DNA of 38,134 nt. Source: Burkholderiales bacterium (GTDB lineage: Bacteria; Pseudomonadota; Gammaproteobacteria; Burkholderiales; SG8-41). The position numbers and the translations under genes are program-made. The notes under the pieces were generated by a model that saw only the letters and a program-made list of their open reading frames with translations, did not search any database and was not told where the DNA came from. Location of the stretch: NCBI GenBank assembly GCA_022843705.1, contig JALHND010000017.1, forward strand, positions 1 through 38,134. Reading direction: 5' to 3'. Shown piece after piece: positions 1-38,134 of this stretch; the first letter of the stretch is position 1; each line of letters opens with the position of its first letter.

Positions 1-2459
1 ATTTTCACCGCCGGCAGGTTGTTGAAGCGGTCCAGCGTGTCCGGTCCGGAGGAGTAATCCACGCTTGCCAGCGAGGACAGCGGCACCATTGAGCCCTTGT
101 CGGAACGCACGTAGACGGCGCCGACGTCGTCCGGCTTCTTGCGAAAGCCCGGCTCGGCCGACATCAGCACCTGCCAGGTGCGGCCGTACTTGTTGAAGTC
201 GTTGACATAGTAGGTGCCCAGCGTTGCGGCGAGCGAGCTGTAGAGTTCATCCACCGGCACGCCCAGCGTTTTTGCCTTTTCGCGGTCGGTCTGGACGTAG
301 AGCTGGGGCACATTGGCGCGCCACAGCGTGTTGACCTGGACGAACATCGGATCCTGCGCCACCGCGCCGAGGAACTGCTGGGTGACTTCGGCGAGCCGTT
401 TCGGCCCGCCTTCACCGCGGTTCTGCAGGTAGAACTCGAAACCGCCGGCGTTGCCGAGGCCGAAGATCGGCGGCGGATTGAAGCCGAGCACCAGCGCTTC
501 CTTGATGTGCCCGGTCTTCATGAAAAATTCGCCGACCAGCTGCGGCGTGGTCATCTTGCGTTCGTCCCAGTGTTTCTGGGTGACAAAAATCGTCGCCGCG
601 TTGTTGCGGAAGCCGCCGCCGAGGAAGTCGAAGCCGGTGAAGGCGATGGCGTAGTCGTTGGCGGGATTGGACTTGATCGCGTCGATGACTTCGCTGACGA
701 CCTTGTCGGTCCTCTCAAGGGTCGCGCCATCGGGCAACAGCACCGCGGCGATGTAGTAACCCTGGTCTTCGTCCGGCACCAGCGAACCCGGCGTGGCACG
801 CCAGAGGCCGGCGGTGATCGCCACCATGCCGATGAACAGCAGCAACGCGATGCCGCCGCGGCGCAGCATCCAGGTCACGCCGTCGACGTAACGGCCGGTC
901 ATGCGGCGGAACCAGTTGTTGAACCAGCGGAAGAAGCGGCCGGGCTCGCCGTGGGTACGCGACAGCATGAAGGCGCACAGGGCGGGTGACAGCGTCAGCG
1001 CAACGATGGCCGAGAACAGCACGGCGATGGAGATGGTCACCGCGAACTGCCGGTAGAGCTCGCCGGTCAGCCCGCCGAGGAAGGCGATCGGCACGAACAC
1101 GGCACACATGGTCAGCGTCATCGCGATGATCGGGCCGGTGACTTCCTTCATCGCCTTGATGGCGGCGTCACGCGCCTCCAGCTTTTCCTCGCGCATGATG
1201 CGCTCGACGTTTTCCAGCACGACGATGGCATCATCGACGACGATGCCGATGGCCAGCACCATGCCGAACAGCGTCAGCGTGTTGATCGAATAACCGAGCA
1301 TCAGCAGGCCGGCGAAAGTGCCGATCAGGGACACCGGCACCGCGGCGAAGGGGATCAGCGTGGCGCGCCAGTTCTGCAGGAATATGAACACCACCAGGAA
1401 CACCAGCAGCATGGCTTCGGCCAGGGTTTTGGCGACCTCGCGGATCGAGACTGCGACAAAGCGGGTGGTGTCGTAGACGGCGGCGTGTTCAAAGCCCTGC
1501 GGGAAGCGCTGCTTCAGCCGGTCCATCTCGGCGGTGACGAGGTCGGCGGTGGCCAGCGCGTTGGCGCCCGGCTGCAGGAAAATGCCGACCAGCGTCGCCG
1601 ATTTGCCGTTGACACGGCCGATGAACTCGTAATCCTTGGAGCCGAGTTCGACGCGGGCGACATCCTTCAGCCGCAGCAGCGAGCCGTCAGGATTGGCGCG
1701 GACGACGATGTTCTCGAATTCCGCGGGCTCCGACAGCCGGCCCTGGGTGGTGATGGTGTAGACCAGTTCCTGCGGGCCGCCGGTCGGCGACTGGCCGATC
1801 TTGCCGGCCGCGAACTGCGCGTTCTGTTCGTTCAGCGCGCGCAGCAGGTCACCGGGCGTGACTTTCAGCTGGGCCATGCGGTCCGGACGCGTCCAGATGC
1901 GCATCGCATAGTCCTTGGCGCCGAAAATCTGCACGTTGGTGGTGCCCGGGATGCGTTTCAGCGCGTCGAGCACGTTCAGCGTCACGTAGTTCGAAATGAA
2001 CAGGTCGTCGTAACGGCCGTCGGGCGAGGTGAAGGCAATCACCTGCAGGAAGGACGAGGAGCCTTTTTCAACGGTCACGCCCTGGCGCCGCACTTCCTGC
2101 GGCAGCCGCGGCTCGACCTGCTTGACGCGGTTGTTGACGTTGAGGGCAGCCGTGTCGACATCGGCGCCGATCTCGAAGGTGACCTGGATCTCGACCACGC
2201 CCTGGGCGGTGGAGGTCGAGCTCATGTAGAGCATCTTCTCGACGCCGTTGATCTGGTTTTCCAGCGGCGCGGCGACGGTCTGTTCCAGCACCTGGGCCGA
2301 TGCGCCCGGGTATACCGCGCGCACGGTGACCACCGGCGGGGCGATTTCGGGATATTGCGCAATCGGCAGCGCGCGCATCGAGGCGAGGCCGGCGATGACG
2401 ATGAAGATCGACAGCACCGCGGCGAAGATCGGGCGGTCGATGAAGAAGCGTGAAATCAT
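1..2459 (-). CDS. RND efflux pump inner-membrane subunit (HAE1/AcrB-MexB type), 3' end cut by window
   Basis: This is the proton-driven inner-membrane pump of a tripartite drug efflux system, which exports hydrophobic compounds through an adaptor and an outer-membrane channel. The protein starts MISRFFIDRPIFAAVLS, the usual first helix and Arg-Pro-Ile-Phe motif of the family. About 819 codons are visible of the roughly 1050 expected; the C-terminal helices lie outside the window. The transmembrane segment around residue 400 reads GMVLAIGIVVDDAIVV, with both Asp residues of the proton relay present. The large periplasmic porter and docking segments follow in normal order with no frameshift. 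The start at 2459 lies 29 bp after the adaptor stop, so the two genes form one operon. No outer-membrane channel gene is visible; it may lie beyond the window start or elsewhere. The substrate cannot be read from the sequence. Confidence 0.95.
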   Translation of the reverse strand, partial: MISRFFIDRPIFAAVLSIFIVIAGLASMRALPIAQYPEIAPPVVTVRAVYPGASAQVLEQTVAAPLENQINGVEKMLYMSSTSTAQGVVEIQVTFEIGADVDTAALNVNNRVKQVEPRLPQEVRRQGVTVEKGSSSFLQVIAFTSPDGRYDDLFISNYVTLNVLDALKRIPGTTNVQIFGAKDYAMRIWTRPDRMAQLKVTPGDLLRALNEQNAQFAAGKIGQSPTGGPQELVYTITTQGRLSEPAEFENIVVRANPDGSLLRLKDVARVELGSKDYEFIGRVNGKSATLVGIFLQPGANALATADLVTAEMDRLKQRFPQGFEHAAVYDTTRFVAVSIREVAKTLAEAMLLVFLVVFIFLQNWRATLIPFAAVPVSLIGTFAGLLMLGYSINTLTLFGMVLAIGIVVDDAIVVLENVERIMREEKLEARDAAIKAMKEVTGPIIAMTLTMCAVFVPIAFLGGLTGELYRQFAVTISIAVLFSAIVALTLSPALCAFMLSRTHGEPGRFFRWFNNWFRRMTGRYVDGVTWMLRRGGIALLLFIGMVAITAGLWRATPGSLVPDEDQGYYIAAVLLPDGATLERTDKVVSEVIDAIKSNPANDYAIAFTGFDFLGGGFRNNAATIFVTQKHWDERKMTTPQLVGEFFMKTGHIKEALVLGFNPPPIFGLGNAGGFEFYLQNRGEGGPKRLAEVTQQFLGAVAQDPMFVQVNTLWRANVPQLYVQTDREKAKTLGVPVDELYSSLAATLGTYYVNDFNKYGRTWQVLMSAEPGFRKKPDDVGAVYVRSDKGSMVPLSSLASVDYSSGPDTLDRFNNLPAVK

Positions 2460-2488
2460 GATTCAGTCCGTTTCTCGTTGAGCGCGGC

Positions 2489-3715
2489 TCAGGACTGCTT
2501 TTGCGGCGTGTCCGCCGGTTTTTTTGCGGCCGGTTTGGCTCCGGTCTTGCCCGGCGGCTGCGGAGCGTCCTTCTGCGCCGCCGGATCGACGATACTCACC
2601 GGGGTGCCGGGCGCGAAGATCTTGGCCATGCCGTCGATGATCACGCGTTCGCCGGCCTTGAGACCGGAGTTGATGATCCAGCCGTCGGCCGTCCAGGCGC
2701 CGACCTCCACCGGGCGCGGCTCCGCCTTCGATTCCGCATTGGCGATATAGACAAACTTGCCGGTTGGTCCTTCGAGCACTGCACGCTGCGGCACGACGAT
2801 CACATTGGGCCGCACGGCGCCGGAGAGGGTGATGCGCACGAATTCTCCGGCACGCAGCAGGTTGCCCGGATTGGGAAACTCGGCGCGTGTCTCGGTGGTG
2901 CCGGTCTGGGTATTGACGCGGGCGTCGACGAAATTGACCACGCCGGGCCGTGAATATTCGCTGCCGTCGGAGAGTTTGACCGTCGCCTTCAGCCTGCCGT
3001 CGCCCGGCAGTTTGATGCGGCCGGCTTCGGCATCACGCCGCAGGGCCAGCGTGTCGCGGTCGGAAACGCCGAAGATCACGTACATCGGATCGGTCTGGGT
3101 CACGGTGGTCAGCAGCACGCCGGGGCCCGAAACCAGCGATCCTTCGGAGACCGCGGCGCGGCCGGTGACACCGGCGATCGGCGACTCGACGCGTGTCCAT
3201 TCGAGGTTCAGCTGCGCTTCGTTGACGCGGGCGCGCACGCTGGCGACCTGGGCCGCGGCGATGCGCTCGGCCGAGGTGGCATCGTCGAATTCCTTCTGGC
3301 TCACCGCCCTTGATTCGTACACCGGTTTCAGCCGCGCCAGTTCGCGCTGGGCCTGCTGCAGCTGGGCTTCGGCGACGCCGAGGTCCGCCTTTGCGCGCTC
3401 CAGCGCCAGCTGGAAGGGGGCGGGATCGATGGTGAACAGCGATTCGCCCTGCCTGACGCTGCTGCCCTCGCGGAAATTGCGCTTGATCAGGATGCCGCTG
3501 ACGCGGGCGCGGATTTCGGTTTCGCGGTAACCCGCGGTCTGCGCGGTGTACTCGAGATTCACCGGCAGGTCGCGCGCCTCGGTGATCATGACGCTGACCG
3601 GTGGCGGCGGAAATCCGCCGGCCGGCGGACCGCCTGCGGGACCGCAGGCGGCGAGCAGCAGGGAGGCCGCAGTCGCGGCGATGAGGGGGAGCAGACGGGG
3701 CGCGGATGTATTCAT
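2489..3715 (-). CDS. RND efflux periplasmic adaptor lipoprotein (AcrA/MexA type)
   Basis: This is a membrane fusion protein linking the RND pump to an outer-membrane channel, 408 aa, close to the normal family length. The N-terminus is a lipoprotein signal with lipobox LAAC at residues 21-24, so Cys24 would be acylated and the protein held at the inner membrane facing the periplasm. A biotinyl-lipoyl-like segment (RARVSGILIKRNFREGSSV), an alpha-helical hairpin rich in Ala, Gln and Glu, a second lipoyl half (VESPIAGVTGRAAVSEG) and a beta-barrel region follow. The C-terminal tail is Lys/Pro/Ala rich and looks disordered. The reading frame stays open upstream, but the start at 3715 is chosen because it begins the signal peptide and has an AGGGA site upstream. 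It is the first gene of the pump operon and faces the TetR gene across the operator at 3777-3804. Confidence 0.95.
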   Translation of the reverse strand: MNTSAPRLLPLIAATAASLLLAACGPAGGPPAGGFPPPPVSVMITEARDLPVNLEYTAQTAGYRETEIRARVSGILIKRNFREGSSVRQGESLFTIDPAPFQLALERAKADLGVAEAQLQQAQRELARLKPVYESRAVSQKEFDDATSAERIAAAQVASVRARVNEAQLNLEWTRVESPIAGVTGRAAVSEGSLVSGPGVLLTTVTQTDPMYVIFGVSDRDTLALRRDAEAGRIKLPGDGRLKATVKLSDGSEYSRPGVVNFVDARVNTQTGTTETRAEFPNPGNLLRAGEFVRITLSGAVRPNVIVVPQRAVLEGPTGKFVYIANAESKAEPRPVEVGAWTADGWIINSGLKAGERVIIDGMAKIFAPGTPVSIVDPAAQKDAPQPPGKTGAKPAAKKPADTPQKQS

Positions 3716-3776
3716 TTTTTTGGGTTCCCTGATGGCGGCCGGGAGGATATGCCGGCAGCATGTATGAGCGCGACAG

Positions 3777-3804
3777 TTTACATACAGGCATGAATGTATG
3801 TAAA
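3777..3804. promoter_or_regulatory. AcrR-like operator: perfect inverted repeat
   Basis: The sequence shows a perfect 10-bp inverted repeat, TTTACATACA / TGTATGTAAA, with an 8-bp spacer (GGCATGAA). It lies in the 139-bp gap between the divergent pump operon and the TetR-family gene. From memory, the inner half-sites TACATACA and TGTATGTA, 8 bp apart, match the E. coli AcrR operator upstream of acrAB. Its position suggests one repressor dimer (or pair of dimers) controls both directions, including the repressor's own gene. The regulatory role is inferred; the dyad is seen directly. Confidence 0.85.
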
Positions 3805-3854
3805 GTACCGTTTTATGACAAAGGCCGCCAACGGCCCGCAGCAACCGGAGGAAC

Positions 3855-4577
3855 ATGGTCAGACGCACCAGGGACGAGGCGGTCGAGACCCGCAACCAGA
3901 TTCTTGACGCGGCGGAGAGGGTATTCAGCGCACGCGGCGTGTCGCGCACCTCGCTGTCGGACATCGCGGATGCGGCATCGGTGACCCGCGGCGCCATTTA
4001 CTGGCATTTCAAGGACAAGGCCGACCTGTTCTGCGAAATGGTGGCGCGGGTCACGATGCCGATGGAGGACGCGCCCTGCCAGATCAGTCCGGCGCAGGAA
4101 GCCGATCCGCTGGCGGGCGTGCGCGCGATGCTGACCGGCATCCTCGAGCGCACCTCGGGCGATGCCCAGGCGCGCCGGGTTTTTCACATCGTGTTCAACA
4201 AATGCGAGTACGTCGACGAGATGGAGCCCGTATGGCAGCGGTTCCGCGTAATGCAGGCGGGCTGCCTCGATCGCCTGCAGCAGGGGCTGGCCGCCGCCAT
4301 CATTCGCGGCCAGCTTCCGGCGACACTCGATGCACGCGCCACCGCGGTGGGCCTGCATGCGCTGGTCAACGGCATGATCAGCAAGCTGGTGATGGATCCT
4401 GACCACCTGCCGGCAAAAACCGATGCGGCGGGCATCATTGAAGTGTTCATCGACGGCATCCGCAGCGCGCCGGTGAGGTCCGTGGCCGCCGGCAAGGCAG
4501 TGAAGCGCCCGCCGCCGAAGCCGCGCGCGCACCGCAAGAAGGCGGTCCGGTCCGCGCCACGCCGGCGTCGCGCCTGA
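3855..4577 (+). CDS. TetR/AcrR-family repressor of the efflux operon
   Basis: This is a drug-sensing transcriptional repressor, 240 aa. Residues about 10-60 form the TetR DNA-binding domain (TRNQILDAAERVFSARGV, then SLSDIADAASVTRGAIYWHF), ending in the typical YWHFKDKADLF of the AcrR/TtgR/SmeT group. The C-terminal half is the ligand-binding and dimer domain. The last 30 residues are strongly basic and Pro/Ala rich (KRPPPKPRAHRKKAVR), an extension beyond the usual AcrR end that may be disordered. The start has a GGAGG site 5 nt upstream. Its place opposite the adaptor gene, with a perfect AcrR-like dyad between, supports local repression that effector binding relieves. It converges on the next gene with only 14 bp between stop codons. 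The ligand is unknown. Confidence 0.93.
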   Translation: MVRRTRDEAVETRNQILDAAERVFSARGVSRTSLSDIADAASVTRGAIYWHFKDKADLFCEMVARVTMPMEDAPCQISPAQEADPLAGVRAMLTGILERTSGDAQARRVFHIVFNKCEYVDEMEPVWQRFRVMQAGCLDRLQQGLAAAIIRGQLPATLDARATAVGLHALVNGMISKLVMDPDHLPAKTDAAGIIEVFIDGIRSAPVRSVAAGKAVKRPPPKPRAHRKKAVRSAPRRRRA

Positions 4578-4591
4578 ACTGAAAGCCGGTT

Positions 4592-7273
4592 TCAGGCGTC
4601 CCAGGGCGCCATGGCCGTGGCCGCAATGCCGTAACGTTTTATGGCATCCGCGACCGTTTCACGGCTGATGCCGCCGTCGTCGGCCAGCGCCGCCAGCGCG
4701 GCAATCGCGATGTGGTGGCGATCCATCTCGAAAAAACGGCGCAGCTTCTCGCGGGTGTCGCTGCGGCCGTAACCGTCGGTGCCGAGCGCGACATAACGCC
4801 GCGGCACCCAGGTCCGGATCAGGTCGGGTACTGCACTGACATGGTCGGAGGCGGCGATGACCGGCCCCGCGTGCGCGGCGAGCGATGTTTCGACATGGGA
4901 TATCCGTGGCGTCGTTCCGGGATTGATCCGGTTGTGGCGGGCGCAGGCCATGCCGTCGCGGCGCAGCTCGCTCCAGCTGGTGACGCTCCAGACATTCGCG
5001 GCAATGCCGAAGTCCTGCTGCAGCAGTTCCGCCGCGGCGATCGATTCGCGCAGGATGGTGCCGCTGCCGAGCAGCTGCACGGCAGCATCGGGTTTCCACT
5101 GCAACAGGTACATGCCCTTGAGGATGCCGTCGCGCGCGCCTTCCGGCATCGCCGGCTGCGCGTAGTTTTCGTTCATCACGGTGATGTAATAGAACACGTC
5201 CTCCTGCGCTTCGAGCATGCGCCGGGTGCCGTCCTCGATGATCGTCGCCAGCTCGTAGCCATAGGCCGGATCCCAGGCGCGGCAGTTGGGCACCGTGGAT
5301 GCGATCAGCTGCGAGGAGCCGTCCTGGTGCTGCAGGCCTTCGCCGGAGAGCGTGGTGCGGCCGGCGGTGGCACCTATCAGGAAACCCCTGGAGCGGCAGT
5401 CTCCGGCCTGCCAGATCAGGTCGCCGACGCGCTGGAAACCGAACATCGAATAGAAAATGTAGAAGGGCAGCATCGGCGTGCCGTGCACGCTGTAACTGGT
5501 GGCGGCGGCTATCCACGACGACATCGCGCCGGCCTCGTTGATGCCTTCCTCGAGGATCTGCCCGTCCTGCGCCTCCTTGTAATAGAGCAGCTCGTCGCGG
5601 TCCTCGGGCTCGTAGAGCTGGCCGAACGGCGAATAGATCGCGACCTGGCGGAACAGCGACTGCATGCCGAAGGTGCGCGCCTCGTCGGCGACGATGGGCA
5701 CGATGTTCTTTCCGATCGCCGGATCCTTCAGCATCTGTGCCAGCAACTTGACGAAGCTCATGGTCGTCGATTCCTCGCGTCCGTTGGAGCCCTCGGTGAT
5801 GCGGGAATAAGCCCCGGCCTTCGGTACTGCCGGCGTTTGTGTGGTGGTGACACGTGCCGGCAGGTAGCCGCCGAGGGTTTTGCGCCGGGCATGCAGGTAG
5901 CGCATCTCCGGGCTGTCGTCGGCGGGTTTCCAGAATTTCAGCGCCCTGACATCGGCATCGGGAATCGGCAGCGCGAATCGGTCGCGGAAGGCGAGCAGGG
6001 CGTCGTCTTCCATTTTTTTCTGCTGGTGCGCGCCCATCTTGCCCTGGCCCCAGTGGCCCATGCCGTACCCCTTCTTGGTCTGGGCGAGGATCACCGTCGG
6101 CCGGCCGCGATGGTTCATTGCGGCGTGGTAGGCGGCATGGATCTTCACCGGATCGTGGCCGCCGCGGCGCAGGCGGTCGATGTCCTCGTCCGACAGGTGC
6201 GACACCAGCGCCTGCAGCTCGGGATCCTTGTTGAAGAAATGTTCGCGGTTGAAGCGGCCGTCGGTGGCGGCGTATTTCTGGAATTCGCCGTCCACCGTTT
6301 CGTGCAGCCGCTTGAGGATCACGTTGTCGGCGTCGCGCGCGAACAGGGGATCCCACTCCGAGCCCCACAGCAGCTTGATCACATGCCAGCCGGCGCCGGA
6401 GAACAGGCCTTCGAGTTCCTGGATCAGCGAGCCGTTGCCGCGCACCGGGCCGTCGAGCCGCTGCAGGTTGCAGTTGACGACGAAGATCAGGTTGTCGAGG
6501 CCTTCGCGCGAGGCCAGCGACAGGCCGGCCAGCGATTCCGGCTCGTCCATTTCGCCGTCACCGACAAAGGCCCAGACCTTGCGCCCCGCGGTTTTCTGGA
6601 TGCCGCGATGCTCGAGGTAACGCATGAATCGAGCCTGGTAGATTGCGTTGACGGGCCCCAGGCCCATCGAGGCGTTGGGGAACTGCCAGAAGTCCGGCAT
6701 CAGCCAGGGATGGCAGTACGAGGAAAGGCCGCTGCCGGGGCCGCCGGTCTCGCGGCGGTAGTTGTCGAGCTGCGCCTCGGTGAGCCGGCCCTCCAGCCAG
6801 GCGCGGGCATAGATGCCGGGCGCGGCGTGAGGCTGGAAAAACACCGCATCGCCGTTCTGGCCGGCGCGGAAGAAATGGTTGAAGCCGACTTCGAACAGGT
6901 CGGCAATCGAGGCGTAGGTCGCGATATGTCCGCCGAGTTCGGCGGCGCCTCGGTTGGCGCGCACCACCATCGCCAGCGCATTCCAGCGCACCAGCGCCGA
7001 GATGCGTGCCTCGATGTCGAGGTTGCCCGGGAACTGCGGCTGTTCCGCGAGCGCGATGGAATTGCAGTACGGCGTGTTCAGCACCGGTGGCATCGGCACG
7101 CGTTTCGCACGCGCCTCGTCGAGCAGCTTGCGCAACAGGTAGGTCGCGCGTTCGCGGCCGCCGGATTCGATCAGCGAATTGAAGGCGTCGAGCCATTCAC
7201 GGGTTTCGACGGGATCGGGATCGGCGGGCATCACGCGCCAGAAGGCGGCGGCCAGTTCGGACAAATCGGTCAT
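4592..7273 (-). CDS. aceE: AceE-type 2-oxoacid dehydrogenase E1 (pyruvate dehydrogenase E1 or MdeB-like paralogue)
   Basis: This is a thiamine-diphosphate-dependent, homodimeric E1 that decarboxylates a 2-oxoacid and passes the acyl group to a lipoyl E2. At 893 aa it is full length for AceE. The TPP motif is intact: GDGEMDEPE at about 238-246, followed by NCNLQRLDGP. The region GKMGAHQQKKM keeps the His (about 416) expected from E. coli AceE. A loop I recall as QHEDGHSH in E. coli reads QHQDGSSQ here (about 648-655), so two His positions are changed, which may shift substrate choice. No aceF or lpd follows, unlike a normal pdh operon. The divergent Lrp-type gene recalls the mdeR/mdeB layout of Pseudomonas putida, where the E1 acts on 2-oxobutyrate. 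The start at 7273 has a GGAGG site. The family is certain; the substrate is not. Confidence 0.93.
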   Translation of the reverse strand: MTDLSELAAAFWRVMPADPDPVETREWLDAFNSLIESGGRERATYLLRKLLDEARAKRVPMPPVLNTPYCNSIALAEQPQFPGNLDIEARISALVRWNALAMVVRANRGAAELGGHIATYASIADLFEVGFNHFFRAGQNGDAVFFQPHAAPGIYARAWLEGRLTEAQLDNYRRETGGPGSGLSSYCHPWLMPDFWQFPNASMGLGPVNAIYQARFMRYLEHRGIQKTAGRKVWAFVGDGEMDEPESLAGLSLASREGLDNLIFVVNCNLQRLDGPVRGNGSLIQELEGLFSGAGWHVIKLLWGSEWDPLFARDADNVILKRLHETVDGEFQKYAATDGRFNREHFFNKDPELQALVSHLSDEDIDRLRRGGHDPVKIHAAYHAAMNHRGRPTVILAQTKKGYGMGHWGQGKMGAHQQKKMEDDALLAFRDRFALPIPDADVRALKFWKPADDSPEMRYLHARRKTLGGYLPARVTTTQTPAVPKAGAYSRITEGSNGREESTTMSFVKLLAQMLKDPAIGKNIVPIVADEARTFGMQSLFRQVAIYSPFGQLYEPEDRDELLYYKEAQDGQILEEGINEAGAMSSWIAAATSYSVHGTPMLPFYIFYSMFGFQRVGDLIWQAGDCRSRGFLIGATAGRTTLSGEGLQHQDGSSQLIASTVPNCRAWDPAYGYELATIIEDGTRRMLEAQEDVFYYITVMNENYAQPAMPEGARDGILKGMYLLQWKPDAAVQLLGSGTILRESIAAAELLQQDFGIAANVWSVTSWSELRRDGMACARHNRINPGTTPRISHVETSLAAHAGPVIAASDHVSAVPDLIRTWVPRRYVALGTDGYGRSDTREKLRRFFEMDRHHIAIAALAALADDGGISRETVADAIKRYGIAATAMAPWDA

Positions 7274-7349
7274 CGGGGTTTTCCTCCGCGCGCGGGCTCG
7301 CGCGCCACACCCGGGATGCTACGCGCAGGGGTGCGGCATGGGGTTTCGT

Positions 7350-7418
7350 ATATGCTTGTTTTTAAACATTAATTAAGCATATAATGCTGAAAAGCAATAT
7401 TTATGAGGCATATAATGC
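7350..7418. promoter_or_regulatory. Lrp-type operator cluster and promoter
   Basis: This is an AT-rich stretch between the divergent E1 and Lrp-family genes. Two copies of GCATATAATGC occur at 7377-7387 and 7408-7418. Each is the core of a dyad (AGCAT-ATA-ATGCT and GGCAT-ATA-ATGCC), and they lie 31 bp apart, three helical turns. An inverted repeat ATATGCTT (7350-7357) / AAGCATAT (7375-7382) overlaps the first copy. TATAAT at 7380-7385 inside the first copy, with TTGTTT at 7356-7361 (18-bp spacer), makes a plausible rightward promoter. The second copy covers the start codon of the regulator. Binding by the neighbouring Lrp-like protein is inferred. Confidence 0.65.
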
Positions 7419-7945
7419 CGAAAATACAGATCGGATCGATTGATCTGGATGCAACAGACTGGAAAATCCTCGCCCGGCTGCAGGAGGATGCCCGGCTGAG
7501 CAACGTCGAACTGGCGCGTGCGGTGAACCTGTCGCCGTCGCCCTGCCTGGCACGGGTGCGGCGGTTGGAGGAGGGCGGACTGATCGGCAGTTATGTGACG
7601 CTGCTCGATCCGCTGAGACTGGGGCTGACGGTATCGGTGTTCATCCAGGTGCGGCTTGAGCGCCAGGTGGAGAAGGCGCTGGAAACCTTCGAGGCGGCGA
7701 TCGCGGAGCGGCCGGAAGTCATGGAGTGTTACCTGATGACCGGCGACTCGGATTACATGCTGAGGGTGATGGTGGCCGACGTGCAGGCGCTGGAGCGCTT
7801 CATCGTCGATTTCCTGGCAAAGATACCCGGGGTGGGCAACCTGAAATCGAGCTTCGCGCTGAAACAGGTCAAATACAAGACGGCCCTGCCGCTGCCCGGC
7901 CTGGGCCCGGCGCAGAAAACCCCGCGCCGCAGGCCTGCGCGCTGA
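7415..7945 (+). CDS. Lrp/AsnC-family transcriptional regulator
   Basis: This is a 176-aa DNA-binding regulator of amino-acid or 2-oxoacid metabolism type. The N-terminal winged HTH ([19 protein letters not shown], then [20 protein letters not shown]) is followed by the RAM ligand-binding domain with the typical GDSDYMLRV. The tail after residue 155 is Pro/Arg rich. The start at 7415 is preferred over an in-frame ATG at 7403, because GAGG lies 6 nt before 7415 while nothing like a ribosome site precedes 7403. The gene is divergent from the AceE-type E1 and overlaps an operator-like dyad at its own start, so autorepression and control of the E1 gene are likely. An MdeR-like role (response to a methionine or 2-oxobutyrate signal) is possible but unproven. 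Confidence 0.9.
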
Positions 7946-7958
7946 GGCGCGCGGCGCT

Positions 7959-8231
7959 TCAGCGCTTGCGGAAGAAGTTGCCGGGACGCGCTGCCGGAGG
8001 GCCGGCGCGTTCATCCTTGTGGCGGAAACTGATGCGGCCCTTGTTCAGGTCATAGGGCGAGATTTCGATGGTCACCTTGTCGCCGGCCAGGATGCGGATG
8101 CGGTGCTTGCGCATCTTCCCCGAGGCATAGGCGGTCAGCGTGTGGCCGTTGACGAGCGTGACCCTGAACATCGTGTTGGGCAGCACCTCTTCGATGACGC
8201 CTTCGTACTCGACCATTTCTTCCTTGGACAT
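7959..8231 (-). CDS. infA: Translation initiation factor IF-1, extended second copy
   Basis: IF-1 binds the ribosomal A site during initiation. The first 72 residues are a full S1/OB-fold IF-1 ([18 protein letters not shown], then the conserved [10 protein letters not shown] and [18 protein letters not shown]). The protein is 90 aa rather than about 72, with an extra basic, Gly/Pro-rich tail ending GNFFRKR. Betaproteobacteria often carry such a longer second infA besides the one in the ribosomal protein cluster, so this is probably infA2. The start at 8231 has GGGAG upstream. It is the second gene after cspA on the same strand, and the only space between carries two hairpins, one with a T-tract. 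That leaves little room for its own promoter, so it may depend on read-through from cspA. Confidence 0.93.
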
Positions 8232-8260
8232 TCTGATTCTCCCTGTCGTGTGCTCCAAAA

Positions 8261-8294
8261 GGAAAAGCCGCGTGCACTTGGGACGCACGCGGCT
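8261..8294 (-). terminator. Rho-independent terminator between cspA and infA2
   Basis: On the minus strand, a perfect 10-bp stem AGCCGCGTGC / GCACGCGGCT with a 9-nt loop is followed by TTTTCCTTTT. It lies after cspA and ends about 30 bp before the infA2 start. The CC inside the T-tract may make it leaky. Confidence 0.8.
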
Positions 8295-8300
8295 CGCGCT

Positions 8301-8321
8301 GCGGGCGGGATTCCCGCCCGC
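8301..8321 (-). repeat. GC-rich hairpin after cspA stop
   Basis: A perfect inverted repeat GCGGGCGGGA / TCCCGCCCGC with a single central base lies just after the cspA stop. It has no T-tract of its own, so it is more likely an RNA 3'-end stabiliser, or part of a double-hairpin terminator with the stem at 8266-8294. Confidence 0.6.
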
Positions 8322-8328
8322 GCGGTGA

Positions 8329-8541
8329 TCAGGCGGCCTGCAGGTTCACCGCCGACGAGCGGCCGTCAGAACCGCGCTCGAGGTCGAAGGACACCTGCTG
8401 GTTTTCGGTCAGCGTGCTCATGCCGGCGCGCTCAACGGCGGAAATGTGCACGAACACGTCTTTCGACTGGTCCTGCGGCTGGATGAAACCGAAACCCTTG
8501 GTGGGGTTGAAAAATTTGACTGTGCCGGTGATGTTGGCCAT
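8329..8541 (-). CDS. cspA: Cold-shock domain protein (CspA family)
   Basis: This is a single-stranded RNA/DNA-binding cold-shock protein and RNA chaperone of 70 aa, the usual length. It shows the RNP1 motif KGFGFI and the RNP2-type motif VFVHISAV, after the standard opening [20 protein letters not shown]. The frame is open further upstream, but the start at 8541 begins the conserved fold and has AGGAGA upstream. A candidate promoter lies about 140 bp upstream, giving a long 5' leader, as in known cold-shock genes whose leaders act as thermosensors. It is followed by two hairpins and then infA2. I cannot tell whether the gene is cold-induced or constitutive. Confidence 0.95.
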
Positions 8542-8678
8542 GGTGATCTCCTGGTAGTTGCTGATCCGCATCCCGAGCGGGTGGGGCATCAGAGAAACAA
8601 CGGATGGAGAAGGCCGAACAGAGGTACCGACAGCGGAAACAGGCACGAAGGGCAGACAAAATCCAAACGCCGGCGCGA

Positions 8679-8707
8679 AGTATGGGCGCATGACCCTGCA
8701 TTTGCAA
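8679..8707 (-). promoter_or_regulatory. Candidate sigma-70 promoter of cspA
   Basis: On the minus strand, TTGCAA (8702-8707) and CATACT (8679-8684) are 17 bp apart. Transcription starting near 8672 would give a leader of about 130 nt before the cspA start, typical of cold-shock genes. The match is moderate (4 of 6 at each box). Confidence 0.4.
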
Positions 8708-8763
8708 GGACTATCGCCTTGGGGCAGCATTCGGAGACCGCTTCAATTTCCAGGAGAAATGTC

Positions 8764-9375
8764 GTGAAACTTTATTATTCCCCCGGTTCCTGCGCCCTTG
8801 CGCCGCATATCGTGCTGCTGGAGGCCGGATATGCCTTCGAGCTCGAGAAGGTCGACATTCCGAACAAGAAAACCGCGTCCGGCGCCGACTACTGGCAGAT
8901 CAATCCCAAGGGTTATGTGCCGGCGCTGCAACTGGACAATGGTGAAGTGCTGACCGAGGTCAGCACCATATTGCAGTACCTGGCCGACCAGAAGCCGGCT
9001 GCAGGCCTGGCGCCGGCCACCGGGACCATGGCGCGTTACCGGCTGATGGAAGCGCTCAACTTCGTCGCCACCGAAGTGCACAAATCCGTGGGTGCCCTGT
9101 TCAACCCGCAGATGACGCCGGAGATGAAGGAGGTGCAGAAGGGCTACATCGTGCGGCGCCTGAAGGCGCTGGACGGGATGCTCGCCGGAAAACCCTGGAT
9201 GACCGGCGACAACTTCAGCGTCGCCGATGCCTACCTGTTCAACGTGCTGCGCTGGTGCGGGTACCACAAGATCGACCTCGCCCCGTGGCCGGAGATCCAG
9301 GCGTTTTTCGCGCGCGCCGGCGAACGGCCGCAGGTGCAGGCGGCCATGCGCGCGGAAGGACTGCTTAAATCCTGA
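8764..9375 (+). CDS. gstA: Beta-class glutathione S-transferase
   Basis: This cytoplasmic enzyme conjugates or reduces substrates with glutathione; the 203-aa length is typical. It opens MKLYYSPGSCALAPHIVLLE with the beta-class Cys at position 10. The thioredoxin-like domain has the cis-Pro motif NPKGYVPAL and the glutathione-binding acidic stretch LTEVSTILQYLAD. The all-helical C-terminal domain has WMTGDNFSVADAYLF, the N-capping and hydrophobic-staple motif. It resembles E. coli GstA along its whole length. The start is GTG at 8764, 7 nt after AGGAG; the nearby ATG at 8759 is in another frame and stops after three codons. It stands alone, divergent from cspA and convergent with the Bug receptor gene, with 12 bp between. 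The physiological substrate is unknown. Confidence 0.95.
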   Translation: MKLYYSPGSCALAPHIVLLEAGYAFELEKVDIPNKKTASGADYWQINPKGYVPALQLDNGEVLTEVSTILQYLADQKPAAGLAPATGTMARYRLMEALNFVATEVHKSVGALFNPQMTPEMKEVQKGYIVRRLKALDGMLAGKPWMTGDNFSVADAYLFNVLRWCGYHKIDLAPWPEIQAFFARAGERPQVQAAMRAEGLLKS

Positions 9376-9387
9376 GGTGATGGCGCC

Positions 9388-10365
9388 TTACTGCTGCAGT
9401 TCGAGTTTCAGTTCGGCGATCAGTTTCTGCCAGCGTGCCATGCCGTCGCGGATCAGTCCCGCCACATAGTCCGGCGTGCTGCCGCGGGATTCGAAGCCTG
9501 CGGCCTGCAGGCGTTCGCTGGCCGCGGGTTGCTTGAGGATCGTCGTGACTTCGCCATTGAGCCGCGAAATGATGGCCTTCGGCGTTTTTGCCGGTGCCAG
9601 CATCGCGGTCCACTGGTAGACGTCGAATCCCTTCAGGCCGGATTCATCCAGCGTCGGCACTTCCGGCAGTGCTGCCGACCGGTTCTTGGAAGTTACCGCC
9701 AGGATCCGCACGCGGCCGGTTTTGGTCTGCGGGATCACCGTCGACGAGCCGAGCACCGCGGCGGGAACCTGTCCGCCGCTGAGGTCGACGATGGCCTGCC
9801 CGCCGCCCTTGTAGGGGATGTGAACCATGTCGATGCCGGTCATTTTCTTGATCAGTTCCCCCGACAGGTGCTGCGAGGTGCCGGTGCCCGAGGTGCCGAA
9901 GGACAGCGATTTTGATTTCGCCAGCGCAATGAATTCCTTGACGCTTTTTGCGGGGGTTGCTGCGTGCACTGCGAGCACCAGCGGCTGGGTCGACATCAGC
10001 GAGACCGGCGTGAAACTGCTGCGCGGATCGAACTTCAGGTTTTTGTATGCCGAGGGCAGCAGGGTCAGCGAATCCGCGCTGGTGATCAGCGTGTAGCCGT
10101 CGGCTGCGGATTCGGCGACGCCGGTGAAGGCGATGGTGCCGGTGGCGCCGGGGCGGTTGTCGACGACCACCTGTTGCCCCAGTCTGGTGCCCAGTTGCTC
10201 CGCGATGATGCGCGATACGAGATCCGTGGCGCCGCCGGGTACATAGGGTACGACCAGCCGTACAGGACGGACAGGCCAGGACTGGGTCTGGGATTGCGCG
10301 GCGGCGTTTGCCGTGAGGCCGGCACAGGATGCAGTCAGCAGGAGGAGCGGGATGCGGATATTCAT
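9388..10365 (-). CDS. Bug/TctC-family periplasmic solute receptor
   Basis: This is a periplasmic binding protein of the tripartite tricarboxylate transporter (Bug) family, 325 aa, normal length. A Sec signal peptide (MNIRIPLLLLTASCAGLTANAAAQ) is followed by WPVRPVRLVVPYVPGGATD, GQQVVVDNRPGAT, and GTSQHLSGELIKK with VPYKGGGQAIVDL, all family hallmarks. No TctA or TctB membrane subunits are present, which is common for the many orphan Bug receptors of Burkholderiales; some of these act as extracytoplasmic sensors. It is divergent from the TrmB-type regulator, with 91 bp between, so co-regulation is likely. The start at 10365 has AAAGGA upstream and begins the signal peptide. The ligand cannot be predicted; nearby sulfatase and hydrolase genes hint at an aromatic or sulfated organic acid. 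Confidence 0.93.
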   Translation of the reverse strand: MNIRIPLLLLTASCAGLTANAAAQSQTQSWPVRPVRLVVPYVPGGATDLVSRIIAEQLGTRLGQQVVVDNRPGATGTIAFTGVAESAADGYTLITSADSLTLLPSAYKNLKFDPRSSFTPVSLMSTQPLVLAVHAATPAKSVKEFIALAKSKSLSFGTSGTGTSQHLSGELIKKMTGIDMVHIPYKGGGQAIVDLSGGQVPAAVLGSSTVIPQTKTGRVRILAVTSKNRSAALPEVPTLDESGLKGFDVYQWTAMLAPAKTPKAIISRLNGEVTTILKQPAASERLQAAGFESRGSTPDYVAGLIRDGMARWQKLIAELKLELQQ

Positions 10366-10416
10366 GGTTTTTCCTTTGTGTTGTCTTGTCCGGCTGCGGC
10401 AGCCGGGACCCTGGTT

Positions 10417-10456
10417 TTGCCATTCTGTCATTTTAGAAGTAGCATAAGCAACTACT
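10417..10456 (+). promoter_or_regulatory. Promoter and dyad directly before the TrmB-type gene
   Basis: TTGCCA (10417-10422) and TAGCAT (10440-10445) are 17 bp apart. The start codon at 10457 is only 11 bp after the -10 box and no Shine-Dalgarno is present, so the mRNA may be leaderless. An inverted repeat AGTAG (10438-10442) / CTACT (10452-10456) overlaps the -10 box and abuts the start codon, a likely operator. Both functions are inferred. Confidence 0.45.
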
Positions 10457-11350
10457 ATGCCATCGAATCCCGTCAAGGCTGTCGCCTCCGCGGCTGCGGC
10501 ACCACCTCTGGCCGCGGCACTGCGCGGACTCGGTTTTACCGATTACGAGGCCCGTGCCTACGCGGCGCTGGCGGCGAGGCAGCCCGCCACGGCCTATGAA
10601 ATCGCCAAGCAGGCGGGTTTGCCCCGCGCCAACGTCTATTCGGCGCTGCGTGCGCTGGAGGCAAAAGGGGCGATCCAGCCGGTGACCGAAAGTCCGGTGC
10701 GTTATGTGCCGGTGAATCCCGAACAGTTCTTCCGCGGCATCCAGCGCAGCACTGCGGGCCTGTGCGAGGATGTGATGCGCGAGATGAAACGCGCGTCGCA
10801 AGACGACGGCAGCGCCTATGTCTCGGTGCTGCGCGGCGAGGCCGAGGTGCGGCTGCGGCTCAAGGAAATGATCGACGGTGCGCGCGAGCATGTCTGGCTG
10901 AAGGCCACGGTGGCACTGATCGAGCCGCATGTGCGTGAATTGACGGCCGCGGCGCGCCGCGGTGTCGCGGTGCGCCTGATCGTGTTCGGCCAGGCGGTGC
11001 CCGGGCTGAAGCCGCACCGCCATATCCAGGTGATTCCGCACGAGGGCGACGGCGAACTGCATGGTCCGCCTTCGGATACGCTGCTGACCGCGACGGTGGA
11101 CGGCAGCGGCATGCTGATCGCCTCGTTCCGGGGTGCTGTCAGGGCCTCGTTCGCGCGCGATTACCCGGTCATCTATGTGATCGAGACCCTGCTGCTGCAC
11201 GAAATCTACCTTGCCGAAATCCACGCCGCTTTCGGGCCGCAGCTTGATGCAAGATTCGGCAGGCAGCTGGGCCGGTTGCGCCGCAAATACCGGCCCCGCG
11301 GCCGGGGGCGTCCGGTGATCGAGGGCAGCGAGCCCGGAATTGATGAATGA
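10457..11350 (+). CDS. TrmB-family transcriptional regulator
   Basis: This is a 297-aa regulator with an N-terminal TrmB-type winged HTH at about residues 22-75 (LGFTDYEARAYAALAARQ, then AYEIAKQAGLPRANVYSAL). After a coiled linker (residues about 90-115) comes a region like the phospholipase-D-like sensor domain found in TrmB proteins (GAREHVWLKAT, RRGVAVRLIVFG), lacking an obvious catalytic HKD motif. Such regulators sense sugars or small ligands. They are classic in archaea and also occur in Proteobacteria. No ribosome-binding site precedes the ATG at 10457. The gene is divergent from the Bug receptor and 45 bp upstream of the sulfatase, so it probably controls one or both. The C-terminal tail is Arg/Gly rich. 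Confidence 0.85.
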   Translation: MPSNPVKAVASAAAAPPLAAALRGLGFTDYEARAYAALAARQPATAYEIAKQAGLPRANVYSALRALEAKGAIQPVTESPVRYVPVNPEQFFRGIQRSTAGLCEDVMREMKRASQDDGSAYVSVLRGEAEVRLRLKEMIDGAREHVWLKATVALIEPHVRELTAAARRGVAVRLIVFGQAVPGLKPHRHIQVIPHEGDGELHGPPSDTLLTATVDGSGMLIASFRGAVRASFARDYPVIYVIETLLLHEIYLAEIHAAFGPQLDARFGRQLGRLRRKYRPRGRGRPVIEGSEPGIDE

Positions 11351-11395
11351 TTGACTGTTGCGGCGGTGCCGCACTTTTCCTGAAGGAGCATTGAA

Positions 11396-12763
11396 ATGGC
11401 AGCGACCCGGTCGGATAAATCTCCCAACATCGTGCTGATCCTCGCCGACAACCTCGGCTGGGGCGAACCCGGCTGTTACGGTGGCGGCGCCCTGCGCGGG
11501 GCGCCGACGCCGCGCATTGATGCGCTGGCGGCGGCCGGACTGCAATTGCTCAACTTCAACGTCGAAAGTGATTGCGTGCCGACGCGTTCGGCACTGATGA
11601 CCGGGCGCCATCCGATCCGCACCGGCGCCCAGCAGTCGGTGCCGGCGGGTCTGCCGCAGGGGCTCATTCCCTGGGAAGTCACGCTGGCGCAGCTGCTGAA
11701 GGACCGCGGTTATGCCACGGCGATACACGGCAAATGGCACCTTGGAGACCGTCCGGGCCGTTTCCCGACCGACCGCGGCTTCGACGAGTGGTACGGCATC
11801 CCGCGCACCACCAACGAGAGCATGTTCACCAGCGCGCCGGGTTATGACCCGAAAGTCACGCCTTTGCCGTACGTGCTCGAAGCGAAGGCGGGCGAGATAC
11901 CGCGGGAAGCGGCGATTTACGATCTCGAGATGCGCCGCCGCATCGACGGTGACCTGGTGGCGAAATCGCGGGAGTTCATCACCCGGCAGCACAAGGCCGG
12001 CAAGCCGTTCTTCGCCTATGTGCCGCTGACCCAGCTGCATTACCCGACGATCCCGCACCACGATTTTGCCGGCAGGACCGGTGCCGGTGATTTCGCCGAC
12101 GCCATGGTGGAGATGGATCACCGCGTCGGCGAACTGGTCGACACCGTTGCGCAGCTGGGCATTGAAAAGGACACGCTGTTCATTTTTGCCAGCGACAATG
12201 GTCCGGAATTCCGCCGGCCCTGGCGCGGTTCGGCGGGCATGTGGCAGGGCACCTATCACACGGCGATGGAAGGCGGTCTGCGCGCGCCCTGCATCCTGCA
12301 CTGGCCCGGACAGATTGCCGCCGGCGGCGTGTCGAACGAAATCGTGCACGTCACCGATTTCTACGCCACGCTGGCGCGGGTCGCCGGTGCGACGGTACCG
12401 GCCGATCGTCCGGTCGATGGCGTCGACCAGCTTGATTTCCTGACCGGCAGGAACGCCAAGTCGGCGCGCGAGGGTTTCCTGTTCTACATCAAGTCCGAAC
12501 TGCGCGCGGCGAAATGGCGGGACTGGAAAATGCACCTGGCCTGGGAGACCGAACCCAATGCCGGCGTCAACCATCTCGAGTCGCCGCTGCTGTTCAACCT
12601 GATCCAGGATCCGAAGGAGGAAACCGACGTCAACACCACGGCCGGCTGGGTGCGCACGCCGATCCGCCGCATGATGCACGACTTCCAGGAGGGGCTGAAA
12701 CGCAATCCGCCGGTTCCGTCCGGAGCCCCCGATGATTTTGTGCCGCCGCCGTACCGGAGGTGA
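11396..12763 (+). CDS. Type I (formylglycine) sulfatase
   Basis: This hydrolyses sulfate esters; 455 aa. The CxPxR maturation motif is intact as CVPTRSALMTGR, with Cys60 the residue converted to formylglycine. The metal-site segment is NIVLILADNLGWGE (Asp18-Asn19, where many arylsulfatases have Asp-Asp). GKWHLGD (Lys113, His115) and FIFASDNGPE supply further catalytic and metal residues. No signal peptide is seen at MAATRSDKSPN, so the enzyme is probably cytoplasmic, unlike many periplasmic arylsulfatases. The RBS AGGAG precedes the start. It probably shares a transcript with the TrmB-type gene 45 bp upstream. A sulfatase-maturing enzyme is not in the window. The substrate (aryl, alkyl or sugar sulfate) cannot be decided from motifs; phosphonate-ester hydrolase activity is also possible in this superfamily. 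Confidence 0.93.
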   Translation: MAATRSDKSPNIVLILADNLGWGEPGCYGGGALRGAPTPRIDALAAAGLQLLNFNVESDCVPTRSALMTGRHPIRTGAQQSVPAGLPQGLIPWEVTLAQLLKDRGYATAIHGKWHLGDRPGRFPTDRGFDEWYGIPRTTNESMFTSAPGYDPKVTPLPYVLEAKAGEIPREAAIYDLEMRRRIDGDLVAKSREFITRQHKAGKPFFAYVPLTQLHYPTIPHHDFAGRTGAGDFADAMVEMDHRVGELVDTVAQLGIEKDTLFIFASDNGPEFRRPWRGSAGMWQGTYHTAMEGGLRAPCILHWPGQIAAGGVSNEIVHVTDFYATLARVAGATVPADRPVDGVDQLDFLTGRNAKSAREGFLFYIKSELRAAKWRDWKMHLAWETEPNAGVNHLESPLLFNLIQDPKEETDVNTTAGWVRTPIRRMMHDFQEGLKRNPPVPSGAPDDFVPPPYRR

Positions 12764-12825
12764 CCACCCGTCCTGGACAGGTGACCCTGCTGCTGCCGGA
12801 ATAATCCGTCATTCAGGGCTGTGTC

Positions 12826-12855
12826 TTGCCAAGTTCGGCCGCTTTGTCCTAGTCT
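12826..12855 (+). promoter_or_regulatory. Candidate sigma-70 promoter of the dienelactone hydrolase gene
   Basis: TTGCCA (12826-12831) and TAGTCT (12850-12855) are separated by 18 bp, about 45 bp before the start codon, in the 134-bp gap after the sulfatase. The -10 match is moderate. Confidence 0.35.
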
Positions 12856-12897
12856 CTGCGCGCCGCACTTTCCGAACCACTGCTCCGGAGACATCCC

Positions 12898-13773
12898 ATG
12901 AATGACATGCTGCGTGAAGACCTGCTCGCCCTGGTATCCAACCGCACCACAGTATCCCGCCGTGAATTTGTCGCCGGCTCGCTGGCTGCCGGCTTTGCGC
13001 TGGCGGTGCAGCCGGTGGCGGCGCAGACCATGATCACCACCGACACCGCCGGGCTGACCGCGGGCGAAGTGAAGATACCCACCGCCAATGGCGACATCCC
13101 CGCCTACCGCGCGATGCCGGCAAACGGCAAAAACCTGGCGACCATCCTCGTTGTGCAGGAAATTTTCGGCGTGCACGAACACATCAAGGATGTCTGCCGC
13201 CGTTTCGCCAAGGCGGGTTACCTCGCGATTGCGCCAGAAATGTTTTTCCGCCAGGGCGACGTGTCGCAGCTGAAGGACAACAAGGAAATCTTTGCCAAGG
13301 TGGTCAACTTCGTGCCTGACGCGCAGGTGATGAGCGATCTTGATGCCGCGGTGGCCTGGGCGAACAGGAACGGCGCCGACGGCAAGCGCCTCGGCATCAC
13401 CGGTTTCTGCTGGGGCGGCCGCATCACCTGGCTCTACACCGCGCACAACAAGAACGTGAAGGCCGGCGTCGCCTGGTACGGCCGGCTGGTCGGCCAGGCT
13501 TCGGAGATGACGCCGAAGCACCCGCTTGACGTCGTCGACCAGATCAATGCGCCGGTGCTGGGCCTCTACGGCGGCGCCGATGCCGGGATACCGAACGACA
13601 CGGTCGAGAAAATGAACGCCGCGCTGAGGGAGAAGGGCAAGCCGTCGATGATCCATCTGTATCCGGACACGCCGCATGCCTTCCATGCCGATTACCGGCC
13701 GAGTTACCGCAAGGAGCAGGCGGCGGACGGCTGGAAACGCGCCACCGAGTGGTTCAGGAAACACGGCGTCTGA
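12898..13773 (+). CDS. Dienelactone hydrolase family protein, Tat-exported
   Basis: This is an alpha/beta hydrolase of the dienelactone hydrolase (carboxymethylenebutenolidase) family, 291 aa. The catalytic set is complete: Cys171 in GFCWGG, Asp228 in GGADAGIP, His260 in TPHAFHAD, and the family Glu88 in VVQEIFG that tunes the Cys nucleophile. The N-terminus carries a twin-arginine signal, SRREFVAG (Arg21-Arg22), then a hydrophobic stretch ending near AAQ at about 43, so the folded enzyme probably acts in the periplasm. Classic ClcD enzymes are cytoplasmic, so this belongs to the larger exported subgroup with less certain substrates. It has GGAGA before the start, its own likely promoter, and a strong terminator 25 bp after the stop, so it is probably monocistronic. 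Confidence 0.93.
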
Positions 13774-13797
13774 CGCGGGATTTTCAGCGAGGCATTA

Positions 13798-13822
13798 CGG
13801 GGCCCGCGGGCCCCGTTTTTTT
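13798..13822 (+). terminator. Rho-independent terminator after the DLH gene
   Basis: A perfect palindrome CGGGGCCCG / CGGGCCCCG is followed directly by seven T residues (13816-13822). It ends the hydrolase transcript and lies 5 bp before the convergent TauE/SafE stop. Confidence 0.9.
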
Positions 13823-13827
13823 GCCGC

Positions 13828-14577
13828 TCAGCCGGCAGCGCGCAGCAGCAGCGAAATCCCGCTCAGCACCAGCAGCCCGCCCATCACCCGGATCACCGTG
13901 TCGCGCGACAGGTTGAGATGCAGGTGGTGGCCGGTCCATATGCCCAGCGCCATCACCGGCATCAGCGCCAGTGCGGCGACCAGCGCGGCCGTGGAATAGA
14001 GCCCGGCGACAATGAACAACAGGATGCGCGCGACGGTGGTGAACATGAAAATCATCGGCATCGTCGCGCGGATCTGATCCGGGGCGGCGTTGCGCCCGGC
14101 GAGGAAGAACACGTAAATCGGGCCGCCGATGCCGAACATGGCCGAGGTTGCGCCGCCGAAGGCGCCGATCGGCGCCGCGGCCCAGCGCGGCAGCGGAAAA
14201 CCCCGGCCGCGTTTGACGATGTAGGACAGGCCGAAAAAAAGCACGAACAGCCCGAGGCCGCCGATCAGCACTTCCGCCCTGACCTGGACCAGCAGGTAAA
14301 CCCCGGCGAGCACGCCGAGCGCCATGAACGGCAGCAGCAGCAGGAGTTCGCTGCGCATCACGTCCGCGCGCAGGCGCAGCCCCATGTTGATGGCGCCGAC
14401 GCAGTCGAGGATCACAAAAAACGGCACCACGAATTTCAGCGGAAAAATATGCGCCAGCAGCGGCACCGCGATCAGCGTCGAGCCGAAACCGGAGATGCCG
14501 AACACCACATAGGCCGCGAACACGATCAGCGGCGCGAGGATCAGGATGTGGGGCTGCAGCAGGTCGGCAACGGTCAT
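13828..14577 (-). CDS. TauE/SafE-family sulfite/organosulfur exporter-like permease
   Basis: This is a polytopic inner-membrane protein of 249 aa with about eight hydrophobic segments. It carries TauE/SafE hallmarks: an N-terminal repeat with FGISGFGSTLIAVPLLA and a second half-repeat with GAFGGATSAMFGIGGPIYVFFL, both Gly-rich motifs of the family. Members export sulfite, sulfoacetate or related anions, or move other small anions. The frame stays open to 14658, but the start at 14577 (MTVADLLQPHILILAP) begins just before the first helix. No good ribosome site is seen. It lies head-to-tail with the DLH and sulfatase block from the opposite strand, so it is not in their operon, but the sulfur theme is notable. 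The exact substrate is unknown. Confidence 0.88.
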   Translation of the reverse strand: MTVADLLQPHILILAPLIVFAAYVVFGISGFGSTLIAVPLLAHIFPLKFVVPFFVILDCVGAINMGLRLRADVMRSELLLLLPFMALGVLAGVYLLVQVRAEVLIGGLGLFVLFFGLSYIVKRGRGFPLPRWAAAPIGAFGGATSAMFGIGGPIYVFFLAGRNAAPDQIRATMPMIFMFTTVARILLFIVAGLYSTAALVAALALMPVMALGIWTGHHLHLNLSRDTVIRVMGGLLVLSGISLLLRAAG

Positions 14578-14650
14578 GGCCGCAGTATAACGGCAGCCTC
14601 CGCAATGGACGGTAGAATCCCGGAAGCGAGAGGTCAGGGTTTGGCCTGCG

Positions 14651-14678
14651 TTCATCATTCATCATTCATCGTTCATCG
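14651..14678. repeat. Four tandem 7-bp repeats
   Basis: TTCATCA, TTCATCA, TTCATCG and TTCATCG run without gaps, 12 bp before the histidine phosphatase start. On the minus strand they place several ATG triplets upstream of the TauE/SafE start. Copy number could vary by slippage; any effect on expression is unknown. Confidence 0.75.
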
Positions 14679-14689
14679 CTGCAATCCAC

Positions 14690-15331
14690 ATGACCCGACT
14701 GATCCTGATCCGCCACGGCGAAACGCTGTGGAACACCGAGCGCCGCATGCAGGGCCAGCTCGACAGCCCGCTCACCGAACGCGGCATCTGGCAGGCCTGC
14801 CGCCTCGGCGAACGCATGGCGACGATGGCCTTCACCACGCTCTATTCCAGCGACCTGCCGCGCGCGCGGCTGACCGCGCAGCGAATCGCCGATCTCACCG
14901 GCCACGACATCGTTGCCGACGAACGCCTGCGCGAGCGCCATTTCGGCATGTTCGAAGGCATGACGCGCCCCGAGATGGAGTTGCTCGATTCGCAGGTCTA
15001 TGCCCGCTTCATGTCGCGCGATCCGCAGTACGCGGTGCCCGGCGGTGAAAGTCCCGCCGGATTTTTTGCGCGCTGCCGTGACGCGCTCGAGGATCTTGCC
15101 GCGCGCCACCGTGGTCAAACCATCGCAGTGGTCACCCACGGCCTGGTGCTGGATTCGGCATACCGCGCGGCGACCGGTCTTCCGCTCGAAGCGCAGCGCC
15201 CGGTGCCGCTGGTCAACGCCAGCCTCAACTGCTTCGTCTGCAACGACGGCGCCTGGCAGGTCGAACGCTGGGGTGATGCCGACCACCTTGGCGCCGACGG
15301 TGTCACCATTTTTGGTGACGGCAGTGTCTGA
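14690..15331 (+). CDS. Histidine phosphatase family protein (phosphoglycerate mutase-like)
   Basis: This is a 213-aa member of the histidine phosphatase superfamily. The catalytic RHG motif is in LILIRHGETLWN (His9). A second Arg is in SSDLPRARLTAQ, Glu follows in RERHFGMFEG, and the second His is in VVTHGLVLD. The pattern fits cofactor-dependent mutase-like phosphatases such as GpmB/CobC-type proteins. The shortened loops and overall length fit a phosphatase more than a true dPGM (about 250 aa). No cobalamin genes are nearby, so the CobC role is not supported. A hairpin GTCACCA/TGGTGAC lies within the last codons. The AT-rich 57-bp gap before the next gene suggests a separate promoter there. 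Confidence 0.9.
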   Translation: MTRLILIRHGETLWNTERRMQGQLDSPLTERGIWQACRLGERMATMAFTTLYSSDLPRARLTAQRIADLTGHDIVADERLRERHFGMFEGMTRPEMELLDSQVYARFMSRDPQYAVPGGESPAGFFARCRDALEDLAARHRGQTIAVVTHGLVLDSAYRAATGLPLEAQRPVPLVNASLNCFVCNDGAWQVERWGDADHLGADGVTIFGDGSV

Positions 15332-15388
15332 GATGAAAAAAATATCAATAAAATCAAATACTTATAATAAATCACCACCGGTGATCGA

Positions 15389-16021
15389 ATGAACGCGGCA
15401 GAACCGGTCATCGTCATCCACGGCCTGTGGATGCAGGGGCTGGTGATGGGCCTGCTGGCACGGCGCATCCGCGATGCAGGTTTTGCCGCGCAGACCTGGT
15501 CCTATCCGACGCTGCGCCGCTCGCTCGGTGAAAACGCCGAGCGCCTGGCGCGCCACTGCATCGCGCTGGCCGTGCCGCGTGTGCACATCGTCGCGCACAG
15601 CATGGGCGGGCTGGTGGCGCTGCGCATGCTGGAACGCCATCACGAACTGAGCTGCGGCAGGCTGGTGCTGGTCGGCACGCCCTACGGCGACAGCTTTTCG
15701 GCGCGCCGGCTGGCGCGTTTCCCCGGCGGATCGACGCTGCTCGGCCGCAGCATCCGCGAATGGCTTGACGGCCCGCGGCCGCTGCCGCGCGGCGATACGG
15801 CAATCGGCATCATCGCCGGCACCCGCGGCTTCGGCCTCGGCCGGCTGGTCGCGCCCGACCTGCCGCGGCCCAACGACGGCGTGGTGACGCTGCAGGAAAC
15901 CATCGTGCCCGGCGTGGCCGAGCGCGTCGAACTCGCGGTCGGCCATACCGAGATGCTGCTGTCCCGCGCGGTGGCGCGGCAGTGCTGTGCCTTCCTCCGC
16001 CACGGACATTTTGCCGCATGA
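15389..16021 (+). CDS. Alpha/beta hydrolase (esterase/lipase-like)
   Basis: This is a short alpha/beta hydrolase of 210 aa. The oxyanion motif HGLW is at 11-14 and the nucleophile elbow AHSMGG has Ser71. Candidate Asp is in PRPNDGVVTLQET and candidate His in LAVGHTEMLLS, as in small lipase/PGAP1-like enzymes. No signal peptide is visible, so it is probably cytoplasmic. The upstream gap is unusually AT-rich, with TATAAT at 15363-15368, a probable -10 box without a clear -35. The last four bases overlap the start of the following lipoprotein peptidase (ATGA), so the two are translationally coupled. Substrate is unknown; an acyl ester is the default guess. Confidence 0.9.
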   Translation: MNAAEPVIVIHGLWMQGLVMGLLARRIRDAGFAAQTWSYPTLRRSLGENAERLARHCIALAVPRVHIVAHSMGGLVALRMLERHHELSCGRLVLVGTPYGDSFSARRLARFPGGSTLLGRSIREWLDGPRPLPRGDTAIGIIAGTRGFGLGRLVAPDLPRPNDGVVTLQETIVPGVAERVELAVGHTEMLLSRAVARQCCAFLRHGHFAA

Positions 16022-17061
16022 GGCGCGCCTGCATCGCCGGCCTTGCCGCGCTGCTGCTGTCCGGCTGCGGCAACCTGGGCTACTACCTGCAGTCGGTGCA
16101 GGGTCAGCTGGGCATCTGGCAGCGCGAGGTGCCGGTCGAACGCCTGCTCGAGGATCCCGCGCTTGATCCGCAGCTGAAAGCCCAGGTCGAGCGCGCGCTG
16201 CGCATCCGCGACTACGCCAGCCGCGAACTCGGGCTGCCCGACAACCGCAGCTACCGTTCCTATGCCGACCTCGCGCGGCCCTTCGTGGTCTGGAACGTGT
16301 TTGCCGCAGCGGAGTTCTCGGTCGAACCGAAGCAGTGGTGTTTCCCCTTTGCCGGCTGCGTCAATTACAAGGGTTATTTTTCCGAGGCCGAGGCGCGCCG
16401 GCATGCGCATCAGCTGGCGGCGGAAGGGCATGATGTCTACGTCGGCGGCGTGCCGGCCTATTCCACCATCGGCTGGTTTGCCGATCCGCTGCTCAACACC
16501 TTCATCCGTTACCCCGAACCGGAACTCGCGCGCCTGCTGTTTCACGAACTCGCGCACCAGGTGGTCTACGTGAAGGACGACACCGTGTTCAATGAATCCT
16601 TCGCCACCGTGGTCGAGCAGGCCGGCCTCGCGCGCTGGCTGGCCGACCACGGCAGCGAGGCCGACCGTGCGCGGGTCGCGCAACTGCAGCGTTTCCGCGC
16701 CGATTTCCGCCGGCTGGTGGTCGAGGCGCGCAGCGCGCTGGCGAAGCTGTACGCGGGCGGAAGCGATGCCGAAGAGAAACGCCGGCGCAAGGCGGAGATT
16801 TTCGCCGGACTGCGGCGGACGTACGAAGCGCAACGCCTGGAGTGGGGCGGTTTTGCCGGTTACGACCGCTGGTTCGCGCAGCCGCTGGGCAATGCACACC
16901 TGGCTTCGGTGGCGATCTACACGCAGCAGGTGCCGGCTTTCCAGGCCCTGCTTGCCGAGCAGGACAACAACCTGCCGCGTTTCTACGCGGCCGTGCGCGA
17001 ACTGGCGGCGCTGCCGGTGGATACGCGGAAGGCGCGGCTCGCCGCGCTGGCCGCGCGCTGA
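16018..17061 (+). CDS. Putative aminopeptidase, lipoprotein zinc protease (PF10023-like)
   Basis: This is a membrane-anchored metallopeptidase-like protein, 347 aa. The N-terminus is a lipoprotein signal with lipobox LSGC (Cys17). A gluzincin zinc site is seen: HELAH at 176-180 and the third-ligand motif FNESFATVVE with Glu193, 13 residues after the second His. Conserved features around the site include the segment GWFADPLLNTFI before it and a long helical region (about 215-265) after it. I recognise the overall pattern as the proteobacterial family annotated 'putative aminopeptidase'; no activity is assigned with confidence. The start at 16018 (MRRACIAGLAALLLSGC) is chosen because it begins the signal and overlaps the upstream stop as ATGA. 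The two genes form a coupled pair. Confidence 0.88.
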   Translation: MRRACIAGLAALLLSGCGNLGYYLQSVQGQLGIWQREVPVERLLEDPALDPQLKAQVERALRIRDYASRELGLPDNRSYRSYADLARPFVVWNVFAAAEFSVEPKQWCFPFAGCVNYKGYFSEAEARRHAHQLAAEGHDVYVGGVPAYSTIGWFADPLLNTFIRYPEPELARLLFHELAHQVVYVKDDTVFNESFATVVEQAGLARWLADHGSEADRARVAQLQRFRADFRRLVVEARSALAKLYAGGSDAEEKRRRKAEIFAGLRRTYEAQRLEWGGFAGYDRWFAQPLGNAHLASVAIYTQQVPAFQALLAEQDNNLPRFYAAVRELAALPVDTRKARLAALAAR

Positions 17062-17071
17062 ACAGCCCGGA

Positions 17072-17515
17072 TTATCGCGTCAGGCCTTCCGCCAGTGTCA
17101 TCGCCGGGAAGGACTGCTGGCGGAATTCGCGCGCATACCGGCTGTCTGCCGGGGCGATGTGTTCGGTCACCCGCGTGACTTCCGCAACGGGACCGGTGGC
17201 GAATTCGGGCAGCGGGGCGACGGTCAGTTGCACCACGTCGCCCGGACGCACGACCATGCCTTCGGGGTTTTTCGCGAGTTCATTGCGCGGCTTGCCGCCC
17301 GGTTTCTGGCGCACACGAACGTCGCTCCAGGTTTCCGCCGGCGCCTTGTCGCGCAGCAGCCGGGTCTCGATGAAGACTCCCGGAGCCACACGCACATAAA
17401 CGGCTTCGACGGCGCCCAGCGGTACGGCATCGGCGGCCCTGGACTGCTGCGCCGTCACACCGACGGCGACGATGCCCAGTGCGCAGGCGAGCAGGGCGTG
17501 AATGACGGTTTTCAT
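17072..17515 (-). CDS. Secreted protein of unknown function
   Basis: I do not recognise this family. It is a 147-aa protein with a Sec signal peptide (MKTVIHALLACALGIVAVG, cleavage near QSRA-AD). The mature part is a small beta-rich segment (AVEAVYVRVAPGVFIETRLL), a basic linker (RQKPGGKPRNEL), VVRPGDVVQLTVAP and a soluble C-terminal end. It has no Cys in the mature region and no metal motif. The start at 17515 is preferred over an ATG at 17521, because AAGGA is 7 nt away from the former and too close to the latter. It is divergent from the PEBP gene and converges on the lipoprotein peptidase gene with 10 bp between. It is probably periplasmic; an outer-membrane or cell-wall association cannot be tested by eye. 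Confidence 0.75.
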   Translation of the reverse strand: MKTVIHALLACALGIVAVGVTAQQSRAADAVPLGAVEAVYVRVAPGVFIETRLLRDKAPAETWSDVRVRQKPGGKPRNELAKNPEGMVVRPGDVVQLTVAPLPEFATGPVAEVTRVTEHIAPADSRYAREFRQQSFPAMTLAEGLTR

Positions 17516-17647
17516 GATCATTTCCTTCAAAGGGGTGCTGCCTCGTGCTGCGGGGCCGCGCGGATGCGGCGCGGATTCTTGAGACAAGCGGTATAACGGC
17601 GGCGCAGGCCGTTCCTTGAGCCGGGAAGGGAAAGCGGGAGGAGGCTT

Positions 17648-17656
17648 TGTTATACT
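17648..17656 (+). promoter_or_regulatory. Extended -10 promoter of the PEBP gene
   Basis: TGTTATACT carries the TGn extension before TATACT (17651-17656). No good -35 box is present at the usual distance, as expected for an extended -10 promoter. It would start transcription about 35 bp before the ATG at 17698. Confidence 0.45.
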
Positions 17657-17697
17657 GAAAATGCCGAAAAACCCGTAGGAAAAAGGACGACATTCGC

Positions 17698-18327
17698 ATG
17701 AAACTGACCAGCAGCAGCTTCGGCGACGGCCAGCCCATCCCCGCCGAATTCGCCTTCTGCGCCCCCGATGCCAAGACCCATTGCACGCTGGGCGCCAACC
17801 GCAACCCGCAACTCGCCTGGAGTGATCTGCCCGCCGGCACGAAATCGCTGGTCCTGATCTGCCACGACCCCGACGTGCCGTCGAAGCCCGATGACGTCAA
17901 CCAGGAAGGCCGCGAGATTCCGTCCTCGCTGCCGCGTGTCGATTTCTTCCATTGGGTGCTGGTTGACCTCGATCCGGCATCCGGCGCGATCGCCGCCGGC
18001 GAGTTCTCCGATACCGTCACTCCCCGCGGCAAGGCCGGTCCCGCCGGTCCGCGCGGCAGCCGTCAGGGCGTCAATGACTACAGCGCCTGGTTCGCCGGCG
18101 ACAAGGACATGAACGGCGACTACCACGGTTATGACGGTCCCTGCCCGCCGTGGAACGACAGCATCAAGCACCATTACGTGTTCACGCTCTACGCGCTGGA
18201 TGTCGCGAAATGCCCGGTTGAAGGCAGGTTCGGCGGTGCCGACGTGCGCAAGGCGATTGCCGGACACGTGCTGGGGGAGGCGAAGATTACCGGGCTCTAC
18301 TCACTGAATCCGCGAGTGAAACTCTGA
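17698..18327 (+). CDS. YbhB/YbcL-family PEBP-like (Raf kinase inhibitor-like) protein
   Basis: This is a 209-aa phosphatidylethanolamine-binding-protein-like protein. It shows the family's anion-pocket signatures: SLVLICHDPDVPSKPDD (the Asp-Pro-Asp segment), FFHWVLVDLDP (the His-Trp-Val-Leu motif), GYDGPCPPWNDSIKHHY and FTLYALD. At 209 aa it is longer than E. coli YbhB (about 158 aa), mainly through a loop around residues 60-80 and a middle insertion at 105-145. No signal peptide is seen. The bacterial function is unknown, although the fold binds small anionic ligands. AGGA lies upstream of the start. It ends just before a bidirectional terminator shared with the cytochrome c' gene. Confidence 0.92.
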   Translation: MKLTSSSFGDGQPIPAEFAFCAPDAKTHCTLGANRNPQLAWSDLPAGTKSLVLICHDPDVPSKPDDVNQEGREIPSSLPRVDFFHWVLVDLDPASGAIAAGEFSDTVTPRGKAGPAGPRGSRQGVNDYSAWFAGDKDMNGDYHGYDGPCPPWNDSIKHHYVFTLYALDVAKCPVEGRFGGADVRKAIAGHVLGEAKITGLYSLNPRVKL

Positions 18328-18354
18328 TCCCCGATCAAATGCCCTGGACAAAAC

Positions 18355-18382
18355 AAAAAAGCCCGCAATTGCGGGCTTTTTT
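18355..18382. terminator. Bidirectional Rho-independent terminator
   Basis: The perfect palindrome GCCCGCAATTGCGGGC (18361-18376) is flanked by six A on the left and six T on the right. It serves the PEBP gene (+) and the cytochrome c' gene (-), whose stops are 69 bp apart. Confidence 0.95.
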
Positions 18383-18396
18383 GATCCTGCCGGAGA

Positions 18397-18855
18397 TTAT
18401 TTGGTGCGGAAATTGTCGTGGCAGGCGCCGCAACTCTTGCTCATTGCGCTGAACTGGCCGCGGACCTGGTCGACTGAGCCGGCGGTCTTGGCAACCTGGG
18501 CCAGTTTGGTCGCTTCGGCCTGAAAGCCGTCCATCACTTTTTTGAAGCCTGCGGCATCGGACCAGATTTCCGGCCGGGCGCGGGTGGGTGCGCCCTTGTC
18601 GGAGCCGGGCGCGAAGGCATGCGGGGCCACGGTGCTCATCATGGCCACGATTTCCGCGTTGCGGGCGAATTCGGCCTGATCGTAGGGAATCTGGCCCTTG
18701 ACCATGCCGCCCATGGTGCGTACATGCCAGCCGACGACCTGGTAGACGCCCTGGCGGAACTTGATGACATCTTCCGGTTTGGCCTGGGCCGAGGCTGCTC
18801 CGCTGGCGAGCAGGGTGGAGGTGCCGATGATTGCAGCAAGCAGTGCCTTCTTCAT
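18397..18855 (-). CDS. Cytochrome c' (periplasmic)
   Basis: This is a class II c-type cytochrome of 152 aa. A Sec signal (MKKALLAAIIGTSTLLASG, cleavage near ASA-QA) is followed by a four-helix bundle and a single C-terminal haem site CGACH (Cys142, Cys145, His146) in the typical context SCGACHDNFRTK. Such proteins hold a five-coordinate haem and bind NO or CO, or carry electrons. The helix 1 segment with RQGVYQVVGWHVRTMGGMV is typical for cytochrome c'. The start at 18855 has GGGAGA upstream. A TACAAT-like -10 lies at 18934-18939 on the minus strand. It is probably monocistronic, ended by the bidirectional terminator. Whether it acts in NO protection or electron transfer cannot be told from this. 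Confidence 0.94.
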   Translation of the reverse strand: MKKALLAAIIGTSTLLASGAASAQAKPEDVIKFRQGVYQVVGWHVRTMGGMVKGQIPYDQAEFARNAEIVAMMSTVAPHAFAPGSDKGAPTRARPEIWSDAAGFKKVMDGFQAEATKLAQVAKTAGSVDQVRGQFSAMSKSCGACHDNFRTK

Positions 18856-19006
18856 TGAGGGTTCTCCCGTGGGTTGAGCGAATGATCCGCCGGTAAACGC
18901 GTGCACGGGAGCTTTTATTCCCGCAGGCGGCGAATTGTAGCAGCCAGTGATCCCGGCATGACGCTGTCCGGACCTTGCAGTCCATGGATGACCGGTCCTG
19001 ATCCGG

Positions 19007-19024
19007 GGAATATCAGGATATTCC
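19007..19024. repeat. Perfect 18-bp palindrome in the cytochrome c'/ArfB gap
   Basis: GGAATATC / GATATTCC with two central bases (AG) lies 11 bp after the ArfB stop and about 150 bp upstream of the cytochrome c' start. It lacks a T-tract, so it looks more like a protein-binding site than a terminator. Its role is unknown. Confidence 0.55.
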
Positions 19025-19035
19025 GATGTTCCAGT

Positions 19036-19452
19036 TCAATCCACCGGCGGACCGCCGCGCTCGCGCTTGCGCTGCCCGGTGCGACGCTTGTCCTCGAGCC
19101 GCCGTTCCCGGGATGCCCGTGTTGGCCGCGTCGCACGGCGCGCCTTGGGCGGCGTTGCCGCAGCCCGGATCAGCGCGGCCAGGCGCTCGCGTGCATCGGC
19201 ACGGTTGCGTGCCTGGCTGCGGAAACGCTGCGCGCTGATCACCAGCACGCCGTCGCCGGACAGGCGCCTGCCGGCCAATGCAACCAGACGGGCCTTCACG
19301 CTGTCAGACAATGCACTGGAGTGCCGCAGGTCGAAACGCAGTTCGACCGCAGTGGCGACCTTGTTCACATTCTGGCCGCCTGGACCGGAAGCATGGACAA
19401 AGCGCTCAACCAATTCGGTCTCGTCGATGACGATGCTGCGCGTGACTCTCAT
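19036..19452 (-). CDS. arfB: ArfB/YaeJ alternative ribosome-rescue hydrolase
   Basis: ArfB releases peptides from ribosomes stalled on mRNA without a stop codon by hydrolysing peptidyl-tRNA. The 138-aa length matches the family. The catalytic GGQ is at 25-27 in the context FVHASGPGGQNVNKVATAVE. The long basic C-terminal tail (residues about 100-138, with KARRATRPTR and KRRTGQRKRERGG) is the part that probes the empty mRNA channel in E. coli YaeJ. Unlike release factors, there is no codon-recognition domain. The start at 19452 is the first in-frame ATG. It is divergent from the DUF6152-type gene with 73 bp between. Confidence 0.95.
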   Translation of the reverse strand: MRVTRSIVIDETELVERFVHASGPGGQNVNKVATAVELRFDLRHSSALSDSVKARLVALAGRRLSGDGVLVISAQRFRSQARNRADARERLAALIRAAATPPKARRATRPTRASRERRLEDKRRTGQRKRERGGPPVD

Positions 19453-19525
19453 GTTGGATTAAGTATAAAGTAGCGCGCCGGAAACACGCGTGCTGGCCCG
19501 CATAATCGACCTTCAGGAGTCTGCC

Positions 19526-19876
19526 ATGTCCCGCAAAATCGCACTGCTGCTGACCCTCTTTGCTGCCGCCGGATTACCCGCCCATGCCCATCACGGCTGG
19601 AGCGAATACGACAACAGCAGGGAACTGAAACTCACCGGCACCGTCGTCGAGTCCGGTTACGAGCACCCGCATGGCCACATACGCCTCGCGGCGCCGGACA
19701 AGACCTGGCATGCCGTGCTGGCGCCGCCGTCGCGGATGACCGCGCGCGGCCTGCCGCCGGACGCCATCAAGAAGGGCGCGACGGTGACCGTGATCGGTTA
19801 CCCGAACCGCAGGAAACCCGACGAGATGCGCGCCGAGCGCATCATCGCCGGCGGCAAGACGGTCGAGCTGCGGTAG
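19526..19876 (+). CDS. DUF6152-type small secreted protein
   Basis: This is a 116-aa periplasmic protein of unknown function. The signal peptide MSRKIALLLTLFAAAGLPAHA is followed directly by HHGWSEYDNSRELKLTGTV, the His-His-Gly-Trp opening I recognise for DUF6152. A compact beta-barrel-like (OB-like) body follows, with YEHPHGHIRL, PPSRMTARGL and VTVIGYPNRR. The adjacent His pairs could bind a metal, which is inference. The start at 19526 is preferred over the upstream ATG at 19490, because AGGAG lies 6 nt before it and it begins the signal peptide. Such proteins often sit beside copper-resistance or membrane DUF6644-type genes, and the next gene downstream is such a membrane protein, with a repeat element between them. 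Confidence 0.85.
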   Translation: MSRKIALLLTLFAAAGLPAHAHHGWSEYDNSRELKLTGTVVESGYEHPHGHIRLAAPDKTWHAVLAPPSRMTARGLPPDAIKKGATVTVIGYPNRRKPDEMRAERIIAGGKTVELR

Positions 19877-19892
19877 GGCAAAAGCAAAACCC

Positions 19893-20050
19893 GGCCACGG
19901 AGTTCACAGGTCAAAACATGAAGCGATTTAACAGGATGAACAGGATATTCAGGATAAAACCGGAGCATTGCTGCGTTTCATCCCGCTTTTATCATGTTCA
20001 TCCTGTACATCCTGTCAATTGATCTTGTGATTTTCGGTGCTCCCCGTGGC
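19893..20050. repeat. Imperfect inverted-repeat element with ACAGGAT units
   Basis: This is a non-coding 158-bp stretch with overall dyad symmetry. The inner left arm (19925-19959) has three near-copies of ACAGGAT (ACAGGATGA, ACAGGATAT, TCAGGATAA). The right arm (19987-20024) holds the reverse complement (TCATCCTGT, ACATCCTGT). The outer parts also mirror: CCACGGAG at 19895 against CTCCCCGTGG ending at 20049. The arms would fold into one long hairpin. Similar ACAGGAT arrays occur between genes in other bacteria, from memory. It could be a mobile or REP-like sequence. No ORF or transposase is inside. Confidence 0.8.
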
Positions 20051-20065
20051 TGAAGGTTTTTTCAA

Positions 20066-20557
20066 TTGATCTCCGACCCCGCATCACCGCTGGCCGCGAT
20101 CGAGCAGCTGCCGCTGGCGGTCGCGATGCGCCACGACCTGTGGCTGTATCCGGTTGTCGAGATCGTCCACATCATCGGTTTCGTGACGCTGGTCGGCAGC
20201 ATCATCGTCCTCGATCTGCGGCTGCTGGGCCTGACCAAGGCGCTGCCGGTGCAACTGCTGGCGCGGCATGTGCTGCCGTGGAGCATCGGTGCGCTGCTGC
20301 TGATCGTGCCCAGCGGGCTGCTGATGTTCATCGCCCATGCCGGCGACCTCATTGCCAACACCGCGTTCATCATCAAGATGGTGCTGCTGCTCTGCGCCGG
20401 CGCCAATGCGGCGGCATTCCATGCCGGCGTGTTTCGTGGGGTCGCCGATTGGGACATGGCCGCGGAGGTTCCGGGTGCCGCGAAGCTGCATGCGCTGGCC
20501 TCGCTGCTGATCTGGGCGGGCGTGCTGGCCTGCGGCCGCCTGCTGGCTTACGTATAG
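20066..20557 (+). CDS. DUF6644-like four-helix membrane protein
   Basis: This is a 163-aa inner-membrane protein with about four hydrophobic segments (VVEIVHIIGFVTLVGSIIVL, SIGALLLIVPSGLLMFIA, FIIKMVLLLCAGANAAAF and LASLLIWAGVLACGRLLAYV). The His residues in EIVHIIGF and ARHVLPW are candidate haem or metal ligands; the pattern recalls CopD/DUF2214/DUF6644-type proteins. The start is TTG at 20066 with GAAGG 10 nt upstream; no ATG is available in frame near the first helix. The leader is the edge of the inverted repeat at 19893-20050, and the 11-bp word TCAATTGATCT occurs both at 20016 and 20062. It may form a unit with the DUF6152-type gene upstream and dsbB 8 bp downstream. Function is unknown. 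Confidence 0.78.
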   Translation: MISDPASPLAAIEQLPLAVAMRHDLWLYPVVEIVHIIGFVTLVGSIIVLDLRLLGLTKALPVQLLARHVLPWSIGALLLIVPSGLLMFIAHAGDLIANTAFIIKMVLLLCAGANAAAFHAGVFRGVADWDMAAEVPGAAKLHALASLLIWAGVLACGRLLAYV

Positions 20558-20565
20558 GGTTATTG

Positions 20566-21063
20566 ATGAATACACGTTATGGATACGTTGCCGGTGCCGC
20601 GATCTGCGCGGGCCTGCTGGCTTTCGGTTTGTACCTGCAGCATGTCGACGGGCAGGAACCCTGCCCGCTGTGCATTTTCCAGCGTGTCGCTTTCATCGCG
20701 CTGGGCGCGGTGTTCCTGGCCGCCGCCATTCACGGTCCCGGCAGGACCGGCGCCATTGTTTATGCCGTGATCGGCGGCATCGCTGCGGCCACCGGGGCCG
20801 GTCTGGCGGCGCGCCACGTCTGGCTGCAGAGCCTGCCCGCTGACCAGGTGCCGGCCTGCGGGCCGGGGCTCGCCTACATGATGGAGCAGTTCCCGCTGAT
20901 GCGGATGCTGCAGAGCGTGTTGTCGGGGTCCGGCGAATGCGCGGAAGCGGACTGGCGCTTCCTCGGCCTGACCATTGCCGGCTGGTCGCTGCTGTGGTTC
21001 GTCGTGCTCGGTGTTTTCGTGATCTGGCTGGCGTGGCGGGGCGCACGCCGCGCGGCGGCCTAG
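20566..21063 (+). CDS. dsbB: Disulfide bond formation protein B
   Basis: DsbB is an inner-membrane quinone reductase that reoxidises DsbA. This protein is 165 aa with four transmembrane helices. Both periplasmic Cys pairs are present: CPLC (Cys33, Cys36) after the first helix, and Cys98 with Cys125 in the second loop (VPACGPG and GSGECAEADW). The Arg after CPLCIFQR, which contacts ubiquinone, is conserved. The start at 20566 follows the previous stop by 8 bp, so it is probably cotranscribed with the membrane protein upstream. The stop codon (TAG) lies inside CCTAGG and overlaps the stop of the convergent YdcH-like gene by 4 bp. Confidence 0.95.
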   Translation: MNTRYGYVAGAAICAGLLAFGLYLQHVDGQEPCPLCIFQRVAFIALGAVFLAAAIHGPGRTGAIVYAVIGGIAAATGAGLAARHVWLQSLPADQVPACGPGLAYMMEQFPLMRMLQSVLSGSGECAEADWRFLGLTIAGWSLLWFVVLGVFVIWLAWRGARRAAA

Positions 21064-21269
21064 GCGCGGATATCCGGCGTCAACTGCCGTTCCAGCATCG
21101 AGATCTGGTCCTTGACCAGCAGCTTGCGCTTTTTCAGCCTTTGCAGCTGCAGCTGGTCGACGACCTGGGTCTGCATCAAGCGCAGGATCACGTCATCGAG
21201 GTCGCGATGTTCGAGCTTGAGCTCGGCGATGCGCGCTTCGATGGCTTCGATTTCGGTGCGTTCAGTCAT
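21060..21269 (-). CDS. YdcH/DUF465-family small coiled-coil protein
   Basis: This is a 69-aa cytoplasmic protein, nearly all helix, with heptad-like spacing (IEAIEARIAELKLEHRDLDD, then LKKRKLLVKDQISMLERQL). HRDLDDVI and KKRKLLVKDQI match the conserved positions of the DUF465/YdcH family (SlyX-like in size, different in sequence). The start at 21269 (MTERTEIEA) is chosen over an upstream extension that is low-complexity and unlike the family. Function is unknown. It converges on dsbB with overlapping TAG stops. Confidence 0.85.
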   Translation of the reverse strand: MTERTEIEAIEARIAELKLEHRDLDDVILRLMQTQVVDQLQLQRLKKRKLLVKDQISMLERQLTPDIRA

Positions 21270-21372
21270 GCGCTGCGGGTGACGGAGGCAAGGGAGGGGA
21301 AGTATAGGCCCGGTGGCCGCCTGCGGCAAGCCGGATTAATCATAAACTGTTGATTTTAATAAATATTCCAAT

Positions 21373-21843
21373 ATGTCTCTGATGCTGCATGTCAACGGAA
21401 AGGCGCGCGAGGTGCAGGCCGACGCGGAAACGCCGCTGCTTTATGCCCTGCGCAATGATCTCGGCCTGGTCGGCACGCGTTATGGCTGCGGCCTCGGCCA
21501 GTGTGGCGCCTGCACGGTGATCATCGACGGCAAGGCCGTCCAGTCCTGTGATGTGCCGCTGTCGGCTGTCGTCGGCAAACAGATCAGCACCGTCGAGGCG
21601 CTGGCTGCCGATGCTGCGCTGCATCCGCTGCAGAAAGCCTTCATCGCCGAACAGGCCGCGCAGTGCGGCTACTGCGCGAGCGGCATCCTGATGGCGGCCA
21701 AGGCGCTGCTCGACGTCAACCGCAATCCCTCGGATGCCGACATCCGCAATGCGCTGGAGCGCAACCTCTGCCGCTGCGGCACGCACAGCCGCATCCTGCG
21801 CGCGATCAAACGCGCGGCAAAAGAGCTCCGGGGGGAACGGTAA
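21373..21843 (+). CDS. 2Fe-2S subunit of a molybdenum hydroxylase (IorA/NicA-like)
   Basis: This is the small electron-transfer subunit, 156 aa, with two [2Fe-2S] clusters. The N-terminal plant-ferredoxin domain has Cys39, Cys44, Cys47 and Cys59 (CGLGQCGAC then SCD). The C-terminal helical domain has Cys98, Cys101, Cys133 and Cys135 (CGYC and CRCG). It passes electrons from the molybdopterin subunit encoded next; the TAATG overlap couples their translation. The upstream 30 bp is AT-rich, with no clear Shine-Dalgarno, and includes TTGATTTTAATAAA, near an FNR-type half-site pattern. It is close to isoquinoline 1-oxidoreductase alpha and nicotinate dehydrogenase small subunits; the substrate is not known. 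Confidence 0.94.
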   Translation: MSLMLHVNGKAREVQADAETPLLYALRNDLGLVGTRYGCGLGQCGACTVIIDGKAVQSCDVPLSAVVGKQISTVEALAADAALHPLQKAFIAEQAAQCGYCASGILMAAKALLDVNRNPSDADIRNALERNLCRCGTHSRILRAIKRAAKELRGER

Positions 21844-23978
21844 TGGCACAGGCGAACAGCAGCACGCCGGCGCGCAAGCTCCCGGGCAGCCTTGAAACCA
21901 ACCGCCGGCTTGATCGCTGGTTGTCGGTCAATGCCGACGGCACCGTGACACTGGTCACCGGCAAGGTCGAGATCGGCCAGGGCATCCTCACCGCGCTGAT
22001 CCAGATGACCGCGGAAGAGCTCGACATCGATGTTTCGCGCATCCGACTCAAGGCGGCCTCCACGGCCTTCAGTCCGGACGAGGGCATCACTTCCGGCAGC
22101 CGCTCGATCCAGGAGAGCGGGCTTGCGCTGCGCCATGCCGCGGCCGAGGCGCGCGATCTGCTGCTGGCGCGCGCCGCGCAGAAACTCGGCGTCACGCTGG
22201 AAAGCCTGACGGTGAAAGACGGCGTCATCAGTGCCCGCGGCGGCGGCTCGGTGACCTACTGGGAACTGGCCGCGCCGGACCTGCTGGCGCGCGAGGCCAG
22301 CTTCGACGTCAGCGAAAAACTGCCGCAGGAGCATGTCCTTGTCGGCACTTCGCTGGCGCGTGTCGACATTCCGGGCAAGATCACGGGCAGGCCGTCCTTC
22401 GTGCAGGACATGAATCTGCCGGGCACACTGCATGGCCGTGTCTGCCGTCCGGCCGGACCGAAGGCGACACTCAAGTCCATCGACGTCAAAGAAGTCGGGC
22501 AGATGCCCGGTGTTGTCGCCGTCGTGCGTGACGGCAGTTTCCTCGGCGTGGTGGCCGAGCGCGAAGAGCAGGCGATCCGCGCCGAGCGGCGGCTGGCGCG
22601 CCTGGCGCAGTGGACGCCGGGACCGGAACTGCCGGCCAACGATCCGCGCCAGCTGCTGGCGCTGCAGGCTGAAGCCGAAACCGAAGTCATCAGCACGAAG
22701 GGTGATCCCGCGACCGTTGGTGCCCGGCAGTTCTCCGCCGAATACACCAAACCCTACATCGCCCACGCCTCGCTGGCGCCGTCCTGTTCGATCGCGCATT
22801 GGGAGGGCGGCAAGGTCCGTATCTGGACCCACAGCCAGGGCATTTACCCGCTGCGCGGTGACATGGCGCAGGTGCTGGGCCTGCCGGAGCAGGACATCGT
22901 CATCACCCATGTCGAGGGCGCGGGCTGTTACGGCCACAACGCCGCCGACGACGTCACGCTCGATGCGGTGCTGCTGGCACGCGCGGTGCCGGGCCGGCCG
23001 GTGCGCGTGCAGTGGATGCGCGAGGACGAATTCTGCTGGGAGCCTTTCAGTTCGCCGATGGTCATGAGGCTGAATGCGGCGCTGGATGACAAAGGCAACA
23101 TCATCAACTGGGGCCACGAACTGTGGAGCCATGCGCACAGCACGCGGCCCGGCAGCAAGGGCGGCGTCAACCTGCTCGCGGCCTGGGACCTGGAAAAGCC
23201 GCTGCCTGCGGCCAAACCCGGCAATCCGCCGCTGCCCGGCGGCGGCAGCCACCGCAACGCGATTCCGCTCTACGACTTTCCCAACCAGAAAGTCACCAAC
23301 CACCTGATCCGCCGTTCGCCGCTGCGCACCTCCGCATTGCGCGCGCTGGGCGGCTTCGCCAACGCCTTTGCCATCGAGTGTTTCATCGACGAACTGGCCG
23401 AAGCCGCCGGCGCCGATCCGGTCGAATACCGCCTGCGCCACCTGAAGGACGCGCGGGCGAAAGCGGTGATCGAGAAAGTCGCGCAGATGGCGGGCTGGAA
23501 GCCGAACGAAAAAGGCGACGGCGAACGCGGCCGCGGCATCGGTTTCGCGCGTTACAAGAACCTCGCGGCCTGGATCGCGGTGATTGCCGAGGTGCGGGTC
23601 GAGGAGGAAGCGCGCGTGACGAAGCTGTGGGGTGCGGTCGACGTCGGTCAGGCGATCAACCCCGACGGCGTGATCAACCAGATCGAGGGCGGCATGATCC
23701 AGAGTGCGAGCATGGCTCTGAAGGAGCGCGTCGACTTCGACAAGTCGGCCGTGACCACGCGCACCTGGGACGAATACCCGATCCTGCGTTTCACCGAGGT
23801 GCCGGAAATCGAGGTCGCCCTGATCAACCGTCCCGAGGCGCCGCCGGTGGGCGCGGGCGAAGGCACCCAGGGGCCCGTTGCCGCGGCGATCGGCAACGCC
23901 ATTTGCAACGCGCTGGGTGCCCGGCTGCGCGACATGCCCTTCACCCGTGACCGCATCGTCGCCGCGCTGAGCGCCTGA
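21843..23978 (+). CDS. Molybdopterin-binding subunit of xanthine dehydrogenase-family hydroxylase (IorB-like)
   Basis: This is the large catalytic subunit, 711 aa, hydroxylating an N-heterocycle or aldehyde with water as the oxygen source. It has the repeated Mo-binding blocks: KVEIGQGILTALIQMTAEEL near the start, GSHRNAIPLYDFP, APLRTSALRALGGFANAFAIE-like text in the middle, and GAGEGTQGP near residue 675, where Glu is the catalytic base. The N-terminus (MAQANSSTPARK) lacks a Tat signal, unlike some IorB/NicB proteins. There is no cytochrome domain and no FAD subunit, so the electron acceptor is not encoded here. It overlaps the 2Fe-2S gene by one base. Maturation genes (MocA/XdhC-like) are absent from the window. 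Confidence 0.92.
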   Translation: MAQANSSTPARKLPGSLETNRRLDRWLSVNADGTVTLVTGKVEIGQGILTALIQMTAEELDIDVSRIRLKAASTAFSPDEGITSGSRSIQESGLALRHAAAEARDLLLARAAQKLGVTLESLTVKDGVISARGGGSVTYWELAAPDLLAREASFDVSEKLPQEHVLVGTSLARVDIPGKITGRPSFVQDMNLPGTLHGRVCRPAGPKATLKSIDVKEVGQMPGVVAVVRDGSFLGVVAEREEQAIRAERRLARLAQWTPGPELPANDPRQLLALQAEAETEVISTKGDPATVGARQFSAEYTKPYIAHASLAPSCSIAHWEGGKVRIWTHSQGIYPLRGDMAQVLGLPEQDIVITHVEGAGCYGHNAADDVTLDAVLLARAVPGRPVRVQWMREDEFCWEPFSSPMVMRLNAALDDKGNIINWGHELWSHAHSTRPGSKGGVNLLAAWDLEKPLPAAKPGNPPLPGGGSHRNAIPLYDFPNQKVTNHLIRRSPLRTSALRALGGFANAFAIECFIDELAEAAGADPVEYRLRHLKDARAKAVIEKVAQMAGWKPNEKGDGERGRGIGFARYKNLAAWIAVIAEVRVEEEARVTKLWGAVDVGQAINPDGVINQIEGGMIQSASMALKERVDFDKSAVTTRTWDEYPILRFTEVPEIEVALINRPEAPPVGAGEGTQGPVAAAIGNAICNALGARLRDMPFTRDRIVAALSA

Positions 23979-23988
23979 TTCCGCATTT

Positions 23989-24030
23989 GCGGACGGGCGC
24001 GTCGTTGGCGCGTCCGCCGCGGTTTGTTTG
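23989..24030 (+). terminator. Possible imperfect terminator after the Mo-hydroxylase
   Basis: The arms GCGGACG and CGTCCGC, with a GG bulge, can pair across about 20 bp. T-rich DNA (GGTTTGTTTGTTAT) follows. It is weaker than the other terminators here. Confidence 0.35.
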
Positions 24031-24098
24031 TTATATTCCAAGGGAATAACGCACCGTTTCGAGTGCGCGACCAACGGCTGGCAGTGCAGGGGGTGCAC

Positions 24099-26210
24099 GT
24101 GGACCGGGAATGGCATTCTCAGGACCTGGTATGGATGCTGGGGAGTCTGTGCCAGGTCCATCGCGTTCCCTTTGATCCGGCGCTGGTCGCCCAGCAGCAT
24201 CCGCCGCCGCATTCCGACAGCACGTTCATCGAGGCCGCCGCCGCCCTCGGTTTCCGGGTCGGGCGCTGCGATACCGCCGCACATCCTGTTTCCGGCCTGA
24301 GTTTTCCCATGGTGGCCTCGCTGCGCGGCTCAGGCGATGCCGTGGACGGTGCGGCGCCGGCAGACCTGGCGCTGGTGGTCAGGGCCGACGGCGACCGCCT
24401 GCTGTACTTCCGCGCCCGGTCAGCCACCGGCGAGACGCTGCCGCTTGCTGATTTTGCGCGGCATTTCGAGCCGATGGTCCTGCTGGTGAGCCGGGAAGAC
24501 CCTGCGGATGTGCCGGACGAGGACGCGCCGCGGCATGATGCCGGCCGCTTCGGTTTCCGCTGGTTTGTGCCGGAGCTGCTGCGCCACAGATCCGTCTGGC
24601 GCGACGTGCTGCTGGCCTCGCTGGTGCTGCAACTGGTGGGTCTGGCGACGCCGCTGTTCACTCAGGTGGTGATCGACAAGGTGATCGTCCACCAGACGCA
24701 GAGCACGCTGATCGCGATCGCCGCCGCGTTGCTGCTGTTCCTGCTGTTCAGCGCGTTTTTCACCTGGCTGCGGCAGTATTTCATCCTGCATGCCGGCAAC
24801 CGCATCGATGCGGTGCTGGGCAGCCAGGTCTTCCGCCACCTGCTGCGCCTGCACCTGCGTTATTTCGAGCAGCGGCCCACCGGCACGCTGATCGCGCGCC
24901 TGCATGGCGTCGAAACCATCCGCCAGTTCATCAGCGGCGCGGCGGTCACGCTGTTCCTCGACCTGCCTTTCCTGTTCGTGTTCCTGGCGGTGATGTTCTG
25001 GTACAGCTGGCAGCTGTCGCTGATCGCGGTGGCCACGGTGCTGCTGCTGGCCGTGCTCAGCATCGTCATCACCCCGCTGCTGCGCGAACGGGTCAACGAG
25101 CAGTTCCTGAAGGGGGCCCGCAACCAGGCCTTCCTCACCGAATACGTGTCCGGCATCGAGACCGTCAAGTCGCTGCAGATGGAACCCCATCTCGAAAAAC
25201 GCTACGACGGGCTGCTCGCCGATTACCTGCATGCCGGCTTCCGCGCCCGCCAGCTGTCGAACACCACCAACACCCTGGCCCAGGCCATCGAGCAGGCACA
25301 GACGCTGGCCATCCTCTGTGCCGGCGCGCTGCTGGTGATGCGCAACGACGGCTTCACCATCGGCATGCTGGTGGCCTTCCAGATGTTCGCCAGTCGCATG
25401 GCGCAGCCGATGCTGAGGCTGGCCTCCTTGTGGCAGGAATTCCAGCAGGCCGACATCGCCGTGCGCCGCCTGGGCGACCTGATGGACGCGCCGGCCGAGC
25501 CCCATGCGCTGCTGCCTTCGCGCGCGCCGGACGGCGCCGGGCGGGTCGGCATCTCCGGGCTGTCGTTCCGTTACAGCAGCGCGCATCCGTACCTGTACCG
25601 CGATTTTTCAATGACCCTGGAACCGGGGCGCCTGACCGTGCTGAGCGGTCCTTCCGGATCCGGCAAAAGCACCATCGCCCGGCTGCTGCAGGGTTTTTAT
25701 CCGCCGGAAGAAGGCCGCATCGAGATCGACGGCCGCGACATCCGCGGCCTGTCCGCCAACGAACTGCGCCAGCACTACGGCGTGGTGCCGCAGGACACGG
25801 TGCTGTTTGCCGGCACCGTATATGAAAACCTGGCAATGGCCAGCCCGCATGCCAATTTCGGGGATGTGGTCACCGCCTGCCGCATGGCCGGAATCCACGA
25901 GGTGATCGAGAAACTGCCGCAGGGTTACCAGACTGTGCTCGGCGAACACGGCGTCGGCCTCTCGGGCGGACAGCGGCAGCGGCTGGCGATTGCACGCGCC
26001 CTGCTGAAACGGCCGAAAGTGCTGATTTTCGACGAGGCGACCAGCGGGCTGGATCCGGACACCGCGGAACAGTTCGCGCAGACCGTCAACCTGCTGAAGG
26101 GCAGGGTCACCCTGCTGTTCATTGCACATCATCTGCCGCGAGGACTGCAGGTCGATGCGATGATCGACCTTGGCCGGATGTCGCCGCACGCGGCGGACAG
26201 CGCGGCATAG
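24099..26210 (+). CDS. Type I secretion ABC transporter with inactive C39-like domain (HlyB type)
   Basis: This is an inner-membrane export ATPase of the HlyB class. From the chosen start it is 703 aa: an N-terminal C39-like domain (1-125), about six transmembrane helices (150-430), and a C-terminal ATPase. The C39-like domain lacks the catalytic Cys, as in HlyB, so it should bind but not cleave substrate. Walker A is GPSGSGKST, the signature LSGGQRQR, Walker B VLIFDEATSGLD, and the switch His sits in LLFIAHHL. The GTG at 24099, 5 nt after AGGGGG, is preferred; the frame is open to a TTG at 24024, and GTG 24084 and GTG 24093 are alternatives. No HlyD adaptor, TolC gene or RTX substrate is adjacent, so it is an orphan here. 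Confidence 0.9.
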   Translation: MDREWHSQDLVWMLGSLCQVHRVPFDPALVAQQHPPPHSDSTFIEAAAALGFRVGRCDTAAHPVSGLSFPMVASLRGSGDAVDGAAPADLALVVRADGDRLLYFRARSATGETLPLADFARHFEPMVLLVSREDPADVPDEDAPRHDAGRFGFRWFVPELLRHRSVWRDVLLASLVLQLVGLATPLFTQVVIDKVIVHQTQSTLIAIAAALLLFLLFSAFFTWLRQYFILHAGNRIDAVLGSQVFRHLLRLHLRYFEQRPTGTLIARLHGVETIRQFISGAAVTLFLDLPFLFVFLAVMFWYSWQLSLIAVATVLLLAVLSIVITPLLRERVNEQFLKGARNQAFLTEYVSGIETVKSLQMEPHLEKRYDGLLADYLHAGFRARQLSNTTNTLAQAIEQAQTLAILCAGALLVMRNDGFTIGMLVAFQMFASRMAQPMLRLASLWQEFQQADIAVRRLGDLMDAPAEPHALLPSRAPDGAGRVGISGLSFRYSSAHPYLYRDFSMTLEPGRLTVLSGPSGSGKSTIARLLQGFYPPEEGRIEIDGRDIRGLSANELRQHYGVVPQDTVLFAGTVYENLAMASPHANFGDVVTACRMAGIHEVIEKLPQGYQTVLGEHGVGLSGGQRQRLAIARALLKRPKVLIFDEATSGLDPDTAEQFAQTVNLLKGRVTLLFIAHHLPRGLQVDAMIDLGRMSPHAADSAA

Positions 26211-26280
26211 GACGCAAGGCCGCGGCGGCGGCAATCTGGTTTAGCATACGCGCTTTGCTGCGCCTCTCCCTGCAACGCCG

Positions 26281-29200
26281 TTGAAACCCCGCACCCCCGA
26301 AGAACTCGAACACCGCCTGCGCAACCTGCCGCGGCCGGAGTATCCCGAAGACCTGCCCGTGGTTGCACGGCGCGGGGACATCGCGCGCGCGATCCGCGAA
26401 CACCCGGTCGTCATCGTCTGCGGCGAGACCGGTTCGGGCAAGACCACGCAGCTGCCCAAGATCTGCCTCGAGCTGCAGCGCGGCGTGCATGGCCTCATCG
26501 GCCACACCCAGCCGCGGCGCATCGCCGCGCGCACCGTCGCCACGCGCATCGCCCAGGAGCTGAAAAGCCCGCTGGGCCATGCGGTCGGCTACAAGGTGCG
26601 CTTCTCCGACAAGCTGTCGCAGAACAGCTACATCAAGCTGATGACCGACGGCATCCTGCTCGCCGAGACCCAGGGCGACCGCGACCTGCGGGCCTACGAC
26701 ACGCTGATCATCGACGAGGCACACGAGCGCAGCCTCAACATCGACTTCCTGCTGGGTTACCTCAAACGGCTGATGGGGCGCCGTCCGGACCTGAAGATCA
26801 TCGTGACTTCGGCGACCATCGATGCCGGACGGTTCGCGAACCATTTCGCCATCGACGGCAAGCCGGCGCCGGTAATCGAGGTGTCGGGGCGCACTTATCC
26901 GGTCGAACTGCGTTACCGGCCGCCCGGATTTGCCCTCACCCCCGGCCCCTCTCCCGCCGATGAATCGGCGGGAGAGGGGAGGTATCAGGCTGCCCGTCCC
27001 GGCCGGGCCGGCCCGGACAGCGATGAGGAATTGACGGATGCAGTCGTCGAGGCCGTGGCTGAACTCGCGCGCGAACGCACGGACGGCGACATCCTGGTGT
27101 TCCTGCCCGGTGAACGCGAGATCCGCGAGACTGCGGAGGCGCTGCGCAAACACCACCCGAAGGGCGCGGAAATCCTGCCGCTCTACGCCCGGCTGTCCTT
27201 CGAGGAGCAGGAGCGGATATTCAGGCCGCATGGCGCGCGGCGGATCGTGCTGTCGACCAACGTCGCCGAAACCTCGCTGACGGTGCCCGGCATCCGTTAT
27301 GTCGTCGACACCGGACTGGCGCGGATCAACCGTTACAGCTACCGCAACAAGGTCGAGCAGCTGCAGGTCGAGAAGATTTCCCGCGCCTCGGCCAACCAGC
27401 GCGCTGGCCGCTGCGGCCGTGTCGCCGCCGGCGTTGCGATCCGGCTCTATGCCGAGGACGACTACAATGCGCGGCCGCAGTACACCGATCCCGAAATCCT
27501 GCGCTCGTCGCTGGCGCATGTGATCCTGCGCATGAAGGCGCTGAAGATCGGTGACGTCGAGGATTTTCCCTTCCTCGAGGCACCGACGCCGCGCATGATC
27601 GCCGACGGTTACCAGCTGCTGGCCGAACTCGGCGCGGTTGATGCACGGAAGGAACTGACGCCGGTCGGCTGGCAACTGGCCAAGTTTCCGATCGACCCGC
27701 GCATCGCGCGCATGATCATTGCCGCGAAACAGCAGAACTGCCTGCGCGAGGTGCTGATCATTGCCGCCGCGCTGTCGGTGCAGGATCCGCGCGAGCGGCC
27801 TTTCGAGAAATCCGAGGCTGCCGACCGCGCGCATGCGAAGTTCGCCGACGACAAGTCGGATTTCATGGCGTACCTGAAGCTGTGGGACCATTTCGACGAG
27901 TCGATCAAACACAAGCAGTCCAACCGCAAACTGGCGCAGCAGCTGGCGGAGGAATTCCTGTCGCAGCGCCGGCTGCGCGAATGGCGCGACATCCACGGCC
28001 AGTTGGCCGCGCTGGTCGGCGAGCTGGGCATGCACCCCAACGAAACGCCGGCGACACACGAGCAGATCCACCGCGCGCTGCTCGCGGGCCTGCTCGGCAA
28101 CATCGGATTCAAAAACGAGGAGGGCGAGTACCTCGGCGCGCGAGGCATCAAGTTCAACATCTTCCCCGGCTCTGGCCTGCGCAAGGCGCAGCCGAAGTGG
28201 GTGATGGCCGGCGAACTGGTCGACACCGCGCGGCTTTATGCGCGCAGCGTCGCACGCATCGAACCGGAATGGATCGAACCGCTGGCGCAGGACCTGGTCG
28301 AGCGCCATTACTTCGATCCGCACTGGGAGCGCGAACGCGCGATGGTCACCGCCTTCGAGCGGGTGACGCTGTACGGCCTCACCATCGTGCCCAAACGCCG
28401 CGTGCACTACGGCGCGATCAATCCGGTGGCGTCGCGCGAGATTTTCATCCGCCAGGCGCTGGTCGCCGGAGATTACGCCACGCAGGCAAAATTTATTCAA
28501 TATAATCAACAACTTATAAAAGAAGTGCAGACGCTGGAGCACAAGGCGCGCAAACGCGACGTGCTGGTCAGCGACGAGGCGATCTTTGCCTTCTACGACG
28601 AGCGCATCCCGCAGGGCATCGTCAACGGCGCCGGCTTCGAGAAATGGCGGCGCGAGGCCGAGCAGAAAAACGCCGATGAGTTGCGGCTGACGCGCGAGTA
28701 CCTGATGCGCCACGCCGCCGAGGACATTACCGAAGCGCAGTTTCCGGACGCACTGCATGCTGGCGAGATCGAAGTGAAGCTGAAGTACCGCTTCGATCCC
28801 GGCCATCCGCTGGACGGCATCACCGCGACGGTGCCGCTGGCGCTGCTCAACAAGCTTGAGCCCGCGGATTTCGACTGGCTGGTACCGGGGATGATCCGCG
28901 ACAAGGTGGCCTTTGCTTTCAAAGCGCTGCCGAAGAACTGGCGCCGTCACCTGACGCCGCCGACGGAACATGTCACCAAATTCCTGCAGGCCGAAGGCGC
29001 GGCGCAGGGCGCCTTTGCCGACGCGGTGGCGCGTTATGCGACACGCGCCGCCGGCGCGCCGCTGACCAAGGAGGAGGCGGCCGCGATCGACTATCCGCCG
29101 CACCTGCGCTGCAACTATTGCGTGATTGACGAATCCGGCCGTGAACTCGCGACGGGCCGCGACCTCGCAGCACTGAAATCGCAGCTGGGCGAAGCCGCAC

Positions 29201-30093
29201 AGCTGACTTTCAGGGAGACCGGCAGCGGCATCGAGCGCGAGGGCATCAAGCTCTGGGATTTCGGCGACCTGCCGCAGACCCTCACCTTCACCCGTGCCGG
29301 GCGCAAGGTCACCGGTTACCCGGCGCTGGCCGATGACGGCGACAGCGTGTCGATCCGGCTGTTCGACGTCGAACAGGCGGCGCAGGCCTCGATGCGCGCC
29401 GGCGTGGTGCGCCTGATGCGGTTCGTGCTGAAGGAGCAGTTGCGCCAGCTCGACAAGAACCTGAAGGGTTTCGACCAGGCGGCGCTGCAGCTGCGCGGCA
29501 TTGCCGGCCCCGACGAACTGCGCGCAGACCTCGTCGGCGCGATCTGCGACCGCGCCTTCATCGGCGAGGATGAATTGCCCCGGGGACTGAAGGCCTTCGA
29601 AGACCAGGTCAAACGCGCGCGCGCACGGCTGCCGGCGGTCAGCGAGGCCGCCTGCCGGCTGTTCACGACCATCGCCGCCGAGCAGCACCAGCTGGCGCTG
29701 GCCCTGGGCGCGGCAAAAGGCAATGTCGCGCGCGCCGCCAATGACATCCGCGCGCAGAACCAGCGCCTGCTTTACAAGGGATTTTTTGCGGCTACGCCCT
29801 GGCCGCAGCTCGCCCATCTGCCGCGTTACCTGAAGGCGGCACTGCTGCGCCTGCAGAAGTATCCGGCGAACGCGGAACGCGACGGCAAACACGCCGCCAG
29901 CATTGCTGCGCTGTGGGGGCGTTACGAAATGCGCCTCGACCAGCAGCAAAAGGCCGGCACGGTGGACCCGCGGCTGCTCGAGTTCCGCTGGCAGATCGAG
30001 GAGTTGCGGGTGTCGCTGTACGCGCAGGAACTGAAGACGCCGTACCCGGTGTCGTACAAACGACTCGATAAATTGTGGACTGCGATGGGGTAA
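26281..30093 (+). CDS. hrpA: DEAH-box ATP-dependent RNA helicase HrpA
   Basis: This is a large RNA helicase, 1270 aa, matching the HrpA family. Motif I is GETGSGKTT at 48-56, motif II DEAH in IIDEAHERS, motif III TSATI, with STNVAETSLT and QRAGRCGR for V and VI. The ratchet and OB-fold regions and the long HrpA-specific C-terminal domain follow. The TTG at 26281 is the likely start; no strong ribosome site is seen, and the N-terminus is shorter than in E. coli HrpA. Residues about 218-236 (ALTPGPSPADESAGEGRYQ) are encoded by a perfect 34-bp palindrome inserted in frame between the two RecA domains. A short AT-rich, rare-codon patch lies at 28489-28522. HrpA resolves stalled or collided ribosomes in E. 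coli. Confidence 0.95.
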   Translation: MKPRTPEELEHRLRNLPRPEYPEDLPVVARRGDIARAIREHPVVIVCGETGSGKTTQLPKICLELQRGVHGLIGHTQPRRIAARTVATRIAQELKSPLGHAVGYKVRFSDKLSQNSYIKLMTDGILLAETQGDRDLRAYDTLIIDEAHERSLNIDFLLGYLKRLMGRRPDLKIIVTSATIDAGRFANHFAIDGKPAPVIEVSGRTYPVELRYRPPGFALTPGPSPADESAGEGRYQAARPGRAGPDSDEELTDAVVEAVAELARERTDGDILVFLPGEREIRETAEALRKHHPKGAEILPLYARLSFEEQERIFRPHGARRIVLSTNVAETSLTVPGIRYVVDTGLARINRYSYRNKVEQLQVEKISRASANQRAGRCGRVAAGVAIRLYAEDDYNARPQYTDPEILRSSLAHVILRMKALKIGDVEDFPFLEAPTPRMIADGYQLLAELGAVDARKELTPVGWQLAKFPIDPRIARMIIAAKQQNCLREVLIIAAALSVQDPRERPFEKSEAADRAHAKFADDKSDFMAYLKLWDHFDESIKHKQSNRKLAQQLAEEFLSQRRLREWRDIHGQLAALVGELGMHPNETPATHEQIHRALLAGLLGNIGFKNEEGEYLGARGIKFNIFPGSGLRKAQPKWVMAGELVDTARLYARSVARIEPEWIEPLAQDLVERHYFDPHWERERAMVTAFERVTLYGLTIVPKRRVHYGAINPVASREIFIRQALVAGDYATQAKFIQYNQQLIKEVQTLEHKARKRDVLVSDEAIFAFYDERIPQGIVNGAGFEKWRREAEQKNADELRLTREYLMRHAAEDITEAQFPDALHAGEIEVKLKYRFDPGHPLDGITATVPLALLNKLEPADFDWLVPGMIRDKVAFAFKALPKNWRRHLTPPTEHVTKFLQAEGAAQGAFADAVARYATRAAGAPLTKEEAAAIDYPPHLRCNYCVIDESGRELATGRDLAALKSQLGEAAQLTFRETGSGIEREGIKLWDFGDLPQTLTFTRAGRKVTGYPALADDGDSVSIRLFDVEQAAQASMRAGVVRLMRFVLKEQLRQLDKNLKGFDQAALQLRGIAGPDELRADLVGAICDRAFIGEDELPRGLKAFEDQVKRARARLPAVSEAACRLFTTIAAEQHQLALALGAAKGNVARAANDIRAQNQRLLYKGFFAATPWPQLAHLPRYLKAALLRLQKYPANAERDGKHAASIAALWGRYEMRLDQQQKAGTVDPRLLEFRWQIEELRVSLYAQELKTPYPVSYKRLDKLWTAMG
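26946..26979. repeat. Perfect 34-bp palindrome inside hrpA
   Basis: The arms CCCCTCTCCCGCCGAT and ATCGGCGGGAGAGGGG are exact reverse complements with two central bases (GA). With the preceding CCCTCACCCCCGG it matches a bacterial repeat whose translation (LTPGPSP) I recognise from intergenic copies. Here it is read through in frame as part of HrpA residues 222-233, in the loop between the RecA-like domains. Confidence 0.9.
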
Positions 30094-30131
30094 GCAGGCG
30101 CCGCCTTGGTTACACTTGTGCGCAATCCAGA

Positions 30132-31376
30132 ATGGCCGATGACCCGATGACCGAAACCCAGTCCGACCTGCCGCTGCTGTTCCAGCCGATCCCGCTGCGC
30201 GGCATCACCGCGCGCAACCGCATCGTCAGCTCGCCGATGTGCCAGTACGCCTCTGACGACGGCGGACCCTCCGAATGGCAGTTGGTCAATTTCGGCCGTT
30301 TTGCGATGGGCGGCTGCGGCATCGTGTTCACCGAGGAAACCGCGGTCGATGCCCGCGGCCGCAAGACCCATGAATGCGCCGGCATCTACCATGACCATCA
30401 CGTGCCGGCCTACCGCCGCATCACCGATTTCATCAGGTCGCTGGGCGCGGTGCCGGCGATCCAGCTCGGCCACTGCGGCCGCCGCGCGTCCCAGCACGGT
30501 CCGCTGAAGGACCGCGCGCACCTGACCGAAGCCGATGCCGCGGCCAACCGCAAACCCTGGCAGGGCCTGTCCTCCAGCGCGCTGCCGGCCACACCCGGCG
30601 GTCCGCTGCCGAAGGCGATGGACCTTGATGACATTCGCGACTGCCTCGCGGCCTGGCGCCTGGCTGCGCAACGCGCGCTCGACGCCGGCTACGAGCTTTG
30701 CGAAATCCACGGTGCCCACGGCTACCTGATCCACCAGTTCCTGTCGCCGCTGTCGAACCTGCGCACCGATGCCTATGGCGGCAGCCTCGAGGGCCGCATG
30801 CGTTTCGCGCTTGAAGTCGCCGAAACCGTGCGCGCGGTGTGGCCCGCCGACCGCCCGCTGTGGTTCCGTGTCTCCGCCGTCGAAGGTCCGGGCGGCGTCT
30901 GGGGCATCGACGAGACGCTGGCACTGGCGCGCGCGCTGAAAGAGCGGGGCGTCGATGCGATTGACTGTTCCTCCGGCGGTGTCGGCGGCGACGGGCCGCT
31001 GCTGCCGGTGCCGCGCGTGCCCGGTTTCCAGGCGGGTTATTCCAGCGAGTTGCGGCGCGAGACCGGACTGCCGACCGTTGCCGTCGGCATGATCCGGGAG
31101 GCGCGGCACGCAGAGGCGCTGCTGCAGGAAGGCCATGCCGATTTCATCGCGCTGGCCCGCGGCCTGATGGACGATCCCAACTGGCCGCTGCACGCGGCGC
31201 GCGAGCTGGGCATCGCCGATCCGCTGGCGCTGCTGCATCCGCGCGAAACCCAGCGCCTGCGCCAGCTTGAACAGCACGCGCGCGAGTATCCCGCCGGCAG
31301 CAGCATCGGCATTCCCTTCGGCCCTGCGGAGCAGGTGTCTTACTCATGGGGCGAGGGCATCGCCCGGCGTCGCTGA
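30132..31376 (+). CDS. Old yellow enzyme family NADH:flavin oxidoreductase (YqjM/XenA class)
   Basis: This FMN-dependent ene-reductase reduces alpha,beta-unsaturated carbonyl or nitro compounds with NAD(P)H. It is 414 aa from the start at 30132. The redox-sensitive Cys of the YqjM/XenA class is Cys37 in SSPMCQYAS. The substrate His pair is in EIHGAHGYLIHQFLSP, followed by the class motif NLRTDAYGGSLEGRMRF. The FMN phosphate site is in AVGMIREARHAEALL and DFIALARGLMDDPNWP. An alternative start is ATG 30147; neither has a strong ribosome site. It begins 38 bp after hrpA and may share its transcript. Bug receptor 2 follows after 217 bp with no gene between; that gap holds no clear promoter by eye. 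Confidence 0.93.
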   Translation: MADDPMTETQSDLPLLFQPIPLRGITARNRIVSSPMCQYASDDGGPSEWQLVNFGRFAMGGCGIVFTEETAVDARGRKTHECAGIYHDHHVPAYRRITDFIRSLGAVPAIQLGHCGRRASQHGPLKDRAHLTEADAAANRKPWQGLSSSALPATPGGPLPKAMDLDDIRDCLAAWRLAAQRALDAGYELCEIHGAHGYLIHQFLSPLSNLRTDAYGGSLEGRMRFALEVAETVRAVWPADRPLWFRVSAVEGPGGVWGIDETLALARALKERGVDAIDCSSGGVGGDGPLLPVPRVPGFQAGYSSELRRETGLPTVAVGMIREARHAEALLQEGHADFIALARGLMDDPNWPLHAARELGIADPLALLHPRETQRLRQLEQHAREYPAGSSIGIPFGPAEQVSYSWGEGIARRR

Positions 31377-31593
31377 CCGCCGGTTCCTGCCACATCGAAT
31401 TGACGCTCCCAAGTCGTGGACTTTCCCCGCTGGAATGGAGAGGTCGGGACATACAATTCCCCGCGACCGGGGGGCCGGCATGTACACTGCTTTTTCGCCT
31501 TGGGGCTTTTCCATGTTGACCGGCCCGGCGGCGTCAAGCCGGCATCAATGGCCCGCGCACAAACACCATATTCAAACGAGAGAGGTGACCGAG

Positions 31594-32583
31594 ATGCAGA
31601 TTCAAATACGTCGCGCCGCAGGCGCGCTGGCCGTCGCAATGGGCCTGACCGCCGGCACTGCCGTCCACGCGGCTGATGCCGCGAAGGACTACCCGAACAA
31701 GCCGGTGCGTTTCATTTCGCCGTTCACGCCCGGCGCCGGCACCGATTCCACCGCGCGCGCGCTGGCCGCACACATGAGCGGCCTGTGGGGACAGCAGTTC
31801 GTCGTCGACAACCGCACCGGCGCCGCCGGCTCGATCGGCGTCGAACTGACCGCGCTGGCGCCGCCCGACGGCTACACGATCTGCCTGATCTCCGCCTCGC
31901 ACAGCGTCAACTCCGGCACCAATCCGAAGATGCCCTACGATCTCGGCAAGGACCTGCAGGGCATTTCGCAGGCCACCTCGCTGTTCTACGCGGTATACCT
32001 GAACCCGAAAGTTCCGGCGAACAGCATCAAGGAGCTGATCGCCTATGCCAAGGCCAATCCCGGCAAGATCCTGTTCAGTTCCTCCGGCACCGGCGGCCTG
32101 CAGCATTTCGCCGGCGAGATGTTCAAGTACATGGCCAAGGTCGACATGACCCACGTGCCGTACAAGGGCACGGCGGCCGGTGTCATCGCCAACCTGTCCG
32201 GCGATGTGCAGCTCGGTTTCGGCACTTTCTTCGGCGTGCGTTCGCACTGGCAGGCGGGCCGCCTGCGGGTGCTGGCGATCACCGCCGCCAAGCGTTCGCC
32301 GGCGGTGCCCGACGTGCCGACGGTCGCCGAGTCCGGTGTTCCCGGCTACGAGGTCGACCAGTGGTATGGCGTGATCACCGGCGCCAAGGTGCCCAAGCCG
32401 GTCGTCGACAAGATCCGCAATGGCATCGTCGATGCGCTGAAGCAGCCCGACACCGCGAAACGCCTGGCGGCTGAAGGTTCGACCCCGGTGGGCTCGACGC
32501 CGGAACAGTTCACCGCGCACATCCGTTCCGAGATGGCGAAATGGAACAAGCTGGCGAAGGCGGCGAAGCTGGATCTGAAGTGA
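31594..32583 (+). CDS. Bug/TctC-family periplasmic solute receptor (second copy)
   Basis: This is a periplasmic binding protein of 329 aa. The signal peptide is MQIQIRRAAGALAVAMGLTA with cleavage near VHA-AD. The family marks are YPNKPVRFISPFTPGAGTDS, GQQFVVDNRTGAAGSIG, SSGTGGLQHFAGEMF and HVPYKGTAAGVIANLSG. It is clearly a paralogue of the receptor at 9388-10365 but not a recent duplicate; the two differ widely. No TctA or TctB subunits are adjacent. The start at 31594 has AGAGG 8 nt upstream. A strong terminator follows 23 bp after the stop, so it is probably a single-gene unit. The ligand is unknown. Confidence 0.94.
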   Translation: MQIQIRRAAGALAVAMGLTAGTAVHAADAAKDYPNKPVRFISPFTPGAGTDSTARALAAHMSGLWGQQFVVDNRTGAAGSIGVELTALAPPDGYTICLISASHSVNSGTNPKMPYDLGKDLQGISQATSLFYAVYLNPKVPANSIKELIAYAKANPGKILFSSSGTGGLQHFAGEMFKYMAKVDMTHVPYKGTAAGVIANLSGDVQLGFGTFFGVRSHWQAGRLRVLAITAAKRSPAVPDVPTVAESGVPGYEVDQWYGVITGAKVPKPVVDKIRNGIVDALKQPDTAKRLAAEGSTPVGSTPEQFTAHIRSEMAKWNKLAKAAKLDLK

Positions 32584-32606
32584 TGCGCTGATATCCGCGT
32601 TTCAGG

Positions 32607-32633
32607 AAAAGCCCGCGCAACGCGGGCTTTTTT
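32607..32633 (+). terminator. Rho-independent terminator after Bug receptor 2
   Basis: The stem GCCCGCG / CGCGGGC with a CAA loop is extended by AAAA pairing with the T-tract; six T residues (32628-32633) follow. Confidence 0.95.
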
Positions 32634-32718
32634 GCGTGCAGCATCCGCGTTCCGGCGCACCGCCGTGCATCGTGACCTGCGCCGATGCCCCAAAGCAGTG
32701 CTGCGGCCGGCGGCTGTT

Positions 32719-32741
32719 TTGCCGCAGATGCTCCGCGGCAA
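32719..32741. promoter_or_regulatory. Candidate enhancer-binding site upstream of the sigma-54 promoter
   Basis: A perfect inverted repeat TTGCCGC / GCGGCAA with a 9-bp spacer is centred about 88 bp before the predicted transcript start near 32818. That is the usual distance for a sigma-54 activator site. An overlapping repeat CTGCGGC (32701-32707) / GCCGCAG (32721-32727) adds a half-site. The binding protein is unknown. Confidence 0.5.
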
Positions 32742-32765
32742 GCTGCTGTTTCCTTGAGGGAATTG

Positions 32766-32777
32766 CCGGAATTCCGG
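32766..32777. repeat. 12-bp palindrome 15 bp before the sigma-54 -24 box
   Basis: CCGGAATTCCGG is a perfect palindrome lying between the candidate enhancer site and the -24 element. It could be a site for an additional regulator; nothing more can be said. Confidence 0.4.
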
Positions 32778-32791
32778 TTCCTGGTCCGGCG

Positions 32792-32807
32792 TGGTACGCC
32801 TCTTGCA
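32792..32807 (+). promoter_or_regulatory. Sigma-54 (RpoN) promoter of the peptide/opine ABC operon
   Basis: TGGTACGCCTCTTGCA matches the RpoN consensus TGGCACG-N4-TTGCA except one base. The invariant GG (32793-32794) and GC (32805-32806) are exactly 10 bp apart. Start of transcription would be near 32818, about 44 bp before the first gene. This implies control by nitrogen status or by a dedicated activator. Confidence 0.85.
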
Positions 32808-32861
32808 TCCTGCCTTGTATACCGCATGGGATGCGGGCTGACCTGAAAGGAACCATCCACC

Positions 32862-34475
32862 ATGAACCGCCGCCAACTCCTCAAATCCGCAGGCGCGCTG
32901 GCTGCCGGCGCCTCGCTGCTGCCTTTCCTCAAAACCAATGCCTGGGCACAAAGCGGCAGCACCGCCGTGGTGCTGATCGGCAACACCATCAACAGCCTCG
33001 ACATCCACCGGCCCGGCACCAACCGTCCGAGTTACCAGGTCGCGGTCAATGTCTACGACCGGCTGGTGACCTTCGGCACCAGGAAACTCGCCGACGGCTC
33101 GCTGTCCTACGATTACGACAAGGTCGAACCCGAACTCGCCGAAAGCTGGACCTTCTCGCCCGACCGCAAGTCGATCACCTTCAAGCTGAAGCCGAACGCC
33201 ACCTTCTGGGACGGCACACCCGTCACCGCCGATGACGTCAAATGGTCCTTCGACCGCGCGCTGGCGCTGGGCGGCTTTCCGAAAGTGCAGATGGGCGCCG
33301 GCGGTTTTGTCGAGCCCGGCCAGTTCGTCGTTGTCGATGCCAGGACCATCCGCATCGATCTCAAGCGGCCGTCGAAACTCGCGCTGCCCAACCTTGGCGT
33401 GCCGGTCGCGGTGATCATCAACTCCAAAGTCGCGAAAGCCAATGCCACAGCCGCCGATCCCTGGGCCGCCGAATACCTGCACCGCAACCCCGCCGGCAGC
33501 GGCGCCTTCAAGGTCGAGCGCTGGGATGCCGGCCAGCAGTTGATCTATGTGCGCAACGACAAATGGACGGGCGGGCCGCTGCCCGGCGTGCAACGCGTGA
33601 TCATCCGCGAAGTGCCGGCGACCGCCACCCGGCGCGCGCTGGTCGAGCGCGGCGACGCTCACCTGTCGTTCCAGATTCCCAACAAGGATGCGCAGGAACT
33701 GGCCGCGGCGAAGAAGGTCAAGGTCACCGGCTCGCCGATCGACAACTGTCTGTATGTCGCCTGCCTCAACCAGAATTTCGAACCCTTCCGCGATGCCAGG
33801 GTGCGCCAGGCCGTGGCTTTCGCCATTCCCTACGACCAGATTTTCAAGCAGGCCGCCTACGGCCGCGGTGTGAAGATGTGGGGCGCCAAGTCGGCCAAGC
33901 CGGCGACCGCCGCCTGGCCGCAGCCTTTCCCCTATGACACCGACCTCAAGAAGGCGAAGGCGCTGCTCGACCAGACGCCGTACAAGGGCGGCTTCGAAGT
34001 GCCGCTGTCCTACGACCTCGGCGAAGCCGACTGGGGTGAACCCGCGGCGCTGCTGATCCAGGAAAGCCTGGGCAAGATCGGCATCAAGGTCACGCTCGAC
34101 AAGGTGCCGGGCGCCAACTGGCGCACCGTCGCGCTGGTCGAGAAGAAACTGCCCTTCCTGCTCGAGAACTTCGGCGGCTGGCTCAACACCGCCGACTATT
34201 ACTTCTACTGGGCCTACATCAAGGGCAACCTGTTCAATGCCTCCAACTACGACGATGCCACCGTCAAGCAGCTGGTCGAGGAGACGCTGCACATGGAGAA
34301 ATCCGACAAGTCCTACGACGGCAAGATCAGGCAGATGATCCAGAAGGCTTTCGACGACCTGCCGCGTATTCCCCTGTGGCAGCCGACGCTGGAATCGGCG
34401 ATGACGCCCAAGCTGCAGGGTTACGAGTTCTGGTTCCACCGCCAGGTCGATGCCCGCAAATACAAACTTGGGTAA
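32862..34475 (+). CDS. ABC transporter substrate-binding protein (peptide/opine, DppA/family 5)
   Basis: This is the periplasmic receptor of a dipeptide/oligopeptide/opine-type importer, 537 aa. The signal MNRRQLLKSAGALAAGASLL has a twin-arginine-like RRQLLK start. Family 5 marks include NSLDIHRPGTNRPS near the N-terminus, LAESWTFSPDRKSITFKLKP, FWDGTPVTADDVKWSFDRA and GSGAFKVERWD. The RBS is AAAGGA. It is the first gene after the sigma-54 promoter, and the permeases follow at 9 and 18 bp. Ligands of this family range from dipeptides to nickel, opines and glutathione; the sequence does not decide. Confidence 0.95.
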   Translation: MNRRQLLKSAGALAAGASLLPFLKTNAWAQSGSTAVVLIGNTINSLDIHRPGTNRPSYQVAVNVYDRLVTFGTRKLADGSLSYDYDKVEPELAESWTFSPDRKSITFKLKPNATFWDGTPVTADDVKWSFDRALALGGFPKVQMGAGGFVEPGQFVVVDARTIRIDLKRPSKLALPNLGVPVAVIINSKVAKANATAADPWAAEYLHRNPAGSGAFKVERWDAGQQLIYVRNDKWTGGPLPGVQRVIIREVPATATRRALVERGDAHLSFQIPNKDAQELAAAKKVKVTGSPIDNCLYVACLNQNFEPFRDARVRQAVAFAIPYDQIFKQAAYGRGVKMWGAKSAKPATAAWPQPFPYDTDLKKAKALLDQTPYKGGFEVPLSYDLGEADWGEPAALLIQESLGKIGIKVTLDKVPGANWRTVALVEKKLPFLLENFGGWLNTADYYFYWAYIKGNLFNASNYDDATVKQLVEETLHMEKSDKSYDGKIRQMIQKAFDDLPRIPLWQPTLESAMTPKLQGYEFWFHRQVDARKYKLG

Positions 34476-34484
34476 GAGGGCGGC

Positions 34485-35504
34485 ATGAACCAGCTGGCGA
34501 TCATCCTCGCGCGTGTGCTGCAGGCGATCCCGACGATTTTCGGGATCGTCGTGGTCACCTTCCTGCTGACGCGCGCGCTGCCCGGCGATCCGGCGGCCTA
34601 TTTCGCCGGCGCCTCGGCGACGCCGGAATCGATCGCCGAGATCCGCGGCAAACTCGGGCTCGACCAGCCGTTGCCGCTGCAGTTCGTGGCCTACGTCAAG
34701 GATCTGGCCACCGGCAATCTCGGGCAGTCGATATCCACCGGCCAGCCGGTGGCGACCGAGTTGCTGCGGCGGCTGCCGGCCTCGCTGGAGCTGACGCTGT
34801 TCGCGCTGCTGCTGTCGGTCGGTGTCGCGGTGCCGCTGGGCGTGCTCGCCGCGGTGCGCCAGGACAGCTGGGTCGACCAGCTTTGCCGCTTTGTGGTCAC
34901 CGCCGGCGTCAGCCTGCCGACCTTCTTCACCGGGCTGCTGCTGGTCTATGTGTTCTATTTCCTGCTCGGCTGGGCGCCGGCGCCGCTGGGCCGGCTCGAC
35001 ATGCTGCACATCCCGCCGCCGCAGGTCACCGGTTTTCTGGTGATCGACGGCCTGATCGCGCGCGAGTGGGGCAGCGCCTGGTCGGCGTTCAAGCAGTTGC
35101 TGCTGCCCGGCATCACGCTGGCGCTGTTCACGCTGGCGCCGATCGCGCGCATGACCCGCGCTTCGATGCTGCAGGCGCTGTCCTCCGAGTACCTGCGCAC
35201 CGCGCGCGCCGCCGGACTCTCCAGCGGCCGCGTGCTGATGGTCTACGCCTTCCGCAACGCGCTGCTGCCGGTGGTGACCACGCTGGGCATGGTGTTCTCC
35301 TTCACGCTGGGCGCCAATGTGCTGGTGGAGAAGGTTTTTGCCTGGCCCGGCATCGGCTCCTTCGCGATCGAGGCGCTGGTGGTCTCCGACTATGCGGCGG
35401 TGCAGGGATTTGTGCTGTCGATGGCGGTGCTGTTCGTGCTGCTCAACCTGACCATCGACACGCTCTACACGCTGATCGACCCCCGCGTGCGGATTGAAGG
35501 CTGA
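34485..35504 (+). CDS. ABC transporter permease (DppB type)
   Basis: This is the first membrane subunit, 339 aa, with about six transmembrane segments. It opens LAIILARVLQAIPTIFGIVVVTFLLTRALPGDPA, typical of DppB/OppB. The cytoplasmic EAA loop that docks the ATPase reads EYLRTARAAGLSSGRVLMVYAFRNALLPV. The 9-bp spacing after the receptor gene and 18 bp before the next permease show one operon. A periplasmic loop between the third and fourth helices (about 160-195) is larger than usual, with IPPPQVTGFLVIDGLIARE, a common variation. Confidence 0.95.
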   Translation: MNQLAIILARVLQAIPTIFGIVVVTFLLTRALPGDPAAYFAGASATPESIAEIRGKLGLDQPLPLQFVAYVKDLATGNLGQSISTGQPVATELLRRLPASLELTLFALLLSVGVAVPLGVLAAVRQDSWVDQLCRFVVTAGVSLPTFFTGLLLVYVFYFLLGWAPAPLGRLDMLHIPPPQVTGFLVIDGLIAREWGSAWSAFKQLLLPGITLALFTLAPIARMTRASMLQALSSEYLRTARAAGLSSGRVLMVYAFRNALLPVVTTLGMVFSFTLGANVLVEKVFAWPGIGSFAIEALVVSDYAAVQGFVLSMAVLFVLLNLTIDTLYTLIDPRVRIEG

Positions 35505-35522
35505 AAGCGGAGGACTGACGAC

Positions 35523-36425
35523 ATGACCGATGCCACCTATATCCCGCAGCCCGCCGCCGGCACGAAACGCAGCTCCGCCTGGAGCCGCGGTCTTGCCCAT
35601 TTCCGCTATGTGATGACCTCCAACCCGGTGACTTTCCTAGCCTTCGTGCTGCTCGCCGGCATGATCGTCATCGCGCTGTTCGGGCCCATGCTGGTGCCCC
35701 ACGATCCGCTGGCGACGATTTCCGACAAGGCGCTGAAGCCACCGAGCGCCGAACACTGGTTCGGCACCGACCAGCTCGGCCGCGACGTGTTTTCGCGCGT
35801 CATTGTCGCCACCCGGCTTGACCTGCTGATCTCGGTGTCGGCGGTGGCGCTGTCCTTTTTTGTTGGCGCCGCGATGGGTGCCTGCGCCGGTTACTGGGGC
35901 GGCTGGTTCGACAAGCTCTCCGGACGTTTTCTCGACACCATCATGGCCTTCCCGCTGTTCGTGCTGGCGATGGGCATCGTTGCCGCCGCCGGCAACACCA
36001 TCCAGAACATTGTCATTGCCACCGCGATCATCAACCTGCCGTTCTACGCGCGTGTGGCTCGCGCCGAGGTGTCGATCCGCCGCAACGCCGGTTATGTGCA
36101 GGCGGCGCGGCTTTCGGGGAATTCCGAGCTGCGCATCCTGATCTGGAAAATCATGCCCAACACGCTGCCGCCGATGATGGTGCAGCTGTCGCTGAACATG
36201 GGCTGGGCGATCCTCAACGCCGCCGGCCTGTCCTTCATCGGGCTCGGCGTGCGGCCGCCGACGGCGGAGTGGGGGATCATGGTTGCCGAGGGCGCCAACT
36301 ACATTGTCTCCGGCGAATGGTGGCTCGCGCTGTTCCCGGGCGCCGCGCTGATGCTCGCGGTGTTCACCTTCAACCTGCTCGGCGACGGCCTGCGCGACCT
36401 CGTCGATCCGCAGAGGCGCACATGA
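35523..36425 (+). CDS. ABC transporter permease (DppC type)
   Basis: This is the second membrane subunit, 300 aa. It has the DppC-type cytoplasmic N-terminus, the first helix (TFLAFVLLAGMIVIALFGPML) followed by the periplasmic motif HWFGTDQLGRDVFSRVI, and the EAA loop VQAARLSGNSELRILIWKIMPN. It pairs with the DppB-type permease to form the channel. Its stop overlaps the ATPase start (ATGA), showing translational coupling. All marks of a working permease are present. Confidence 0.95.
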   Translation: MTDATYIPQPAAGTKRSSAWSRGLAHFRYVMTSNPVTFLAFVLLAGMIVIALFGPMLVPHDPLATISDKALKPPSAEHWFGTDQLGRDVFSRVIVATRLDLLISVSAVALSFFVGAAMGACAGYWGGWFDKLSGRFLDTIMAFPLFVLAMGIVAAAGNTIQNIVIATAIINLPFYARVARAEVSIRRNAGYVQAARLSGNSELRILIWKIMPNTLPPMMVQLSLNMGWAILNAAGLSFIGLGVRPPTAEWGIMVAEGANYIVSGEWWLALFPGAALMLAVFTFNLLGDGLRDLVDPQRRT

Positions 36426-38134
36426 GCCCCCAGTTGACCACGCATCTGCACAATCCGCCGCTGCTCGCGGTCCATGACCTCTGCGTCGAGTTCGCGACCC
36501 GCAAGGGCACCGTCACCGCGGTGCGTTCGGTCAACCTGCAGGTGGCCAAGGGCGAGACCCTGGGCATCGTCGGCGAATCCGGCTCCGGCAAATCGGTGAC
36601 CTCTTATGCCGTGATGCGCATCCTTGACCGCGCCGGACGCATTGCCTCCGGTGCCATCGAATTCGGCGGCATGCAGCTGCACGATGCCGACGAGGCGATG
36701 ATGAGCGACCTGCGCGGCCGCGAGATCTCGATGATTTTCCAGAATCCGCGCGCGGCGCTGAACCCGATCCGCCCGGTGGGCAAACAGATCGAGGACGTGC
36801 TGATCCGCCACGCCCAGACCACCCGCGACCAGGCGAAGCAGAAGGCGATCGAGGCGCTGGCGAAAGTGCGCATCCGCGACCCGGAAGCGCGTTACCACGC
36901 CTATCCCTTCGAACTCTCCGGCGGCATGTGCCAGCGCGTGGTGATCGCCATTGCGCTCGCCTGCCGGCCGCAGCTGCTGATCGCCGATGAGCCGACCACC
37001 GGGCTGGATGTCACCACCCAGCGTGCGGTGATGGAGCTGGTGCGCGAGCTGACACGCTCCGAAGGCATGTCGACGCTGCTGATCACCCACGACCTCGGGC
37101 TCGCCGGCGAATACTGCGACCGCATCATCGTCATGGAAAAGGGCGAAGTGGTCGAACAGCAGGACACCGCCGGACTGTTTGCCGCGCCGGCCCATCCCTA
37201 CACCCGGCGGCTGATCCGCTCGACGCCGCATGCCGCGCGGAGCATCCGCGACCTGCTGCCGGAGGACCTGCGCCTGCCGCCGCCGCCCCTGCTGCAGGTG
37301 GATGACGAGCCGTTGCTTGAAGTGAAGGACCTGGTCCGCGAATACGCGGCACCCGGCGGCCTGCTGCAGCGCATGCGCGGCAAGGGCGGCGCCAAACCCT
37401 TCCGTGCCGTTGACGGCATCAGCTTCAGCATTGCCCGCGGCGAAAGCGTCGGCCTGGTCGGTGAATCCGGCTGCGGCAAATCGACCACCTCTGCGATGGT
37501 GATGCGCCTGCTCGATTCCACCTCCGGCAGCATCTGTTTCAAGGGGCAGGAGCTGACCACCGTGCCGGCCGGGCAGTTCGCGCATTCGCCGCTGCGCCGC
37601 GAACTGCAGATGGTGTTTCAGGATCCGCACGAAAGCCTCAATCCGCGCTCGACCGCGGCGCAATCGATTGCCGATCCGCTGCGGCGCCTTGAAGGCATGA
37701 CCGACGGCGCCGCGATCCGCGACCGCGTCGAAGCGCTGGCCGCGCAGGTCGGCCTGCCGCCGGAACTGCTCGACCGCCTGCCGCACCAGCTCTCCGGCGG
37801 ACAGAAGGCGCGTGTCGGCATCGCCCGCGCGATTGCCACAAAACCCGAACTGCTGATCCTTGACGAGCCGACCGCCGCGCTCGACGTCTCGGTGCAGGCC
37901 GTCGTGCTCAACCTGCTGGCCGACCTCAAGGCCGAGTTCGGCATGAGTTATCTCTTTGTCAGCCACGACCTCGAAGTCGTGCGCCTGCTCTGCGACCGCG
38001 TGATCGTCATGCGTGCCGGGCGCATTGTCGAGGAGGGCCCTTCGGCGCGGGTGTTGTCCGATCCGCAGGCGGAATACACCCGGGAACTGCTGGCGGCGAT
38101 TCCGCGGCCGGCGCATCTCTCCGGCCATGGCGGG
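36422..38134 (+). CDS. Fused double ABC ATPase (DppD-DppF type), 3' end cut by window
   Basis: This single polypeptide carries both ATPase domains of the importer; 571 codons are visible with no stop. The first domain has Walker A GESGSGKS, signature LSGGMCQR, Walker [13 protein letters not shown] and switch His in LLITHDLGL. After a linker with the oligopeptide-type HPYTRRLI segment, the second domain has Walker [10 protein letters not shown], signature LSGGQKAR and Walker [13 protein letters not shown] with [10 protein letters not shown]. The second domain is nearly complete, so only a short tail is missing. Signature 1 has Met-Cys where most have Gln-Gln or Met-Arg. The start overlaps the permease stop as ATGA. 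Confidence 0.95.

Follow-up and report, generated by a model that had tools for sequence, protein, structure and literature searches.

How does a palindromic repeat come to be read as part of a conserved RNA helicase, and what could have put it there? The question is raised by an hrpA gene in a stretch of DNA of 38,134 nucleotides from a Burkholderiales metagenome-assembled genome (MAG), referred to here as the window. The reading that we prefer, at a probability of roughly 0.55, is that the insert in HrpA is a copy of a dispersed palindromic element, and that elements of this class form a two-part system with a DUF559 endonuclease, in which the nuclease and repair copying would spread the palindromes.

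The insert in the hrpA gene and its protein

The gene (26281..30093, forward strand) encodes the DEAH-box RNA helicase HrpA in an intact and unambiguous open frame of 1270 amino acids with a TTG start. The product reaches 1616 bits against the NCBIfam model TIGR01967 (cut-off 722.75) and 1414 bits against PRK11131, and it matches the structure PDB 9ggr with E=0. The whole inserted tract, GFALTPGPSPADESAGEGRYQAARPGRAGPDS, lies at 26926..27021 on the same strand and corresponds to residues 216-247; its two ends are our own reading of the alignment. It contains a C-rich outer strand (CCCTCACCCC, 26933..26942), the third strand in a triplex-type layout like that of Holder 2015, then a pyrimidine-arm hairpin (26946..26979), and finally a second hairpin (26989..27021) that is partly decayed here and clearer in relatives carrying the insert, such as L028 and L029. 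Upstream of the first hairpin's arm stands CCCTCACCCC CGG, and the unit that recurs in other copies is 23 nt long, CCCTCACCCCCGGCCCCTCTCCC.

The hairpin at 26946-26979 had originally been predicted as a perfect palindrome of 34 bp lying in frame within HrpA. Its span and its position in the open hrpA frame are confirmed, but it is not perfect: the arms form a 16-bp inverted repeat around a non-complementary 2-nt centre (16+2+16). This is the longest hairpin in the window, where block shuffles (n=20) reach 11 bp at most, and the RNA fold of 26928-26990 has an energy of -38.9 kcal/mol (z -4.2). In the hrpA frame the inverted repeat is translated without a stop as LTPGPSPADESAGEGR. The linker that holds it measures 174 nt in the window against 87 nt in the empty alleles of two genomes of the same genus, G003 and G015, giving a net insert of 87 nt or 29 residues; the predicted insertion is therefore real but larger than the roughly 19 residues first proposed. 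As had been expected, the E. coli protein lacks it, and chain 9ggr has a gap at this position.

In an AlphaFold2 model of HrpA residues 1-700 (mean pLDDT 73.6, 23 sequences), residues 218-246 have a pLDDT below 50 and no secondary structure, with a strand (208-212) before and a helix (248-263) after them. The model agrees with the earlier placing of the insert between the RecA domains, in the RecA1-RecA2 linker, and with the idea of an insertion into a loop, here one predicted to be unstructured. A disordered loop between the RecA domains is the best picture of the insert that the model offers, and the intact frames suggest that it is tolerated in the cell.

Copies in other genes and empty sites in relatives

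The repeat is present in many copies. At no more than three mismatches to the 23-nt core, the window's own genome (G000) contains 16 copies against one for a reversed-pattern control, as the original prediction of further copies would have it, and the 23-mer at 26933-26955 is found unchanged in the copies at C81 and C93. Within the window no second copy is found at up to one mismatch to a 14-nt piece of the core, and the 15 matches at up to three mismatches are at chance level. In the family, 57 of 74 genomes contain the element, with 0 to 69 copies each (reversed control 0-1). Some copies stand alone, some precede a variable second hairpin, and others form inverted pairs; in five own-genome loci (L013, L018, L019, L020 and L021) the second hairpin has a freely varying stem and a recurring TGATG/TGATA loop. 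No Rfam family reached its gathering score on the element in 15 loci, including L024 and L031, and the frame stays open; all Rfam matches were below gathering scores except for one tRNA elsewhere in L016.

The 129 copies in five genomes of the genus form 115 clusters, most of them outside the conserved genes identified. At least 20 clusters lie in frame within conserved proteins, a list compiled by hand from translations and a lower bound, because some clusters at contig ends are absent from the set. A score threshold alone gave 16 candidates among 100 clusters, and the copies in NuoG and MetRS fell below it and were added from the translations. The proteins are HrpA (G000, G005, G007), UvrA (G000, and G005 at two sites, one of them in a C-half UvrA), NuoG (G001, G018, and G007, the last called from the protein sequence), LeuRS (two sites in G018, one in G007), MetRS (two copies each in G001, G005 and G018), AceE (G018) and a YdiJ-type oxidase (G007); outside the five genomes, RecJ of G010 carries the element as well. 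When the copies of the window's own genome were scanned for stop-free frames, UvrA was the only clear in-frame case besides HrpA. The UvrA loop between the signature and Walker B has 39-46 residues in 18 of 30 loci and 53-98 in the other 12, and among the long-loop proteins L227-L230 contain a paired element.

Empty sites are equally easy to find. The RecA1-RecA2 linker could be read in 53 of the 56 family loci tried, one per genome and the window's own included (L052, L176 and L183 were dropped, for want of the motif or because the gene was truncated). The element is present in 22 of these, 21 times forward and once reversed, and absent from 31; the call rests on the score against the 23-nt unit, where filled linkers reach at least 24 and empty ones at most 22, which leaves L157 and L186 close to the line. 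The reversed copy is that of L031 in genus g1, and a second one occurs in L052 of the same genus, which is truncated by a contig end and stands outside the 53. On a tree of the flanks, filled and empty linkers are intermixed, with at least 13 changes of state overall and six among the 17 members of the genus, eight of which are filled. Grouping the filled rows into one clade was rejected, for a group picked post hoc with the data already seen. The filled L026 and the empty L047 are sisters (support 100/99), and their DNA begins to agree just right of the insert. Since inserts at the HrpA site occur in several genera, they do not represent one isolated event. Among 80 named HrpA loci, one of which (L068) overlaps the genus member L056, the linker could be read in 59, and none of these had such a motif.

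Other repeats were seen in hrpA genes along the way. In L083, one of the 80 named loci and from a MAG, a related repeat (SLTPSPSPASGRGVHDSAGEGK) lies in frame at about 4025, near the C-terminal part and away from the linker, while L036, the gene of G031, has a different second insert in RecA2 (KHPFDRLRAGTPGAEI) that looks like another in-frame repeat family. The linkers of L190 and L194 (G036 and G062) run to about 90 residues and seem to consist of several nested palindromic repeats, and L038 has another low-complexity expansion in the same loop.

The core of the insert is conserved at the nucleotide level. Among six forward-filled members of the genus (L030, where the arm is replaced, was left out), 0 of 115 comparisons at fourfold sites of core codons differ. 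The corresponding numbers are 222 of 514 for the 60 codons on the left, 168 of 385 on the right and 28 of 147 for the remaining part of the insert; the pairs have common ancestry and the counts are given without a p-value. Beside the core 43% of fourfold sites differ, and only one of 638 flank windows is as low as the core. The core has 30 differences in 495 nucleotide comparisons, and these consequently fall elsewhere than at fourfold sites. The core could have been frozen by selection on the nucleotides, by copying from copies elsewhere in the genome or by recent spread, and the faster evolution of the remaining insert speaks against recent spread as the sole cause.

How many insertions these patterns represent is harder to say. 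One old insertion in the family ancestor, followed by vertical descent, recombination among relatives and several losses, would make the HrpA copy immobile and merely tolerated; we regard this as possible, if clearly short of even odds. All 21 forward inserts start in the same reading frame and at nearly the same site, and the identical frame would fit one old insertion better than many. The seven forward-filled alleles of g1 have DSDEELTEA or DSDEELTDA on the right-hand side in common, a segment absent from the empty alleles, which suggests that a single allele spread across the genus; the presence of another low-complexity expansion in this loop, in L038, also counts in favour of an old insertion. 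However, the element has the opposite orientation in two g1 species, L190 and L194 have several nested repeats, and the core stays near consensus while 43% of the adjoining fourfold sites differ, which is unexpected for an old neutral insert. A single gain with simple deletions is disfavoured because the empty alleles keep residues of the EEQDLEEA/EEKDLDEA type that are missing from the filled ones; with recombination, a single gain could still be accommodated. Under the preferred reading, the RecA1-RecA2 linker would be a permissive loop in which elements of this class were gained at least twice in the family.

A check for empty sites and for inserts in other proteins had been proposed at the outset, and the 31 linkers lacking the element, together with UvrA in the window's own genome and NuoG, LeuRS, MetRS, AceE and the YdiJ-type oxidase in the genus, answer both. 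What marks an insert of the kind seen in Rickettsia, a multi-copy palindrome in frame in a conserved protein with empty orthologous sites, is found here as well. As a likeness of behaviour the suggested resemblance to Rickettsia palindromic elements is thus supported, and with it the interpretation of the HrpA insert in the original prediction.

DUF559 endonuclease genes and flanking palindromes

A gene type that may account for the spread of the palindromes came from loci with a DUF559 domain, a family linked with Vsr-like nucleases in the accessible text of PMC12907096. Pyrimidine-arm hairpins were defined as those with a perfect stem and a 5' arm of 8 nt, pyrimidines throughout, a rule set after viewing the family loci, then fixed before the phylum loci were examined and left unchanged for them. 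The family set comprised 32 of 39 DUF559 loci, the others being of the wrong length, and the phylum sample the best-scoring 30 loci from 160 genomes with DUF559 among 397. Counted in successive 250-bp shells around DUF559, there were 62, 3, 0, 4, 0 and 1 such hairpins in the 32 family loci and 67, 5, 8, 4, 4 and 1 in the 30 phylum loci; the innermost shells thus hold 129 in total, and each farther shell of either set has 0-8. At least one lies within 250 bp in 53 of the 62 loci, on both sides in 26, and nine have none. Other 8-bp hairpins are also commoner near DUF559 (48 and 45 against 8-20 farther away), a three- to fourfold excess that gauges the plain intergenic effect. As a control, a pyrimidine-arm hairpin was found in 0 of 71 regions upstream of hrpA.

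The type of arm tends to follow the type of DUF559 nuclease. Arm type and DUF559 protein similarity correlate with a Mantel r of 0.41 (p 0.0006, 27 genomes), with kinship ignored, and of 0.48 (p 0.0002, n 25) in the family only. Nearest neighbours have more similar arms than all pairs in the family (0.92 vs 0.76), and weakly so in the phylum sample (0.85 vs 0.81). In G018 and G005, three DUF559 genes come with three arm types, two of them close. The number of element copies rises with the number of DUF559 genes (rho 0.45 in 74 genomes, 0.63 in 21 of the genus), again with kinship ignored. Against a DUF559 model stand the window's own genome, a MAG 92% complete, in which no DUF559 match was found, three genomes with at least 12 copies and no DUF559 match (G067, G072, G034), and three with at least two DUF559 genes and zero copies of this element type (G074, G077, G035). 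DUF559 counts may be low, because the model gave no match in the E. coli control genome although RefSeq names YcjD a DUF559 protein.

In some cases the nuclease domain itself has become part of another protein. In the MetRS genes of three species (L217, L267 and L312), a DUF559 domain lies between the catalytic and the C-terminal tRNA-binding parts, and between two oppositely oriented copies of the element, all in frame; in G001, G005 and G018 the flanking copies are CCCTCACCCCCGRCCCCTCTCCC. The Pfam DUF559 model scores above its cut-off at these places, and PRK09767 gives 84 bits for L217, 93 for L312 and 90 for L267, all below its cut-off of 218. In L392, DUF559 and related palindromes share one frame with HsdM, and the segment after DUF559 reads as the HsdM C-terminus; in L389 the domain is within an asparagine-synthase frame. 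L375, which has a CcrM match together with DUF559, and L374, L377, L380, L381 and L386 could not be resolved as in-frame inserts. Four further DUF559 domains among the family matches lie in frames of 776-945 amino acids. The DUF559 protein of L347 is homologous to 3hrl, an endonuclease-like protein (E=2.7e-29), and its resemblance to the mobile intron protein 3r3p is not significant (E=0.13).

The arrangement extends to plasmids. In five of six plasmid cases, hand-picked from 20 among the matches listed, hairpins defined by the rule lie within 250 bp of DUF559, namely in Azospirillum brasilense, Azospirillum lipoferum, Sinorhizobium meliloti, Sphingomonas parapaucimobilis and Synechocystis; the Pseudanabaena plasmid has similarly laid-out palindromes, recognised by eye only. 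On S. meliloti pSymB, the dimer that flanks DUF559 is found at 39 or more places on the replicon.

The mechanism that we propose runs as follows. An element would consist of a C-rich strand and, after it, a pyrimidine-arm hairpin, to which a second hairpin or an inverted partner is often added, and a gene for a DUF559 (YcjD-like, Vsr-like) endonuclease would be bounded by such palindromes. Cutting or nicking of DNA by this nuclease is the most likely first step, after which repair copying would spread the palindromes. Since the frames used are stop-free, a gene survives an in-frame landing in a permissive loop and is translated through the repeat. We infer from the linkage that it is the DUF559 protein which moves the palindromes, and that it does so by this route. 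A point against insertion driven by the nuclease is that we know of no strand-joining activity for nucleases of the PD-(D/E)XK type.

Another enzyme might move the palindromes instead, for instance a RAYT-type Y1 transposase, leaving DUF559 as a passenger or as a host-control nuclease that acts on them. REP elements with RAYT are a known precedent in the accessible text of PMC3733652, and the window's own genome, in which DUF559 gave no match, contains two Y1_Tnp genes. At neither of these two loci does a pyrimidine-arm hairpin lie within 250 bp (in L054 there is one some 0.8 kb off), as opposed to 53 of 62 DUF559 loci, and RAYT was rejected as the partner in this genome; even with only two Y1_Tnp loci to go by, we consider this explanation unlikely. 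Still more doubtful is a role of the hairpin in mRNA or DNA, such as slowing the ribosome at the RecA domain boundary, for which it would have been kept: the frozen core fourfold sites (0/115), the strong fold and the position at a domain boundary would suit it, but 31 of 53 relatives do without the element, the hairpin tips have decayed in L025 and L026, unrelated proteins have the element in their loops too, most copies lie beyond the conserved genes that were identified, and copying from other genomic copies would freeze the core too.

Relation to known repeat systems

Wolbachia palindromic elements (WPE) are short multi-copy palindromes that occur in frame in conserved proteins. The same is described for Rickettsia palindromic elements (RPE) in the accessible text of PMC3733652. 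The element described here behaves like both in these respects and differs from them in its host, a betaproteobacterial MAG lineage, and in having a type of endonuclease gene linked with it.

Palindromes within genes are already known from REPs. Di Nocera et al. 2013 (PMC3733652, accessible text) describe REPs within uvrA, recB, tRNA synthetase and RNA helicase genes; in two Xanthomonas species they occupy roughly the same position in recB. These GTAG/CGTC REPs are similar to the present element in being intragenic, uvrA, tRNA synthetase and RNA helicase genes included, but the accessible text gives no DUF559 link for them, and neither a GTAG nor a CGTC tag is found in 26930-26990 at the window copy. 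No link between palindromes and DUF559 was seen in the open-access literature searched, including the accessible text of PMC4666352, PMC3733652 and PMC12907096, and to that extent the flanking of DUF559 appears new. With REP/REPIN and RAYT the element shares inverted palindrome pairs, many solo copies and a partner gene of nuclease type; the gene linked here, however, is DUF559 (PD-(D/E)XK, Vsr-like) and not a Y1 transposase, so the proposed system would be a nuclease-driven counterpart to REP elements with RAYT. Vsr-fold homing endonucleases are comparable through the homology of the L347 protein to 3hrl, whereas no intron or intein was seen at the loci studied here.

A structural parallel is TM_ECO, a G/C-rich intrastrand triplex motif made of a C-rich stem, a G-rich stem and a second G-rich stem, with 23 very similar copies in E. 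coli MG1655 (Holder et al. 2015; PMC4666352, accessible text). The layout is alike, but the HrpA copy has 10-nt instead of 9-nt stems and a longer loop, and TM_ECO is always intergenic in MG1655, with no partner gene given in that text. The strict TM_ECO pattern (CCCTCNCCC N3-6 GGGNGAGGG N3 GGGNGAGGG) has 0 matches in the window and the 16 own-genome loci, and a relaxed pattern, with the stem set to 10 nt and the loop lengthened, is found in the window copy and in six of the 16. Because the strict pattern fails and the tag is lacking, the element is filed under neither TM_ECO nor the GTAG/CGTC REPs. In E. coli, one strict TM_ECO copy lies about 167 bp beyond the stop of ycjD, and a weaker hairpin overlaps the 3' end of the gene; the 8-nt hairpin rule picks neither of these two repeats. 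Matches to ycjD occur in 3365 of 5426 E. coli genomes, and in one genome that lacks it a different gene cluster lies next to fabI.

A wider version of the proposal, which we would put slightly below an even bet, is that YcjD-type DUF559 nucleases together with pyrimidine-arm palindromes of triplex type make up a class of mobile DNA in Pseudomonadota and cyanobacteria. A Vsr-like nuclease and not a transposase would spread the palindromes, solo copies, and at times the entire nuclease gene, would end up in frame in essential proteins as new segments or domains, the HrpA insert would be such a solo copy, and TM_ECO with ycjD in E. coli would be another branch. Within this one bacterial family, a repeat has fed new sequence into conserved proteins repeatedly, and the empty alleles of close relatives make the cost and fate of the inserts measurable. 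Beyond the family, the proposal supplies a candidate partner for TM_ECO and similar repeats, which are widespread orphans, and suggests what the common DUF559 family may do; E. coli K-12 lends itself to tests of either point.

Elsewhere in the window, palindromes with A/T tails at 18354-18383 and 32607-32631 resemble intrinsic terminators, and the otherwise GC-rich hrpA gene has an AT-rich patch (21% GC) at 28487-28530, which is translated as AKFIQYNQQLIKEV.
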